Assembly (NCBI RefSeq): GCF_003144245.1
Contig: NW_020289979.1
Span: 558,001-622,000, forward strand
From: Jaminaea rosea
Lineage: Eukaryota > Basidiomycota > Exobasidiomycetes > Microstromatales
Length of the DNA stretch: 64,000 nt
Reading direction: 5' to 3'
Part shown: positions 1 to 64,000 of the stretch, piece by piece
Numbering within the stretch: position 1 is the stretch's first letter
Layout: each line of letters begins with the position of its first letter
Notes under the pieces: model-generated
The model's database searches: none
What the model saw: the letters and a program-made list of their open reading frames with translations, nothing else
What the model was told of the DNA's origin: nothing
Position numbers and translations under genes: made by a program

Positions 1-1952
1 CAGCTTCCTTGACCTCAGCCCCACCGGCCAATCGCCCTCGCGTGGCTCAGTCCGTCATCAATCATGAACCCACCTTTGCTTCACCTCTCTTCAATCTAAG
101 TGCGCCTGAGGCAGGGGGGGCGGGGCTAGACTGACAGTGTGGGGGACTACTTGCCTCGCCACATCATCGACTGACTTGTCAAAGACCAGACCAGACTGTC
201 TGTACGAAACACGCGGCTAGCCATTTTACCGTCGCCCGATCTCAAGTCCTACACCAAAGGCTTGCGCAGCCGGTAAGGAACACCCGATTGCCTTCCGTAC
301 CAGCATCCCCATCGAGCTCCATTCGCATTGCCCAGACTCGATGCAGTAGACTCATATCGTGGGCTTCGGTGCAATCAGGCTGAATCTAGGAAACGCACTG
401 CTGCTGCCGTCTGCTCGGGAGAAAGTAGAAGGTCGGGGTATCTAGAGCTTATTCGCGGGGCTTTACTCTTGGCAGAGCGGTGAATGGTGATTGGGAGGAG
501 GCAGTGTGGGGAAGCGCGGAATGATCTGCCACGGCAAGACTTCCAAAACAGCCAAGCATGAAGGAAGAAGATGTCACGAGGACGAAGATAGCTTTCTACA
601 CAAGACGCTTGGGCGCACTCGCTACGTGGTGGCGAGGATAGGAGAAGACAGGGAGTGCTCCCTGGCGGGATGTAGACGGTACCACGGGCACGGGGAGGAA
701 GGGATCTGATCGCTCCTGACCCGTTCTCGCAATCCAAGCGATGGGATGAGCGAATAAGTTGGCGCACATCCGTTATGCTCTCATCATATGAATCACGTCA
801 ATGCAGTTGCTTGCGCGAGGCTATGCTGCGATCGCAAAAGGAGCATCATGATGATGATCGGCGCCCACCAGCAGCAGCCAAGGGTTCAGCAAGTCAAGGG
901 TCAACGAGCGGCCATGGTCTTCCGGCGCGTGTCTGTGGCTGGCTGCTAGGCTGCTGCATGCCGCCTTGCCTGCCCACAGGCAGCTCTCGGCAGACCCGCC
1001 TAGCCCGCCAGACGCGGAGGGCTACGAGCCTAGCCTGGCCAAGGCCACTTGCCCGCCTTTTTCGGGAGCCGCCCAGAAAGAGAGGCTCGACCCTTACGAT
1101 GAAAGTGAAGGGACACGATCTCCGCCCTCACTCGCATTCTGTCACCAAGGCGGGCAACGGGCCCTTCTTTGGACATTCTCCCACGAGCGGAGCCTATCAA
1201 TATCCTGGTCTACAGTACGACGCTAGCGGCGTGGGCGATTGATTGACTCGCGGTCTGCCACGCTAATCAACGTGTCGTATTGCACTCAGCTTCGACGTCG
1301 ACTTGTGCTGTTCTTCCTTTGGCCAGGGAAAGAACCAAGCGCGCGAGATACCGGAGGCGAAGAGGCGAAGAACAAGACGACAGGCACGACAATGCCGAAA
1401 GCTCGGAGCAACGCAGCAGCAGTAAGAGCAGCCACTGACGTCCGTTCCCCTTTCCCTTTCCCTTTCCCTGGCCCTCGCCCGGGCTGCAGCTGCGAGGCCT
1501 CGCTGCTGCTTTCTGCTCCTGCATCATCTCAGTTCGCGTCTGGTCCGCCCGGCTGCTCTTACGAAGGAGGCTTGCTTTTCCGTCTTGTCTGCCTTCTCCG
1601 TCCGTCGAGTCGAGGATCTTTCTCGTCGGGGCATTTGACCGGCCGCCTGCCATGCAGCCTGGACCCGCTTGCCCACAGCCAACTGGGACCGTGGCCACGG
1701 TCACGGCTGCAACGCATTGATACCACGCAGAACACATCTCAGACTTCCTCCTTTTTCTCTTCATCCCCTAGTCCCTCGCCCCTCGTCCGATTTCCAGGCT
1801 TTCCCGCCTGCGGCTCTCCCTCTCCCTGTCTATCCTTACCTCTTCAGAGCCACTCCTCTTCCTCTTCAAGTCATCCCTCCGTCTTCGCATTTTCTTTCTT
1901 CCTGCCACCGACTCAGCACTGCCCTGTTGTCCCCGCACTATCTCTCGCAACA
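1..1952. other. Intergenic region and CT-rich 5' leader upstream of the membrane-protein gene
   Basis: No convincing gene seen. Open frames here are short or of non-protein-like composition. From about 1240 a frame is open straight into the downstream gene, but its translation is dominated by Ser/Pro/Phe from pyrimidine tracts, as expected of a fungal leader. A (CCCTTT)3CCC hexamer repeat lies at 1448-1468, and the 1745-1900 stretch is strongly CT-rich, typical of a basidiomycete core promoter or transcription start zone. Confidence 0.5.
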
Positions 1953-4094
1953 ATGTCAGGCTGTGGCGAGCCCTACGCTACCGCCACTCTTTATTCGACG
2001 AGGACCACGGTTCTTCCCACTGTTGTTGTGGCTACCGTTTCTCCCGCCGCCACGAACGATGACGGCAATTCTGGAGGACAGATCCTCACCACCTTCACTT
2101 CCTCCTACACAACTACTGCGCTTCTCCCTACGAGCACCCTCTATGCCACTCCGACCTGCGCCTCGACCACCGCAAGCGCTAGTGCCACTGGAGGCGGTGC
2201 AGGGTCGCGCTCTACCTCGGCCGTTGTCCCCACAGGGATGACCAGCAGCACCAAGACGCAGACGCTCACCTCTGCCCTCGCCACTGTCAGCGATGCCGGT
2301 GGACGTCAGTCCGTCGTGTACGTCACCTACACCCAGACACTCGCCTCTCCCCAGCCAGTCTACGTCACCACCGTCATCCCGGCTGCAGCTGAGACGTCGG
2401 CGGCGGGTTCTTCTTCGTCCGCGTCCAACAAGTCGACACACAAGGGCGCTGTGATTGGCGGAGTCGTGGGAGGTGTGATCGCCCTCGCAGCGCTCTTCCT
2501 TCTCGTCCTCTTCTGCCTTCGCAAACGACGACATCAAAGGGGCCAAGTCTCCCTCGACGAGCTCTTCAGGCGATCAGCAGGCGGCATGCGTGGTGACCGT
2601 GGCGATGACGATGAAGAGGATGGGCGCACCATAGCGGGCGTTTCGCGCAACAACTCCGGCGCATCGACTAAGGCTGCAATGGCTGGGATGGAAGGAGCAG
2701 GGCCTGGCGTAGTGAACATCGAGGACGAAATGGTCGAGGGCCAAATCGGCAATGGTATCGTGCCTACCCTAGGCCGCAGTGCGTCAAAGGGCGCCACTTT
2801 GTCGCCTACCTTTCCCTTGTCCATCAGCACGACGGCAGCCAATGGCAGTGCAGCCACGGGCCTTCTTGCCCGCTCTGGCAGCGAGAGTAGCAAAGCACCA
2901 ACGCCTTACAATGTCACGCCGCCGTCAGGTGGTAACAGCGACCCCAGCACGCCCTACGAGGACCCACAGTCTCCTCCCTTGGCCGATGCTAGTATCATGG
3001 CTTTCGTAGGTGGGCGACCAGCTTCCTACGCTGGGCACTTTGGCTCTCCACCCAGCTCTCCGAAGGCAGCCACACCAGGAGGTACGACGGTCGCTTTGCC
3101 GCCAGCCGTATGGTCGGGAAGCAGCTCCCACCAGCAGCCACAGCACTACCCTACCCTGTCTCGCCCGCGTTCAGTCGGCAACATGGATCTGCACTTTATA
3201 CCCTCGTCACGGCCAACCAGCCCAACCTACTACGCAAATGGACCACAGCAGCCACGATCGCCACCTCTGTGCCCTACCTCGCCTCCCTTTGTCGCTCCTG
3301 GCGGCCAGCATCGTCCCAACCTCGGAGGGCCGCAACGCTCCACCTCGCCGCCGCCAAATGGTGCAATGTGGCGCTCGCCTCCACTGAAAGCTAGCTCACC
3401 ACCTTCAACAGCCAATGGCAACCCACACCGCACACCCAGCGGAGGTTTTGCTCGTGGACCAGACGGATCTGCTCGTCTCGGCAAAGGCAACCGTACGCTC
3501 AGCTGGGGAAGTGGGAGCATGGCACAATTGCAAGCCCTCACGTCTTCCACACCTTCATCGAACCAGCAGCAGCCGCAGCAGCAGCAGCAGCAGCAAGAGC
3601 CCAGCTTCGGTGTGCAACCCCGCGGCCCGCGACATTCCACACAGTACCAGCCTCGCAGACAACAAACTGCCTCCCCCCCGCCTCCCGGCACGCACAGCGC
3701 TGATTGGCCGCCGAGCCGATATGGGCATCTTGACGTCGCATTTGGTGCTGCGCGCCCAGCAGGAGGATCTTCAAATGGCTCATCCGCAGCGAGTACCCCG
3801 CCCGCTACATCACCCAATCCCGCGTCAACACCGACAGAGTCAGCAACAGGGCTGACCGGCAGCGAGACAGTCCGCAGCGTGGACTCTTCAAAGTACTGGA
3901 AATCGCCCATTGACTCTACATCCCCTCCACTGTCGCAGCAGCAGCAGCAGCAGCCTGCTCTCGCTCAGCCAGTCGCAAAGCACGGCTCTGCCACCCCTGT
4001 CGAGGACGATGAAGACACTTCGGCGGCATTGGCAGCGGAGAAGGCATTGTGGGGTAGAAAACTGTTCGTGACAAATGCGGAGGATGAGTCATGA
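1953..4094 (+). CDS. Ser/Thr-rich single-pass membrane protein with long disordered cytoplasmic tail
   Basis: Predicted 713 residues in one exon. I chose the ATG at 1953 (MSGCGEPYATATL) because it follows a CT-rich leader, although the frame is open further upstream. Residues 1 to about 160 are Ser/Thr-rich and suited to O-glycosylation. One hydrophobic segment (about 165-187, starting GAVIGGVVGGVIALAALF) is followed by the basic stop-transfer sequence RKRRHQR. The remaining roughly 500 residues are low complexity, rich in Ser/Pro/Gln, with polyglutamine near 3570-3595 and 3937-3951. This layout resembles fungal cell-surface proteins of the Mid2/Wsc-sensor style, but I see no WSC cysteine domain and no classical signal peptide, so the transmembrane helix probably acts as a signal anchor. 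The function is unknown. The gene is convergent with the chromatin gene that ends at 4309. Confidence 0.8.
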   Translation: MSGCGEPYATATLYSTRTTVLPTVVVATVSPAATNDDGNSGGQILTTFTSSYTTTALLPTSTLYATPTCASTTASASATGGGAGSRSTSAVVPTGMTSSTKTQTLTSALATVSDAGGRQSVVYVTYTQTLASPQPVYVTTVIPAAAETSAAGSSSSASNKSTHKGAVIGGVVGGVIALAALFLLVLFCLRKRRHQRGQVSLDELFRRSAGGMRGDRGDDDEEDGRTIAGVSRNNSGASTKAAMAGMEGAGPGVVNIEDEMVEGQIGNGIVPTLGRSASKGATLSPTFPLSISTTAANGSAATGLLARSGSESSKAPTPYNVTPPSGGNSDPSTPYEDPQSPPLADASIMAFVGGRPASYAGHFGSPPSSPKAATPGGTTVALPPAVWSGSSSHQQPQHYPTLSRPRSVGNMDLHFIPSSRPTSPTYYANGPQQPRSPPLCPTSPPFVAPGGQHRPNLGGPQRSTSPPPNGAMWRSPPLKASSPPSTANGNPHRTPSGGFARGPDGSARLGKGNRTLSWGSGSMAQLQALTSSTPSSNQQQPQQQQQQQEPSFGVQPRGPRHSTQYQPRRQQTASPPPPGTHSADWPPSRYGHLDVAFGAARPAGGSSNGSSAASTPPATSPNPASTPTESATGLTGSETVRSVDSSKYWKSPIDSTSPPLSQQQQQQPALAQPVAKHGSATPVEDDEDTSAALAAEKALWGRKLFVTNAEDES

Positions 4095-4308
4095 TGGTGC
4101 CCCTTTGTATTTACCTCTACGTCATAGACAGCAATGCAGATGGAAGAGGTGCTTTGATTGCTATTTGGAGAATGTGGTGGTCTGGGTGTGGCTGTGACTG
4201 TCATGATGGAGAGTAGGTACATTGAGACGACGATGATTGTCTTCATCGACCATTCGACGGACAGCGAGCGTCGCGCTGCCAGCCTCTCTATTTGGCTTCT
4301 CCCATTCT

Positions 4309-7300
4309 CTACTTCGCGACCTCCTCCGTCTTTCCGCTCAAATCAACGTCGTCATCCGGCTCCCCCGTGTGCCACAGGTAGTACCACCTGACCGTCTCCA
4401 AGCGCTTGCAAAGCGCCTCCACCTGCGCCTTCCTTGCCTCTTGCGTCTCCTTGAGCTGCTTCTTCGCCTTGCGCGACACGAGCGCCGTAGCGCTGGCCGT
4501 GGCACTCGAATCCCCATTCTTTGTCGGCGAAGTAGACCCTCCAGCCCCTCCAGAAGCCTTCTGCTGCGCAACAGCGATTTCTGCATCCTGCTGCGCCTTA
4601 TTCTCTTCGTAATCCTTCTGAGCTGCGCGATAGCGGAGGAAAGCGATGACTTGCTTGATGCTGGGCGGATAGTTTGTGCCCATGAACACCGGACCGGCGG
4701 GAATGGCTGGTGGGGGTGGAGTGAGATCGCTTGTGGACGATGATGTGGATGAGGAGGAAGCAGCGCGCTGCGACTTGTCCTTGCCCTTACTTTCGTCTTC
4801 GTCCGGCTGCTCGATTAGGACGATGGGGCTGCGAGCCTTTCCGTCGAATCTGGTGCCGCGGCCCTCCGTTTTGAAGTCCAGGCTGTCCTCTACCTCTTGC
4901 TTCTCGCCATCGCCCGTTTGCGCCGCCATTGTAGGCTTGACAGGGCTCACATTGGATGCTGTACCCGGCATAGCCTCCTGAGGCGGGGCGTCCTTGACTA
5001 GCGGCTCGCCGTGCACAACGACGCACCATGCCCACCTGCCATGCGTGTCACGAGGCATGACCTCATTGAACTCAGTGAGCTGCCAGTACGTCCTACCGTC
5101 AGCATCAGTCCCAAGCGGACCCGTGCGAATCTTGTTCGCCTCACTCTCCCTCAAGGCCTGCATTTTGACATCGAGCACCCGCAGCTTATGGTTGCGCTCC
5201 TTCTTGTCCTTGTCCTTCTTCCACTTGGCAAAGTCGTCCACTTTGGCCATGCTAGGCGCCGCAGCTGCCAGGACCTTCTTCTCTTCTTCCCACTCCTTCT
5301 CCAACTGCTTGAGATCCTCGCGTGCAGCGCGGTCGATATCGCCCATGCGGGCCGCACCACTTTTGAGCTCTTCGCTAACCTCAGGAGTCTGGAGCACGGC
5401 CTCGAGGAGCACGCAGAGGATGGCGACCTTTTCTTCCATCTCGGGTGCAGGGAGGGGCTCGGCCGGCTTGGGAGGGGCAGGAGCTGTCGTGGTGGACGGA
5501 GGAGGGGTAGTAGTGCTGGTGCGCGTGTCATCTGCTCCGGTGTCGTCGTCGTCGCTTCCTCCACTCTCGCTGTCTGTGAGGGTCGAGCTTGTGCCAGATC
5601 GGCTGCTGCCATTGCTACTGCCATTGACAATGACGATGCGGCGGCTACTTCGTGATGCTGACGTGCCTGCCTTTGTGGCGCCCGTCTGTCGCCCACTGCG
5701 ACGGGTACCTTCAGCAGCAGGAGCAGCTCGCGTGGCCTGTCTGGCTGAGCTTCGGCCTCCTCGCCTAGGCATCTCGTCCTCCTCACTTTCCGCATCTCCA
5801 GCCCACTCATCACGGTCGCCGTTGCGCGCAGGCTCCAACTCGTCCTCCTCGCTGCTTTCGTCCTGGTCGCTGAATTGAGACTCGTAGCTGTAGAGGCTTT
5901 GCTGCTTGACTCGCTCCAACGCGCGCACCTCGGCGGCTCTCTTGGTCCTCGTCATGCGAGAGCTAAGTAGTGTTGGCCCAGAGTCATCGGCATCCCTCAT
6001 CGCAGCCTCTTTGGATTCGTCGGAGAAGACGCGCTCGACGTGGGGCAGCTCAGGGATGTCGAAGCCGAGGCTGTCGAGCAGGTCCCTCGCTGCTTGCCAG
6101 GGCTCTCCCCTCTGCAGGTCCTCGCCGAATTGGCGGAACGCTTGAATAGCCGGGGCGACGCGCGCCTTTGGCTGACCTTGGTTGATGCTGTTGATACCGG
6201 CAAGGGCGACGAGGATGCGCTCGAGGAGCGTCTGAACTTGGCGATGCGTCCAGAGGTCGAATTTGTCGAGCTGGATAAGCTGGCCCTTGGGCACTCGAAT
6301 GAAGTCGAATCGCACGAGCGTCTCGTAGATCCACATGCGCGCCCACACGTTCTCCGGATGCAGGGCAGTCTTGATGACCTCAAGCTCAGGGGCTGCCACT
6401 GGTGCGGGAGGCTTAATAGGGCGAGGTAAGGTTGCCTGACGTGGTTTGCTGGTCGAGGGGAGAGCTTGCGCCTTGCTGGTGAGGGCATTTTTAAGGGAAG
6501 AAGTCGCTTTCTTGCCTTTGGCCTTGGCTGCTCCCGAGGGCGCTGCGGCTGCCTTCTTGCTCTGGCTACCATTGGCGCCGCTTGCGCCGGCGCCGCTGCT
6601 GCTGCTGCTGCTTGCTTTGGCCTTGCCCTTGACGTCGGACGTACTTGCCTTAGCTTTGGACTTCGCGGGAGCCTTCTGCTTCGGTGCAGCTGGGGGCTTC
6701 TCGACTCTGTGCGAGGCCCACCAATTGATCATCATCAGTCTGGAGGTTGAGGATCAAAATGCGGCTCATTTGCTCACCTGACGGGCTCGACACCGAACTT
6801 CTTTCGACAGATGCTGCACGTGCAAATGCCCAGGCATCGAGGACACTGCAATCAGGGACGCGGGCGCGGCACCAAGTGAGCATACACGGTAGCAAAGGAC
6901 GCGACGTGCAACGGGCCGGAGGGGGACACTCACCTTGAAAATGTAGTTTGCTTCACTCTCATCGCAGTGCTCAGCGAGGTCGACACCCGGCACATTCCTT
7001 CCTCTCGCCTTGATGGCGTCGAGATCATCGTTGTACTGCACGCTCAGGGCAGCAGCGCAGAACTTGAGGCCGCATCGGACGGTAGGTTTGCGCATATCTG
7101 CGGCGAACGGTGGGCGGATCAGCACGGTCAGCCTCCTCTGCCATCTCTCTCGTCTACAGCCTTCCATCATCTACTCACAGGTGCAGCGGATCTGCTCAGT
7201 AGCGCAAAGAGCTCTATGCTGGTGACAGAGCGGGCCCTCCCCAGGCAGAGCTGTCTTCCTCATCTCTCCATTCTCCTTGGGAACCTTGGGTCCGACTGGC

Positions 7301-7861
7301 GTGTACCTGCTGCTGGACGATGAGCTGCCACTGGCATTGGGGCTGTTGGCAACGAGGGATTGTCTCTTCTTGGTGAGTACCTTGGGCTTGCTCGTGGTGG
7401 AGGACGCCGACTTGGCAAGTGGCGGTGGGTCGGACAAGTCGTCATCGTCATCATCGGAGTCCGCTTGCATGCGCGAGGACGATGTGCCTTTGGGCGTGCT
7501 AGCAGCCGGAGGGGTCGAGAACTCCTCGCCGTTTGGAGGTGGAGTCGTCATCTCTTCGTCGCTGTCTTGTCCACGCGTCTGATCGTCGCCATCTGCCATC
7601 TCGATGTCGCTGATCTCAATGGGCTCGATGGGAGGCCTAAGCGAGTCGTTTGGCGTTGAAGGTCCTGATGCGAGGCCAGAGGATACTCTGGGCTTGAAGC
7701 TCACTGGGTGAGCAATGCGGGTGTCGAGAAGGCATGCGTGGGTCAGCTCGAGCGCGCGGGATCATGGTTCGCGATCTCTGCTTACGACACTCACGTACGC
7801 TCTGCTTCATCTTGGAAGATCCAGGTGGTGACGAAGCCGTCGAGGCCGAAGCGGACGGCAT
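4309..7861 (-). CDS. zf-4CXXC_R1 (CDCA7-type) zinc-finger protein with WHIM-like motifs
   Basis: Five exons inferred: 7861-7795, 7703-7179, 7097-6934, 6845-6778, 6739-4309, giving 1,084 residues in a continuous frame. Residues about 180-275, assembled across three short introns, match the zf-4CXXC_R1 zinc finger: CHQHRALC, then RC/FC pairs, ending in CPRCLGICTCSICRKKFG, the conserved tail of that domain. The first motif reads CHQH instead of CHQC. Around residue 405 a stretch beginning ENVWARMWIYETLVRFDF resembles a DDT-type helical region, and about 815-825 contains LGTDADGRTYW, close to the WHIM core (GTDRDG..YWWF) of ISWI-associated proteins. Ser/Asp/Glu-rich disorder fills the rest. zf-4CXXC_R1 proteins such as CDCA7 partner the HELLS remodeller, and WHIM motifs contact linker DNA and ISWI; a nuclear chromatin-remodelling role is therefore inferred. 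Confidence 0.85.
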
Positions 7862-8355
7862 TGTGTGAAGCGCACCTGGGACGGCGCCTCTCTATGTCGT
7901 CTCTCTATATCGCGAGGAGGTGAAGAGGATGGAGTGTGGAAAAGAGAAAAGGAAATGGCAGTGGGGCTCGCTCCCACACTGAGCCCGAGCTCGTCCAGCT
8001 GTAGACGAGCAGGCAGGCGGCAGCAGCAGCGGCGGACGCGGGTCGCTCGACTCGAATTCCAATCGCGCCCCTCTGACTGAGACGCGCTCTACTCCCGCTC
8101 CCGCTCCTACGACACGTTCAGCACGGCAGTTGGGAGCGTCGGCGTCCGCGGCGTCAAAGCAAAGCTGGACGACGAGCAAAGAGCAACAATGAGGAGAGAT
8201 CATCAAGAAAGCTTTGAAGTTCCAAGAGTGGTGGTACAGAGGAGAGAACAGCAAGTAGAGAGGCAGGTCAGGCGTCGCGTCGTCATCTACGAGCAGAGGC
8301 ATGCAGGCCAGCAACTTGGGTATCATAGCTTTGCCATCTTTCCCACCTTTGCCAA
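7862..8355. promoter_or_regulatory. Spacer holding the chromatin-gene promoter and the VOC-gene 3' end
   Basis: No coding sequence seen in 494 bases. It lies 5' of the zf-4CXXC_R1 gene (start 7861, minus) and 3' of the VOC gene (stop 8356, minus). The read-through frames are Arg/Cys-rich and not protein-like. A GC-rich triplet run (cag/cgg) occurs near 8020-8040. Confidence 0.45.
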
Positions 8356-9746
8356 TCACTGGTCCAAGACTTGGAAGAAGATGATAGAGTTTCCTGCATC
8401 GTCGACGACGGTCATGGCTCTCTCGCCGAAGCCGCTGTTTCTAGGCTTGGCCTGGACTTTGGCCGAACCAAAATGACGCGGCGGGAAGTAGTTATCAAGG
8501 CCCTGAGCGTACTTCTCAAGCTTGTGCGTGACCTCCTGGTAGAGGTCTGTGGTTGAGGGTGAGAGCAAGGGAGGAGATGAGGCGGTAGGTCAACGAGTGA
8601 AGACTTGTCAGCGTGGGATTAGTGATCGCTCTGCTCACCATCGACCTTGTCGACCTCGATCCATAAGGAGCCTTTGGGTGGCGCCGACTCAGCGTCAAGA
8701 TGCCTTCGTAGGTAGATAGAGACGCCATCGACGCTGCCTTGTCCTGTTGTCTTTGGCGATGAGCCCGGAGCCGCACGATGCAGCTCGGCCCTGCCCGCAT
8801 CCGCCTTGCCAACGACTTTGAAGCCCAGGACCTCCTCATACCATGGTAGCGCGGTTGGGATATGAGAGACAAAGAAGCATGGGATGGACCGCTTGAAGGT
8901 TGCAGAGCGGCTGGGCGGAGGCGTCTTGACTGCGATGGAACGGGGTTTGGGCGAAAACGTCAACTCGTGAACGCGATCTATCGCAGAAGTGGCCGTCACT
9001 CACTCGACGTTACACCCTCATCCTCATCCTCGTAGTTGTATTTTTCTCCCGTACTCATCCAGGCGGGCAACCCCATGTTCGTTGACTTGGGCAAATAAAG
9101 GGCGTCGTTGGCCACGCTGTCAGGAGGGAATGGACGTAGACGTGGAGGGTCAGTTACCATCGAGGTCTCGCAGCGTCGACTTTGCACACACTCACCGACG
9201 CTCGTACCTCTTTTGAAGCGATGACGTGAGCTCGGGAGTCTCGTCGGGAAGCACGAGATGAAGTTCTGGCCTTCGTGCGTAGAATGCCACCATCGTGTAG
9301 CCCGGAGGCAGCGGAAGCGTGGAAGCGATGTTGCTGCGTGCTGGTGTTGGACTTTTGCTGATAGTGGGGAGAGCTGCTCTGCTCTGGTTGTCAGGCCCCC
9401 ATTTTTGGCGATATGGCGAATGTACAGGGCTAGAGAGAAGACGTCTCCAGTGACGTCGAAGGATGTCTCTCCCTGATGTGAAGTCGCAAAGATGGTTACG
9501 AAGGCAAGTCTGGTGGCTGACCTGTTTGTTGAGGTCGGCGAGATTGCCGTGCGGCGGCCGTGCAGCAATCTGAGCTCTATCCGCCTCGGCCGCCTCAACC
9601 GTCCTCGACGCCCAATGAGGCGCCCCGTCGCTCGAGTGCTGGCTACTGGTCAGGACCAAAAGCCGCTCATTGCTCGTCCAGCTGACCTCGAGGGAGCAAG
9701 CGCGAAGGCGACGGCCAAATTGGGGACGATGAGCTGCGGTATTCAA
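8356..9746 (-). CDS. VOC-superfamily (glyoxalase/dioxygenase fold) protein, N-terminus unresolved, apparent frame break
   Basis: Exons read as about 9746-9522, 9472-9196, 9116-9004, 8929-8639 and 8546-8356, with good GT-AG junctions. The last two exons encode a vicinal-oxygen-chelate domain: IPCFFVSHIPTALPWYEEVLGFKVVG, a mid-region with VDGVSIYLRRH, and a C-terminal GERAMTVVDDAGNSIIFFQ, typical of the first and last strands of glyoxalase-like modules. The upstream half (for example PPGYTMVAFYARRPELHLVLP) is of unknown family. Within exon 9472-9196 the first third reads well in one frame and the rest in another. The switch falls at adjacent homopolymers (C5 at 9396-9400, T5 at 9402-9406), and a single extra base there would bring both flanks and both splice junctions into register. 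No ATG is seen in frame for the first exon, so a further 5' exon or another error is likely. Confidence 0.6.
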
Positions 9747-10001
9747 CCTTGATTTTCTGCCTCATCGCTACCGATCTGAGTCTCCGGTCAACGCTGTAGC
9801 TGAGCCAAAATGACACCTTTGACGTGCAGGCCGCCGGCGCACGACCGTCGAAATCAAGTGGAGAAGAGGAGCACTGCGTCGGTGCCGTCGTCCTGTGTGC
9901 TCGCATCGCTGGCTGCGATCGCGATCGTGTGAACGCCTCGTCCTCTATTCACGACTTCTCAGCATCAACAGGTCAACTCCGTCTCCCTCAATCAGATCAA
10001 C
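9747..10001. promoter_or_regulatory. Compact divergent promoter between the VOC gene and the 113-residue membrane protein gene
   Basis: About 255 bases separate the putative 5' end of the minus-strand VOC gene and the ATG at 10002. Part of this may belong to an unrecognised first exon of the VOC gene. No distinct factor site was recognised. Confidence 0.35.
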
Positions 10002-10587
10002 ATGGCGTCTGTCGGGGACTGTGAGCTTCTCTCAAGGCACACTGTGGTGGCGGTGTTAGGCTGACGGAATTTGCGTTGGGATGCTGCTCTCTCTCTCTTG
10101 TAAGACATCTTCCTCTTCATCGTCCTCTCCATCCTCGCAGGTATCGTCTACGCAGTCAAAAAGGACAGCATCAATCAGAGCATCTCAGGGGCACAGGAAG
10201 GTCTCAAGGTGAGCATTGACAGCCTTTTGGGTGTTGGCCGTAGCGTACCTTTGACTTCTCTCTCTTTCATCGTGTTCTCGTAACAGCAAAAGGGCATTCG
10301 ACTCGACAGCTCGGGCGTATCGATCAAGACGGATCGCAGAGCGCCGACGCGGGACGAATACATAGTGAGCAGCCAACTGAGGAGTGCATGCCCAGTGTCT
10401 GGTAACTGACAGCGTGGCCCGTCCTGCTTCTCTCGGCTCCCATTAGGACCGGACCCGCGAGAGCTTCGCCCGCTCCAGTGAGGTCATCGCAAAGCACAAA
10501 GACGCATTCACGACTACGGCTTGGCAGAAACAGAAGGAGCTGGACGAGGCGAAGCAGAGGGCAAAGGCAACCTCTGGTCGACGCTGA
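10002..10587 (+). CDS. Small single-pass membrane protein (113 aa)
   Basis: Four exons inferred: 10002-10020, 10105-10208, 10287-10364, 10447-10587, all with GT-AG borders and exact phase agreement. The product starts MASVGDYIFLFIVLSILAGI: a six-residue lead, then a hydrophobic helix (about residues 7-24) followed by a basic, charged cytoplasmic tail with Lys/Arg/Glu-rich helical character and the C-terminus KATSGRR. There is no cleavable signal peptide, so this is probably a tail-out single-pass protein of the ER or another endomembrane. I do not recognise the family. The four tiny exons argue for a genuine, conserved gene rather than a chance ORF. The downstream 383-base gap to the next gene (10588-10970) shows nothing further and presumably holds this gene's terminator and the next gene's promoter. 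Confidence 0.75.
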
Positions 10588-10970
10588 CGGCTCGAGAAGG
10601 GCACAGACATATAAAGCTGGGCCGTCTCTGTCCTGCTTAAGGGTGTATTACTCACCGCTCTCTGGACTCACACTTGCAATACCTCATGTAGCTTTGACAG
10701 AACATGAAGTCATCTCGACAGCTTGGATCCTGGACGTTCGAGGTGGTCTGGTGCGAGACGAGAGCCGACCCAAAATGGCCCTGCCTTGAGCGGCGTCGCG
10801 TCCGGTAAGCCAGGCCGCGCTTTCATTTGATTGCTCTCGCTCTCGGCGGCCGTACATCGAGGCCCAGAAGTGAAGAGTCATTTGCTCCTTCCCTTCGTCC
10901 CTCTCACTCCTCCAAACGAGCAATCTCACCCTCTTCCTTGTCATAGACTATCATCAGTAAAACAGCAAAC

Positions 10971-11830
10971 ATGCCCAAGACCAAGGTTGTCCCCATCCAG
11001 AAGGACGTCTTCCTCAAGAAGGCCAGGTCGCTCAGTCTCGTCATTTACGACCACGTGAGAATGCTCAGCATCCATCCACGCTCAATGCGAATGCTCCTCT
11101 GATCATGAACACACACTTCCATATCCCCTCCTACGTGCCCGCGCAGAAAGACGAGGAGATTGGCCAGATCGAGCTCGAGAAAAAGGAGTACAAGTCAGGC
11201 AGCTACGGGTGAGTACTCAGCTCGAGGTTGCGCTACTACGAGCTCATGCAACTCATCCCAACACTACATCCGCGCCTCTCACTCGCCCCTTGTAGCTTCT
11301 CCGCTAGCAAGAATGACCCCATCACCGTTGACATTGCGGGCGAAGATGTGAAGCTCCTCATCGGCAACATCAACCTCACCGTCGTCGGCAGCAAGGGAGT
11401 CGCCGCCGCCGCCAAGCGTGAGGCTGACGACGGTGACAGCGCCAGCAGCGGTGCCATTGGAAGCAAAAGTAAGAAGGCTGCCTCTGCTACGACTACCAAG
11501 AAGACGGCGGCAACTGTCAAGGGTGGCAAGAAGGGCTTGGGCGGCAGCAACAGCAAGGGAAGCAACAGCACCAAGACTCGATCCGCCTCCGCCTCCGCCT
11601 CGCATAGCATGGACGACACGAGTGACAAAGTTGACGGTGACGAGGAGAGCGCTGTTGATGATAGCTCGGCCAAGGAGGGGAGCGGGGAAGGCACCGACAA
11701 TGAGGAGGAACAGGGCGGCAATGACGCTGAGCCCAATCACAACGGAGGAGACGACGATGAGGACGATGAAGAGGACAGTGGGGACGAGGCTGACGACAAC
11801 AAGCCAGCCAAGAAGAAGCGTAAGACGTAA
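10971..11830 (+). CDS. Unknown protein with a compact N-terminal domain and Lys/acidic tail
   Basis: Three exons inferred: 10971-11054, 11147-11208, 11296-11830 (226 residues). The first roughly 85 residues look folded (MPKTKVVPIQKDVFLKKARS, later SLVIYDH, EEIGQIELEKKEYKSGSYGF, VKLLIGNINLTVVGSKG), predicted mostly beta. The rest is low complexity: Ala/Lys-rich SKSKKAASATTTKK stretches, then an Asp/Glu-rich segment, ending with a basic nuclear-localisation-like PAKKKRKT. The alternation of basic and acidic tracts is typical of nucleolar or chromatin-associated proteins, which is inference only. I do not recognise the N-terminal domain. Confidence 0.75.
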
Positions 11831-12329
11831 TACGCTCCCTCATCCCTCTCCCAGAGGCTCTGCGGCAGCCAAGGCGTAGCGTGACAGCACCATTGAGATG
11901 GCATACACGCATCATTCAGCAATTTCTCTCTCTGTCTCCACAATACAGCGGCACCTAGACCACAAGCACACCTCTACTGAAAGTCAGAGTGTGTCGATCC
12001 ATGTACATACGTCATCGCTGTGGCACCCTCCACCCCATGTAATGCCATCCACCATGTCACAACCTCTCGATGCCAGTGCGACCCTGGCTGCGTACGTGTC
12101 ATTCCCCCAATGGCGCATGCACCGCCTCTCAGCCGCTGAGTATCACAGCAGCAATGAAAGCATCAGGGTCAATGACATTGCTTCCAGCGAAGCGCAACAC
12201 GAATCATAGGTGGAGGTAATCAGGCGAGATGAAAGGGTAGTAAGCAGACGGGGCGTGAGAAGGACAGAGAACGACGACAGATCCACCATGACCAAACCAG
12301 TGACGAGATCCCCTACCTCCCTCTTCTCA
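11831..12329. other. Convergent 3' intergenic region
   Basis: About 500 bases between two converging genes. No gene-like frame seen; it presumably carries both 3' UTRs and polyadenylation regions. Confidence 0.4.
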
Positions 12330-14849
12330 TTACTCCATCCTCTCCACCGTCGGCTCTCCCTCCTTCCCCTCGCTTCCCCCCTCAACACCCCACCCCAAGT
12401 GAAGCATAGCAGTGAACCCTCGTCGACACATCGGGCAGTTCCATCTCTTCTTGGGCGGCTTACCTCTCCTGCGCTCGCTCTCCCTCTGCTGCCTGACACT
12501 CTCCTTGAGTTGAACACTGCAGTCCAAACAGAGACCGTGAGTGCAGGGTAGAAGGAGGGTATTGGTAGGGGAAGAGAGGCAGATGAGGCATTCCGACCCT
12601 GAGCTCCCGCCATTGTCTGGGTCAAGCAAGGGAGCAGCAGTTGTGCCAGTAGTACCGTCGCCTCCTTCCTCGCCCGCGGGAGGTGCCTCTACCTCAACAG
12701 GGGGCGGGCGCGAGGAGAGACCGTACAGCTCTTGAAGCTGGAATCTGTGCGGACCGATTTCGGCTTCCTGACCTTCGACGTGGGCCGCCCATATGCGGGC
12801 AGGGGGAGCAGCTGCTGAGGCTTCCGTCGTGCTCTCCTCCGCTGCTGTGTTTGTGGGTGGCCTGACGGGTAGAGATGTGAGACGCAAGTACGTAGTCTGG
12901 AGATTGGGCTCGGCGAAAGGCTTGCCATGCTCGTCCAGCGCTTCGACTACGATGGCTAGCTTAAGCGTTTCGCGCTCAGCCTTCTCTCGTGCAAGTCGCT
13001 GCTCCTTTGTTTCGTCGTCAGGGATGGCGGCTAGGCCTGGTGCCGCTGTGGATGCTGGCGCGGGAGCGGTGCCCTCGCTCTGCTCTCCATCGATGGTGAA
13101 CATGGCCCCACCGGGCGCAGAGGGTGGGGCAGTGGCTGAGCTGCTCGACTTCGATGGCGGAGCGTAGAGGTTCAATCGCAGGGAGAGGCCAGCCTTGACC
13201 GGCTGCGCGAACCCTCTCCTCACCCTCGAGGAATGCACCGGCCAACCCAGGACGTGTGGCGCTGCTCCCCACTTGTGGTATAATGAGTCACCTGCACCCG
13301 CAGCGAGTAGGTCGACTGGCGCCGGTGACGCTGCTGCCTCTTCGTCATCTTCAGCCTCCTCCGTCTCCTTGCTCTGTCGACCCTGCTGGCTCTGCAGCCA
13401 GCTTGCCCAAGAACCATGCTTGCGCGACGCGCGGAGGAAAACCTGAATCGAGGCGGAGGACGACGTGCAGTCGTACTCGAAATGTAGATTGTGCGTTGTC
13501 GTCCCCACCATGCTCGCGCCTGCGTCTGACGTCGAAGCTCCAAAGGTTGGCATGGCACTGAGAGATCGAGCAGGGCGAAGGTCGGATTCTTGGACGATGT
13601 GCAGGCCCTCGCCACCGCCCTCTCCTTCACCGCTACCGCTCAGCGGATGATCACCAGGCGCAGCTCCGGCAGCGGCCCCGACACCAACTCCCAGCTCTCC
13701 ACTCTTGACCATCAAATTGATCGTGTTGCGCTTGAGATTGACCAGACTCTGCAAGGTGGTGCACGAGCTAGCAGTCTTCATCGCCTTCTCAACCGCCTCC
13801 TCACCCTCTCCATCAATCTCTACCGCTCCTCCATTTGACGCAACAGAACGCTCAATCCACGACTTGAGCACCTCAATATCGATCCCTTCAGCCATGGCTA
13901 CGCTGCTCGCGACTGCGGAAGCAGAAGCAGCCGTGGGAGGAGCAGGTCCGTCGTTGGGTCCGGGAGTCTCGACAGGCAGGGCGGAGGGGGTGAAGCCGGG
14001 CGTCTCTGGGATCTCGTTGGTACTGTTTGTTGCGCCCTGTGTGGGAATGGTAGACAAATTGGTCAGGCCGCTCAGGCTCGCACCACGGGCACGACCGCGG
14101 CTGCCTAGCCTGGCAGAGGAGCGGCCCCATGAGCCGGGCGTCTCTGGTGCGTTGGGCCCTGCCGAACCGTCCGCAGCATGGGAAGTAGGGTTGCCTGCCG
14201 GTCCTGTCGACATTGAGGCGGCGGACACCGACCCGCTAGAGGAGCTTCCGCTACCAAAGTAATGTGCAAGGTTAGGTCCGAAAAGGGTCGAATTCTCCTC
14301 CCGTTCACGTTTGGCTTTCGCCTCTTTTCTCCGAGCCGCCGATGACGATGAGACTCCATTGGCAGACCCATTTGCCAGATTGGTGACCCCTGCTCCCCCG
14401 CGTTCGCGGGTGATCTGAGCTTCCAGGTCTCGGAGCTGCTCAGCGAGGGCGAGACGATTGAAGGCCATCGAGTAGTCTTGGTCGCGATCACGCTCCCGCA
14501 TGGCAGCGAGGCGTTGCGAGAGGTTACTGAGTACAGAGCGTCCACTGATCTCGCGGCCGTGCCCTCGAGGGCGCTGCGGCGTTGCCTCGTCGCCTCCTGC
14601 GCCGACAGCAGTGTTTTGTGTCGTGCCAGGAGCAGGAGCAGCATCGCCTTGACCTGCTGCTGGGCCCGCAGCCTCTGCAGAAGACGACGCTTCGTCTGCC
14701 GATGGGCCAGCTACTGCCGGTGCTGCGGATGATGAAGGCTGCGATTGCATCTCAACGTCGTTGCGAGTGGCGGTGCGGTCGGTCGAGCTTGAGGCCTGTC
14801 CTCTGCTTCCCAGAAAGGGAAGATGCACGCGATGGAGAAGTTGAGCCAT
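12330..14849 (-). CDS. RING-type E3 ubiquitin ligase, MGRN1/RNF157-like
   Basis: Single exon, 839 residues. A C-terminal C3HC4 RING starts near residue 753 with ECLICLSSPTNTLLLPCTHG, continues LCLDC and closes with WNCPMCRRGF. Just upstream is FQLQELYGL, and the 430-700 region contains HNLHFEYDC, RRGFAQPVKAGLSLRLNLY and NLQTTYLRL. This order (beta-rich region with FxCD-like start, LQEIYG-type motif, then RING) is that of the Mahogunin/MGRN1-RNF157 and plant LOG2 family, E3 ligases that act on endosomal or membrane substrates. The N-terminal half (1-430) is Ala/Ser/Gly-rich and disordered, much longer than in animal members, and includes an Arg/Glu helical patch around LSQRLAAMRERDRDQD. Confidence is high for the RING and good for the subfamily. 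Confidence 0.85.
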   Translation of the reverse strand: MAQLLHRVHLPFLGSRGQASSSTDRTATRNDVEMQSQPSSSAAPAVAGPSADEASSSAEAAGPAAGQGDAAPAPGTTQNTAVGAGGDEATPQRPRGHGREISGRSVLSNLSQRLAAMRERDRDQDYSMAFNRLALAEQLRDLEAQITRERGGAGVTNLANGSANGVSSSSAARRKEAKAKREREENSTLFGPNLAHYFGSGSSSSGSVSAASMSTGPAGNPTSHAADGSAGPNAPETPGSWGRSSARLGSRGRARGASLSGLTNLSTIPTQGATNSTNEIPETPGFTPSALPVETPGPNDGPAPPTAASASAVASSVAMAEGIDIEVLKSWIERSVASNGGAVEIDGEGEEAVEKAMKTASSCTTLQSLVNLKRNTINLMVKSGELGVGVGAAAGAAPGDHPLSGSGEGEGGGEGLHIVQESDLRPARSLSAMPTFGASTSDAGASMVGTTTHNLHFEYDCTSSSASIQVFLRASRKHGSWASWLQSQQGRQSKETEEAEDDEEAAASPAPVDLLAAGAGDSLYHKWGAAPHVLGWPVHSSRVRRGFAQPVKAGLSLRLNLYAPPSKSSSSATAPPSAPGGAMFTIDGEQSEGTAPAPASTAAPGLAAIPDDETKEQRLAREKAERETLKLAIVVEALDEHGKPFAEPNLQTTYLRLTSLPVRPPTNTAAEESTTEASAAAPPARIWAAHVEGQEAEIGPHRFQLQELYGLSSRPPPVEVEAPPAGEEGGDGTTGTTAAPLLDPDNGGSSGSECLICLSSPTNTLLLPCTHGLCLDCSVQLKESVRQQRESERRRGKPPKKRWNCPMCRRGFTAMLHLGWGVEGGSEGKEGEPTVERME

Positions 14850-15957
14850 GATGGTGATCGACTGCCCGTAGTCTTGGAATACGACGCTGAGTGATCACTG
14901 GATAGATGACTATGACTCTTGAACGGCAATGTAGCTGAAGTGCGAAGTAGGAGCAGAGCAGGTGATGCGGGGTAGCAAGAGGGGTCCAGGAAAGCAGTTG
15001 GTGAACGGTCGAGGCGCAGATGGATGAGAGGCGTAGTTCAGCCGCAATCCAATGACGTGAAAGTAAATGGGGGGGTATCTAGAGTGACGAGAAGGAAGGG
15101 AAGAAACGGCGGTCTTAAGTGATGGTGTGCGGGATCGTGATCAGGCTGTTCGAGAGCGGTTTCTTGGTTGGACCTGCAGCAGCCTCACTCGCTCCCCTCT
15201 GTGGCGAAGGCGGCGGCAGGCGGGCGAGATGTGGACGGGCGTGCGCAACCGGCGACTGGGCGGTGGCCGTGGCTGAGAAAGGCGCGGAATTGTCCACCAA
15301 CTCGAATACGAGACGATGGAGACAATGGGCAACGGCAAGACAAGAGGCGAGATGATGAGATGAGACAAAGCGGGCCAGACAAAAGGACCCGCGAACGATC
15401 GAGGCCTGATGATAAGCTGCCAGCATCGACGGCGGATCTACGATCGTCGAGTGCCTGTAGCCACATCTTGATCAGGGCGACGCGGGCGGATCGTGATCCA
15501 GCCGTGACGCAGCACCATCCACGATGGCTGCTGAGGCAATCGAGCAGGTATCAAATGTGGTTTCGGTAACACTCGAAAAGTCGCTGATCCACAGTTTTGG
15601 TGAGCAACGAGATTCAAAGCTCGCTGGCTTGCATTGACTAGGAAGGCAGAGACAACAAAGTCAAGCACGGGTACAAGTACAGTGATGTAGCGAGGAGAAC
15701 AGAAGAGCCAAAGGGTCTACCAGATGTAGGCGTTCGGGGAAGACAATGCCGTAACGCAGTCTCCTCTACGTCTACTCGTGTATTGATGCTGGGAGCTCAT
15801 ATGAGGAGCTTCAAAGAAGATTCTTGGGTGATGAGGCGCTGGAGAAGCTGGAATGGAGAGTGTCAAGGACAAGGCGTCAGCCACCATCATCGACAGCTCA
15901 CGATATAGCGCGCCTCGATACCCACCTAAACTGATAGAGGCACGAATCTGGCGACAT
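14850..15957. other. Intergenic region, no gene recognised
   Basis: 1.1 kb between the 5' end of the RING gene and the 3' end of the small mitochondrial-type gene, both on the minus strand. Open frames here are short and overlapping on both strands without start context or motif. It contains the RING-gene promoter. I looked for tRNA-like T-arms and found none that folds into a full cloverleaf. Confidence 0.4.
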
Positions 15958-16308
15958 CTAGAGCATCTCCATAGCTCCCTTGAACCTCCTCTGCCTAGCC
16001 TGCTCCATCTTCTCCTGCACCTTCCTCGCGGCCGGGGTCATAGAGCTGATAGCGTCCGCATCCGATCCAGCCTCCCACGAGGCCGTGTGGTGGAAAGTGC
16101 GGTTGAGCGAGGTGACACGGCCCAAATTCTGGACATAGTCCTGGGTTGCATTTGCGGCCTTCTGAGCAGCAGTGCTGATGGAGGCAGTCGCCTTGGCTGC
16201 GGGTGTGGGGGCCTCGGTCGTGGTTGAGGGACGGGTGATAATGCTGCTCGCTGAGCGGGCGAGGAAGGGCGCCTGGACGGCCGAGCGGCGAGTGATGAGC
16301 GAGAGCAT
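15958..16308 (-). CDS. Small probable mitochondrial protein (116 aa)
   Basis: Single exon. The N-terminus MLSLITRRSAVQAPFLARSA is Arg-containing, lacks acidic residues and is rich in Ser/Ala, the usual pattern of a mitochondrial presequence. A short Ala/Thr-rich linker follows, then an amphipathic segment (QKAANATQDYVQNLGRVTSL) and a basic C-terminal helix (MEQARQRRFKGAMEML). There is no transmembrane helix and no recognised family. Small size and presequence suggest a subunit or assembly factor of an inner-membrane complex, but that is inference. Confidence 0.6.
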   Translation of the reverse strand: MLSLITRRSAVQAPFLARSASSIITRPSTTTEAPTPAAKATASISTAAQKAANATQDYVQNLGRVTSLNRTFHHTASWEAGSDADAISSMTPAARKVQEKMEQARQRRFKGAMEML

Positions 16309-17781
16309 GGTGTGCGGCGGTGTAGTTGCAAAGGGAGTGTGCGTTGAAGTTTCGAGGTAGGCTTGAAATTCGCAGATAAGCTGAGAGTGGTTGCTCGAGC
16401 AGACCGAGCGGGTTTGGCGATCCTCAAGGTCTTATATCAATTCAATCGGCACTGACCTTCCTCACGTACGCTGAGCAACGACCACTTGCAACACTCTCCC
16501 CAGGTGCTTCATACTCCACTCGTGCTCTTCGTTTGATGGCACTACTGGCCAAGTGCTTCGTCCTTTGTCTGCATTCGCTTGCTTGGTGATCAGTTTCCTC
16601 CTTCGTGGGTCGCTCAGACCACTCGCTCATCAGTCGATGACGGCATGGGGAAGAAGAAGCAGACAACGACGAGCGAGGGCGGCTTCCATGGCTCCGCTAC
16701 TGCTGTGGCGCTCGTCGTTGTTCGTCTGCGGGGTTGTGTGCCCGCTCACCCAGACCTCAAGCCCCGTACCCTGCGTCCATTTGCTCGCACTGTTCGCGAT
16801 CGCCGCAAGCTGTGATAGATTACGGCACGCCTTGAACCGGGTACGAGGGCATGTCAGCGCATCGCGACACGGGACCTTCAAGCGCGCTACGCAAGCAAGC
16901 ACACTTTCAGACGCTTCGCAGCGGGGTTAAATCACGAACAACGATCATGATGCGAAGCGAAGGAGCAGAGGATGCTCGCGGCGGCGGCTGAGAGCAACCG
17001 GCGGGCGGCTCATGAATCTGCTCAAGACTCGAGGGCAAGCTGCGTCCAAGTGCTCAGAGGCGACCTACTCCTTCGGGTCATATTCGAGCAGCAAGCGCCT
17101 CGCTCTCGGGCTGACCTGACGCGGTATCAAGTCGCTCGATCGCGCTTCATTTCGTCGCTCTTGAGCAGTCGTAACTCAAGGCTTGCTTGCCACTTTGCCT
17201 GCAAGCGGAGGATAAGGGTCTGGGCCCAACGTCTACTCGAGGATTCGGCTCACGAGGGTGAAAAAGACACGATGCAGCAGCGGAGCAGAGAGTGACGTCG
17301 AGTCGAGGCGATGCGAGGCGAGTCGAAGCTGCGCGTGGACCCGCGTGAGAAGAAATGAGTGGCTGGCTGCGCTCCGCCTGGAGCCCCGCACTCGAGCGAA
17401 CAGTCGGACGATGTCATGAAGGTAGCGGGTCATTGGCGCCACTGAAGATAGGTCCGCCTGTAAAGCGAGTGTGAAGCTAGGTTGCTGAGCCAACAAGTGT
17501 TTTGAAAAAGCAGCGTCTCGTGGCCCGGGTCAGTAATGGGAGATGATGAAATGGAGGCGATAAGATGGTATTGAGAAGCCCCTGCCAAGGGCCAACTGAA
17601 TCTGAGGTGCGTTGCGATGCGACATGCGATCCTGCCGTGTACGCGCTGCGTGGGAGCGCACTCTCCACGCTCTCTCTCTACTTCGGACTGCTCTACTCTA
17701 CCTTGTGGTGACTCGAATCCTTGCAACGGGTGATATACAAACTTTAGAAGACGTCGACTTTTGTTTCCTTCCAACTTGGAA
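16309..17781. other. Intergenic region, no gene recognised
   Basis: About 1.5 kb between the small mitochondrial-type gene (5' end at 16308) and the 3' end of the methyltransferase gene. Frames such as 16553-16930 (+) are open but rich in Cys/His/Arg/Leu, lack family motifs and overlap equally open antisense frames. Confidence 0.4.
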
Positions 17782-20700
17782 TCATTGAAATGAGCCTTGC
17801 GTCGACGCCGACATCGCAATTGGCGGCGCCGCAGGAGGAATCATGGGGGACACACGGCCGAAGCTGACGATATCGGCGCTCGCACAGCTGCTGTCCCCTC
17901 CAGGCGCTTTGGCTGAGAAGCCCGTGGTCTCAAAGATGCCCAGAATGGGAACGTACGGTGGTATCGCGGTCGGCTTGTGGTGTGGCTGCTGATGCTGAAC
18001 AGGCGCTGCCCCGCCGCCGCCGCCGATTGGAGTGATTGGAGTGGCCAGAGAGGAGGTCGTGCCCGAAGAGGTGGCGGTAGAGGAGGAGCGCTCCCTCCTG
18101 TTGCTGCCGGGAAAGAAGGATATCGAGCCATCCAAAACCGGGCTACTTGAATAGCCACTCATAGCACTCTGTGCTCGAGCTGCTTCGACGGCGTTTGCAG
18201 GAAGTGCTGGCGAGGATGGTCTTCGAGGTTGACCGCTGCTGCTGCTGCTGCTGAGCCCACCACTGCTACTACCGGCGTCGTGGCCATGCGTCCTCAGCGG
18301 CGCAACGCTGGGGCATCTAGACTCAAAAGTTGTGTCCTCGTATTCGCCCATCTCATCGAGAATGGAGACAGCGATCACGGCAGAGTTGCGCCTGCTTGCC
18401 GGAGCTGATTTGGATCCGTCTCGACAATGCACTCCAGCTCCCGCTGCGCCGTCTTCCATCATCGACACCGAGGCGTTGCCGAGCGGGGTCAGTGGGGTCA
18501 GAGGGTGGACCGGGCTACTGCTCGACGTACTGAAGCTCTCCATCGAGTCGTCGCCTATGGTGCTTATGCCACTCGCCCCACTCCCGCTGTCCAAACGAAG
18601 CGCGGGGGGAGGCTGCGGGCTGTTGGATCCGCCACCTGAACCACCACCACTCGCAGACGGGCTCACCGCCGCCTTCGCTGCTCCGTTGCCAGCCTCTTCC
18701 TTCAGCCACTCTGCCGTCGCCGCCAATCCCTCATCCAACTTCCTTTGTCTCTCCCCCATCTTCCTCTCCGCCACACTCTCTAGTTTCCCCGACTCCCAAC
18801 CCAATCGCTGCCTGATCAGGTCGGCCACATTCGCATACTCGATCATATCTCTCCGATACGCAGTCATGGCCATCTCGAAGTCGTGCCTATTCTTCCAGGG
18901 ATGAGCCCACGAGGCCGCCACGTCCGAGGAGGAGACGCGCGTGCCTGGCCCCCCACCACGAGATGTGACGGAGTTGGAGAGCAGAGCGGCCTTCTCTTCC
19001 TGCGCCTCATCCCATACAAGGGCACGGGCGCTGTAGAGTTTTTCGGTGTGGGCGATAAGGCTCATGGTGCGCAGGAGGGAGACCGTATCCGGCGTGACGC
19101 AGAAGCCACTATCGGTCAGCGGCTGACCGACTTGTGGGCGGGAGGTGAAGACTGTGCGGTCTGCTTGGCGGCGGGGTGGAGGAGGGAGAGGGTCGGAGCT
19201 GCTGCTTGTGGTAGCGGTCGCGAGCGAGGCTGGTTCAGAAGGCGACTTGGGTGACGCGGTCGGGGAGGCTGGAGGCGCTGGTGATGAGTTGGTTGCCGGA
19301 GAAGGGCCTGCCGGATCTGCCAGATTGCGCTCTGCGGCGAGCTTGCCCAGCATGAGGAAGTCGTCATTGGTTGCGGTGAGTGGTATTCGACGAGGGTTGC
19401 CCGTGCGAATGTCCTGCAAATCTTGGCTGGTGAGATTCAGGGGAATGATTGACAGCACGCGCGGGTTGATGAAGCGCCTAGCAAGAATGCGCTCGAATGC
19501 TTGCTCGAGCATGGCGTAAGGCTTGGGCGGAGTAGAGGAGGGAACCTCAGGCTGAGAACCAGCCGTAGCAGAAGCGCCGCTACTTGACCGCGTGGGCCCA
19601 GCGTTTGGCGCTGAGCCCATGGGACGAGGGGGGCCCTGACCACTGAAAGTGGTGATCTCAGAGAGCGCCGCATTGCGGAGATTTCCGGTGAAATTCCAGT
19701 TGTACTCGAGGAGCTCAAGCATTGCTCCTGGCTGCATGACTCGCACCACCTCTGACAGGAAATCAGGCCACTGATCCTCGCTGATCGAGCTCGAGCCTAC
19801 GTTGCGGATGTGAACGAAGTCGAAGCTGGCATCAGGGAAGGGCAGGCCCTCGAGGAAGTTGGCGACCACCCACGAGACGCGTTGCTCAAGGTCGAGACAC
19901 TTGAGCTGGGCAAGAGGCGTTTGAGACGGCACAACGTCGAGCCCTATGAACTCAGTTTCCTTCCACTCTCTCGCTGCATCCAGACACCACGCTCCAGTGC
20001 CTGCGCCCAAGTCGAGGACGCGTTTTGGCTTCACATTTCCCCAAGGTATCACGCTGTGTCGATATGAGAGGGCTTGGTAGGTGATGTTGTGCAGGGACAG
20101 CTCGGCGCACGTTGCAGACTGATCGTGTGCGAGGAAGTAGGGCACCTTCTCGCGCGGATAGGCATGGTATCGTGTGCGACGAGCGCCGCCGCTGAGGGCT
20201 CGCTCCTCCTTGTATGTCCAGTACGACTCCAGATCCCACTTGAGCGCTGGTGGGGTCGTCGCTGTTGAGTCATCGCTTGCTAGGGTGACGAGGGTGCGAC
20301 TGCTGCTCATTCGACGACCGCCGCTTGAGCTGCCAGGCTGCGCGCCGGACGACCCAGTGTTGCTGCGTTGGAGAGTGGGCCGTCTAGCTGACAAATGAGA
20401 AGACGATGGGGACTGGTCCGCACTAGCTGCGCGAGCGTGCGACCCATCTTCACTTGCGTTGGTAGGCACTCGATGGAGGCCTGCAACGGGAGACTGTGAC
20501 TGCATGGATTGGCTTGGCGACGATGCGACTGCTGCAGACGTCGCGTAGGGTGCGGCTGCTGAGATGGCTATAGAGCCATTGGAGAAGGATCTTCTCTTGG
20601 CCGAAAAGGGACGCACTGGCGGGGCAGTATGCAGATAATAACCTTCGACGTATCTAGTGCCCATTGGTCCTGGCTCGCACCGTGAGAGGGGAGGTACGAT

Positions 20701-21789
20701 ACCAAGCCGCACAGGAAGGGGCTGGCCTACGATGTCAGGATCTTCCTCGCACGGCCTCTGAAATTCGGACCATCGATCTGACTGCGATGCAGGACCGTTG
20801 AGGATCGTGGATGTGGACGCATCTGAATTTGTGTGCCTTAGCTCAGGCATAGCTATGCTCGTTGGAGGACCGACGCTGCCGCTCGTCGATGTCATCGTCC
20901 TCGGTTCTACAACCGAGTCGTCCAAGGATGTGTAGCTCGATGCCGAGCCCCCAGTAGGCCGCGATCGTGAGCGTGGCGGTCTGTCCGGTTGCTCCAGGTG
21001 ACTTGACATGGAGTATCCAGCGAAAGCTGATGAAGAGGTCGCAGCATCTTGCACGTGGTCGGGAGCTCGAGATGGCTTGGCCTTGAGACCGACCTTGGCC
21101 TGCAGCTTTGATACGACTGATCCTGAGCCACCGGCCCCACCACTGAGTCCGCCTCCCGATGTTGCACTAGATGTGCTCATGATAGGTATAGCTCCTACGC
21201 CGCCTCTACCAGTGACGCGGGCTGGTGGAGCTCCAAAAGACGAGGGAAGCTCGAGGTGAGAAAGGCTCGACCTACGCTTCCCGTGATGGGCAAGGCCAGA
21301 TGAGCCGGCGTCAGTACAAGGGTCTTGTCGAGACGAGAGCCGGGCGGGCAAGACAATCTTGGCCGCAAATCGTGAGCCTGCCCCTCCTCGACCACCACAC
21401 TGGTGGGTGGAGGACTTGGGCAGGAGAGGAGACGTTGCTTCCGAGCCTCTGCGACTCGTCCAGCCTTCGCCCGAGGTTGATGTAGATGGTTCTCGAGACG
21501 ACGAATGAAGCGAATGATCTGATGGCACCGACCTCAGCGAATGAGGATTGAAGCTGCCGCTCAACGGAGGAGGTGACGCAGATGGCACGATGCCGGAGGA
21601 AGTCTTGGGTCTGGACCGTTTGCCAGAAGAGGAGGTAGCGCTTGGTGTGGATGAGGAGGAGGAAGAGGACGACGATGACGACGACGCCTGCTGCTGCTGT
21701 TGCTGCTGCTGCTGTTGCCTCTCCCTCTGCAATCGGAGTTGCTGATGCTGAGCAGCCACAGCGAGGTGCGATTGGTAAGGAAGGAACAT
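17782..21789 (-). CDS. Large SAM-dependent methyltransferase-domain protein (1,335 aa)
   Basis: Single exon. A class I methyltransferase fold occupies roughly residues 510-700. It has an entry segment ending QALSYRHSVIPWG, motif I VLDLGAGTGAWCLDAAREW (about 590), the acidic end of strand 2 in EFIGLDVVPSQ, motif IV-like DASFDFVHIRNVG, and a post-motif VMQPGAMLELLEYNWNF. It is the Methyltransf_11/25 type found in fungal proteins of the LaeA/UMTA style. A helical C-terminal half of the fold (for example RRDMIEYANVADLIRQRLGW) follows after a Ser/Pro-rich insert. About 500 N-terminal and 300 C-terminal residues are disordered, with a polyglutamine and polyserine start. The substrate cannot be told from the sequence. 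Nuclear regulatory and metabolic roles are both possible; the long disordered flanks favour a regulatory one. Confidence 0.85.
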   Translation of the reverse strand: MFLPYQSHLAVAAQHQQLRLQRERQQQQQQQQQQASSSSSSSSSSSSTPSATSSSGKRSRPKTSSGIVPSASPPPLSGSFNPHSLRSVPSDHSLHSSSREPSTSTSGEGWTSRRGSEATSPLLPKSSTHQCGGRGGAGSRFAAKIVLPARLSSRQDPCTDAGSSGLAHHGKRRSSLSHLELPSSFGAPPARVTGRGGVGAIPIMSTSSATSGGGLSGGAGGSGSVVSKLQAKVGLKAKPSRAPDHVQDAATSSSAFAGYSMSSHLEQPDRPPRSRSRPTGGSASSYTSLDDSVVEPRTMTSTSGSVGPPTSIAMPELRHTNSDASTSTILNGPASQSDRWSEFQRPCEEDPDIVGQPLPVRLGIVPPLSRCEPGPMGTRYVEGYYLHTAPPVRPFSAKRRSFSNGSIAISAAAPYATSAAVASSPSQSMQSQSPVAGLHRVPTNASEDGSHARAASADQSPSSSHLSARRPTLQRSNTGSSGAQPGSSSGGRRMSSSRTLVTLASDDSTATTPPALKWDLESYWTYKEERALSGGARRTRYHAYPREKVPYFLAHDQSATCAELSLHNITYQALSYRHSVIPWGNVKPKRVLDLGAGTGAWCLDAAREWKETEFIGLDVVPSQTPLAQLKCLDLEQRVSWVVANFLEGLPFPDASFDFVHIRNVGSSSISEDQWPDFLSEVVRVMQPGAMLELLEYNWNFTGNLRNAALSEITTFSGQGPPRPMGSAPNAGPTRSSSGASATAGSQPEVPSSTPPKPYAMLEQAFERILARRFINPRVLSIIPLNLTSQDLQDIRTGNPRRIPLTATNDDFLMLGKLAAERNLADPAGPSPATNSSPAPPASPTASPKSPSEPASLATATTSSSSDPLPPPPRRQADRTVFTSRPQVGQPLTDSGFCVTPDTVSLLRTMSLIAHTEKLYSARALVWDEAQEEKAALLSNSVTSRGGGPGTRVSSSDVAASWAHPWKNRHDFEMAMTAYRRDMIEYANVADLIRQRLGWESGKLESVAERKMGERQRKLDEGLAATAEWLKEEAGNGAAKAAVSPSASGGGSGGGSNSPQPPPALRLDSGSGASGISTIGDDSMESFSTSSSSPVHPLTPLTPLGNASVSMMEDGAAGAGVHCRDGSKSAPASRRNSAVIAVSILDEMGEYEDTTFESRCPSVAPLRTHGHDAGSSSGGLSSSSSSGQPRRPSSPALPANAVEAARAQSAMSGYSSSPVLDGSISFFPGSNRRERSSSTATSSGTTSSLATPITPIGGGGGAAPVQHQQPHHKPTAIPPYVPILGIFETTGFSAKAPGGDSSCASADIVSFGRVSPMIPPAAPPIAMSASTQGSFQ

Positions 21790-23665
21790 TCTGACTATGC
21801 TGTCCCCCTCTTCTTGATTCTGCTTCCAACGGCCTCGTCAGGCACCACTTCCGTTCGGCGCCAATGAGTTCGCCCTGTGTTTTTCCCACACCGCGGGAGA
21901 AGAGCCAGCCGGGTCGAATCAGGGCTCAAGCAATCAGGGGGCACGGACGACGCCGCCAGGATGCAGCACGCAGGAGCAACAAGCGCACCGCACCGGACAG
22001 ATGAGGGACCGGGGGGAGGTGGGCTTTGAGGGCGAAGGAGATGCTTGCCCTCTTGACGACCTCGATGACGATGAGCTGCTCGCCGCACTTGCTTCGACGG
22101 GATCGACACCTCGTGACTGCCGGTCTCAAAAGAGGGGAGAGTTACAGGCCCGCCGGCAGGCAACCTCGGCCCCACTCGCTGTCTTGGGATGGAGGCGGAC
22201 CTTGCGAAAAAGCTTGTTGCTAAGTCCCGTCCTGCCTGCGAGTGGCCTCTCGATGCGGGTGAGACACTCGATAGCCGAAAATCCAGCAAGGGGGAAGTCG
22301 GCGAGGCGATTGTGAAGGACAGAAAATGAATGTAGGTGGAATGGATTGAGAAAGGTGCAACCTCTCTCCCCACCACATAGTTGGTACAATCCGACCTGAC
22401 GACATCGTCAACGACGTGAGTACAGCTCTGCTTGGCTTCTCAGCATCGACGCTAGAAACTCATTACTGCTTCTCGCTGGCAATATCGCAACTCTGTGATC
22501 TGAAGAACTCCGAGATTAGCTCTTCCTCCCTGCCCCGGCATCGTCTGCGTCTGTATTCACTGTCCCGGTGTCGTGTCAACGCCAACGGCGGAACGGCCCC
22601 CCTGTGTGACGTCTCGGAGTGACGAGGGGCCGGTGCTGATCGCCTCTAGTCGGACGCACGCCTACATGCGCATACAGTACGTACGCACGCGTGCAGAAAC
22701 CAGAGTGAGAGTAAGTCCTCTCCCTGTTTCCTCTGCAAGCTGTGTTCCTGCATAAGGTTAGTCGCGAGTGATGAAAGGGCAGGAGGGCACGACAACGTCA
22801 AGTCGATGCGTCCGAAGACGTCGACAGGGAAGCGTCACGATCCCGCAATTCATTCTACGACGTCCGGGCCTTCTGACGTCTGACATCCGGCATGTCGACA
22901 TCGGACGTTGGATCATTGGGGCTTCGACGGACCTTTAATTCACCAGCCGCTCACTGTGTCTCTTTCGCTCTCTCGCTATGCTCCTAATGCCCGCGGCAGC
23001 ACCACGCGCCTAGATTAGCGTGAGAAAGGAGAGGAGATCTCCGCAAGCCAAGCCACCCTCATTTCGCGCTCGTCGTCATTAAGGTGCGCCACTGGCTTTA
23101 CGCGCTGGTGGATGCCACTTGCGGTATCTTGGACGGCGGCTGAGGATGAAACTCGTGAGACGTTGTGTGGACGTCGTCAAGGAGAGAGAAGCGAGACCGC
23201 CTCCGCAAAGCAGAGTGACTGGACACTCGAACGCCCGGTCGGCAGGCGGCCAAGTCCTCTGTCAACATCGACGTGGAAGAAACGCAAGTATTGAAAATAA
23301 ATAGATTTCTCGCAATGGCGGGCGGGCAATGGAGGGGTATACTCGGGGTTGAAAGAAGGAAGGGTCGGTGTGTGTGCCTGCTCTGGTTGACAAGAGGGGG
23401 ATGAGGGCAAGGCAGTGTAGCGTGAAGGGGTACGAAAGTGTCGCGGGGCGTTACACTAGGAGAGAGAAATGAGTGTGTTTGCAGTAAAGCGTTGCAGGGG
23501 GGTGTAGAGCCATGCTCACGGCGTCACCCTGGTTTACGATGCGGTGCTGAGGGAACGCAGTGCAGGGTAGCGCGATGCTGATCGAGACCGGGAAAGAGGT
23601 CATGCTGGGTGTCGAGAAATGATGAGACGGCGAAGCCGCAGAATAGAGAGAATGTCGCCGTAGCG
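21790..23665. promoter_or_regulatory. 1.9 kb intergenic region with a cluster of GACGTC (CRE-type) sites
   Basis: No gene seen. It contains the upstream region of the methyltransferase gene (start 21789, minus) and the 3' end of the YANK-type kinase gene (stop 23666). TGACGTC occurs at 22607-22613 and 22874-22880, and GACGTC cores at 22817-22822, 22859-22864 and 23170-23175, resembling CREB/ATF-type bZIP half-sites or full cores. Four of the five lie within about 275 bases. Confidence 0.4.
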
Positions 23666-25466
23666 TCATCGCGCGTATCCCAGATCCTTCATCGGGTAAG
23701 CTCCCGTCTGTTGTTGTGTGCTCGCCGTCGGTATCAGGTTTGGCTCCCGTGACTGGCCGTCCATCGAGCTACTGACTCTCGGCGTGCCGTACGGATGCTG
23801 CTGCTGATGAGGTTGGAAGCCGAGCGCCCCACCGTTTCCTCCCGATGAAGACACGCCGTTACTGTGCAGTCTTTCGAGATCCGACCCTCTACCATCATCC
23901 ACTCCGTACCCTTGCCGGCTCATCGACGCCTTCTCTCCTCTGTCATGCCCTCTCGGGTCCAGCATCCCACTTGGTCCGGTGATCGAGCTTCCGCCCGTCG
24001 CCTGGGGCGCAAGCATCATGCCATGCCCACCGTGAGCCCCGTTCAGCTGCGACGCCGACCCGCTCATGTCGGCCAGCGGCTGGTCCTGCAGCGTGTAAGT
24101 GGTTGACGAAGTCTGTTGTTGCTCCTCGAGCGTCCTCTCCCGTGCCTTTGGCGACTTGAAGTAGGACCGTCTCACCTGCTTGAGATGGTCGAAGGGCAGG
24201 AAATGCTCTTCCATCTGCCGCATCTCCGGCGCCAAGCTGTTGATATCGCGCTTCTCGTCGCGCTTCCGAGCCTTGAGCGGGTTATCTTCGAGCAAGAGCT
24301 CTTCGAGCTCGTGTGTCGCGTCAAAGTTGGCTTTTTTGCTGTCGGGCTCGAATGGAGGCTTCAGCTGCTTTGCCATCAAAGCATCCCAGTCTAGGTTGGC
24401 GAACCATGGGTGAGCCTTGAAGTCCTCGAGCCCGTTTCTGCAACCCATCCTCTTGCGAGTATCCCGCTCCAGCATCCCCTTGATACAGCTAATCGTCTCC
24501 CTCGAGACGATCGTGTCTACATTCTCCGGGAACCCGCACCGGTCATTCATGATCGAATGCGTCAGGGCCGAATTTGTCTTGCCTCTGAAGGGTCTCCGTC
24601 CAAAGAGCAATTCGTACGCCGTCACGCCCAAAGACCACCAGTCGACGGAGCTCAGGTAGCCGCGCTTGCCTAGGACCTCCGGGGCCATGTAGGCCATGGA
24701 GCCGGCAATGGAAGTCAGTGGACGCTTGAGCGAGAAGTGGACAGCAATGTTGAAGTCGGTAAGATGGGCATGACCCTTTTCATCCAGGAGGACATTATCC
24801 GGCTTGATGTCGCGATGGACCTGCGCGAGCGCATCGAGGCGTGGTTAGCTGCCAGCTTCGATGTTCCACCGTGCATCGCAGCGAACTCACGATCTGTAGG
24901 TTGTGAAGATAGTCTAATGCGCAGGCTAGCTCTGCTACGTAGAAGCGTACCACCGCCTCCTTCATGTTGCCAGTACGATCGAGGTGGAAGCGCAGGTCGC
25001 CGCCCAGCATCAGGTCGAGGACCATGAACATGTTCTCGTCATCTTGGAAAGCGTAGCGCAGGTTGCACACGAAGGGGCTCTCGATCTCCTCCAGCAACCG
25101 CCTTTCTTGAATGATATTTGAGACTGCTCTCATCTTCATGCACTTGGCTTTGTTGATGTATTTGAGCGCATACAGTGTCTGAGCGGCAGAAGGTGGGCAT
25201 GGTCAGCTCGGAAGGTCTCGTGCAACAAATCCTAGTCAGCCCCCTCGCTCACCTTGGTCTGCTTATGCTGCACAACTCTGACCTTGCCAAAGGCTCCCTT
25301 GCCAACGGCCCGCAGCAGGTAAAAGTGGTAGAGGTCGACTGGCCCATCGAAGTCGATGACCTGGCAGCGCGATCATCAAGGGGCGGGTCAGCATATACTC
25401 ACGCCCCGATCTACATACTACGCTCTCCCTTTAGCTCACCTCTGGCTTACAGCAGATGCCGCCCAT
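23666..25466 (-). CDS. Serine/threonine kinase of the STK32/YANK family
   Basis: Four exons inferred: 25466-25440, 25360-25253, 25178-24891, 24820-23666 (525 residues). The 27-base first exon encodes MGGICCKPE, a start with Gly2 for N-myristoylation and adjacent cysteines for palmitoylation. The kinase domain follows at once: Gly loop GKGAFGKV (about 29-36), catalytic Lys51 in LYALKYINK, HRDIKPDN (143-150), and TDFN (162-165), where Asn replaces the usual Gly of DFG as in YANK kinases. Next come AYMAPEV and DWWSLGVTAYELLFG, then the AGC-like tail with PFEPDSKKANFDATHELEELLLEDNP. The C-terminus is a disordered Gly/Ser/Gln tail. The product is inferred to be membrane-tethered. Family assignment is strong; the physiological role in fungi is not established from sequence. 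Confidence 0.92.
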
Positions 25467-26698
25467 TGTCAGGAAAGAGAAGCGACGAGGAAGATGTCAC
25501 GGGGATGCCAAGCGTTGCAAGTGACGGCACCCCTCGGGGTAGGATAGGTTGGACAGGAGCGGAGTGTGGGATGAGCCGATGGGGGGGACGGCGGCTGGGC
25601 CTTGGGGTTGCGGTTGCGTAGTGACGACAATGGCGACGACGATGATCGTGACGGTATCAACGGAGGCGCAGGATGACAGCCATAGGGTGATGGGCGGCGA
25701 TAGACTAGGCGCGCCTCCGCGGGGCAGCAATCGTGTTGGACGACAAAGCGAGGGACAGAGGAGGGCGACTTGAGAGAAGGAAAGTAAGAATGAGGCCAGT
25801 CAATCTGCGCGGCCGTCGTCCGTTGGGCGCTGGCCTGTCGTGTCGTCGATGCTTAGCAGATGATAGCTGCCTTTTGCACCCCTCGAGTGATGGAGAAGAA
25901 AGATCTGTTTGTTGGTTGGCCACGCTCTGTAGTGGGGGAGGAGAAGCAGGCGTGACGGCGGACAGGGCAGACAGCGGCGGATGCACGGCGCAGGGAGAAG
26001 TCGTTGGTGCAGCAGCAAGCCAGCCAAAGTCAAATGAAGCCACGCCGCGGAGAGACAGAGAGGCCAGCGGCGGGTGAACAACCAAGAGGCGACGAGGCGA
26101 CGAGGCGACGGACGCTAAAGGGCTCTCCCCTCTCTCTGCTAGTCGAGGCTAGCCAGAGTCAATCTCAACGCCGAATTCTCGCCAAACTCCTGTGGGAACG
26201 AGTGAGAGCTCGACGATGTCGGGGCAAAGTGAGTGCTGTGTGATCAAGGTTAAGGCCTTGCGTGTGGTAGCTGAGCTCAGATGGGCGGCGACAAGCAGTG
26301 TCATTGCTCGTGATCGTGCGCATCGGCGTGAGGCTTCTCATGGGCGGTCAGGTACACTAATTGCAGTATCAATGATTGAACCTCTGTGCTCCACGAGCAT
26401 CAAAAGAGAGTGGTTTCCGCTCCTGTCAGAGGTGTCGAGACTCCCTCATTCTCAAATCTCAATCAGAGTAGCGGTAGCTTACACGCAACAGGACCGAGCG
26501 TGGGTGAGGTGAGGCGTGAACTTCTCTCCACTCGTCTGAGCAGCCAAGTTGCGCATGCGCCTCATTTTGAGCTGCACGCACGCCCGGGCGTCGAAGAGGG
26601 CGGCGCAACTTTCTCGCATCGTCATCATCTAAACCCGGACAAGGCGCAAGCTGAAGGCCATCGCGGTTGCTCAGGAGCTAGGGGTACTTATCGGTAGT
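25467..26698. promoter_or_regulatory. Divergent promoter region between the YANK kinase and the WD40 gene
   Basis: 1.2 kb shared by two outward-facing genes. An exact tandem repeat of the 8-mer GAGGCGAC, three copies, lies at 26086-26109. No coding frame with family motifs was seen. Confidence 0.45.
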
Positions 26699-28246
26699 AT
26701 GGCAAGCGCGAATGGGGAAGCAGAGGTAGCACGAGCTGGAGCAGCGGCAGCGGCGGCCGAGAGCGAGTCAGCATGGCCCACTCCTCCAACGTTTCGATTC
26801 GACCACTCTCACCTTCCGAGTCTCGTACATCGGGTGCGGCCGAGCGACATTGTAAGACCATCAAACTCGCTCAATAAGGGAAAGAGCAAAGCCAGCTCCT
26901 CCATTACTGACCAGCAAGAATTTTGGCGAAGAGCGAGATGGTCACCTGACGGGAGCCATCTCCTAGCGCAAACGGAGAGCCATCACCTTGACCTCTTTAA
27001 GCTATCCAGCAGTAGCGACAGCGACGCTGCCGCGTCGTCGAGCTCGTCGCCCCACTCGCTCCGACACATCCTTCGTCTTCCGTCCCCAACCCCGCTTCTC
27101 GACTACACCTGGTACCCCTTCGCGCACCCCAGCCATCCCGCAACCTGGTGCTTCGCGTACAGCGCGCGCGATGTTCCCCTTCGGCTGGTCGACGCCTATA
27201 CAGGAGCGACGAGGGCGACCTACGGGATTCAAGACCACGTAGAGCGCTTTATCGGCCCACAGGCAGTCGCCTTCACTCTCGATGGGATGAGCTTGCTCGC
27301 CGGACATGGCGGGAGCATCAGCATCTTCGACGTTACGAGGCCTGGGGTCAACACATGCACAACCCTTCGACTGGTGCCAATGAAACGCGCGGTAGGCGCA
27401 GAGCTTCAGAGAGGACTCGTGTCAGCGCTGACAATCGTACCACACTACGACGGGTCAGGCTCTGAGCTCATCGCCGTGGCTACTTTCTCTGGCACGGTCG
27501 GCATCTACCAGCGAGGCGGCGGCGCTCCTCCGGGACTGTGGGTTGACTCTGCCAGACAGCCCACGGTGTCAAGCAGCCTATGCATTGCTGGATGGAAAGA
27601 AGGGGAGGGCGCTGGAGTGATGCAGCTCGCTTTCCATCCGACCACGCCCTACCTGCTCTTCGTGGCGCTACGCAAGTCGGGGAGCATCAAATGCTTCGAT
27701 CTCAGGTATCTCTCGCCTGCCCCAGATTTTACCTCGTCCGAGCCGGCAGATGCGGCACTTGTCGCCATCTACGATCGCGAGGGAGTCGAGGGGCCAGACG
27801 GAGAAGACGAAGACGATTACGAGTGGACACGTGCAACATCCCAACGCCTCTTCTTCCACATAGACTGGGCAGGTCGTTGGCTTTGTGCCGGCAGCACAAC
27901 GGGCAGGGTGAGCGTCTGGAGCTTGACAGCCAGCGGGGACGATGAGGGGAACCAAGGAGCAGGGCAACATGCTGCGAGTCGAAGGAGTCAAGCACAGCTG
28001 AGACCACGAGCTCGTCGAGCTTCGTGGAAGCTAGCAGGAGACGCCATTGCTTCAGTGAGCCTCCATCCTCTGCTGCCCCTCGTCGTGGCTGCAAGTGGAT
28101 CTAGGAGGTGGCCGGACGAGGGCATTGAGGACGAGGATCATAGCAGTAGCGACGAGAGCGCCAAGAGGACTGGCACTGCGGGCGCTCCTCGGTGGTTGGC
28201 CCATGATGCAGGATTGAGCCTCTGGGATATAAGTGAAAGTCAATGA
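26699..28246 (+). CDS. WRAP53/TCAB1-like WD40-repeat protein
   Basis: Single exon, 515 residues. An Ala-rich lead is followed by a WD40 propeller. The characteristic opening is present: RARWSPDGSHLLAQTESHHL, then LLDYTWYPFAHPSHPATWCF, and PLRLVDAYTGATRATYGIQDHVE, which follow the order of WRAP53 (telomerase Cajal body protein 1: YDYCWYP, then RDNPVHLWDAFTG). Later blades include AFTLDGMSLLAGHGGSISIF, SALTIVPHYDGSGSELIAVA, KSGSIKCFDLRY and GRWLCAGSTTGRVSVWSLT. In animals the protein binds the CAB box of scaRNAs and telomerase RNA; fungal members are taken to have a related RNP role, which is inference. The start ATG is at the first open position, only a few bases into the frame. Confidence 0.85.
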   Translation: MASANGEAEVARAGAAAAAAESESAWPTPPTFRFDHSHLPSLVHRVRPSDIVRPSNSLNKGKSKASSSITDQQEFWRRARWSPDGSHLLAQTESHHLDLFKLSSSSDSDAAASSSSSPHSLRHILRLPSPTPLLDYTWYPFAHPSHPATWCFAYSARDVPLRLVDAYTGATRATYGIQDHVERFIGPQAVAFTLDGMSLLAGHGGSISIFDVTRPGVNTCTTLRLVPMKRAVGAELQRGLVSALTIVPHYDGSGSELIAVATFSGTVGIYQRGGGAPPGLWVDSARQPTVSSSLCIAGWKEGEGAGVMQLAFHPTTPYLLFVALRKSGSIKCFDLRYLSPAPDFTSSEPADAALVAIYDREGVEGPDGEDEDDYEWTRATSQRLFFHIDWAGRWLCAGSTTGRVSVWSLTASGDDEGNQGAGQHAASRRSQAQLRPRARRASWKLAGDAIASVSLHPLLPLVVAASGSRRWPDEGIEDEDHSSSDESAKRTGTAGAPRWLAHDAGLSLWDISESQ

Positions 28247-28562
28247 TGATCAAAGTGGGTCTCGTCCACTCATCTTCACGTCTTCCTTGCGTGGAGAGGA
28301 AAAGCAGAGGATTTCATTTGGCAACGACGAAGAGCGCAGGGCTTCTCGTGAGAGGAAAGGAAGACTAGATTTGAGATGTTTCGAGAGGCGCAAGTCTTGA
28401 TTCAAGAGTCGAGAGGCTCTCAGCGGGAAATAAGAGAAGAGATGTACAATTGAGTACGAGATCGGTCTTCGAGGACGACGCGAGGCCAGATCAACCCGCT
28501 GCGATGTCCGTGGCGTCCTCAATGGCAAACCAAGCTCGACCTGAACGAGGCGTCGCTTTCGT
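28247..28562. other. Convergent 3' intergenic region
   Basis: About 316 bases between the WD40 gene stop and the GPI-protein stop. Only 3' UTR-type sequence seen. Confidence 0.4.
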
Positions 28563-30021
28563 CTAGAAGAGAGCGTGAGCGAGGAGGCCCAGCAGACCAA
28601 CAGCGGCAGCGCAGGGAATGGTGATGCCAAGCTTGGGGCCGACTGTGGCGGCGACGTTGTGGCCGGTGGTTCTATCGAGGGGAAGGAGGACAGCTGGTCA
28701 GCGATCGGCGCGCTCTCGTCCACCCCACATCAACTCACGTAGCACCTGAAGCATTAGTCGAGCTGCCGCTGCCGCTCGAAGAGGGCTCGCTGGAAGAAGA
28801 GGACGTTGAGCTAGGCGTAGATGAACTCGTTGTGTCGGTGCTGCTTGAGCCGCCAGATCCGGTGGAGCTGCTGTTGGACCCTCCAGACGTAGTCGACGAG
28901 GAGCTTGAGTTGGACGACTTCGGCGTTGAGCTGGTGGTCGAGTTCTTGGAACTGCCAGAGCCAGAGCTGGAGCCGGATCCTGAACCCGAGCCAGAGCTCG
29001 AGCTGCTTGAGCCGCCGCTGCTACTGCTGCTCGAGGTTCCCGAATCATCACTCTTGCCGCTACCGACGAGGCTACCGGCACATTCGTTGTTGCCGCCGTC
29101 CTGTTGAGAAGGGAAGAACGAAGTTCCGTTGGCAGTAGTCGGAGTGACACGATTGGTGGTGTTGTCGGGATTGGGAAGCATGGGCATGAAGGGGGTGTCA
29201 GAATCGTCGTCGCGTCGAAGGAAGGCGTTCGCCTTTTCGCAGCAGTTGCCAGCTTCCGAAGGAGGCTTCTGAAGCATCGTAGCCCCGGTGCGCGAGTGGG
29301 GGCGATGTCGTCGAGGACATCGTCAGAGCGATGATGTGACGTTGACGCTCAAGGCAGCGACCTCTCACACCATGACACCACCTCATCGTCTCTGTGTCGT
29401 AGCGAGCACACGCCGGCTTGATTGCTCAGCCACTCACCTGAACGACGACCTGCGACGAAGCGTTTGTCTCTCCGTTGTTGTCACGGACTTGAAGGGTGAT
29501 CTTGGTGCCTGCCTTGACGTTGACGCTGCGCAATATGGCGAAGAGCATGGCGAAAAGATCATGATCAGCGCGCCAGACGAACAGGTGTCAACGGTCCTGG
29601 CTGGCGCTCACTGCCAGGTGTAATGGCCCGTTGCAGCGTTCTGAGCTTCGATGCGGTAGATGGGCTCACCCTCCATCTTGCTGCCTTCATATACCTGCAA
29701 AGCAAGAGGCGGGAGACAAAGCGATGTGAGCACGGTAAGTACACCTTTGAACCTCCTCGCAGAGCGCAGCTCACCGCGATGTAGACGGGCGGCGCGGCGT
29801 TTTCCCATGTAATCTGGGCAGCGAGACATTGCACTAGGCTGAGGTCGCAGATAGAGAATGAGCAACGGTGATCAGTGTGAGGAGAAGCTGTTGATCCGCC
29901 TCAAATGCTTGAACGCTCACCTCGTGGGGGTGTAGATGACGGGACTGGCCTTGGTCCTCGCCGTAAAGAAGACGGCGAGGGCGACGATGGACGTGTGGAT
30001 AAGAGTCGTGAATTTGACCAT
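28563..30021 (-). CDS. Kre9/Knh1-like GPI-anchored cell-wall protein
   Basis: Six exons inferred: 30021-29921, 29838-29775, 29694-29612, 29525-29438, 29268-28739, 28671-28563 (324 residues, phases all consistent). A signal peptide (MVKFTTLIHTSIVALAVFFT) leads to the domain seen in the fungal Ser-Thr-rich GPI-anchored/Kre9-Knh1 group: LVQCLAAQITWENAAPPVYI, VYEGSKMEGEPIYRIEAQ, TGHYTWHVNVKAGTKITLQV and NASSQVVVQ, an Ig-like fold of about 95 residues. A Cys-containing stretch (EAGNCCEKANAFL) and a long Ser/Gly/Thr-rich stalk follow. A terminal hydrophobic segment (CAAAVGLLGLLAHALF) serves as a GPI-attachment signal. The product is inferred to be exposed at the cell surface and O-glycosylated, with a role in wall beta-glucan assembly or organisation as in Kre9-related proteins. 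Confidence 0.85.
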
Positions 30022-31161
30022 GGTAGCTGGGGTTAGCAGGGTAAGAGGAAAGGCAATGTTGCGAATGGGTGCAGGGATGAAAGTTGATCAAGGACGCTGC
30101 ATCGGGGGGGAGACCCACGAGCGCGCTGGCGGACGGTCACCAACACCACGCCTCGTCTCTTCCTTTGCCCTCGCACCTGCTGTGCCGCTCAAGCACCGCC
30201 TCTCTCCTCGCTCACCTCACCAGCGCAGTCAGGCCGCCTGATACGAGCCGCCGATCGGCATCATCGACTGCAATCAAAAGCCGCTGCCCCAAGGTTCCTC
30301 CGCACCACTACGTGGCGACCGCTGATCATTTGAGGCCGTTTAGTCTCATGCCGCACACGAGACAAGGCAGAAGCCTGCGGCATGTGCGAGACGTGGGTCA
30401 GCGGCTGCGGATGACCTGATGCCTCCGTTCACATCCTCAGCTGCTTGTCATTCTTGCTCAACGGCCTTTCATTGCACCATGGAGGGCGAGCGAGCCAGTG
30501 TCTGGCGGCACGGCGGGCTTGTGGTGGCCCGATAGCACGGGGGGGGCTCGGTCGCCGTTTGCCGGTCGTCCGCTGCTGCGACAGGAAGGTCTCCTCGGTA
30601 TCGCCTTGTCGTGAGTCTTGCACACGAGACGTGGTGGATCAAAGAGGGCGAGGAGCAGGCTGGCATGACCTTGTTCGCTCCTAAGCTCACCGGTGCTCAG
30701 CTTGCCGGTCACGATGCTTAGTCTTCGTCAATGACGCTCTCTCCTGCCTGGCCGCCGGAATGCGACTCCTCACATCACCCGACGGAATTCGACAGCCGAT
30801 GGGTGGACCCGCGCCTGTTTGCAGCCCAGCCGGCCAAGTTCGTCTTACATCTTTGCATTAACGAATTGAATGGTAGAGTGGAGTAAGACCTTTCACTGCT
30901 TTCCATCAGATCCACCTCTCCACGCTCTTCATTATCAGTAACATCATCGTCATCATCATCCACATCGATCCACATCGATTCCCGGCCTCATCGTTGTCGC
31001 CAAGGGGTTTCCGCGTCGCCGTCCTCTCCTTCCTCCACTCATCCTCACAGCGAGTCAATCGCGTTTGGACCCGTTATCGCCCCGAGAGACATCGTCTCTC
31101 CCATTACTTCTCTTATTCTCCCCTCCCCAGGTGACACACCCCTCAAAGACACTGTGCCATC
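30022..31161. promoter_or_regulatory. Divergent promoter between the GPI-protein gene and the Sec14-MoaD gene
   Basis: 1.1 kb with no credible gene. A duplicated CCACATCGAT lies at 30960-30979 next to a CAT/ATC-rich run. The 100 bases before the ATG at 31162 are CT-rich, as expected of a leader. Confidence 0.4.
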
Positions 31162-33246
31162 ATGTCGTTGGGTCGCGAAGCAACACAGGTGCGCTCAAGA
31201 GACTCGGTCGCCTCAAGCAAAAAGGGCGCCACGATGCACGGCTCGTCCAAACTGTCGCAGCGACCCTCGCTCCTCTCTCGAGCATACAATTCAATGTCGA
31301 CACGCGGTCAGAAGGGCAAGGAGTCGTTCAAAGAGACCATCGCCAAGGTCAGCTCCCATGAGGATGCTCCTTCAGAGACCACAGCAGCATCAGACCCAAC
31401 ACCAGCACCAAAGAGCTTCGCCGGTGTCTTCCATTCACCGGAGCCAGGGTGTCGTCCTAAGCCACCAGCTAAGCTGACGCCCGATCAGGAGGAGAAGTTA
31501 GCAGAGATGCTAAAGTATTTTCGAGCGAAAGACACATATCCAACATCGCTCAAAGATCCGCAGGCTGAGGAGAAGGCGCCGACAGAGTGGGAGAAGCTGC
31601 GCATGCTGAGCAGGGAGAGCATGCTGAGATATCTGCGAGCGACAAAGTGGGACCTCGCTCAAGCAAAGAAGAGGCTTACGGATACGATTGCTTGGAGAAG
31701 AGAGTTTCGCGTTGACCAGCTCGACCCGAACGTGGTAGAGCCAGAGGCAAGGAGCGGCAAGGAGACGGTGCTCGGTTTCGACAACAACGCCAGGCCCCTC
31801 CACTACATGCATCCTCACCGCAACGATACCAAGGAGACGCCGCGGCAGATGGAATTTGCAGTCTGGATTCTCGAACGATGCATTGACCTCATGCCACCTG
31901 GCGTCGAGCAGTTGGCTCTCCTCATCAACTTTGACCACAAGTCCCGCAACCCCACCAGCATTTCCAACGCCAAGCTCATGCTCTATATTCTCCAAAATCA
32001 CTACGTCGAGCGTCTCGGCGTTGCCCTCTGCATCAATGTACCATGGGTCTTCAAGGCCTTCTGGAGCGCCATTCAGCCTTTCATCGACCCGGTCACCAAG
32101 TCTAAGTGCAAATTCGATGAGGGAATCAAGAGCGAGGTGCCTGCCGCCCAGCTCAGTGCAGAGTACGGCGGCGACGTCGACCCCAAGTACAACCACGATG
32201 CGTACTGGCCCAAATTGGTCGAGCAATGCGACGAGATCCGCGCAAAGCAGTTGAAGCGATTCAAAGAGCAGTGCAACTCAGAGATCGGAGCGTCAGAGTG
32301 GGTCATTCGTGGCGGCAATGACAAGGATTCAACTGAGCAGATGGGCAAGAAGGACATCGAGGACATCGCGCAGGAGGCAGAAGACAAGGCTGCCCTGGCG
32401 AGGACGCAGAGCAACGCACCGGCTGAAGCGCCAACGACTCAGATCTCTGATCCAGCAGCAGCTCGACAGGAGGCTATTGCCGCTTCCAAAGAGCGTGCAG
32501 AGGCGGGCAAGGCGGGCAAGGCGGGCGTCGCTCCCGTCACCTTGCCTAATGGTCACTCCGACGACACTCCTGCCGACTTCAACCAGGGCACCGCCGACAC
32601 GGCCGTCACCCCGTCAGAAGCCTTCAAGACTCCAAGCGCGAACGTGAACAAGAATCCGATCGATCGCCACTTTAGCGCGCTGAATGCGGCGCCCATCGGT
32701 ACTGGCGCGGCTTGCGTAGCAGGAGCAGGTGCAGCAGGATCGGCCGCTGGTGACCCGGCCGTCGCTACGAATGGTGACAAGCCTGCGGCTACCATGTCCT
32801 CTGCAGAGCCGCAGGAGCACCACTCTGACTTCAAGACAGCAATGAACAAGATTTTCCACCCGGACAATCAGCACGGCCATGATCACGAGAAAGGATCGAC
32901 TATCACCAATGGCGATACGACCAACGGCGCATCAGCGGAAGCACGCAGCGTGACACTCCTCCTCTTTGCCGCTGCCCGAGACGCGGCCGGTCGCTCGACG
33001 ATGAGGCTTGACCTTCCGTCTTCACCCTCGCCCTTCCCCCTGAAGGACCTGGCCTCGCTACTTGAGGCGCAAGGCTCGAAGGACAAGGACGCTGAGAAGG
33101 TCAAGGACCTGCCGCGACTTCAGGATGTGCTTAAGCGCTCACAATGGAGTGTGGGGCAGTCGATGGTGGATGAGGACGAGGTTGATAAGACGATGCTCAG
33201 GGGTGGAGAGGAGGTGGCTGTCATACCGCCGGTGAGCGGTGGATGA
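31162..33246 (+). CDS. Sec14/CRAL-TRIO (Pdr16-like) protein fused to a C-terminal MoaD/MOCS2A-like domain
   Basis: Single exon, 694 residues. A basic Ser-rich N-terminus precedes a CRAL-TRIO-N segment (SRESMLRYLRATKWDLAQAK) and a Sec14 lipid-binding lobe containing ARPLHYMHPHRNDTKETPRQ, CIDLMPPGVEQLALLINFDH, PTSISNAKLMLYILQNHYVE, VALCINVPWVFKAFWSAIQP and VPAAQLSAEYGGDVD. These match Pdr16/Sfh3-type phosphatidylinositol transfer proteins. An Ala/Thr-rich linker (about 400-590) follows. From residue 597 the sequence VTLLLFAAARDAAG and the end GGEEVAVIPPVSGG match the beta-grasp MoaD family; the free terminal Gly-Gly (693-694) is what MOCS3/Uba4-type E1 enzymes thiocarboxylate for molybdopterin synthesis. 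No stop lies between the parts. An in-frame ATG at 32794 in good context could give a separate small protein. Both domain calls are strong; fused action is inference. Confidence 0.88.
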   Translation: MSLGREATQVRSRDSVASSKKGATMHGSSKLSQRPSLLSRAYNSMSTRGQKGKESFKETIAKVSSHEDAPSETTAASDPTPAPKSFAGVFHSPEPGCRPKPPAKLTPDQEEKLAEMLKYFRAKDTYPTSLKDPQAEEKAPTEWEKLRMLSRESMLRYLRATKWDLAQAKKRLTDTIAWRREFRVDQLDPNVVEPEARSGKETVLGFDNNARPLHYMHPHRNDTKETPRQMEFAVWILERCIDLMPPGVEQLALLINFDHKSRNPTSISNAKLMLYILQNHYVERLGVALCINVPWVFKAFWSAIQPFIDPVTKSKCKFDEGIKSEVPAAQLSAEYGGDVDPKYNHDAYWPKLVEQCDEIRAKQLKRFKEQCNSEIGASEWVIRGGNDKDSTEQMGKKDIEDIAQEAEDKAALARTQSNAPAEAPTTQISDPAAARQEAIAASKERAEAGKAGKAGVAPVTLPNGHSDDTPADFNQGTADTAVTPSEAFKTPSANVNKNPIDRHFSALNAAPIGTGAACVAGAGAAGSAAGDPAVATNGDKPAATMSSAEPQEHHSDFKTAMNKIFHPDNQHGHDHEKGSTITNGDTTNGASAEARSVTLLLFAAARDAAGRSTMRLDLPSSPSPFPLKDLASLLEAQGSKDKDAEKVKDLPRLQDVLKRSQWSVGQSMVDEDEVDKTMLRGGEEVAVIPPVSGG

Positions 33247-35118
33247 GGATCAGCTAATGATGAGCGGTGAAGCGAAGGGCAGGAACGCAGACGGCAGAAC
33301 ATATCATACATCTAGTCTTGCCGACATTCTCTTCCCAGTGTCATGATCGTTCTGGCCCCACCTGGCTTTCAGCGGACTGCAATGTCAAAAGTGCAACGTA
33401 CCACTGTTTCCTCGCTCCTCAGCTTATTCGCAACGTCCGTGCGCTTACTCTACTGTCCGTCGCTGCAGTTTCACCTGTCAAGAGGGGCATTCGGTGAGCC
33501 CTTGAAGGCCGGCAAGGGGTGGGCTTGATTTGACCCGCTGCCTCGCCTTCGTGGTCGCTCCCTCGACTTGGAACATACTCTGCTTCTGAATAGTTTGAAG
33601 CGAGATACGCCGGGTGCACGAGCGGATCAACAGTACGTAAGGGATCTTCTCGTGTGTGGCTCGTTGAAGACGATGTCGTCAAGGATTTGAGGTGAAAGTG
33701 ATTGAGCGAGAGCGTATGGTACAGCAGTGTTGATCGTTAGCCTGCTGTCTTTGCTGGATGTTGCCCTAATCGCCGCAATGTGGTGTTTGTTTGTTGGCCC
33801 ATCGGAGCTTTCGACGCAGTGCGTGGCAACACAAGCTTGAGCTTGATTCTGGCCAATATCCTCTAGCTGGTTGGAGATCGGTTTTCTGGCGCCATTCTAG
33901 CTCACCGTCGTACGAGTGCAAGCTGAGACAATGCTACACATCTGCTGCTACCCCATTGGGCGCTTGCGTTGCGCCTTGCTGCTCTATGCTGCAAGTCTTC
34001 TTGATCTATTTGGGAGGCCAAACCCTCGTCGCGCTCTCTCCCTTTCCTTTCTCGTCAGCGAGCCGATGCACGCCCGCACTCACGCATCAACCCCTCTCGT
34101 GGTCCTCGACGTTGACGCCGCCTCCGCCGCCTCCGCCGCCGCCGCCACCCTTGCCGCCCGTCGCCGGTCGCTTGCAACTTGGCGTCGAGTCGAGCAGAAT
34201 GGTTAGCTCAGGAAGAGTAGCAAGGAGCCCTAGTGGTAGACTAGAGTAGACTAGCGCTCCCTTGCTCCCGCTGGCTTGGCTATAACGTTCTCAGGGAAGG
34301 CCAATGGCCCGCCGAGGGAGAGGGACAGCAGGCAGCGATTAGCATCACTCATCTCGACTTGTCCCGTCGAACGGAAGAAAGCCAGACGCGAGCGGGAGAC
34401 GGAGACGTGGGACGGCGGCGATTGGGCTGAGAAAAGAGGGTAAGAGCGACAGAGGTAGATTCGGGGAGACAGGAGCAGGCAGGCAAGGAGCAGCAGCGGC
34501 GGCGGCGGCGGCGCATCTCATTGGAGCGCCAGGCGAGCCAGACGGACAGAGGGCGGGCGAGCGTGACTGCCTCTCATCGGCGGAGGCCCAAGCGTGAATT
34601 GAGAGTGGGCCCTGCTCGTCCCTTTGTAGTCGCTAGCAGCAGAGAGGGAGGAGGACGGGGAGCCATTGGATACTCTTACCACCACTACCATCATCCTAAT
34701 CCCATTCCATCTGCGACGCCGTAGCGCCCACCTCTTCACATTCGTATCCCTCACAATTACCTGACGAATCCTCGATACCACCCTTCCCATCCTCCTCCTC
34801 CTCCGATCTCTCCACCTCATCCGCCAAAGTTGCAGGGCCTTTGCCGAGCTGCGACCACAACTCCTCACCACTCCTACTGCTACGAGTGCACGCCCTCAAC
34901 GACTACCCTGCTGGCCAAGGACATCATCTTTCTTCCTCTTCTCTGCGTCCTTCTCCTTACCTCCGACTCCAGCCTTTAGTTGCTTCGTCCTTCCGCCGCT
35001 GTCCCATTCTCCCGCGATGTGCTAGGGCGAAGAAGAGGCTGAGCCGCGTACCGCCTTTGTGATTGCTCCAAAGCACTCTTTCGACCGAGCGATCAGTGCC
35101 GCAGGTCCTTCCATTGCC
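33247..35118. other. Long intergenic region and leader upstream of the 1,693-residue gene
   Basis: 1.9 kb. No gene with recognisable motifs. A minus-strand frame at 33419-33682 is fairly protein-like but lacks an ATG and homology clues. A GCC-type triplet run lies about 34112-34150, and 34740-35000 is CT-rich, probably the start region of the downstream gene. Confidence 0.4.
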
Positions 35119-38100
35119 ATGATGGCCACGCCAGGGAGAGGTGTCGTGTCCACACCACCTGGTCATAGCCCTTCGGCGCTGGCCAGCTCCAGCCGGCTAC
35201 CATCTTCCTCGCCCTTTGCCTCTGGACAGTCACCCATATCCCCTTCCTATCCTCATGCTGTGCCCTCGAGAGGGGCCGCAGCTTCGTCGGTGGATGCCGC
35301 CGCGCGCGCAACCTCAATGAAGGCGGCCAACAGGCTGACGAGGGCTGCCTCGCCAGCCGCGCCCATCGACCACGACTTTGTCGTCCAAGCCGCCAATCCA
35401 AATCATCCAGAACATCAGCGATGGCTCGAGAGCTTTGCAAGCGGCGCCTCCTCTTCCAGGAGAAGAAAGCCAGAAGGGCTCACGACGGGCGGAGGCGGCG
35501 AAGGATCCACATCAGCCCGGAGGAAACCCAGTCGCCCTGATTTGGGTAATGGCTCCGCCCGCAGTAGGGAAACCTCAGACAATGTTGCGCTCGCATCCTC
35601 CGACGCTGCCACCAATACTCGTATGCCGCCATCACGATCCACAGCTGGTGTCGCGACGAGGTCCTCCATCAGCGCTGACTCTCATGGCCGTAGAATAGGA
35701 CTGGCTGCGCCACCAGTCGCATCCAATTCGTCTGATTCATCGGCAGACGAAGGCGCTACTGCTGGGTCCATTCGACCCACTTCGCCGTACCGTAGCATTC
35801 GCAAGCGATCTTCTGTAGCCGACGCGCGCTTGGAGGATGCGACCCTACCTGCAAGGACATCCTCCTCGGTCGCACTCGAAGGAGGCGCCCACCTCAACGG
35901 ACAAGCTGAGCGGGCTGGTTCTGAGCGCAGGCGTAGGAAGAAGCGAAAGGACCGCTTAAAGCACAAGGACAGAGCGCCAGCGCCACCAATGCCGCCTCCA
36001 CGTATCAGCAGCTCTGTCAATTACCAAAGCCTACACAGCCCTATGATGGACGTCGACCTCTCTCAGCAGCAACAAGAGCCGCCGCAGCCGCTCACAGAAG
36101 GTTTCGAGCCGATGCCATACATGAATCAGTCTCCTGCGCAGCCCCTTGAGCCCGTTGCAGGTCCACTTGAAAATGTTGAGCCAAGCAGGAGGGCCAGGCA
36201 ACGACCGCAACCCTCCCAGTCTGACGTTCAGCTGCTCAGGGATGCTGGCATTGGGCCCGAAGTACCGGCGAAAGAACAGATTCTTCCTCCTCGCATCGCT
36301 TCCAATCCGGCTTCTCAGATGCAAAGGACAGGTCCTAGCTTGCCGGCGCGCAATCCTGCAAGACGCCCGTCGCTCTCCAACAGACTTGCATCTGCTCCTA
36401 CGGCCAACCACGAGCAGACGAGTGCGGGCGCTTCCCAGCTTCCAGAAGGCAAGACGATCCCACGTCAGCGCAGCACCTCCTTTGACATCCTTCGGTCCAC
36501 CTTCTCGCCAGCGGTCGCACCTATCGAATCCGAGACCGGCAGCGGTAACAGAATCGCGTCCTCATCAGCCGGCGCAGGCTCCAAGGTTCGCGCATCTCTC
36601 GATGGCGTTCGTCCTAGATTCCTCACCTTCTCACGAGGGACACCAGCGCTGCCAGACGATGCATCTGAGGCCGATTCGTCCGTCTCAGGTTTCGCAGGAG
36701 GATCCCAGCAAGGCACATCGTCCGTGAAGGGGCCTCGCAAGCTGCGAACATTCTTCTCATCGCTCAAGCTCGGCAGCCACGGGACCAATTCGGCCATGCC
36801 GTCGAAGCAGGGGAATGTCTCTGTCTCTGCGCTACCCATTGGCAGCGCCATGGACGCGGAAGAGAGCTCTTCTCGAGGGAGAGACAGAAGGGTTTCTGAG
36901 CAGGGTCCACAAATTGCGGCCTCGCGCTCGACGCAAAGCATGGACCTTCCTCGTCCATCGTTGACTGCACTTCTCGGTAATGGTCGCAACGAGTCGCCGC
37001 CTGTACCTTTGCTACCTGCCCACTTCAGCATCGTTGATCCACAGCACGGGACTGAGAGCCCAAAGCTGTGGGCCAACACCGGCAAGGCGAGGCTAAGCCT
37101 GGTTGGTGAAGAGACTGAAATCGACTCGGACCATCCACGCGCTTCAATGTCTGGCGCTGACCGGGATCGCGCGGCAAAGGCACCGGTCATTCCACCTTCA
37201 CCCATCGCAGAGGTCAACGAGAACTCCGGCAAGAGCTTTGGATTCCCTCGGATCGCTAGCAAGACCGGCCTGCGCAGTCCATCGGCGCCAGTCAGCTCGA
37301 CGGGAGGCATTGTGGATGCACCGATGCCCTCGCCCTTGGCTTCAGAAGCTCACACAACCGCGTCCACCCATAGCAGGGAGGGGACGAGCGACACATTTGG
37401 TCGTAAGAATCGCCTCGCTTCCCTCTGGACTCGAGGCGCTGCCCCCTCTTCTCAGCGTGAACGATCGCAGACGATGACCGACGGCATCGCATCCAAGGAG
37501 ATTCTCGTTGAGTGGGGCAGAGCTAGCCCATCAGTGTCGTCGCGCATGGGCCAGAGCCACCGCACGCAGAGCTCACAAGGCGAGTCAGTGGACATCAGCG
37601 GCTCTCTTGCAGACAGCTGCGATACTGCCGGCACCACGGGGCTCGGCATTCACGCTCTCGAACCTCAGACCTCGAGGTCCAGCGGTCCGGTACACGAGAG
37701 CCGGCCTGCTACGCCATCAGCAGGCGGCTGGAGATCACGAGTCTCATCGCTGGCCTCCATCAAGTCCGTCAAGAAAGCACGATCCCAAATCTTCCGCGAT
37801 AGCCCTCAGTCATCTTCGTCGCCCGTCCCGCCCCCCTTGCCAACTATGCCAGGACAGAAGGGCCCGTCGATGTCTGCTTCATCTTCGACAGGCACCCATT
37901 CTGGCGTAGGCGTCAACGGCAGTTCAGCGCCGGACGAGCTTTGGAGGCGGAACTTATTGGCAGAGGCTGTTGGGCTCAGCCTTGATGCTTCAGCGGTGGG
38001 AGACAAGGCCACTTCTGGTGGCATCGAGAACAGGCCAATCGCATCGCGCTCTTCGCCTCCCAATGGTCCAAGCAGCAAGGGAAAGCGTACGCCTCTGCTG

Positions 38101-40200
38101 GAGGTGGTGGCCGCGGGTCGCAAATCGTTCAGTCGAGACAGAGGCAAGTCAAAGGGGCTCGATGCGCCAGATGAGAGCATGCCTACGATTCACCGAACGC
38201 TAGGTCCTGCCTTGCTGAGCGACCTCACCTCGCAAAGCGGTCATGCCGAGCGAGACGAGGCGCAAAGCTCGGTAGCTGGAGGACATAGCGAAGAGGAGCT
38301 TGAGCCGTGGGACGGCATGGATGATGACGCCAACGAGAGCCTTGCTGCGCCCTTTGTTCCTCCTCGTAAAGTCTCAGTCGGCGGAACGCCCAAGCTCGAA
38401 GGCATCGCAGAGCAAGACACGACGTCGACAGAGGGATCTCGTAGCCAGAGCCGATCAGGCAGTCAGCAGAGTCGGTCAGTCGTTCCAGGCGCTGGGTCGA
38501 CGCCTGCGTCTCCTCCTCTCTCAAGGACGGGCGACGTTTCGACCACCATCGCGGCATCCTCATCGACCACGCCGTCAGCTCAAATCGTTAGTTCCTTCTC
38601 GAGCAACCGACACTCGATGGGCAAGATGCAATCCACGCCTCCTCACCTGCACCTGCAGTCGCCCAACTCGACGCCCTTTGCCTCTTCTACTAACGTTGCT
38701 GCAGCAGAGGAGAGTGGCCGGTTCAACGAATTCGTGGTCCCCTCGCCATCGCAAGACTACCCTCAATCGCCAGCTCCCCCCGCCGCCATCGGAGCATCGA
38801 GCAGTGGTCGACGCACACCTCGCCTTTGGTCATCGTCGCAAGCCGGCAGGAAGTCTCCCGGCGCAAGCCTCAGAAGCGGTTACGGCGATGGCGGTGGCGT
38901 AAGTCCTTCACATGCTGGTCGCACCTCGTTCAGCACCGATCGGGACCGCGCCCCTGTTGCCAGCCCCTATGTGCAGCATCAGGGGATCCGTAGTCGTCAG
39001 GCATCGGCAGACGGCGGCGGAATCAAGGGAGCCCTCAAGAAGCTGGTACCGGGCGGGTCATCTGGTGGCCTCTCGGTTGGTAAGAGCAGCACGAGCGGGA
39101 CGTCTTCGCCGATGGGCAGGGGCATCAGCTCGGAGCAGTTTCAACAGAGGCCGTATCAGGATGGCCGAGCTGAATTTGATTCGGCTTCTTCACGCGAAGA
39201 CCTGCTGCCAGAGGGCACTGCACCCAACAGCGGCCCTCAGCAGCAGCAGCATCGTTTCCAACCTTCTCCCTCAGCATCTGCCGGGCTGCGCGACCCATGG
39301 GACGACAGTCTGGCCTCGGCGCAGGCTGCGACAAGGATGCTAGAGGTCGAGCATGAAACCCTTCAACCTAGCCCACTGGGAACACCCCTCTTCAGGCACG
39401 GTGGGGGAGGCAGCGGCGGCGGCGGCGGCACGGGCGCGACACACTCGACTGCCGGACCTCACGGGGCCGAACAGGCCAGCATTCGTAGTGGGAGCAGCCG
39501 CTCGGATCTCATTCATGGAGACGACACAGCCAGCGAGCGTAAGAGGTCAACCACGCCGGCAGGCGTGGCGATGAACAGAGCGATGATGTCTTCCTCCTCC
39601 TCTCTGCAAGCAGCCATTACGGCAAGCAGTGGCGCTCCTGCTACTACAGGCAATTTGCACACGTCGCGCTCGATGTCGACGAGCGAAGCGCATGACACCT
39701 CTGCAGTGTCCAATGAGGCGGCCCTCCACTCTCCCCAGACCCCATCACGCAGCTCGGGTGGGCATAATCAAGTCTTTTACACCCCTCCGACAGCGGCAAG
39801 CATGCTCCCCTCATCCAGCATGTCCTCCATGCCCACCAATTCCTCTGCTGTCTCGCCCTCCGCCTCGACGCTCTCACACCAGCGCAGCGGCAATGCGGCC
39901 GGCAGTAGCAGTGCGAACGGGACCTTCCTGCCCTCGCACTCGTCTAGCTCCTCCTCCGTCGGCTCGATGATCTTTGCCCAGCCTTCCAATCTTACAGCGG
40001 CTGACCCGCTCGAGGCTCTCTTCCGGCAGCAGAAGGCAAGGGAGGCAGAGATGCTGAGGAGCATTAGTGAGAAGAGCAGAAGGATGGCACAGCAAGGCCA
40101 GCCGGGGCTGGCTGGGCAAGTGATGGCTCAGAGCCCTTCTGCGCCGGGCAGGATGGGCGGCGGTGCGAATCAGCAGCAACAGCGGAGCCGCGTGCAGTAG
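35119..40200 (+). CDS. Very large disordered Ser-rich protein of unknown function (1,693 aa)
   Basis: Single exon. The frame opens at 35059, but the first ATG is at 35119 (MMATPGRGV). Most of the protein is Ser/Pro/Gly/Ala-rich and predicted disordered. Islands that look conserved are DHDFVVQAANPNHPEHQRWL (about residues 95-115), a basic KRKDRLKHKDRAP patch, GPRKLRTFFSSLKLGS, SRVSSLASIKSVKKARSQIF, and an acidic/aromatic patch ELEPWDGMDDDANESLAAPF. A short charged coiled-coil-like helix sits near the C-terminus (LEALFRQQKAREAEMLRSIS, about 1630-1650). There is no transmembrane segment and no enzymatic motif. Dispersed basic Ser-rich segments would suit a phosphorylated scaffold at the cortex or cytoskeleton, but I do not recognise the family and make no functional claim. 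Confidence 0.8.
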   Translation: MMATPGRGVVSTPPGHSPSALASSSRLPSSSPFASGQSPISPSYPHAVPSRGAAASSVDAAARATSMKAANRLTRAASPAAPIDHDFVVQAANPNHPEHQRWLESFASGASSSRRRKPEGLTTGGGGEGSTSARRKPSRPDLGNGSARSRETSDNVALASSDAATNTRMPPSRSTAGVATRSSISADSHGRRIGLAAPPVASNSSDSSADEGATAGSIRPTSPYRSIRKRSSVADARLEDATLPARTSSSVALEGGAHLNGQAERAGSERRRRKKRKDRLKHKDRAPAPPMPPPRISSSVNYQSLHSPMMDVDLSQQQQEPPQPLTEGFEPMPYMNQSPAQPLEPVAGPLENVEPSRRARQRPQPSQSDVQLLRDAGIGPEVPAKEQILPPRIASNPASQMQRTGPSLPARNPARRPSLSNRLASAPTANHEQTSAGASQLPEGKTIPRQRSTSFDILRSTFSPAVAPIESETGSGNRIASSSAGAGSKVRASLDGVRPRFLTFSRGTPALPDDASEADSSVSGFAGGSQQGTSSVKGPRKLRTFFSSLKLGSHGTNSAMPSKQGNVSVSALPIGSAMDAEESSSRGRDRRVSEQGPQIAASRSTQSMDLPRPSLTALLGNGRNESPPVPLLPAHFSIVDPQHGTESPKLWANTGKARLSLVGEETEIDSDHPRASMSGADRDRAAKAPVIPPSPIAEVNENSGKSFGFPRIASKTGLRSPSAPVSSTGGIVDAPMPSPLASEAHTTASTHSREGTSDTFGRKNRLASLWTRGAAPSSQRERSQTMTDGIASKEILVEWGRASPSVSSRMGQSHRTQSSQGESVDISGSLADSCDTAGTTGLGIHALEPQTSRSSGPVHESRPATPSAGGWRSRVSSLASIKSVKKARSQIFRDSPQSSSSPVPPPLPTMPGQKGPSMSASSSTGTHSGVGVNGSSAPDELWRRNLLAEAVGLSLDASAVGDKATSGGIENRPIASRSSPPNGPSSKGKRTPLLEVVAAGRKSFSRDRGKSKGLDAPDESMPTIHRTLGPALLSDLTSQSGHAERDEAQSSVAGGHSEEELEPWDGMDDDANESLAAPFVPPRKVSVGGTPKLEGIAEQDTTSTEGSRSQSRSGSQQSRSVVPGAGSTPASPPLSRTGDVSTTIAASSSTTPSAQIVSSFSSNRHSMGKMQSTPPHLHLQSPNSTPFASSTNVAAAEESGRFNEFVVPSPSQDYPQSPAPPAAIGASSSGRRTPRLWSSSQAGRKSPGASLRSGYGDGGGVSPSHAGRTSFSTDRDRAPVASPYVQHQGIRSRQASADGGGIKGALKKLVPGGSSGGLSVGKSSTSGTSSPMGRGISSEQFQQRPYQDGRAEFDSASSREDLLPEGTAPNSGPQQQQHRFQPSPSASAGLRDPWDDSLASAQAATRMLEVEHETLQPSPLGTPLFRHGGGGSGGGGGTGATHSTAGPHGAEQASIRSGSSRSDLIHGDDTASERKRSTTPAGVAMNRAMMSSSSSLQAAITASSGAPATTGNLHTSRSMSTSEAHDTSAVSNEAALHSPQTPSRSSGGHNQVFYTPPTAASMLPSSSMSSMPTNSSAVSPSASTLSHQRSGNAAGSSSANGTFLPSHSSSSSSVGSMIFAQPSNLTAADPLEALFRQQKAREAEMLRSISEKSRRMAQQGQPGLAGQVMAQSPSAPGRMGGGANQQQQRSRVQ

Positions 40201-40642
40201 GACTGAGCCGTGGTGACGGGCATCACGGGCGGTAGCGAGATGCGGTCATCGATAGAGGTCGATTTCATCTAGTCAATTTTTATGCCTGCTCTGCGCGTTG
40301 CACCGCACAGCGTCTGCATCTTACCATACACTTCCTTTCATCCTTCTTGCTTCGCTCATCCTGTATTAGTGTGTCGTCAACGTCTGACGACGAGGACACG
40401 ATATCTTGGCCTCGTCGAACTATTACCTATACCTTTCCTTTACATCTTCGCAGCCTAAACAAATGAAATGTGGAGCAAATGCTTGCACGATTATGCAAGA
40501 CTCGGATGAGGAGTCTTTAGGAATCTTCTGAAGTGACATTGATAGAGAACCAATACACCACTTTCTCTTTGGACTGCCTTGCTCTCCGTCTTCTATGTTG
40601 GAATCATCGCCATGTCCACCCGACCTTGCGAGCACCGCCGTC
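40201..40642. other. Convergent 3' intergenic region
   Basis: 442 bases between the stops of two converging large genes. No coding sequence seen; AT-richer than its surroundings, as expected for 3' UTRs. Confidence 0.4.
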
Positions 40643-43600
40643 TCAGTTGTTCGTCAGAACCGACTTGCTCCTCGGCCGTGCCCTCGCCTCAAATGACACA
40701 CACTCCCCTTCGTCCTGATCTTCGTCACGGCGGCCACGAGCAAGGCGCCCGGTACCATTCAGCATCGTGGCGCCGCTCTGTCTGCTGGTATCGTGATCGT
40801 CCTCCTCATCCTCCTCTTCGCCACTGTCGTCCTCCTCGTCACTGTAGTCGTCGGTGATGAAGTGCTGCTCCTGCTGGAGACGTGTGGCTTTCGCAGCAGG
40901 ACCCCAACGATTCAAGAGGGAGTTGAACTGCGGTGCAGGGGGCTGCTCGTCGTCGTCCTCGCCCTCGCAGTCATCATCGCTGCCGTGGCGTGCAGCTCCG
41001 TTGAAGATGTGAGGATGAGGCGGCGCTCCGCATATTGCTCCTTTTGCCTCATCCGCAACAGGCGAGTTGATGCTCTCATCAGCGTCGGCGAACCGACTGT
41101 CTTCCTCTTCAACATAGCCTCTTGACCGCGGGGCAAGCTTAGAATGCGTCGCGGATTGGACGGCAATCTCCGCGTGCTCCTCGTCCACGCCTGCCAAGCC
41201 GGATGAATGCGTTCCGCCGCTCCCGACCAACCCATCAAGTTGCGCCGACCCTCGTCGGAGGGCAGCCGCTTCGTTCGCCTGGCTATTGATGGGCATCGCA
41301 GATGCAAGACCGCCCGTAATGGCTGATAAGGAGGGCCCGCCACTTGTCGTGGCTAGGTCGTCGCGGGCGGCAGCGGAGTCAGGAGGGTCGTGGAAATCAG
41401 GATTCTCTGCGTGCTGTCGGGCCACGTCGAACGGGTCGACTCCATCGAATAGATCCACTCGGCCATTGTAGGGCGGTTTGAAAAGGTTGTACCCTCCTTC
41501 TACACTAGGCGTCAAGGATGAGGAAGCACGAGGAGCTCCAACACCGAGCCTGTCTTGGCTACCGTCGACAGGGGCCATCGCGCCCGGGCTCGCCCCACCG
41601 TTGCTGACGCCCTCGCTGCTGCTTCCCGTGGCCATGCTGTAGTGCTGCGTCCATCCACGACCATCGTTGCGCATGTACGAGTCACGACGTGAGTCGATGC
41701 CAAGATCATCGTCGGACAGCTCGAGCTCGTCGTCCAGGTCGTCTACATCGATATGCTGCGGGCGAGGGGCAGGAGGGGTATTCTGCTGCTGGTGGGAGGC
41801 GAGCCCACCGGCTGCCACCTTGGCCTGAGAGGCAGGACCATGCTCGTACGACTCGTCATCGTCAAGAGCGATGACGCCAAACGAGTCGCCGCGAGCAGGC
41901 ATGGCTACCTGAGCACCGTCAGCAGTAGCAACGAGGCTATCAGCAGTGGCAGCCTTCCGGCCTTGGTCCTTTTCGCCGAAAGCCAACGACAGCGGTTGAT
42001 GCTGTCTTCGCTTTAAGCCGCGGAAATGGCCCTTGTCCTCCGAGAGAGACGACTTCAGTCTGCCGCCGGAAGCGGATGCGTCCGAATTGGCTGTTCCAGG
42101 CCTCGAAGTCGCGGACGACCCATTGCTGGTAGCCAACGAGCGGCGGCTGGACTCGGAGAAGAAGCGATGCCAGAAGTCACCGCGGCTGCTGCGATGGCGT
42201 GCATTGCCCTTGCCTTCGGGAGAGTGAGTGGTGGTGTTGGGCTCGCTAAGTGGGAGGTCAACGGTGTTTAGAGCAGTGGGAGAGACAGTGTTCGGCGCAC
42301 TGATGCCGCTGCTCTGCTGAGAAGGTCGAGCGGTAGAGGTGCGCGAGAGACCCATGTGCCCGTCAGATGAAGAGCGATCCACTGACGGCCGACTTCTCGT
42401 GGGCGAGATTCCTCCTGCTGACCCGACAGGTCGGCTCGTCGATCGACGCTTCCACAAGAAACGACGACGCTGCTGCTGCTGCTGCTCGTCACGCGAAACA
42501 ATGGACGCAGTGGTCCACCCCATGGCCGGTGCTGATGTCGGAGGTGCGGGCGCAGAGTTCTGAGCGATCTGGCGGAGCATAGACGCAGCGTCCTTGTGCT
42601 CGGGCGATGAGGGGCGACTTCCTGGCTGAGAGCGCGAGACGGTCCGCGACGGGGTATGACCGCCAGAGGAAGCGCGCGTTGAGCGCCCGGCCGTAGTCTT
42701 ACGTGAGGCGGCGGAGCCTTTGCGGAAGAGATTGGCTGCTCCGTGGGGGTGATGGTGCTGATCATCGGCCGTGGGAGTCGTGCCACTCGCGAGATTGAAA
42801 CCGCCTGACTGACCAGGTGAGAGGAAGCCGCGTCTTTGTGACTTGCCTCCGGGTGACGGAGGCACAAGGGCATCGATCTCCGCTGTCGAACGGCTGCGTG
42901 GTCTGCCGAGACCTGTTCGCATGTATTGCTGCTGATGCTCTTGTGTGCCCGTCAGACTATGTAGTAGCTTCGACTGCCAACGCTTGATGCGGCGCTTCAT
43001 CTTCGAAAAGCCGGTCAAGGCGTCCTCGACCTCTTCGTGCGTCACGTCGACCGAGGGCAGTTGAGCAGGATCCGTCTCCTTCAGCCAGCCGTGCGCGTCT
43101 TCGAGATCCTGTACGATCCAGGGGTGAGCCTTGACTTCCTCAAGCTTGATTCGAGTCGCCGGGTTCTTGTCTAGTAGGCGGTCGAGCAGGTTGCGAAGCA
43201 TTCGAGCTTCCTCCGATAGAGAAGCTTCGTCGACGTCAGGTCTCAAGTCTTCCTCGGCGTTCTGAACATCTGCCTCTTCGTCAGTCCACTGAGGCAGTGA
43301 TCTCCAGCGCGGCTTGCGCGGCCCAATGAGCAGACGATCGGCACCAGCCGTAGAGGGAAGGCTGTAGTCCTCGCGCGGAACGACAGCAAAGAGAGCGAAC
43401 TCGCTCTCTGCCGTGAAAGGCACATGACCAAAAAGCAAACAGTAGAGCGTGACGCCCAACGCCCAGACGTCGATGGCCTTGGTGACCTTGGGCTTCGATT
43501 TGCCGCCCGCAGCAGCCTTCCCAAGAAGCCCTCGACCTGAAGGGGTGACGGCAGCCGGACTACCAAGCTGACGAGGTGAAGCTCGTCCACTCTCTCCGCT

Positions 43601-45856
43601 CTTACCATCCATCCATGGGAACTCTCGAGTCCCAATCTCGCTCGCAATGCCGCCTGCAATGCTTTGACCTGTATTTCTCGCTGATGCTGAAGCGGTCGAA
43701 GGATTCGACGCCTCGCCCACTTGGCAAAGCTCAGGCGCGAAGAAAGCGGGAGACCCAGCCGTCTTTGCCAGCTCGTGCTCGTCCATGACGCTTGCATCTC
43801 TCGAGCTCGAGCTGCTAGGAACACCGCCACTGGCAAGAAGCAGAGCGTAGCTGAAGTGAGAAACACCAAAGTCGGAGATCTTGACGCGACGCTCTTCGTC
43901 CCACAGCAAGTTGGCCGGCTTGATGTCGCGATGGATGATGCCTTGATAGTGGAGATACTCCAGTCCAAGGACAACGTCTCGCATGATGCTTCTGGTCTCG
44001 GCAACGGTCAAGGTAGGAAAGCCTCGCGCGTCCTTCCAGATGACCTCTCCGCCTGCCATGTATTCGAGGACGAGGAAGATTTTCTTGCTCTGCGGATCGT
44101 CGATGACCTCGCGCAGTCGCACGACGTTCTCATGAGAGAGCTTCTTCAGAATAGCTATCTCTCGTCTGACCTTTTGATCCGTCGTCATCATTTGTGCTTT
44201 TCTAGCCTTGGCAGCTTCCTTTTCTCTCCTCTTTTGTAGCTCGAGGTCGGCGAAGGTAGGTCTGCTGGGGGCGCCTTCGCCCCATCGACCGTAGCGAGCC
44301 GCAGCGTACATCTGAGCCCGTGGTGACGCAGGAGGGCCAGACGAGGTCGGGGTTGGCGGGTCTGCAAAGTCGACTGCTCGCTGCTTGCCCGTCGGCGCGC
44401 CTTCTTCCGCATACTGCTCCTCTGCTGCTGCTGCGACTGCTTGTCTCTCCTTCTCCTTAACCGCCGATGCCGACGATGATCCCATCATCCTCGCTTGCCA
44501 GCCTCCCGTAGCCAAGCCCAGCCTCTTCTTACTTTCTCTCTCGACAATCTTGACCGCCACTCGCTCTCCTGACTCTGTGTCGCGAGCCAGCCTGACCTTG
44601 CCGTGAACGCCTCTTCCAAGCTCGTCCTCGATGATGTACTGGTTGATCATCCTTCTGCCGCTCGGCGCGTGCGTCTGCAGCTGAAGATGGTGCGTCTCGA
44701 GCACTTTAGGCGGCTGGTGATGCATGCCTGATGGAGTAGCATAGCCTGATGTAGGCGAGTTCGGATGCGTGGTAGGAAGAGAACCACTATTGCTCGACCC
44801 TCTTGTCGGTCCGCCAGCCGCTGTTGAACTGTGGACAGGTGAGGCAGAGCCCGGCGTTGTGACTGTGGATGAATGCTGCTTGCTGCCGTCAGATCCCGAA
44901 TGTCTCGCCGTATTGGTCCGCGAGAGCATTGCACTGAAACCACTGCTGCCGGCGCCTACGTTGCCATTTGCTGACGCCGCCGCCGCCGCTGCTGCTGCTG
45001 CTCCACTATGCTGGTTCTGGTGAAGTGAGGCCGCTGCTGAGCTTAAAGACGTGCCGCCTCCTGGCCCTCTATGCACGCTAGACCGCCTCGATGGTGATTC
45101 TGAATGTATCGAATCCGTAGCAGAACCTGGAAGCGACCATGTCGGCTCTGCGAGATCATGTGCAGCGCTGGGCTCTGACGGCGAGCTGTAGCAGGCCGGT
45201 GATACGACGGCGCTGCTGCCTGCAGACGCCGCTTGCTGCTCTGCGAATAAGCCTGCCTTAAGCATGGCTGCAGCTTGCAATGATCCTCTACGGCTCCCGA
45301 TGGGAGGAGCTGCGTCTGGTGGAGTTCTGAGACTAGATGCAGACGGAGCCGGACCTGTCAGTGCTCGCCCGAGACGAGGGAACTCCGGCGGCTGTAAGGA
45401 GCTTTGATCTACGCTACTGCTACCACTGCCACTGCCGCTGCGACTGCTCTTGGCCTCTGCTTGTACCAGAGATTGTCGTCGTCCGACGCGATGGTGGGCG
45501 GACAGGGCTTGCGCATAACTGGCCGCTGCTGAGGCAGAGTCTGCGTCTGAAGTGGTTGTCGAAGCAGACGACGTCGAGATGAATGTCTTGGACGAGTAGC
45601 TCCTGAGACCGTCGGGCGCGCCGTTAGACAGAGGTCTCGTCTCAGTGGGCGATGAAGAAGCAGCGGGTGAATGACCAGCAGAACCAGCTGTGGTGTTGAT
45701 ACGCAGAGGTGCAAAGGGTTCTAGCTTCGATGAGGGCGATTGCGAAGAAGAGGTTGAAGGCGATGAAGATGAAGATGGCTCGGACTCTCCTGCCAGACGC
45801 AGCCGATGCTGAGAAAGGTTCTCGTCATTGCTGCCCTCTTGGCCGCCGTCGGTCAT
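40643..45856 (-). CDS. Giant CaMKK/SNF1-activating-type serine/threonine kinase (1,737 aa)
   Basis: Single exon. The kinase domain spans about residues 405-915 with two long inserts. Its markers are QYIIEDELGRGVHGKVRLA, the VAIK equivalent VAVKIVERESKK, then after a roughly 110-residue insert REIAILKKLSHENVVRLREV. Next are FLVLEYMAGGEVIW, IIHRDIKPANLLWDE, KISDFGVSHF, then after a second insert TAGSPAFFAPELC, IDVWALGVTLYCLLFGHVPF and a closing HPWIV. The GEVIW and GSPAFFAPEL signatures are those of the CaMKK/Sak1-Tos3-Elm1/Ssp1 group, which phosphorylate the activation loop of SNF1/AMPK. The N-terminal 400 residues and C-terminal 800 are disordered Ser/Ala/acidic sequence, with a terminal acidic stretch (DDYSDEEDDSGEEEDEEDDH). 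It is far longer than animal CaMKK (about 500), but long fungal members are known. A cytosolic role in glucose/energy signalling is inferred. Confidence 0.87.
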   Translation of the reverse strand: MTDGGQEGSNDENLSQHRLRLAGESEPSSSSSPSTSSSQSPSSKLEPFAPLRINTTAGSAGHSPAASSSPTETRPLSNGAPDGLRSYSSKTFISTSSASTTTSDADSASAAASYAQALSAHHRVGRRQSLVQAEAKSSRSGSGSGSSSVDQSSLQPPEFPRLGRALTGPAPSASSLRTPPDAAPPIGSRRGSLQAAAMLKAGLFAEQQAASAGSSAVVSPACYSSPSEPSAAHDLAEPTWSLPGSATDSIHSESPSRRSSVHRGPGGGTSLSSAAASLHQNQHSGAAAAAAAAASANGNVGAGSSGFSAMLSRTNTARHSGSDGSKQHSSTVTTPGSASPVHSSTAAGGPTRGSSNSGSLPTTHPNSPTSGYATPSGMHHQPPKVLETHHLQLQTHAPSGRRMINQYIIEDELGRGVHGKVRLARDTESGERVAVKIVERESKKRLGLATGGWQARMMGSSSASAVKEKERQAVAAAAEEQYAEEGAPTGKQRAVDFADPPTPTSSGPPASPRAQMYAAARYGRWGEGAPSRPTFADLELQKRREKEAAKARKAQMMTTDQKVRREIAILKKLSHENVVRLREVIDDPQSKKIFLVLEYMAGGEVIWKDARGFPTLTVAETRSIMRDVVLGLEYLHYQGIIHRDIKPANLLWDEERRVKISDFGVSHFSYALLLASGGVPSSSSSRDASVMDEHELAKTAGSPAFFAPELCQVGEASNPSTASASARNTGQSIAGGIASEIGTREFPWMDGKSGESGRASPRQLGSPAAVTPSGRGLLGKAAAGGKSKPKVTKAIDVWALGVTLYCLLFGHVPFTAESEFALFAVVPREDYSLPSTAGADRLLIGPRKPRWRSLPQWTDEEADVQNAEEDLRPDVDEASLSEEARMLRNLLDRLLDKNPATRIKLEEVKAHPWIVQDLEDAHGWLKETDPAQLPSVDVTHEEVEDALTGFSKMKRRIKRWQSKLLHSLTGTQEHQQQYMRTGLGRPRSRSTAEIDALVPPSPGGKSQRRGFLSPGQSGGFNLASGTTPTADDQHHHPHGAANLFRKGSAASRKTTAGRSTRASSGGHTPSRTVSRSQPGSRPSSPEHKDAASMLRQIAQNSAPAPPTSAPAMGWTTASIVSRDEQQQQQRRRFLWKRRSTSRPVGSAGGISPTRSRPSVDRSSSDGHMGLSRTSTARPSQQSSGISAPNTVSPTALNTVDLPLSEPNTTTHSPEGKGNARHRSSRGDFWHRFFSESSRRSLATSNGSSATSRPGTANSDASASGGRLKSSLSEDKGHFRGLKRRQHQPLSLAFGEKDQGRKAATADSLVATADGAQVAMPARGDSFGVIALDDDESYEHGPASQAKVAAGGLASHQQQNTPPAPRPQHIDVDDLDDELELSDDDLGIDSRRDSYMRNDGRGWTQHYSMATGSSSEGVSNGGASPGAMAPVDGSQDRLGVGAPRASSSLTPSVEGGYNLFKPPYNGRVDLFDGVDPFDVARQHAENPDFHDPPDSAAARDDLATTSGGPSLSAITGGLASAMPINSQANEAAALRRGSAQLDGLVGSGGTHSSGLAGVDEEHAEIAVQSATHSKLAPRSRGYVEEEDSRFADADESINSPVADEAKGAICGAPPHPHIFNGAARHGSDDDCEGEDDDEQPPAPQFNSLLNRWGPAAKATRLQQEQHFITDDYSDEEDDSGEEEDEEDDHDTSRQSGATMLNGTGRLARGRRDEDQDEGECVSFEARARPRSKSVLTNN

Positions 45857-47354
45857 GGTCCCGTCGCTGTATGCCGCCTGGGCTTATCGCAGCGCCCAAG
45901 GGGCTCAAGCTGGTGTAGACTACGTTGCGTGAAGCTGAGCGGAACAACAGCCTGGACTAGGATTGAAAGAATTTGGCAGCTACGACTGCTTAGCTGCGTG
46001 CAGGTTCCGCGACGTCTTGGATCCAGGGTTTCGCTGCGTTTGAGAAGTGTCCTCTGTCCAAGTGGCGGGGGTCGAAGGACGAGAGGATTGAGGGGAGCCG
46101 AGTCAGCCAGATGCGAGGAGGTCTGTTGTGGTGATCGTAATCTGTCTGCGACCCCCAGCGGAGCAGCGACTCAAAATGAGGAGAAGGAAAGGGTAGTAGA
46201 GGGAGAGCCAATGTCGAAACGAGAATGTGATGGACGGACGACGACGACGACGACGACGCGCAGCAGCAGCCCCTTGTGCCGCCCGTGTGTCCGCCTGCGT
46301 GTCCGCCCTGTGTCCGCCCCTCCGTCGCTGCGCCCGCCCGACACAAAATGCTGCAAAAGCAAAGCAATCAGGAGCCCACGACGGGGTCAAGCGAGGAGCA
46401 GCACGCACGTCAACTCCGTCGCTCCCTCGCTCGCCGCCAGCTGCTGCCGCCACCAAGGACGACGAAGCTCTTGCGCCCCGCACACTAGCGCAGGCTCACC
46501 ATCTCTCGCAATCTTCGTCATCCTCGTGCCATCGCAGCTCGTACGAGCCCGAGTTCACTGGTGCTGAGCTTGCACCTGCGCTCACCTATTCCACGTTCAA
46601 GCGAGAGAACAGCTGCACAGGGACGGGGGCGAAGGCGAGGACAAAGGTACGATTGGGCAGCTAGGCAGGCGGCAGTCGCCAAGCTGAACATGTTGAACCC
46701 TGGACGTTTCCCACGCTCATAGGAGCAGCGGGTGAGATCCAAAGCAAGCAGGTTGGCGCCGCCCACCTCCGAACGGACCTATACCCCGTAATGGTCTGCA
46801 ATAAGAGCAGCTCTAGCTTCCCCGCAATCTGACTTTCAACATCTCAGCCTCGCCTGGGCGCCTCTCAAAAGAGCCCGTTCGTAAAATGAGCTTGACAAGA
46901 AGCGCTGAAGAGGCAGCGGTAGCGTAGCATCGTAGGCATACAAGAAAAGAGCCGGTCTATGTTTTGCACTCACCTCGTGCTCAACGTGTCTTCGCTGTCG
47001 CCTGCTCGTCGCATCGAGGAGAGCAGCTCATTCGTGGTTAAAGTTCCAAGATAGAGCAAGGATGAGTGGTCACTTATCGTCATGAGAGAGGAGGATGGAG
47101 ACTGGATCACACGAAACGGCCCGTATTGCCCCTTCGGCTTCACACGACTATCGCCAACGACAGGGCGTCACTGCGGGTACCTAATTAATCCTTTTGGCCT
47201 GGGCTGCGCTCGATCCATTCATCCTCATCGCCGCGGCCTCCGCTCGTCGCGGATGCGGGCATGTTTGATAGCAAGCGTTTAGCAACAATCTCAACGCAGT
47301 TGAAGCCTCCAGCTTTTCCCACGTTCACGTCTTCCTTGGCCGCACAGCCTCATC
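45857..47354. other. Intergenic region with short tandem repeats
   Basis: 1.5 kb between the kinase gene 5' end and the MCU 3' end. It contains a (GAC)7 run at 46237-46257 and three copies of GTGTCCGCC at 46287, 46299 and 46310. Frames opened by these repeats are Arg/Pro/Cys-rich on both strands and not credible genes. No tRNA recognised. Confidence 0.4.
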
Positions 47355-49013
47355 TCAGTGCGCCTTGCCCTTTGGCTTTTTTGGCCCTTCATCCTTGCCG
47401 TCTGGCGTACCATTCGCATCCTCGTCCAGCCCAGCCTCATTATCTTGGTCGTCTTCTTCCTTTTCGTTGTCGTCCTCGTCCTCATCTTCTTCCTTCCTGG
47501 AACGCTTCTTGCCATCATTCTTGGACTCCTCGAGCGCCTCCTTCTTCCTCACAGCCTCGAGAGCCTTCTTGTGCTTCTTGCCACTGCTCGTCCCTCCTTG
47601 ATCCCACTCCAAATCATAGTCCTCAGCCACATTCTTGATGACCCGCCTCAGCTCCCTGACTTCATCGACGAGCTCACGGAAGCGCTCCGCATTGAAGCCC
47701 TTCTCCATGTAGAGTTTCGCCTGCCTACGGGAGGTCGTCTCGCTCAGCACGGCGCGATAGCTTACATCGCGATTATGAATGAGCACCCAGCTCCATGTCC
47801 CAAGAAGGCCTCCAAGGCCAACAAGGTAGGTGACGGGTTCCATAAGGTCCCAGCCGTACTCTACCTTGACGAAGGTAACGTAGCAGACCACGAACCACCA
47901 TGCGAACCCCAAGCACGCCCCACCGATGGCCAAGCTACGCGTACCAGTTTGAGCCAACTGATCACACTCGGCCTTCAGCTTCGCCATGCTCTCTATCCTA
48001 CCCGTCTTGGCGAACAATGACGCCCTCAAGAACTTGGTCCTGTCCTCAAAGCTGGGAACGGAGACCCTTACGTTGCGATGGCCGATGCGCACGACGAAAG
48101 TTCCTACCCGAGCAGCATCGCGGAGAAAGTCGCCAATTCCCGTTGCGGGAGACCAGCGTTTCCCGTCCCCTGAGCGGGTGTGGAAGGAGATGGAGGGCTC
48201 GTACTGTTGAGACGAGGGGAGGGAGACGTCGCGACGTTGTTGGTCACGGTCTTCGTTGGATGTAGGTGAGGACGATTCCGCAGAAGCTTCTCTGTTCATC
48301 TCTGCCGTGATGTAGCTAGGCTGTTCGGCTTTGATGAGCGAGGCAACGTAGCTGAGAGGCTGTGCCGAGTGCAGCAGGAAGACGACGCTCTTTGCTGGTG
48401 CTTTGGCATCGAATTCAGTCGAAATGTCCTCCGATGGTTCTCCTTGCTCCCCTTGATGCAAATGAGAAGACGACTTTGTGGTACCTCCCTTTCCTTTTCT
48501 CTTGACCTCGGTCGAAGCTGACTCGGACTCGACTTGAGATACGGACTGACCTCTCTCCACTCTCGACTCCCAAGGTTCCGGGTCCAGGGGCCCGCTGTCG
48601 TTCTCGCTTTCTGCGTTGTGAAGATCCCCCTCCTTTTGTCCTTCGCTTTGAGCCGCGGCTTGCGCTTCGTCCATCAATGTTCGGGCGAGTGGGGAGGATG
48701 CCTTTGACGTGGGAGAGTTGGGATCCTGCACCGCATCGGGCGGTGCGAGAGGTAGGGTGAGCTTGAAGAGGGAGGCCTTAGTGAAGGCGAGGTAGCCTCG
48801 GTCGCCATCGTCTATGCGCTTCTTCTGCTCTTGTTTGAGCTTCTCGAACGCTTGCTTGGGGTTGATGGGCTCAGCAGACGAGGGTAGGGTGGACTTGACG
48901 TCTACGCGGCGTAGGCGGGATGTTGAGAAGAGGCGCCGCGGTATTGATGGGCCGGCTATGTGGGATAGCGAGGATGTTGGAGAAAAGCCTCTCCGACATG
49001 TCAAGGCTATCAT
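47355..49013 (-). CDS. MCU: Mitochondrial calcium uniporter, pore-forming subunit
   Basis: Single exon, 552 residues. It has an Arg-rich presequence (MIALTCRRGF then RRLFSTSRLRRVDVKS) and a soluble matrix domain including SVVFLLHSAQPLSYVASLIK and GTFVVRIGHRNVRVSVPSFE. A coiled coil precedes TM1 (LAIGGACLGFAWWFVVCYVT). The pore loop is YGWDLMEPVTYL (Asp389, Glu392), with DLME in place of the animal DIME selectivity filter, and TM2 is VGLGGLLGTWSWVLI. A helical matrix tail and a Lys/Asp/Glu-rich C-terminus follow. The product mediates electrogenic Ca2+ uptake across the inner membrane as a tetramer. Fungal uniporters generally work without EMRE; no MICU-type EF-hand gene lies in this window. 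The 5' end faces POM152 across a 489-base divergent promoter. Confidence 0.93.
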   Translation of the reverse strand: MIALTCRRGFSPTSSLSHIAGPSIPRRLFSTSRLRRVDVKSTLPSSAEPINPKQAFEKLKQEQKKRIDDGDRGYLAFTKASLFKLTLPLAPPDAVQDPNSPTSKASSPLARTLMDEAQAAAQSEGQKEGDLHNAESENDSGPLDPEPWESRVERGQSVSQVESESASTEVKRKGKGGTTKSSSHLHQGEQGEPSEDISTEFDAKAPAKSVVFLLHSAQPLSYVASLIKAEQPSYITAEMNREASAESSSPTSNEDRDQQRRDVSLPSSQQYEPSISFHTRSGDGKRWSPATGIGDFLRDAARVGTFVVRIGHRNVRVSVPSFEDRTKFLRASLFAKTGRIESMAKLKAECDQLAQTGTRSLAIGGACLGFAWWFVVCYVTFVKVEYGWDLMEPVTYLVGLGGLLGTWSWVLIHNRDVSYRAVLSETTSRRQAKLYMEKGFNAERFRELVDEVRELRRVIKNVAEDYDLEWDQGGTSSGKKHKKALEAVRKKEALEESKNDGKKRSRKEEDEDEDDNEKEEDDQDNEAGLDEDANGTPDGKDEGPKKPKGKAH

Positions 49014-49502
49014 CCCCAGGGGCGAATGTGAGGGTAAGATGGAAGGATGGGGTATGGCAGCCTTGGATGGTGGGTCAGTGTTGGACTCTTGTATCCAGTC
49101 GTGCCAACTGAGTCTGCCGCCAAGGTGTGGGGGCCAGGGTCCAAACGAACGTCACACTGCAGCTACCGATACGACGCCCATCTCGACCCCCTACCCTATT
49201 CATTTCAAGACGCAGCGCAGCCCTGGTATGGGATAGATGGGCATTGCACCGCCACACAGTGGATTGCTGATCTTCATTGCAATGTCACTTGCTCTTTGAG
49301 CCGTTGAGAAGGTCCCAAGAAAGCTTGCAGCCAATGCCCTCGTGTTCCCTCCCGCGTGGCCCCTCGCTGAAGTCGGAAAGAGGTTGAGAAGTCAGTCGCG
49401 GCCGCGTCTGGCTAGACAAAAAGCTTTCGATCCATCGACGTCCACTACCACCATCAAAGGCCATCCAGCTCGTAGCAGGCTGGATTGCGCATAAGCTCAC
49501 TC
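49014..49502. promoter_or_regulatory. Divergent promoter between MCU and POM152
   Basis: 489 bases, no coding sequence seen. The TTG-initiated frame at 49485 joins the POM152 frame, but the first ATG is 49503. Confidence 0.45.
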
Positions 49503-52500
49503 ATGGTAGTGGCAGGAGGGCTGCAAGCAGCGGCGCCGCCAACGTCCTCCTCCTCCTCATCATCATCATCATCAGCAGCAGCAGCGACGACGTCTGCGTC
49601 AAAAGTGCCGCCTACAAGGGCAGCCGCGCAGCCTCCTCTCATCCCCACGTCGGTAGTTGACGCACCGACGCAGAGACTGTGGGCAGCCAGCTTGACGGCT
49701 GCCATCCAAGCGTACAAACTATACAGCTTCTTCTCGCCTGACGCATCGCTATCGCATGCGCTACTGGTTGACCTTGCCCTCGTCTTGGCCCTTTCAAGAT
49801 TACGCATCCCGCGCCTCGACTTCATCGATGCCAAGTGGGCCATCATTGGCGCCCTCCTTGCTGCCTTCGACTGGCTCGCCCTCGGGGGATGGCACACTTT
49901 GCTGTCCTTTGCAGGATTGGGCGCAGTCACTAGCTGGATTGCAGCCGTATGGGATGATGCCTTCTCGAGGCCCATGGGCCTCTCAGAACATCGCGTGCGA
50001 ATCAGCGATCTCATCCGGCCCAGCTCACACATCCTAGGAGAACACACCATCCACATTCTCCCTCATAGCACAGCCAGCATCTCATCCAGGGCGCCTACAT
50101 GCCATTGCATTGGTGTCGGCAAGTCGCGAGTTGAGATTCCCATCTTCTTCAACAATACGGACCCTACCTTCCTCCAGTATAGCGTCACGCCTTTTGGCTC
50201 GGAGAACGCCTACCCGACCCTGTACAATGTCACGATCTCCAAGGGAAGTCTCACCACAGTGGAAAGCGCTAGAGACATGCTCCAAGGTGGCGTTAAGCAG
50301 GCAATTCAGGACGGACATTGGGACGAGGTTGAGGCAGAGGTCATGGGGTCAGGCTCCGTCGTGCAAAGGCAGGGCCAGCATGTCCCAGCAAGAGCAGGGC
50401 AAAGGTCGAGGAAAGCCAAAGATTCAAACATGCATCCGCGTCAAAGCAGTCAGCAGAAGTTCGACCTGTCCGTCAGCGCGATTGGCCGTGTCCGGTTGGA
50501 AAGGGTGATGGACAAGAGCCGCATGGACGCTCGCATTGCGCCGGGTGAGGTGATCATCGTGCAATGCCCTACTACCAGTTTTGCACCATCGCTTGATGGG
50601 CAGGAGGCTGGATCTTCGCCGCTCGCGCTCGTCAAGAAGTCTGCTGCGGCGCCAAGGGGTGGCGCTCATCAGATCGAGCATGCCTGCCCTGGTGATCAGA
50701 CAGAGCTTTTCGTCAATGTCCAAGGTCTGGCTCCCATGGAAGTCTCTTACAGACGCAAGTGGACGCCTGGCGCACGCAATGGAAGGGCAAAAGCCGAGGA
50801 CGAAACGAAGTCGATCAGTCACATCTCTGATCCCAGAGTTGCGAGCCCATTGATCGGTGCAGAGGACGGCACGAGCAACGCAGAAGATGTCCTGTCCGCA
50901 CTCCTCGGCCGTCGCCACGGCAGTACTCCTGGTGCTGGCTTCCGGAGCTTCGACTGGGCGCTTCCGCAGCACGAGAAGGTGCCCATTTTTGCCCGCCTTG
51001 ATAGAACGGGCAGCTACTCGTGGGAGCTGGACCACGTAAGGGACGCCTGCGGCAATGAAGTCAGCATGAGCTCCATCGGCAAAGCGCAATTCTCGAAGGG
51101 TGGCAAGCTCATTGGCGCTGCCAGCGGTAGCTCTGCGTCGCACCCAGTGGCTCGCAAAGAGATCCAGGTCCATGAGCGAGCACACGCTACCATCGTCGGG
51201 TGCTCGCGAGAACGCCCTCTCCAACTGCTTCGCAATGGCACAGCAAAAGAGGTCCTCCTGCGTGCAGCCAATGTCGAGACTGACGCCAAATGGACGGCGT
51301 CAGTCCGCTTCGAGCCCGAGGATGACAGCACCGATGCCTGGACGAAGAACGTCACCATCGGCAACGACGGTCTTGGCCGCATCCAAGCCGCCAAGCCAGG
51401 CAACTACATCCTGGAGCAAATTGACGGTTCCTACTGCTCAGGCGAAGTCGGTTCACCTTGGTCGTGCCCCGTCATCGAGGTACCTCCACCGACGGCCGAC
51501 ATCAGCTTTTCGACCATCGAAGACGTCTGCGCAGGCTCGGTCGGCGTAAATGCCATGGCGGTGCTAAGCGGCAGCCCACCTTTTCGCCTTCAGTACGAGA
51601 TCAAGCGATCAGGGCAGCCCGCATTCCGCCAGGAGCGTGTCATTGAGAGAACGAGAGAGGAGTTTGAGTTCAGACCGTCGACAGAGGGAGCTGTTCAGTA
51701 TCGCTTCATCGGACTTTCGGACGCCAATTACAGAGGCTTGCCGCTGGATGGACCTACATTCGAGCAAGTTGTCCACCCGCTGGCCAGCGCCAGCTTCGTC
51801 AAGCCAACGAGCAGCAGTGCCTCTCGCCGCGAGGACTCTAAGATCATCATGCGAAGCTGCGAGGGGAATCGCGCCAAAGCAGAGGTTCAATTGGAGGGCA
51901 CAGGTCCATTTGACCTCACCTACGCTCTGCGCACCGCAAACAGTGGTTCATCTGTGGGCTCAAGCAGCTCACATCAAGCCGCAGCGATTCAGCACACGGT
52001 CAAGGGTATCACACGGCAGCGCCACACCCTGGACATCGAGCTTCCGCCTGCAATCAATGCGCATGGAGGTTCCATGACGATTAGCCTGGTCAGCATCCGC
52101 GACGGGAAGAACTGCGAGCGCTCCCTGACTACATCGGATGTCAACGTCGAAATTCGTCGCGTCCACCCTACGGCGGCATTTGTTGTGCCTGGAAGTAAGG
52201 CGGCTCAGCGTACAGCGGTGCTCCAGGGCGAGTCGTTGATCCTCGAAGGTCAGGAGGCCAAGCTGCCCCTCCGTCTTGAGGGTGAGGGACCGTGGAAAGT
52301 TGAGTACCGAAGAGAGGGAGACGCAGTTCCTGTAACCACGACGCTGCATAGCCCTGAGGCGGAAATCGTCGTCGACCGACCGGGCGTATTCCAGCTCGTG
52401 TCGGTGCACGATGCTTATTGCCAAGGGTCAGTCGTTCAGCAATCATCAAGATGGAATGTCGAGGTGCGACGCAGGCCTGTCGTGGCATTCGACGCTGCAT

Positions 52501-54128
52501 CAGCCGCAAGCGTTGGCGGCCAAGGCCGGTCCAGCAAGCAGCAGCAGTTGAGCTCCCTCATACGCCCACCCGTCTGCCGCGGAGTACCAGATAGTGCCAA
52601 CTTGCTCCTGCTGTCAGGGCAAGCGCCCGTGCAAGTCACGTACGAGCACGAAGCTCCCGTCTGGTCTGCGCAAGATGGCGCAGGACAGAATGGCGATCGC
52701 TTTGCCATCGAAGAGGCCGCCTCATCGTCATCTTCGCCCACTGGAAGGCGTAAACGCGAAACGTTTTCGACTGCACAGAACATCACGTCACTACATCTCT
52801 CCACCAGCGTGCCCGGTTGGCACAGGTATCGCCTTGTGGAGGTAGGTGATTCCAGCTACGCGCTAGGCGCAATCTCACGAAGCGATAGCGATGACTTGGT
52901 CCTCGAACAGCTCGTCCACCCTCTCCCCTCAGCCCGCTTCATCGATCAGGACCATCACAGCAGCGAGCAACAGCACAGACGAGGTGGCCGCTCGGGCCCG
53001 AACAAGCGCAAATCCTTCTGCCTAGGTGACACGCTCAGCGGTCGAGATATGGCTCGTGCTGCTCCCATAGTTCAGTTGAGCGGCTCACCTCCCTTCGATT
53101 TGGAGTTCGAGCTGGTCAGCCAATCCAATCCGGGTGCCACGCCCTCGACGCCGTCGCGACGCTTCGTGAAGCGCGGCATCCAAATGCACAATGTTGCCCT
53201 CGACTTGAACGAGGCGGAGAGTATTGGCGAAGCAGGGGACAAGCCTTTCCGCCTGGACTCGACCGGCACATGGGTGTATCGCATCGTCTCTCTGGTGGAC
53301 GGGAATGGATGCAGTTCTACGCCTTCACCAGGCGAAGACTCCTCCTCCAGCGGCTCCTCTTCCGCATCCTCACCACCCTCACTCTCTATCAATGTGGCGG
53401 AAACTGCCAACCTGGCCTCTGTGGGCGCACGGGACGACTACTGTGTCGGCGAGAGGATCCAGTACGTCCTACAGGGAACTGCGCCGTGGACTGTCGTGTA
53501 CTCCTTCGAGGGCAAGGTCAGCACCGCGACCAACTTGAAGACCTCGACTAGCTTCTCTCGCATTGCCGAGAAACCTGGCGTACTGGAGATCAAGAGCGTC
53601 GCGCATGCTTCCGCTGATGCTGACGCTGACTCTGTAGGTGGCGGCGGAGGTAGCTGTCGCAAGGAGATCACCAACCCGGCCACCGAGTCCGGCATGCGTA
53701 AAACGATCCACGCGCTCCCTCGGGTGCGCATCATGGACGGCGGCCATTCCTACCAGGATGTCCGGCAAGGCACACTCGCCACAATCCTCTTCTCCCTGTC
53801 GGGCGAGCCGCCCTTCGATTTCACTTACCAGCACCTCGAGGCCACCGATAGACACTCCGACCCTAAGGTGCTCGAGACACGTACCGTGGTTGGCGTAAAT
53901 GCGAGAGAGTACCGACTGCAGACGCGCGAGCAGGGCACGTGGAGGGTGACGTGGCTGAAGGATCGATGGTGTAGTGTCAGTATTGATGGAGAGACGGGGG
54001 ATGTGAAGCGAGGAAGCGGAAGGTCAGTCAAGGCCAAGAAGATGGCTGTCAGGGGTGATGTGAAAGGGACGATAGGGAAGGGAGAGGGCGTAGAGGCTGG
54101 AGGGGCTTTTGAGATTGAGATGGAGTGA
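49503..54128 (+). CDS. POM152: Nucleoporin POM152-like integral membrane nuclear pore protein
   Basis: Single exon, 1,541 residues from the ATG at 49503. After a Ser/Ala-rich cytosolic lead come membrane segments: TQRLWAASLTAAIQAYKLY, then ALLVDLALVLALSRLRIPRL and WAIIGALLAAFDWLALGGWH followed by LLSFAGLGAVTSWIAAVWDD. This is the POM152 N-terminal layout. The motif IPIFFNNTDPTFLQYSVTPF opens the lumenal region, which consists of repeated Ig-like (cadherin-like) modules recognisable by recurring GxxPFxLxYE elements: GSPPFRLQYEIK, GTGPFDLTYALR, GEGPWKVEYRRE, SGQAPVQVTYEHE, GSPPFDLEFELV, GTAPWTVVYSFE, GEPPFDFTYQHL. These repeats form the lumenal ring around the pore. Single-exon structure and length (yeast is 1,337) fit the family. 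The gene ends 68 bases from the ATG7 stop, tail to tail. Confidence 0.93.
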   Translation: MVVAGGLQAAAPPTSSSSSSSSSSAAAATTSASKVPPTRAAAQPPLIPTSVVDAPTQRLWAASLTAAIQAYKLYSFFSPDASLSHALLVDLALVLALSRLRIPRLDFIDAKWAIIGALLAAFDWLALGGWHTLLSFAGLGAVTSWIAAVWDDAFSRPMGLSEHRVRISDLIRPSSHILGEHTIHILPHSTASISSRAPTCHCIGVGKSRVEIPIFFNNTDPTFLQYSVTPFGSENAYPTLYNVTISKGSLTTVESARDMLQGGVKQAIQDGHWDEVEAEVMGSGSVVQRQGQHVPARAGQRSRKAKDSNMHPRQSSQQKFDLSVSAIGRVRLERVMDKSRMDARIAPGEVIIVQCPTTSFAPSLDGQEAGSSPLALVKKSAAAPRGGAHQIEHACPGDQTELFVNVQGLAPMEVSYRRKWTPGARNGRAKAEDETKSISHISDPRVASPLIGAEDGTSNAEDVLSALLGRRHGSTPGAGFRSFDWALPQHEKVPIFARLDRTGSYSWELDHVRDACGNEVSMSSIGKAQFSKGGKLIGAASGSSASHPVARKEIQVHERAHATIVGCSRERPLQLLRNGTAKEVLLRAANVETDAKWTASVRFEPEDDSTDAWTKNVTIGNDGLGRIQAAKPGNYILEQIDGSYCSGEVGSPWSCPVIEVPPPTADISFSTIEDVCAGSVGVNAMAVLSGSPPFRLQYEIKRSGQPAFRQERVIERTREEFEFRPSTEGAVQYRFIGLSDANYRGLPLDGPTFEQVVHPLASASFVKPTSSSASRREDSKIIMRSCEGNRAKAEVQLEGTGPFDLTYALRTANSGSSVGSSSSHQAAAIQHTVKGITRQRHTLDIELPPAINAHGGSMTISLVSIRDGKNCERSLTTSDVNVEIRRVHPTAAFVVPGSKAAQRTAVLQGESLILEGQEAKLPLRLEGEGPWKVEYRREGDAVPVTTTLHSPEAEIVVDRPGVFQLVSVHDAYCQGSVVQQSSRWNVEVRRRPVVAFDAASAASVGGQGRSSKQQQLSSLIRPPVCRGVPDSANLLLLSGQAPVQVTYEHEAPVWSAQDGAGQNGDRFAIEEAASSSSSPTGRRKRETFSTAQNITSLHLSTSVPGWHRYRLVEVGDSSYALGAISRSDSDDLVLEQLVHPLPSARFIDQDHHSSEQQHRRGGRSGPNKRKSFCLGDTLSGRDMARAAPIVQLSGSPPFDLEFELVSQSNPGATPSTPSRRFVKRGIQMHNVALDLNEAESIGEAGDKPFRLDSTGTWVYRIVSLVDGNGCSSTPSPGEDSSSSGSSSASSPPSLSINVAETANLASVGARDDYCVGERIQYVLQGTAPWTVVYSFEGKVSTATNLKTSTSFSRIAEKPGVLEIKSVAHASADADADSVGGGGGSCRKEITNPATESGMRKTIHALPRVRIMDGGHSYQDVRQGTLATILFSLSGEPPFDFTYQHLEATDRHSDPKVLETRTVVGVNAREYRLQTREQGTWRVTWLKDRWCSVSIDGETGDVKRGSGRSVKAKKMAVRGDVKGTIGKGEGVEAGGAFEIEME

Positions 54129-54196
54129 GGAAAGGGCAGCATGACGATTTGATGGTATTTGTCGCCCAGTCGAGATACTGAAATAGTGGAAATGAT

Positions 54197-56738
54197 TTAC
54201 AGCTCGCTCTCGTCTTCCTCGCTTCCACTCCACTCTCCCACATCCCCCCCTTCCATCAACAATCGCTCCGTCTCTTCGTACATCTTATCCAGCCCCGTCA
54301 GCCTCTCGAGATACCCCTCTGCCTCGGCCGGGTCCTCGCCGAGCGCCTTGCGTACCATTGCCCATCCCTCTGTCCTATACTGCCGAACCACAACCTCGGA
54401 GCACGCCGTACAGCGGTCGAAGGCCTGCCCTGTTACTCGGCGAGAGGAGAAGGAGGATAGGGACCCGCGTAGCTGATGGGGAAGTAATCCGAGACAGCAT
54501 TGTGGATCGGGGTCATCACCGGAAGGTGGCGCGGGTGCGTTGTGACGGCGTGGATGTTGGAGCAGTGAGATCATGAGCTCTACGGCGGAGGCGGAGGCGA
54601 TTGCTGCGAGGCCTGGCCGTGTGACGGTGCACATTTGATCGAGAGTGCGATCTGTAAGGCTCTGTGCGAGCGGATGGGGAAGAACAGGAGTCAGCGAGAG
54701 GATGGGAGTGATGCGGAGCGCGATGATTGCAACTCACATCCGTAGGTGCCACAACATCATTGCAAAAGTAGCAGCCCAATCGTCTGCCCTCGCCCTCCTT
54801 CTCTTGTGTCGCTTCGTTCGTCGGAGGCCCAGCTCCATGCCTCATGACTAAAAATGTATCAAATCCCAGCGCAGCATTTATCACCAATTTCCCCTTGGCC
54901 GCTCCGAGCAAAGTCGGCAACCACCTGCTCTCCCTCGAATCCATGAGCAAGAAAATCGCATCATGCTCATCAAAGAGTCGCTCCAAGTGCGCAACATCGC
55001 GCTCACTGCCTCCTCCCCCGCCTGCTTTGTCCCCTTTGCCGGCAGTATGCCCATGCCCAGGCATTGGCACTCCCATTTCAACCCCCCTTGCCTTGACCCC
55101 AGGGAAGACTTTGCCCAGTCGCTCAGCTGCACATTCCGCCTTGCTCCTTCCTCCTGATAAGCAGTCCTCAAAATCGAACAAGGGTTGCCGAACCGGATTG
55201 GAGAAGCTGACTTTCCCATTATCCACCAGAGTCATCTCCCTCACGCCCCATGCGAGGAGCAAGCGAGCGACGTAGCAGCCCAGCGTACCGGCGCCGAGTA
55301 TCAGGCAGCGGGTGCGAGAGATGACCTCGAGATCAATCTCTGGCAGGAGGCGCCAGCGCATCAGCTTGAGGTTGAGGTCCACGGCTTGGTCGGCAAGGCG
55401 GTGCGGGTCCATTAGCGGACCCAGGTCCGCTACCCGTGGGGCGAGCTTGTTCTGCGCATTGCGCTCCCATCCTACTGCTGCTGGGCGGGCAGGGAACGAG
55501 GCAAGCTGCGCGAGTGGGAGAGGAGACGGGGATCCCTCCGGTTGGACAAGGCCTCCTGTTGAAGAGGCATTGTCAGTAGGAAGGAAGACAGTGCCCATGA
55601 GCGAAGCTGAAGTACCCGTAGAGGTGGACGATAGCTCATCTCTCCAGCAGACGGCACGAAGTTTCTTGACGCCCCACCGTACGGCAAAGAGGTTGAGAAG
55701 GTTGCGTAACGGCCAGCCTGGCGCAGAGTCGTGTGACGATGGATCGATGAAGAGGACCGTAGGGGGCTCACTCTCCTCGACGCCTCCAGGATAGAAGCTC
55801 ACATAGTCGGTAATACGACCGAGATGATAGCCTTCTCCTTTTTCCTTTTGCCTCACAAGTGCAAATCCGGCATCACAAGTACCCTTATATCTTTCAACGT
55901 GCTCCCTCAATGCCTCGCTCATCTTCTCCCCTTGTTCCTCCTCTATTGCACTCCATCCTCCTCCCTGGAGTGACCAGCCGGGCTTAGCCACGAGTGCAGG
56001 AAGTGCTGCCCAGTGGTAGAATTTGTGCTTCTTGAGGTCCGCGTAGGCCAGGATGGTGAACCTCAACACGGCATCGCGTAGGGGTTCCGGGGAGTGGAGA
56101 AGGTTGGAGAGAATCTGCGAGCGAGGGGCCGTCAGAGGAGGAATGGTGAGCAGGAGTATGTCTGGACAGGCGCGAATGATCGCAAAGATGGGGAATGCAG
56201 CCTCACCTCATCTGCCTGTGAATTGAAGAGGGCATTCTTGTCTGCCGAAGTGAAGGCGACGGCTGTGTTGTAGTTGAGGAGGGTTCCGTATGCTGGGACA
56301 GAGAGGGGCCGGTTCGAGCTTGCTGAAAATGGCTGTGACGATGAAGTAGCTTCTAATGGTGGCCTTCAGAGGGCTCAGAGGAGGTAGATGTTCCATCAGC
56401 AGACCGCATATATGCTCGCTCCTGGACCGCTCCACAGCTCACCCTGCCTGTCCCCTGGCATCGACCGCCTCGAGACTCCCCTCTGCCAGAGCCAGCGTAC
56501 CCTGGACAGCCACCACTTCCCCCGTCTTTCGATCCTTGACCCTTCTCGCAACACCATACTCTCCTCGCAGCGGAAGAGGAGCTTCATTCAATCGAAGCCG
56601 GTCGAGCTTGAGAGTGGAGAGGGCGTGCCAGAAGTCTGCGGAGATCTGCGTTGGGAGGGGAGAGAATTGGAGGATATTGGACGCGGTCGCCGTATCGTTT
56701 GGAGCGGACGGTGATGGTGACGAGGAGGAGGAGGCCAT
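54197..56738 (-). CDS. ATG7: Ubiquitin-like-modifier-activating enzyme ATG7 (autophagy E1)
   Basis: Four exons inferred: 56738-56443, 56363-56207, 56114-54738, 54661-54197 (764 residues). The N-terminal domain carries FSPLPTQISADFWHALSTLK and, after the first intron, NRPLSVPAYGTLLNYNTAVA, then TILAYADLKKHKFYHWAALP. The adenylation domain has LNLKLMRWRLLPEIDLEVIS, the nucleotide-binding GAGTLGCYVARLLLAWGVRE, DNGKVSFSNPVRQPLFDFED and a DAIFLLMDSRESRWLPTLLG stretch. The last intron splits the catalytic region [23 protein letters not shown], placing the catalytic Cys at about 621. The C-terminus ends with an acidic tail (GSEEDESEL). ATG7 activates Atg8 and Atg12 for transfer to Atg3 and Atg10. 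Introns here are ordinary and the call is secure. Confidence 0.95.
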
Positions 56739-57047
56739 GATGGACCATTTACAGTGGGAGGGAAAGCGGCAAGGAAGAGGAGCGCAGCCGCAATCGACTC
56801 GAGCGACATCGCAATCGATGTGAGAGCGCCACCCGAATTGGGGCCCGTGCGAGCAAGGGAGCGAGAGGCGTCCTTCTGGGGCAGCAGATTGCAATCGGGG
56901 CTCACTGTACCGCACACGACTTCGGCCAGTCATCTGAGAAGAGTTGGACAGGTCTTGAATTGAAATCTAATCATACACCCATTAGTCGGATCAAAGGCAA
57001 AGGAAATGGCGTCTCGTTCTCAAAATGGCGGCTTCACCCAGCCCGGA
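56739..57047. other. Short spacer between the ATG7 promoter and the zinc-finger gene 3' end
   Basis: About 309 bases holding the ATG7 promoter and the zinc-finger gene's terminator region. No gene seen. Confidence 0.4.
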
Positions 57048-58584
57048 CTACTCAGCGGGCCCAGCTCCATCCTCGTCGGTCCCATTTTCTCCCTCCTCGC
57101 CCTCCTCATCTTCATCCTCCTCGTCCTCTTCCTCCTCATCCTCATCTTCCTCGCCCTCATCACCATGCTCATCCTCCTCGGACACATCGTACGAGTACTG
57201 CGCGGGCAACGCCCGATTCTCGTCTCCCCCGGGCATCATCCCCCCTCCATACTGCCCAGCCCCACCAGCCACAGCGATGCACAGTTCATTCCTTCCTGCC
57301 CCTCCCCCAGCCTCAGCGGCCGCCTGCGCAGCAGCCGCTTCAGCCATTTGAGCCTTTTCTGCTGCGCTCTTCCTCCCTCTTCGCTTCTTCGGCCTACCCT
57401 CTGCATCTTTGCCGCAGCCTTTGACCATGAGATGCCGCTTGAGAGCATCTTTGCGGCTGAAGGACTTGGCACAGTTGGGACAGCCAAATGGCTTGACTGC
57501 AAGGTGGATGCGAGAGTGTCTGCGAGCGAGAGGAGGGTGGGCCAGTGTCAGCTTCTGCGTTGGGCAACTGTACCAGCCTGCACGCCGTTGCTTACCTGTT
57601 GAGATCATGCCTCCTGGAAAAGCTCGCTGGGCAGCTCGGGCAGGCATAGTTGCGTGGCGGCGGGTTGGCAGAAGTCTGTTTACGCTTCAAGCCAGCACCG
57701 GTACCCATGGGCGAAGGGGTCCAGTAAGGGTGCGGGTGACCAGGTATGCCGTGCGCCGCGTGAGGGTGATGAGGATGATGAGGCTGACCCGGAGGGCCAT
57801 AGTGGTGAGAAGGAGGCAGTTGCGCTGCAGCTCCATAGACGCCTGTCCCAGAGCTCGCAGAGAGACCGCCACGACGTTGTGCGCCTATGGCCGGTGAAGA
57901 CATCGTGTTGCCAGCTGTGCTCCCCATGACGGGAGAAGAGGTGGCGGAGAGGGAGTATGAAGAGGAGATGGGAAAGTTGGGCCCTGCGGCGGCAGAAGTT
58001 GAGTTGAGGACTGACATGCCTGGTGGGCCGCCGGCGCTGAATGATGGGAGGCGGGTGCCTTGGCCGTAGTAGGCAGGGGTAGACGAGGAAGACTCGCCCT
58101 CGCGATAGTAATAGGAAGAGGAAGACGGAGGTGGTGGTGGGGGCGGCGGGCCGGCGCCGTTGTCGTAGTACGGTGGACGACCATTATTCGGGCCGGTGCC
58201 ATTGGTCCCATCTCCTGGTCCCGCGCTGGCGTGTCTGAAAGGTGAGGGCAGAGGTGGGAAGCTGAGTGGTCCTGATGCGCCACTGACTGCTCCTCTCCTC
58301 AACAGTGGCGTATGGTTGGGCACGGGGACGGAGGCCGAGTCAGAGGAAACGCGGTGAGGCGGGCGTGGCGAGACGTATGGCGATGACTGCGATGATGGCG
58401 GCGAAAAACCGCCATTCCCTCCCCCTGGCGAGGGCGAACGGGAAGAGCGATGACGAGTGTAGGAGAGTGATGGTTGCGAAGGAGGCGGAGGAGGAGGAGC
58501 TAGGCTGTGGCCGTTGTAGCCGTGGGCGTGGTCATGGTGCCCAGTGCCTGCCGTTGCCGACGAGCTGGGCCCCGCAGATGACAT
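57048..58584 (-). CDS. C2H2 zinc-finger transcription factor with two fingers and acidic tail
   Basis: Two exons inferred: 58584-57596 and 57519-57048 (486 residues). I set the start at 58584 (MSSAGPSSSA), the first ATG in frame; upstream sequence in the same frame has no ATG. The N-terminal 300 residues are Ser/Pro/Gly-rich with long polyproline runs. Two adjacent C2H2 fingers follow: YACPSCPASFSRRHDLNRH, split by the intron in its HSRIH end, and FGCPNCAKSFSRKDALKRHL. A KKRRGRK nuclear-localisation-like patch, an Ala-rich helix and a very acidic Glu/Asp tail complete the protein. The finger pair with RRHDLNRH/RKDALKRH recognition helices resembles fungal Msn2/Seb1-type regulators, but assignment to that family is tentative. 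Confidence 0.85.
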
Positions 58585-60473
58585 GGAAACCTTGAGTGGC
58601 GGTAGAGTGAGGACAGGGGAAGAAGAAGAAAGGGAAAAAGAAGGATTGCGAGACGGTGGAAGAACCGGCCCGTCGTGATGGCGATTGTTGGCGAGAATGG
58701 TGGGCAAGTCGCTTCCGCGCGCGAGGTCGTGGGGATTTGGTAGTTGAGAAGGATTTCGACGAACACAGTGTCTCGTTCGTCGCCGCTCTTGGAGGCTGAG
58801 GATGGCGTTGCCTGATACGCTATTTAGCGACGGCAATCGCCCTTGGATGGATGGATGAGGAGCAGAGAGGAGAAGAGGCGGCGTCGACGACGAGGACGAC
58901 ACGCACCACAAGAGGCGCGGCTTGGTGCCTGGAAAAGGCGGAGAGAGACGAGCAAAGGGGGGGCGGCGTCGGGAGCGCGTCTTGAGCAAATGGCGGCCGT
59001 GAGGCAGAGGGGCCGGGGAGAGGGTTGATGACGATGAGAAAGACGACGACGATGACGACGAAGAGAAAGTAAGATAGAGCGTTCAAAGTAGTTGTTGCCG
59101 ATGAGAGAAACGGAGCAACGATGCTCACGCGGATGGACTGGCAGCAGTCAGAGCCTAGGGCTTTGCAACAAGGGCCAGGAGGGAGCGATTGCCGCCTCGC
59201 ACATTTGAGCTGCCCTCCCGCCTTGACTTCCCACCCCTCCCCTTTCGCTCTCCGCTGCGCCTGTCGCCGGTTTCTCTCCCTCTCGCTGCTCGCGCACCAC
59301 ACGCCCCCCTGATCCGCTGCCTGCCGCCTCCGAAGGCCGATGAGAGACGAGACAGCCTGACATCCAAACCCAACTCACGTCGACGGCAAAGCCGTGGGTC
59401 CAGTCTCGTCGTGAAGTACGACCCACGAAATGAAGACGACGAGGAGAGAACGAAACAGCTGACGCGCATATACGGGGCCCAAACGCGCTCTAGGCTCGCA
59501 GTACTAAAGAAGCTCGACTGTCGTATTGGCATCGCAGTAGGGCCAGCCCTGGGAGATCTGTACCATCCAGGAAACGCTGTGAGAGACGAGAGACAATACG
59601 AGACTAGGCTTCCAGCCCACCTCATCGTCACCTGTCGTCACGCCCGTCTGCTTCTTCCGTACCGGCACCACTTTATGCGCCAACTCCTTGCCTCCTGCCT
59701 TAACGTGGTGAGGGATACGCAAGCAGGCTAGAGTGAAGCTTTCACTGGCTCGACCTTTTTGTGCCCCGCCTTGCCCTACTAAAACCTACCTCATCGTCAG
59801 ACGTCCACTCATTCTCCGTTCTCGTAGCTCCATCCCAAAACTCTCGCACTAATGGCCGACGACCCACGATGTAAAGTGTACCTTCCTCCTAGTCTCCTCA
59901 TCGAGGACGACGCCACACTTTCGGACGACCTGCAGCGGTGCGGGTGTGCAGGCAGCGCCCTGCGAAGGGGTTGAGTCGGGAGTTGCTACGCGAAAAAGGA
60001 GTGGCGTTTCTTTGACAGAACCCTGACCGACTGAGTCGAACTTCGGAGGAAGGGCAACTGGAGAAGAGCCGATACTGAAGGTGCGAGCCGGCCGCGTGAG
60101 CGATGCTATCGGCGATTGGGTGACTGGCTCCTGATGAGCTTCGCTGCTACTCGCTAGACCGTCTCACGTGAGAAATCGAACAGAAGCTACGCGCTTGGCA
60201 GGCGGATGCGAGGGCGAACAAGAATCAAGCATAGCGTCCATCCTCGGCATCAGGCTTCCAAGATGCGAGGCTGGGTAGCGTGATAGTAGCGAAACAGAAG
60301 GGGTAGTGTGGCTTAGATAAGGGGGAGAAATTTCGCAGCTGAACAAGTAAATAGTGCTCTGCGAAGGCACGAAAGCGATGACGAGGCTAAAGCAACAGCG
60401 GACGCATCTGGTAGCTCTCAAAGCGCGCGTTGTACATCGCGTCGGCTACAGTGACAGAGTGGTAGCACCGAGC
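58585..60473. other. Intergenic region with a very short candidate ORF
   Basis: 1.9 kb between the zinc-finger gene 5' end and the 3' end of the secreted repeat protein. Plus-strand frames around 59189-59731 are Arg/Pro-rich without motifs. Only the 40-codon ORF at 59852 has good start context and is listed separately. No tRNA or mobile element recognised. Confidence 0.4.
59852..59974 (+). CDS. Doubtful 40-residue ORF
   Basis: An ATG in reasonable context (cacta-ATG-GCC) opens a frame reading MADDPRCKVYLPPSLLIEDD and onward to a TGA at 59972. The composition is balanced and more protein-like than the surrounding frames. A possible splice variant, donor at GTGCGG inside CAGCG|GTGCGG and acceptor at about 60027, would shorten it. 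It could be a remnant of a gene start, a microprotein or chance. I do not recognise it. Confidence 0.2.
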   Translation: MADDPRCKVYLPPSLLIEDDATLSDDLQRCGCAGSALRRG

Positions 60474-61765
60474 TTAGGCGCTCTTGTCAATAGTCTCAGC
60501 GATCCTCTTGCGAACAGTGTAGTCGCGACGTCCCACCATGGCAGCATCGATGCTGCTTTTCTCCTCGCGATCCTCCTGCTCGACCTCCTCATAGTACTCT
60601 CCGCCGGGCTGCGAGCCAGGCACGTATGAGAGGACATTGAGGTCCGCCTCCTTTAGGGCCTCTACATTGATGAGGGGCAGCTCGCGACGCCCTTGTCGGG
60701 CGGGCACGTTGGAGAGAATGTTGAGATCGAGGCACTCCGCAGCTCCCACGGCGATGAGGCCAGCGATGGTGTTGGCTTGGCAGTCCGGGCTTGCTCCGTC
60801 GCCGACACCTCCGAGGGGTCCAACAAGGCGAGGAAGGAGGAGAGCGGGGTGAGAGCAGTCTAAGTGGGGCATGGTAATCAAAAGAAATGATCAGGTACGG
60901 CGCCCGTGCCGATCGGTCACGGTGGGAGAGGAGGGATGCTCACCGATCATGCGCACCCCGAGGTCCTCGTTGGCGCGCTCGCACTGGCGGGTGGCAATCC
61001 CGCGACGCATGACATCGACCCAGAGATCTTCGTGCTCAGAGTCGGTGCTGCGCTCGGTGACCTTGATATTGTCGCACCTGCGGGAACGAGCAGCAGAGAC
61101 AACGATGAGCCGGAACGGTGGGGCGAGCGCTGAGAGCGGCCCCACTCACTTTATGACATTAATCGCAGCAAGGAGAGCAGCAGTCTTCGTAGCGCAGATC
61201 TCCTTGGAAGCCTTGTAGCCCTCGACGACATTGAGCACGCTCTTCTCGCAGTCGAGGACACCGGCCTTCTGCATGGAGTCGTAGGCAGGGTCCTGACAGA
61301 GGGGCTTGACCTGGGCGCGCTTGAGCATACTGACGACCACGGGGTCGTGGTGAGCGTGGAAGTCGCCAAGGCTACGGCGCTTGTGATTGGGTGGCTGGGT
61401 GGAGAGCACGTTGATATTGGCGCAATTGAGGGCGCCGACGCTGGTGAGAGAGGAAGGGGGGGGGGGGGGGGGGGGGGGGTTCATCAATGTCAGCCACGTT
61501 GCGAGAGTGAATGAAGAGCGACACCAGCTCACCCAATGAGTGCAGCGATGACATTACTCTCGCAGGCGGCCTTAGGAACGCCGAAGTAGGGAGGGTAGCC
61601 AATGGGAGGTGCTCCGGTGGGCTGATAAGGAGGCTGACCATAAAGGGGTTGGGCAGAGGCAGGCTGCCCATCGATAGGCACCATGCGAGGGCTCGGGACG
61701 TCGGCGCTGACGGTCGAGACCAATGCCGTTACAGCGGCGACGACGACGAAAATGTACAGCTGCAT
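60474..61765 (-). CDS. Secreted protein with three related Cys-bounded modules
   Basis: Four exons inferred: 61765-61533, 61440-61150, 61077-60944, 60808-60474 (330 residues). A signal peptide (MQLYIFVVVAAVTALVSTVS) is followed by a Pro/Tyr/Gln-rich stretch. Three similar 24-residue modules then occur, each bounded by cysteines: one starting CESNVIAALIGVGALNCANI, one starting CATKTAALLAAINVIKCDNI, one starting CQANTIAGLIAVGAAECLDL. The shared pattern is C, three residues, hydrophobic A-x-L-[IL], C, then N/D-x-[NK]-[VI]. Charged linkers separate them, with a partial echo (ADLNVLSYVP) near the C-terminus. No transmembrane helix or GPI signal. I do not recognise the family; in a smut-like fungus it could be a secreted effector, adhesin or surface protein. 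It is divergent from another secreted-protein gene. Confidence 0.78.
61456..61479. repeat. 24-base G homopolymer inside an intron
   Basis: An uninterrupted run of 24 G on the plus strand (24 C in the transcript) lies in intron 61532-61441 of the secreted repeat-protein gene, a few bases upstream of the acceptor (TTCCTCTCTCACCAG). It is part of the pyrimidine tract of that intron. Confidence 0.85.
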
Positions 61766-62294
61766 GGGTGCGTAGGTGTTTGGTCAGGTGGCGTGTAGGA
61801 CGAGGGTCAAGAAGCGTATTGCTCAGAGAGAGGGACTTGCGCGAGAGAAGGAGATCCATTACAAGCCTTTTCGCTTCTTATCCTTCGAACAGCAAGCGAT
61901 GAGCCGACGTTTCGTGAGCTGGTGCCTGAATGGAAGTCTTCCCCCCTTTCTTTCATCATGCCGGCATTGCTTGTTTGCTTGTTTGCTTGCTCCGTGCTTG
62001 TTGTTCACCAACGAGGCGTCGTTGATGATGTCCAGCATACTGCAATCAGTGCGACGCCTCGGGCCGTAAAGCTCGCGTCAGTGCATCATCAGGCCAGAGG
62101 GCACGACAGCAGCGGCCCTCGGACCATCACTTCTGCGCTTTGGCCCTCTGTGTCAACATCCGCCCATTGGCGGCTCGAGATTGGGCGCTACTGAGCCTTC
62201 TTGCCTTCTCGATGATGGGATGCTGTCGCTCTGCCCGGACTCAAAGCAATCTCTTGGGCGTCCGCTACCATCCCTCACTGCATATCATACCACT
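61766..62294. promoter_or_regulatory. Divergent promoter shared by two secreted-protein genes
   Basis: 529 bases between ATGs facing outward. A TTGCTTGTTTGCTTG repeat lies at about 61969-61990, and the region is AT-richer than the flanking genes. No factor site is certain. Confidence 0.45.
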
Positions 62295-63032
62295 ATGCTT
62301 CTTCCTCGCGCCCATCACGCAATGTGGCTCCTCGTACTATGGTGGCTGTGCACCAGCCTGACGCTCGTCCACGCACAAACGCTGCAACCTCATCAGCCTC
62401 CGAAGACTTCGTTCGAAGGCTTTTGCCCCGGTCGCCGGGCCCCACCGCTGAGACAGCGCACTTGTGCCCCTTTTTATTTCTTTGCAGCCTGTGGTCCTGC
62501 GGAGCAAAATGACTGTCGATCGTCGCTGGAAAGCATCCTCGACGGCATTCGTGCGGATAATACGACGTGGGACTGTTTGACCAGCAATGAGGTGAACATC
62601 GCCGGGGTCGAAACTCCCGTCGACGTCGTCGGCAACATTGCGATGTCGCCTGGTGTGGCTATGATGCTCCCGGTAGAGCTCAATGCTACGATGACGTCGA
62701 CCAAGCAGAGGCCATTCAGCGGGCTAGGACCGAGCCCATCCGGCCTTAGATGCTCGTCGGGAGCAGGGTGTACCGCTTTGATCAAGCTCGAGTCGGCCGA
62801 CGTGAAATGCCGAGCCCAAAACTACTTCAAGGTGCGCGATGTCCTGCTTTTGACAGCTCCGAGTCGCAATTGACCCCGTTATCTGCTTCTGTCGCTCCCT
62901 CTCACGCAGAGATGGATGCAAGGTACAGGCTGGCAAGCCCTCGACTATCACTTTGGCGCGACGATTGCCAAATGCCTACGAAACGAGACCATCATCCCTC
63001 CGCCATGGATGCCCAATCAGACTCACTACTAA
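62295..63032 (+). CDS. Secreted Cys-containing protein of unknown function
   Basis: Two exons inferred: 62295-62831 and 62910-63032 (219 residues from the ATG at 62295, or 210 from the ATG at 62322). The second start gives a cleaner signal peptide (MWLLVLWWLCTSLTLVHA). The mature part holds about nine cysteines, including FCPGRRAPP, RTCAPFYFFAACGPAEQNDC, TTWDCLTS, LRCSSGAGC and VKCRAQNYF, with several Asn-x-Thr/Ser sites (NTT, NAT, NET, NQT) for N-glycosylation. The second exon adds KRWMQGTGWQALDYHFG and ends at PNQTHY. No transmembrane helix or GPI signal. The single-exon reading would instead end at 62873; I prefer the spliced form because it extends a plausible protein with correct phase and a GACC-type branch region. 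Family unknown. Confidence 0.68.
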
Positions 63033-63176
63033 GAGGCAGTGACGGAGAGGAGGCGAGGGGCGTACTCACAACATGCTATCATTCGTCAATGCCCATCATT
63101 TATTGAATTGTCAAGAGTTGCGAATGCGAGAGCGTACAGATGAATGAGACTCAGACGTGTCGAATCAGTCGCACCG

Positions 63177-64000
63177 CTACCAACCCGGAGGGGGCAGAGG
63201 TGCTCTCCCAGGAGGCTGAGGCGGTGCTCCTGGTGGCGGCCCAGGGTGAGCGTAGCCACCAAAGGCAGGCGGTCGACTCGGCGGAGGACCAGGGAAGGCT
63301 GGCGGTGGACCAGGAGCAGCAGCACCTCGCGCAGCCATGGGCGGTGGGCCAGGCGGAGGGGGAGGCTGCTGAGCACCGTAACCACCTGCTCGAGGAGTCA
63401 TGCTGCCTGAGCCGTAGACCGATGCGCCGGGCGGTGGCTGCTGACCGTATGCTCCGCCCGCGGGAGTCATACCGCCTGCTGCCATTCGGCTTGGCGTCAT
63501 ACCACCAGCATGCATCGGCGTGCGCGCTCCACTCGCCATGCCGTACGGCGTACGAGCGCCGCCGCCGTATGCAGTTGCCCCTCCCGCAGCGGGTGTGGCT
63601 CCACCACGAGCACCCGCAGCCATAGCAGTGTACTGCGTCTTGAACGCATTAGCGAGCGACGCAACGTCGGGCAGATGCTCAGCCTGGTGCAGCTTGAACC
63701 TTCCCGGCAACACCTTGACTGGCCAGTACTGGATCGGCGCATCTCGATTGGCTTTGAATCCCAGCTTGAAGCAGCCCGGATGCCTCGGGTCGAGACCGAA
63801 CGCATAGGTTGAACGCGTGGGGTTGGCCAAGCACCAATTGGTGAGGTATTGGTCCAGCTCTTGCTCATTGCCCTTATACTTTTCGTGGTTGACCATCATT
63901 TCGACCATCTTCGCCATTGGGTTGACATGGTTGACGATGAGCTCATCGAGATCATTGTACGTCACGTTCATCACACGCAGAATACGCCCAAGGGAGTACT
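63177..64000 (-). CDS. SPT6: Transcription elongation factor SPT6, C-terminal part (runs off the window)
   Basis: Partial: the frame continues beyond position 64000, so only about 274 C-terminal residues are present. The visible part matches the tandem-SH2 region of SPT6: TYNDLDELIVNHVNPMAKMV, EMMVNHEKYKG, then LTNWCLANPTRSTYAFGLDP and HPGCFKLGFKANRDAPIQYW, ending in PVKVLPGRFKL. A low-complexity Gly/Pro/Thr tail with repeated GGMTP/ARTP elements and polyproline follows, resembling CTD-like disordered tails of fungal SPT6. SPT6 is a histone chaperone that binds the RNA polymerase II linker through this tSH2. The stop at 63177 is 144 bases from the stop of the converging secreted-protein gene. 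Confidence 0.93.
   Translation of the reverse strand, partial: YSLGRILRVMNVTYNDLDELIVNHVNPMAKMVEMMVNHEKYKGNEQELDQYLTNWCLANPTRSTYAFGLDPRHPGCFKLGFKANRDAPIQYWPVKVLPGRFKLHQAEHLPDVASLANAFKTQYTAMAAGARGGATPAAGGATAYGGGARTPYGMASGARTPMHAGGMTPSRMAAGGMTPAGGAYGQQPPPGASVYGSGSMTPRAGGYGAQQPPPPPGPPPMAARGAAAPGPPPAFPGPPPSRPPAFGGYAHPGPPPGAPPQPPGRAPLPPPGW

What the first reader, a model, noticed from the sequence alone, without database searches (positions are those of the whole stretch)
31162..33246. Sec14/Pdr16-like lipid-transfer protein fused in frame to a MoaD/MOCS2A-type sulfur carrier
One uninterrupted 694-codon frame carries a CRAL-TRIO domain and then a complete beta-grasp domain ending in VIPPVSGG, with the free terminal Gly-Gly needed for thiocarboxylation in molybdopterin synthesis. 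MoaD is normally a free protein of 80-90 residues. Either a phosphoinositide-transfer protein carries the Moco sulfur carrier (possibly coupling membrane or lipid state to nitrate assimilation), or one transcript yields two proteins through the internal ATG at 32794 or by cleavage, recalling the bicistronic animal MOCS2 gene. The domain calls are established-family matches; the physiological coupling is inference.
Basis: partly seen in the sequence, partly recalled or inferred. Interest (0 to 1): 0.78.

Follow-up and report, generated by a model that had tools for sequence, protein, structure and literature searches.

The report
Lipid-transfer protein fused to sulfur carrier
In one class of smut-related fungi a single gene joins, in one reading frame, a lipid-transfer protein to the small sulfur-carrier protein that is likely needed to build the molybdenum cofactor; searches of this genome found no other copy of that carrier, so use of nitrate would likely depend on the fused gene.

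Summary
ORF 31162-33246 (694 codons, open without splicing) carries a Pdr16/Sfh3-type Sec14 domain and, after a linker of about 200 residues predicted to be disordered, a MoaD beta-grasp domain ending exactly in VIPPVSGG-stop. In searches of the 16.6-Mb genome of origin it is the only MoaD/ThiS match, while MoaE, MoaA, MoaC, Uba4/MOCS3, Urm1, nitrate reductase and a second Mo oxidoreductase have matches. 27 of the 62 relatives found (the window included) are such fusions, with named species from five orders of Exobasidiomycetes; all 27 end in SGG. In the sister class Ustilaginomycetes the PDR16 proteins found are unfused, and three named species have a free MoaD of 89-93 residues. No conserved internal start, linker intron or cleavage motif was found. 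A translated, full-length Sec14-MoaD protein is therefore the best reading, its free Gly-Gly predicted to be thiocarboxylated by Uba4 and used by MoaE. Whether lipid state regulates Moco synthesis is untested. Novelty: a new domain architecture of two known families; the listings of my ten searches of an open-access library showed no paper on it.

The parts
31162..33246 (+). Fusion ORF, 694 codons plus stop TGA, open without splicing
   Evidence: frame open and codon score positive throughout; a simple consensus scan (introns of 40-200 bases) found two candidates in the ORF, none with a donor after 32300
31495..31683 (+). CRAL_TRIO_N domain (aa 112-174)
   Evidence: Pfam PF03765, 42.1 bits
31750..32172 (+). 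CRAL_TRIO (Sec14) lipid-binding domain, Pdr16/Sfh3 type (aa 197-337)
   Evidence: Pfam PF00650, 136.5 bits; PDB Pdr16 chains E about 1e-64
32008..32010 (+). Glu283, counterpart of Pdr16 E235 (PI-binding residue)
   Evidence: alignment; residue role from PMC4331669 passages; invariant in A1
32104..32106 (+). Lys315, counterpart of Pdr16 K267 (PI-binding residue)
   Evidence: alignment; PMC4331669 passages; invariant in A1 and A3
32323..32943 (+). Linker (aa 388-594), predicted disordered
   Evidence: pLDDT by tens mostly under 55 from aa 391, 27-41 over aa 471-590; codon score positive in frame 0 only
32623..32676 (+). Conserved linker motif FKTPSANVNKNPIDRHFS (aa 488-505)
   Evidence: pattern in 22 of 27 fused proteins and 2 of 25 unfused smut tails; mean 0.0 of 25 in shuffled unfused tails
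32794..32796 (+).
32944..33243 (+). MoaD (ThiS-family beta-grasp) domain, aa 595-694
   Evidence: Pfam PF02597, NCBIfam TIGR01682 end-to-end alignment below cut-off, fold matches
33220..33243 (+). C-terminal VIPPVSGG; Gly-Gly directly before the stop
   Evidence: 27 of 27 fused proteins end SGG

Best explanation
The gene is a conserved fusion in which a Pdr16-type Sec14 lipid-transfer domain and the only MoaD found in the genome share one reading frame, and it is predicted to be translated as one full-length protein whose C-terminal Gly-Gly would be thiocarboxylated by Uba4/MOCS3 and would serve MoaE as the small subunit of molybdopterin synthase. Shown here: one open frame, the domain order, the free Gly-Gly, no second MoaD match in the genome, matches for MoaA, MoaC, MoaE and Uba4, and the fusion in named species of five orders of Exobasidiomycetes, with a linker of variable length. 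Inferred: that the full-length protein is the working form, with MoaD as a mobile arm on the linker; that the Sec14 domain still binds phosphatidylinositol (its two known binding residues are kept) and brings the sulfur carrier near membranes; and that the fusion happened once. The model gives no ground for a fixed contact between the two halves (contacts were not measured), so any lipid regulation would more likely act through location, abundance or oligomer state. Neutral co-expression without regulation fits the same anatomy.
For: Only MoaD/ThiS match in the genome: family search and free S. reilianum MoaD as query at E up to 10, one hit, this ORF, 51% identity. Partner matches: MoaE, MoaC, MoaA, Uba4, Urm1 (37), nitrate reductase and a second Mo oxidoreductase. 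27 of 62 relatives found, the window included, are CRAL-TRIO + MoaD fusions, all ending SGG; named hosts fall in Microstromatales, Exobasidiales, Entylomatales, Georgefischeriales and Tilletiales. In the Sec14 tree 25 of the 27 unfused smut-type rows form one clade (97/93) with Ustilago, Sporisorium and Violaceomyces. Linker codon score +0.333 in frame against -0.27 and -0.34 (window only). PI-binding Lys kept in 27 of 27 fused proteins and Glu in the 23 that cover it (mapping). MoaD is modelled as a folded domain, the linker as disordered.
Against: No transcript, proteome or biochemical data could be consulted. An internal promoter is not excluded. The open frame of the relatives is partly a matter of how they were found (fused proteins were sought), and some named ones may be spliced gene models. 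Two rows of the fused clade lack MoaD: P0034 (groups with Tilletia, ends just before the MoaD start) and P0013 (Ceraceosorus, labelled partial). One 84-aa free MoaD, P0064, falls inside the fused-MoaD clade (28 rows, SH-aLRT 95, unresolved within): it could be a truncated exon, or a free MoaD in this lineage. The CRAL-TRIO part of the full-length model is of low confidence, so the Sec14 assignment rests on sequence. Of 11 fused proteins scanned with Pfam, two are below the ThiS cut-off (P0051 18.1, P0058 22.1 against 22.5).
Confidence: 0.68

Rival explanations
1. One gene, two products: the full-length Sec14-MoaD protein plus a free MoaD made by proteolysis in the linker, by an internal promoter, or by alternative splicing; the free form would do the Moco work.
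For: The linker is long and predicted disordered, so it may be open to proteases. Met545 and Met561 lie 56 and 40 residues before the core, and ATG 32794 has an A at -3. M. tuberculosis MoaX must be cleaved to work (PMC4326299, abstract and passages), and human MOCS2 makes two proteins from one mRNA (PMC9370521 passages). P0034 ends right before MoaD, and P0064 looks like a free MoaD of this lineage.
Against: MoaX is cleaved right after a Gly-Gly that is internal; here Gly-Gly is already terminal. 23 ATGs, the start included, precede 32794; Met positions are not conserved and 4 of 27 lack one within 90 residues; the stretch just before MoaD shows no conserved motif in the 8-sequence alignment; no intron candidate in the linker.
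Confidence: 0.22
2. Neutral fusion: two unrelated housekeeping proteins became joined, the free MoaD was lost, and the fusion persists by ratchet without any functional link between lipid binding and Moco synthesis. (Not exclusive of the best explanation: it differs from it only on coupling.)
For: Linker length varies (210-303 residues from the GASEW motif to the MoaD core in the 22 of 27 where it was measured). Both separate proteins exist in the sister class.
Against: No clear fission was found among the sampled fused lineages (P0013, P0034 and P0064 are unresolved), and a short linker motif is kept in 22 of 27, which hints at constraint. In N. crassa the fused Mo insertase could not be replaced by its separate domains (PMC11489736, abstract and passages), so Moco fusions can become functionally needed.
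Confidence: 0.45
3. Assembly or gene-prediction artefact joining two neighbouring genes.
For: None beyond the oddity of the pairing.
Against: The frame is uninterrupted in the raw DNA and the same fusion is read in 26 other proteins from several sources; five of these (P0053, P0058-P0061) look like unspliced reads (inferred from disrupted or missing CRAL-TRIO parts) in which linker and MoaD share one open stretch.
Confidence: 0.01
4. The MoaD domain is no longer a Moco carrier but a ubiquitin-like tag or a lost-function remnant.
For: ThiS score only just over the cut-off; moaD model score lower than in 7 of 7 free fungal MoaD controls; Urm1 and SAMP1 folds also match.
Against: Terminal IPPVSGG kept in 26 of 27, ITPVSGG in one; a separate Urm1 match exists; nitrate reductase and MoaE matches are present with no other MoaD found.
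Confidence: 0.04

Closest known systems
MoaD / MOCS2A / CnxG, small subunit of molybdopterin synthase
   Same: beta-grasp fold, C-terminal Gly-Gly, MoaE and Uba4/MOCS3 matches in the genome
   Different: known as a small free protein (84-164 aa in the 120 rows listed, a search limited to short proteins); here the C-terminal domain of a 694-aa protein
Pdr16/Sfh3 phosphatidylinositol transfer protein (Sec14 family)
   Same: CRAL_TRIO_N + CRAL_TRIO, E about 1e-64 to the solved protein; both PI-binding residues kept
   Different: long C-terminal extension ending in a MoaD domain
M. tuberculosis MoaX (MoaD-MoaE fusion)
   Same: MoaD fused to another domain of a larger polypeptide
   Different: MoaD is N-terminal there and must be cleaved after Gly82 (PMC4326299); here Gly-Gly is terminal and the partner is not MoaE
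Bacterial C-terminal fusions: MoaD on aldehyde ferredoxin oxidoreductase (Azoarcus), ThiS on sulfite reductase (some actinobacteria)
   Same: sulfur carrier at the C-terminus of a larger protein (PMC1779556, passages)
   Different: partners there are metabolic redox enzymes; here a lipid-transfer protein in a eukaryote
Fungal Mo insertase NIT-9 (fused G and E domains)
   Same: Moco-pathway fusion with a variable linker in fungi (PMC11489736, abstract and passages)
   Different: both halves belong to the Moco pathway
Human MOCS2 bicistronic gene
   Same: small MPT synthase subunit encoded together with another protein
   Different: overlapping frames and two proteins (PMC9370521, passages); here one continuous frame

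Membership tests
MoaD/MOCS2A | Pfam ThiS match over cut-off | tested here: met
   24.1 bits against 22.5
MoaD/MOCS2A | NCBIfam moaD equivalog cut-off (a bacterial and archaeal naming threshold, not a defining feature of eukaryotic MoaD) | tested here: inconclusive
   32.1 and 36.9 bits against 66.15, so below; the control of 7 free fungal MoaD proteins is below as well, 7 of 7, at 38.1-58.6 bits
MoaD/MOCS2A | beta-grasp fold like solved MoaD | tested here: met
MoaD/MOCS2A | C-terminal Gly-Gly | tested here: met
   27 of 27 fused proteins
MoaD/MOCS2A | MoaE and activating E1 in the same genome | tested here: met
   MoaE; Uba4 (PDB match E 6.8e-41; the rhodanese part was not found by Pfam at E 0.001)
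MoaD/MOCS2A | thiocarboxylation and MPT synthase activity | not testable with these tools
   needs biochemistry
Pdr16/Sfh3 (Sec14 family) | CRAL_TRIO_N and CRAL_TRIO domains | tested here: met
Pdr16/Sfh3 (Sec14 family) | PI-binding Glu and Lys (E235, K267 of Pdr16) | tested here: met
   E283 and K315
Pdr16/Sfh3 (Sec14 family) | best match in own genome to a smut PDR16 | tested here: met
   P. flocculosa PDR16 (P0019) finds this ORF at 499.7 bits; the next of 6 hits is 138.4 bits
Pdr16/Sfh3 (Sec14 family) | lipid transfer activity | not testable with these tools
   needs biochemistry
bicistronic / two-product gene (MOCS2-like) | separate or overlapping second reading frame | tested here: not met
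   one continuous frame
bicistronic / two-product gene (MOCS2-like) | conserved second start codon | tested here: not met
   Met positions not conserved, absent within 90 residues in 4 of 27

The most novel reading that the evidence does not exclude
In Exobasidiomycetes molybdopterin synthase is a lipid-tethered enzyme: the PI/sterol-binding Sec14 half holds the sulfur carrier at membranes, and its lipid-dependent location or dimer state sets how much sulfur reaches MoaE, so membrane lipid state gates Moco supply and nitrate assimilation.
Probability: 0.2. Interest if true: 0.85.

Novelty: new variant of a known kind. Interest (0 to 1): 0.62.

Why it matters
MoaD is usually a small free protein that must visit both its E1 and MoaE. 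A lineage spanning several fungal orders that seems to carry it on the end of a lipid-transfer protein is a natural experiment on whether the carrier works when tethered, and gives a concrete, testable link between a Sec14 lipid-binding protein and a cofactor pathway. It also bears on annotation: looking only for a small free MoaD in such a genome would wrongly suggest that Moco synthesis is incomplete.

Tried and rejected
Internal start at 32794: rejected as a conserved mechanism. Introns in the linker: a simple scan for introns of 40-200 bases (donor, branch point, acceptor) gave two candidates in the whole ORF, none with a donor after 32300; a real splice prediction was not possible. Linkage to its own E1: a ThiF match inside the window (54516-56069, -) is ATG7-like, not Uba4; the Uba4 match is on contig C13. 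Homology of the linker to the tail of unfused smut PDR16: not significant by BLAST (best E 0.12) or phmmer (no hit); only the short FKTP...DRxFS motif recurs, in 2 of 25 tails. A genome hit of P0019 runs into the linker, but the pairwise comparison stops at aa 389. Direction of change: the outgroup root leaves open whether one fusion arose in Exobasidiomycetes or in the common ancestor with later fission (outgroup branches are very long). The MoaD tree (147 rows, 88 columns, quick method) has many unresolved forks. Full-length model: mean pLDDT 57.6, pTM 0.45, CRAL-TRIO core of low confidence, not used for fold search. Papers: ten searches; two searches found nothing, and none of the listings (titles and starts of abstracts; 20 of 71 papers shown) showed a Sec14-MoaD fusion. 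The library holds open-access papers only; I opened passages of five papers.

Limits of the protein searches: one search scored only the 7997 candidates sharing most words and was cut at E 1e-20; one search scored 7994 candidates and listed 120 of 1581. Counts of relatives are therefore of what was returned, not of what exists. Rows dropped before counts: the Sec14 tree left out 8 of 62 (P0009; P0042 and P0052 with garbled tails; P0053 and P0058-P0061, disrupted or truncated in the N-terminal part). The motif count in unfused tails left out P0009, P0013, P0034, P0042, P0052 and five outgroup rows.

Full report

IS IT MORE THAN CHANCE? The linker (aa 388-594) has no stop in this frame but 4 and 9 in the other two of the strand; its codon score is +0.333 per codon in frame and negative in the other five frames, as high as in the domains (0.21-0.32) (codon usage taken from nine other long ORFs of the window). 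19 of 2000 first-order Markov sequences of the same composition stay open. The same fusion was read in 26 more proteins. Their open frames are partly a matter of how they were found, and some may be spliced gene models.

DISTRIBUTION. Searches returned 62 distinct proteins (cut at E 1e-20). 27, the window included, combine CRAL-TRIO with a C-terminal MoaD and end in SGG; one (P0009) is a MoaD fused to a metallo-beta-lactamase; 34 have no MoaD: 25 unfused smut PDR16 proteins, two of the same look with garbled tails (P0042, P0052), five distant outgroup proteins, and two members of the fused clade (P0013, labelled partial; P0034). Named fused species: Jaminaea pallidilutea, Parajaminaea phylloscopi and Sympodiomycopsis kandeliae (Microstromatales), Exobasidium rhododendri (Exobasidiales), Tilletiopsis washingtonensis (Entylomatales), Tilletiaria anomala (Georgefischeriales), Tilletia indica and T. 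horrida (Tilletiales) (taxonomy; T. horrida not looked up). I scanned 11 of the 27 with Pfam: 9 pass the ThiS cut-off, P0051 (18.1) and P0058 (22.1) do not. In the sister class, 25 unfused PDR16 proteins (among them Ustilago, Sporisorium, Pseudozyma, Violaceomyces) form one clade (97/93), and free MoaD proteins are listed for Kalmanozyma (89 aa), Sporisorium reilianum (93 aa) and Testicularia (92 aa, partial) (120 of 1581 matches were listed). The contigs given for the S. reilianum MoaD (528,884 b) and PDR16 (636,629 b) differ in length, a hint that the two genes lie on different chromosomes there (that both come from one assembly was not checked). The window groups with Jaminaea and Parajaminaea (97/85). 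In a tree of 120 free and 27 fused MoaD domains the fused ones fall in one clade (SH-aLRT 95) that also holds one free 84-aa protein, P0064. P0064 starts within the first strand (MLYFASAR), so it may be a truncated exon, or it may be a free MoaD of this lineage.

OWN GENOME. A six-frame ThiS search of the 16.6-Mb genome has one match, this ORF; a free S. reilianum MoaD used as query at E up to 10 again has only this ORF. The rest of the pathway has matches: MoaA and MoaC about 650 bases apart on C12, MoaE as a 365-aa ORF on C2 aligned to the human catalytic subunit including the PIWK stretch, Uba4/MOCS3 on C13 in two exon-like pieces (PDB Uba4 E 6.8e-41; no rhodanese hit by Pfam), Urm1 on C8, nitrate reductase on C14 (best PDB match NADPH nitrate reductase, E 1.4e-27) and a second Mo oxidoreductase on C11. 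The search ignores introns, so a MoaD split into very short exons could be missed, and the genome may be incomplete. The unfused P. flocculosa PDR16 finds this ORF at 499.7 bits and the next of 6 hits at 138.4 bits: the fused gene is also the genome's closest match to the smut PDR16.

ANATOMY AND MECHANISM. The two residues changed in the PI-binding mutant of yeast Pdr16, E235 and K267 (PMC4331669, abstract and passages), align with E283 and K315 (both pairs lie 32 residues apart). The Lys is present in 27 of 27 fused proteins and the Glu in the 23 that cover it (pattern counts, with the variants read by eye). The linker is predicted disordered and varies in length (210-303 residues from the GASEW motif to the MoaD core in the 22 of 27 where measured). 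It keeps one short motif, [FY]xTP...[DE]RxFS, in 22 of 27, function unknown. Because MoaD is at the C-terminus its Gly-Gly is free, unlike MoaX, which must be cleaved after its internal Gly-Gly (PMC4326299, abstract and passages). Nothing in the sequence therefore requires processing. I infer that the full-length protein is the working carrier, visiting Uba4 and MoaE on a flexible arm. The Sec14 half should still bind PI; whether it brings MPT synthase to a membrane is untested. Recombinant yeast Pdr16 was reported as a homodimer, with a proposed model of monomerisation on PI binding (PMC4331669), and MPT synthase is a heterotetramer with two MoaD (PMC4326299); that a Sec14 dimer could present two MoaD domains together is speculation.

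TWO-PRODUCT READING. ATG 32794 has an A at -3 but is preceded by 23 ATGs, the start codon included, 11 of them in frame. Distances from the last Met to the MoaD core range from 2 to 90 residues, and 4 of 27 fused proteins have none within 90. In the eight-sequence alignment the residues between the HHD block and the MoaD start are unconserved and gappy, so no cleavage signature is seen there. P0034, which groups with Tilletia, ends at PAPALQA, where T. indica continues PAPALQGEQ and soon into MoaD; this could be an intron, a contig feature or a real short form, and is unexplained.

COMPARISON AND NOVELTY. C-terminal sulfur-carrier fusions are known in bacteria (MoaD on aldehyde ferredoxin oxidoreductase, ThiS on sulfite reductase; PMC1779556 passages), and fungal Moco enzymes can depend on being fused (N. 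crassa NIT-9; PMC11489736 abstract and passages). The listings of ten literature searches in an open-access library that lacks most subscription journals showed no Sec14-MoaD fusion. Some database records of these proteins already carry the label 'molybdopterin converting factor small subunit' or 'phosphatidylinositol transfer protein', so each half has been named before. I rate it a new variant of a known kind: a new architecture of two known families, conserved in the sampled orders of a fungal class.

Noticed in passing
P0009 (Leucoagaricus sp. SymC.cos, 412 aa): A MoaD domain at the N-terminus fused to a metallo-beta-lactamase domain, with VSGG followed by LQPH..., so Gly-Gly is internal; either a gene-model error or a fusion that would need cleavage like MoaX.
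   Followed up: partly
G000 contig C12:312202-313707: MoaA (Mob_synth_C) and MoaC matches lie about 650 bases apart on the same strand, suggesting a MoaA-MoaC (cnxABC/MOCS1-like, names recalled) gene.
   Followed up: no
window 32623-32676: Conserved linker motif [FY]xTP...[DE]RxFS in 22 of 27 fused proteins and, as FVTSSEELSGEPIERQFT, in the tail of unfused Violaceomyces PDR16; function unknown.
   Followed up: partly
P0034 (groups with Tilletia, 644 aa): CRAL-TRIO protein that ends just where MoaD would begin; could be an intron or a short form.
   Followed up: partly
P0064 (84 aa, unnamed source): Free-looking MoaD that falls inside the fused-MoaD clade and starts within the first strand; truncated exon or free MoaD.
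   Followed up: partly
P0041: A smut-type fusion protein recorded under the fern Adiantum nelumboides; likely a fungal contaminant of that assembly.
   Followed up: no
window 54516-56069 (-): ATG7-like E1 fragment (ATG7_N plus ThiF), an unrelated neighbour.
   Followed up: partly
window 49485-54128 (+); 47355-49013 (-); 40643-45856 (-): POM152-like nucleoporin, mitochondrial calcium uniporter (MCU) family protein, and a large protein kinase; ordinary neighbours.
   Followed up: no
L014 (G000 contig C14:440920-444552): A stretch resembling the Rieske-like end of a nitrite reductase (by eye, recalled) lies beside the nitrate reductase, as in a nitrate-assimilation cluster.
   Followed up: no
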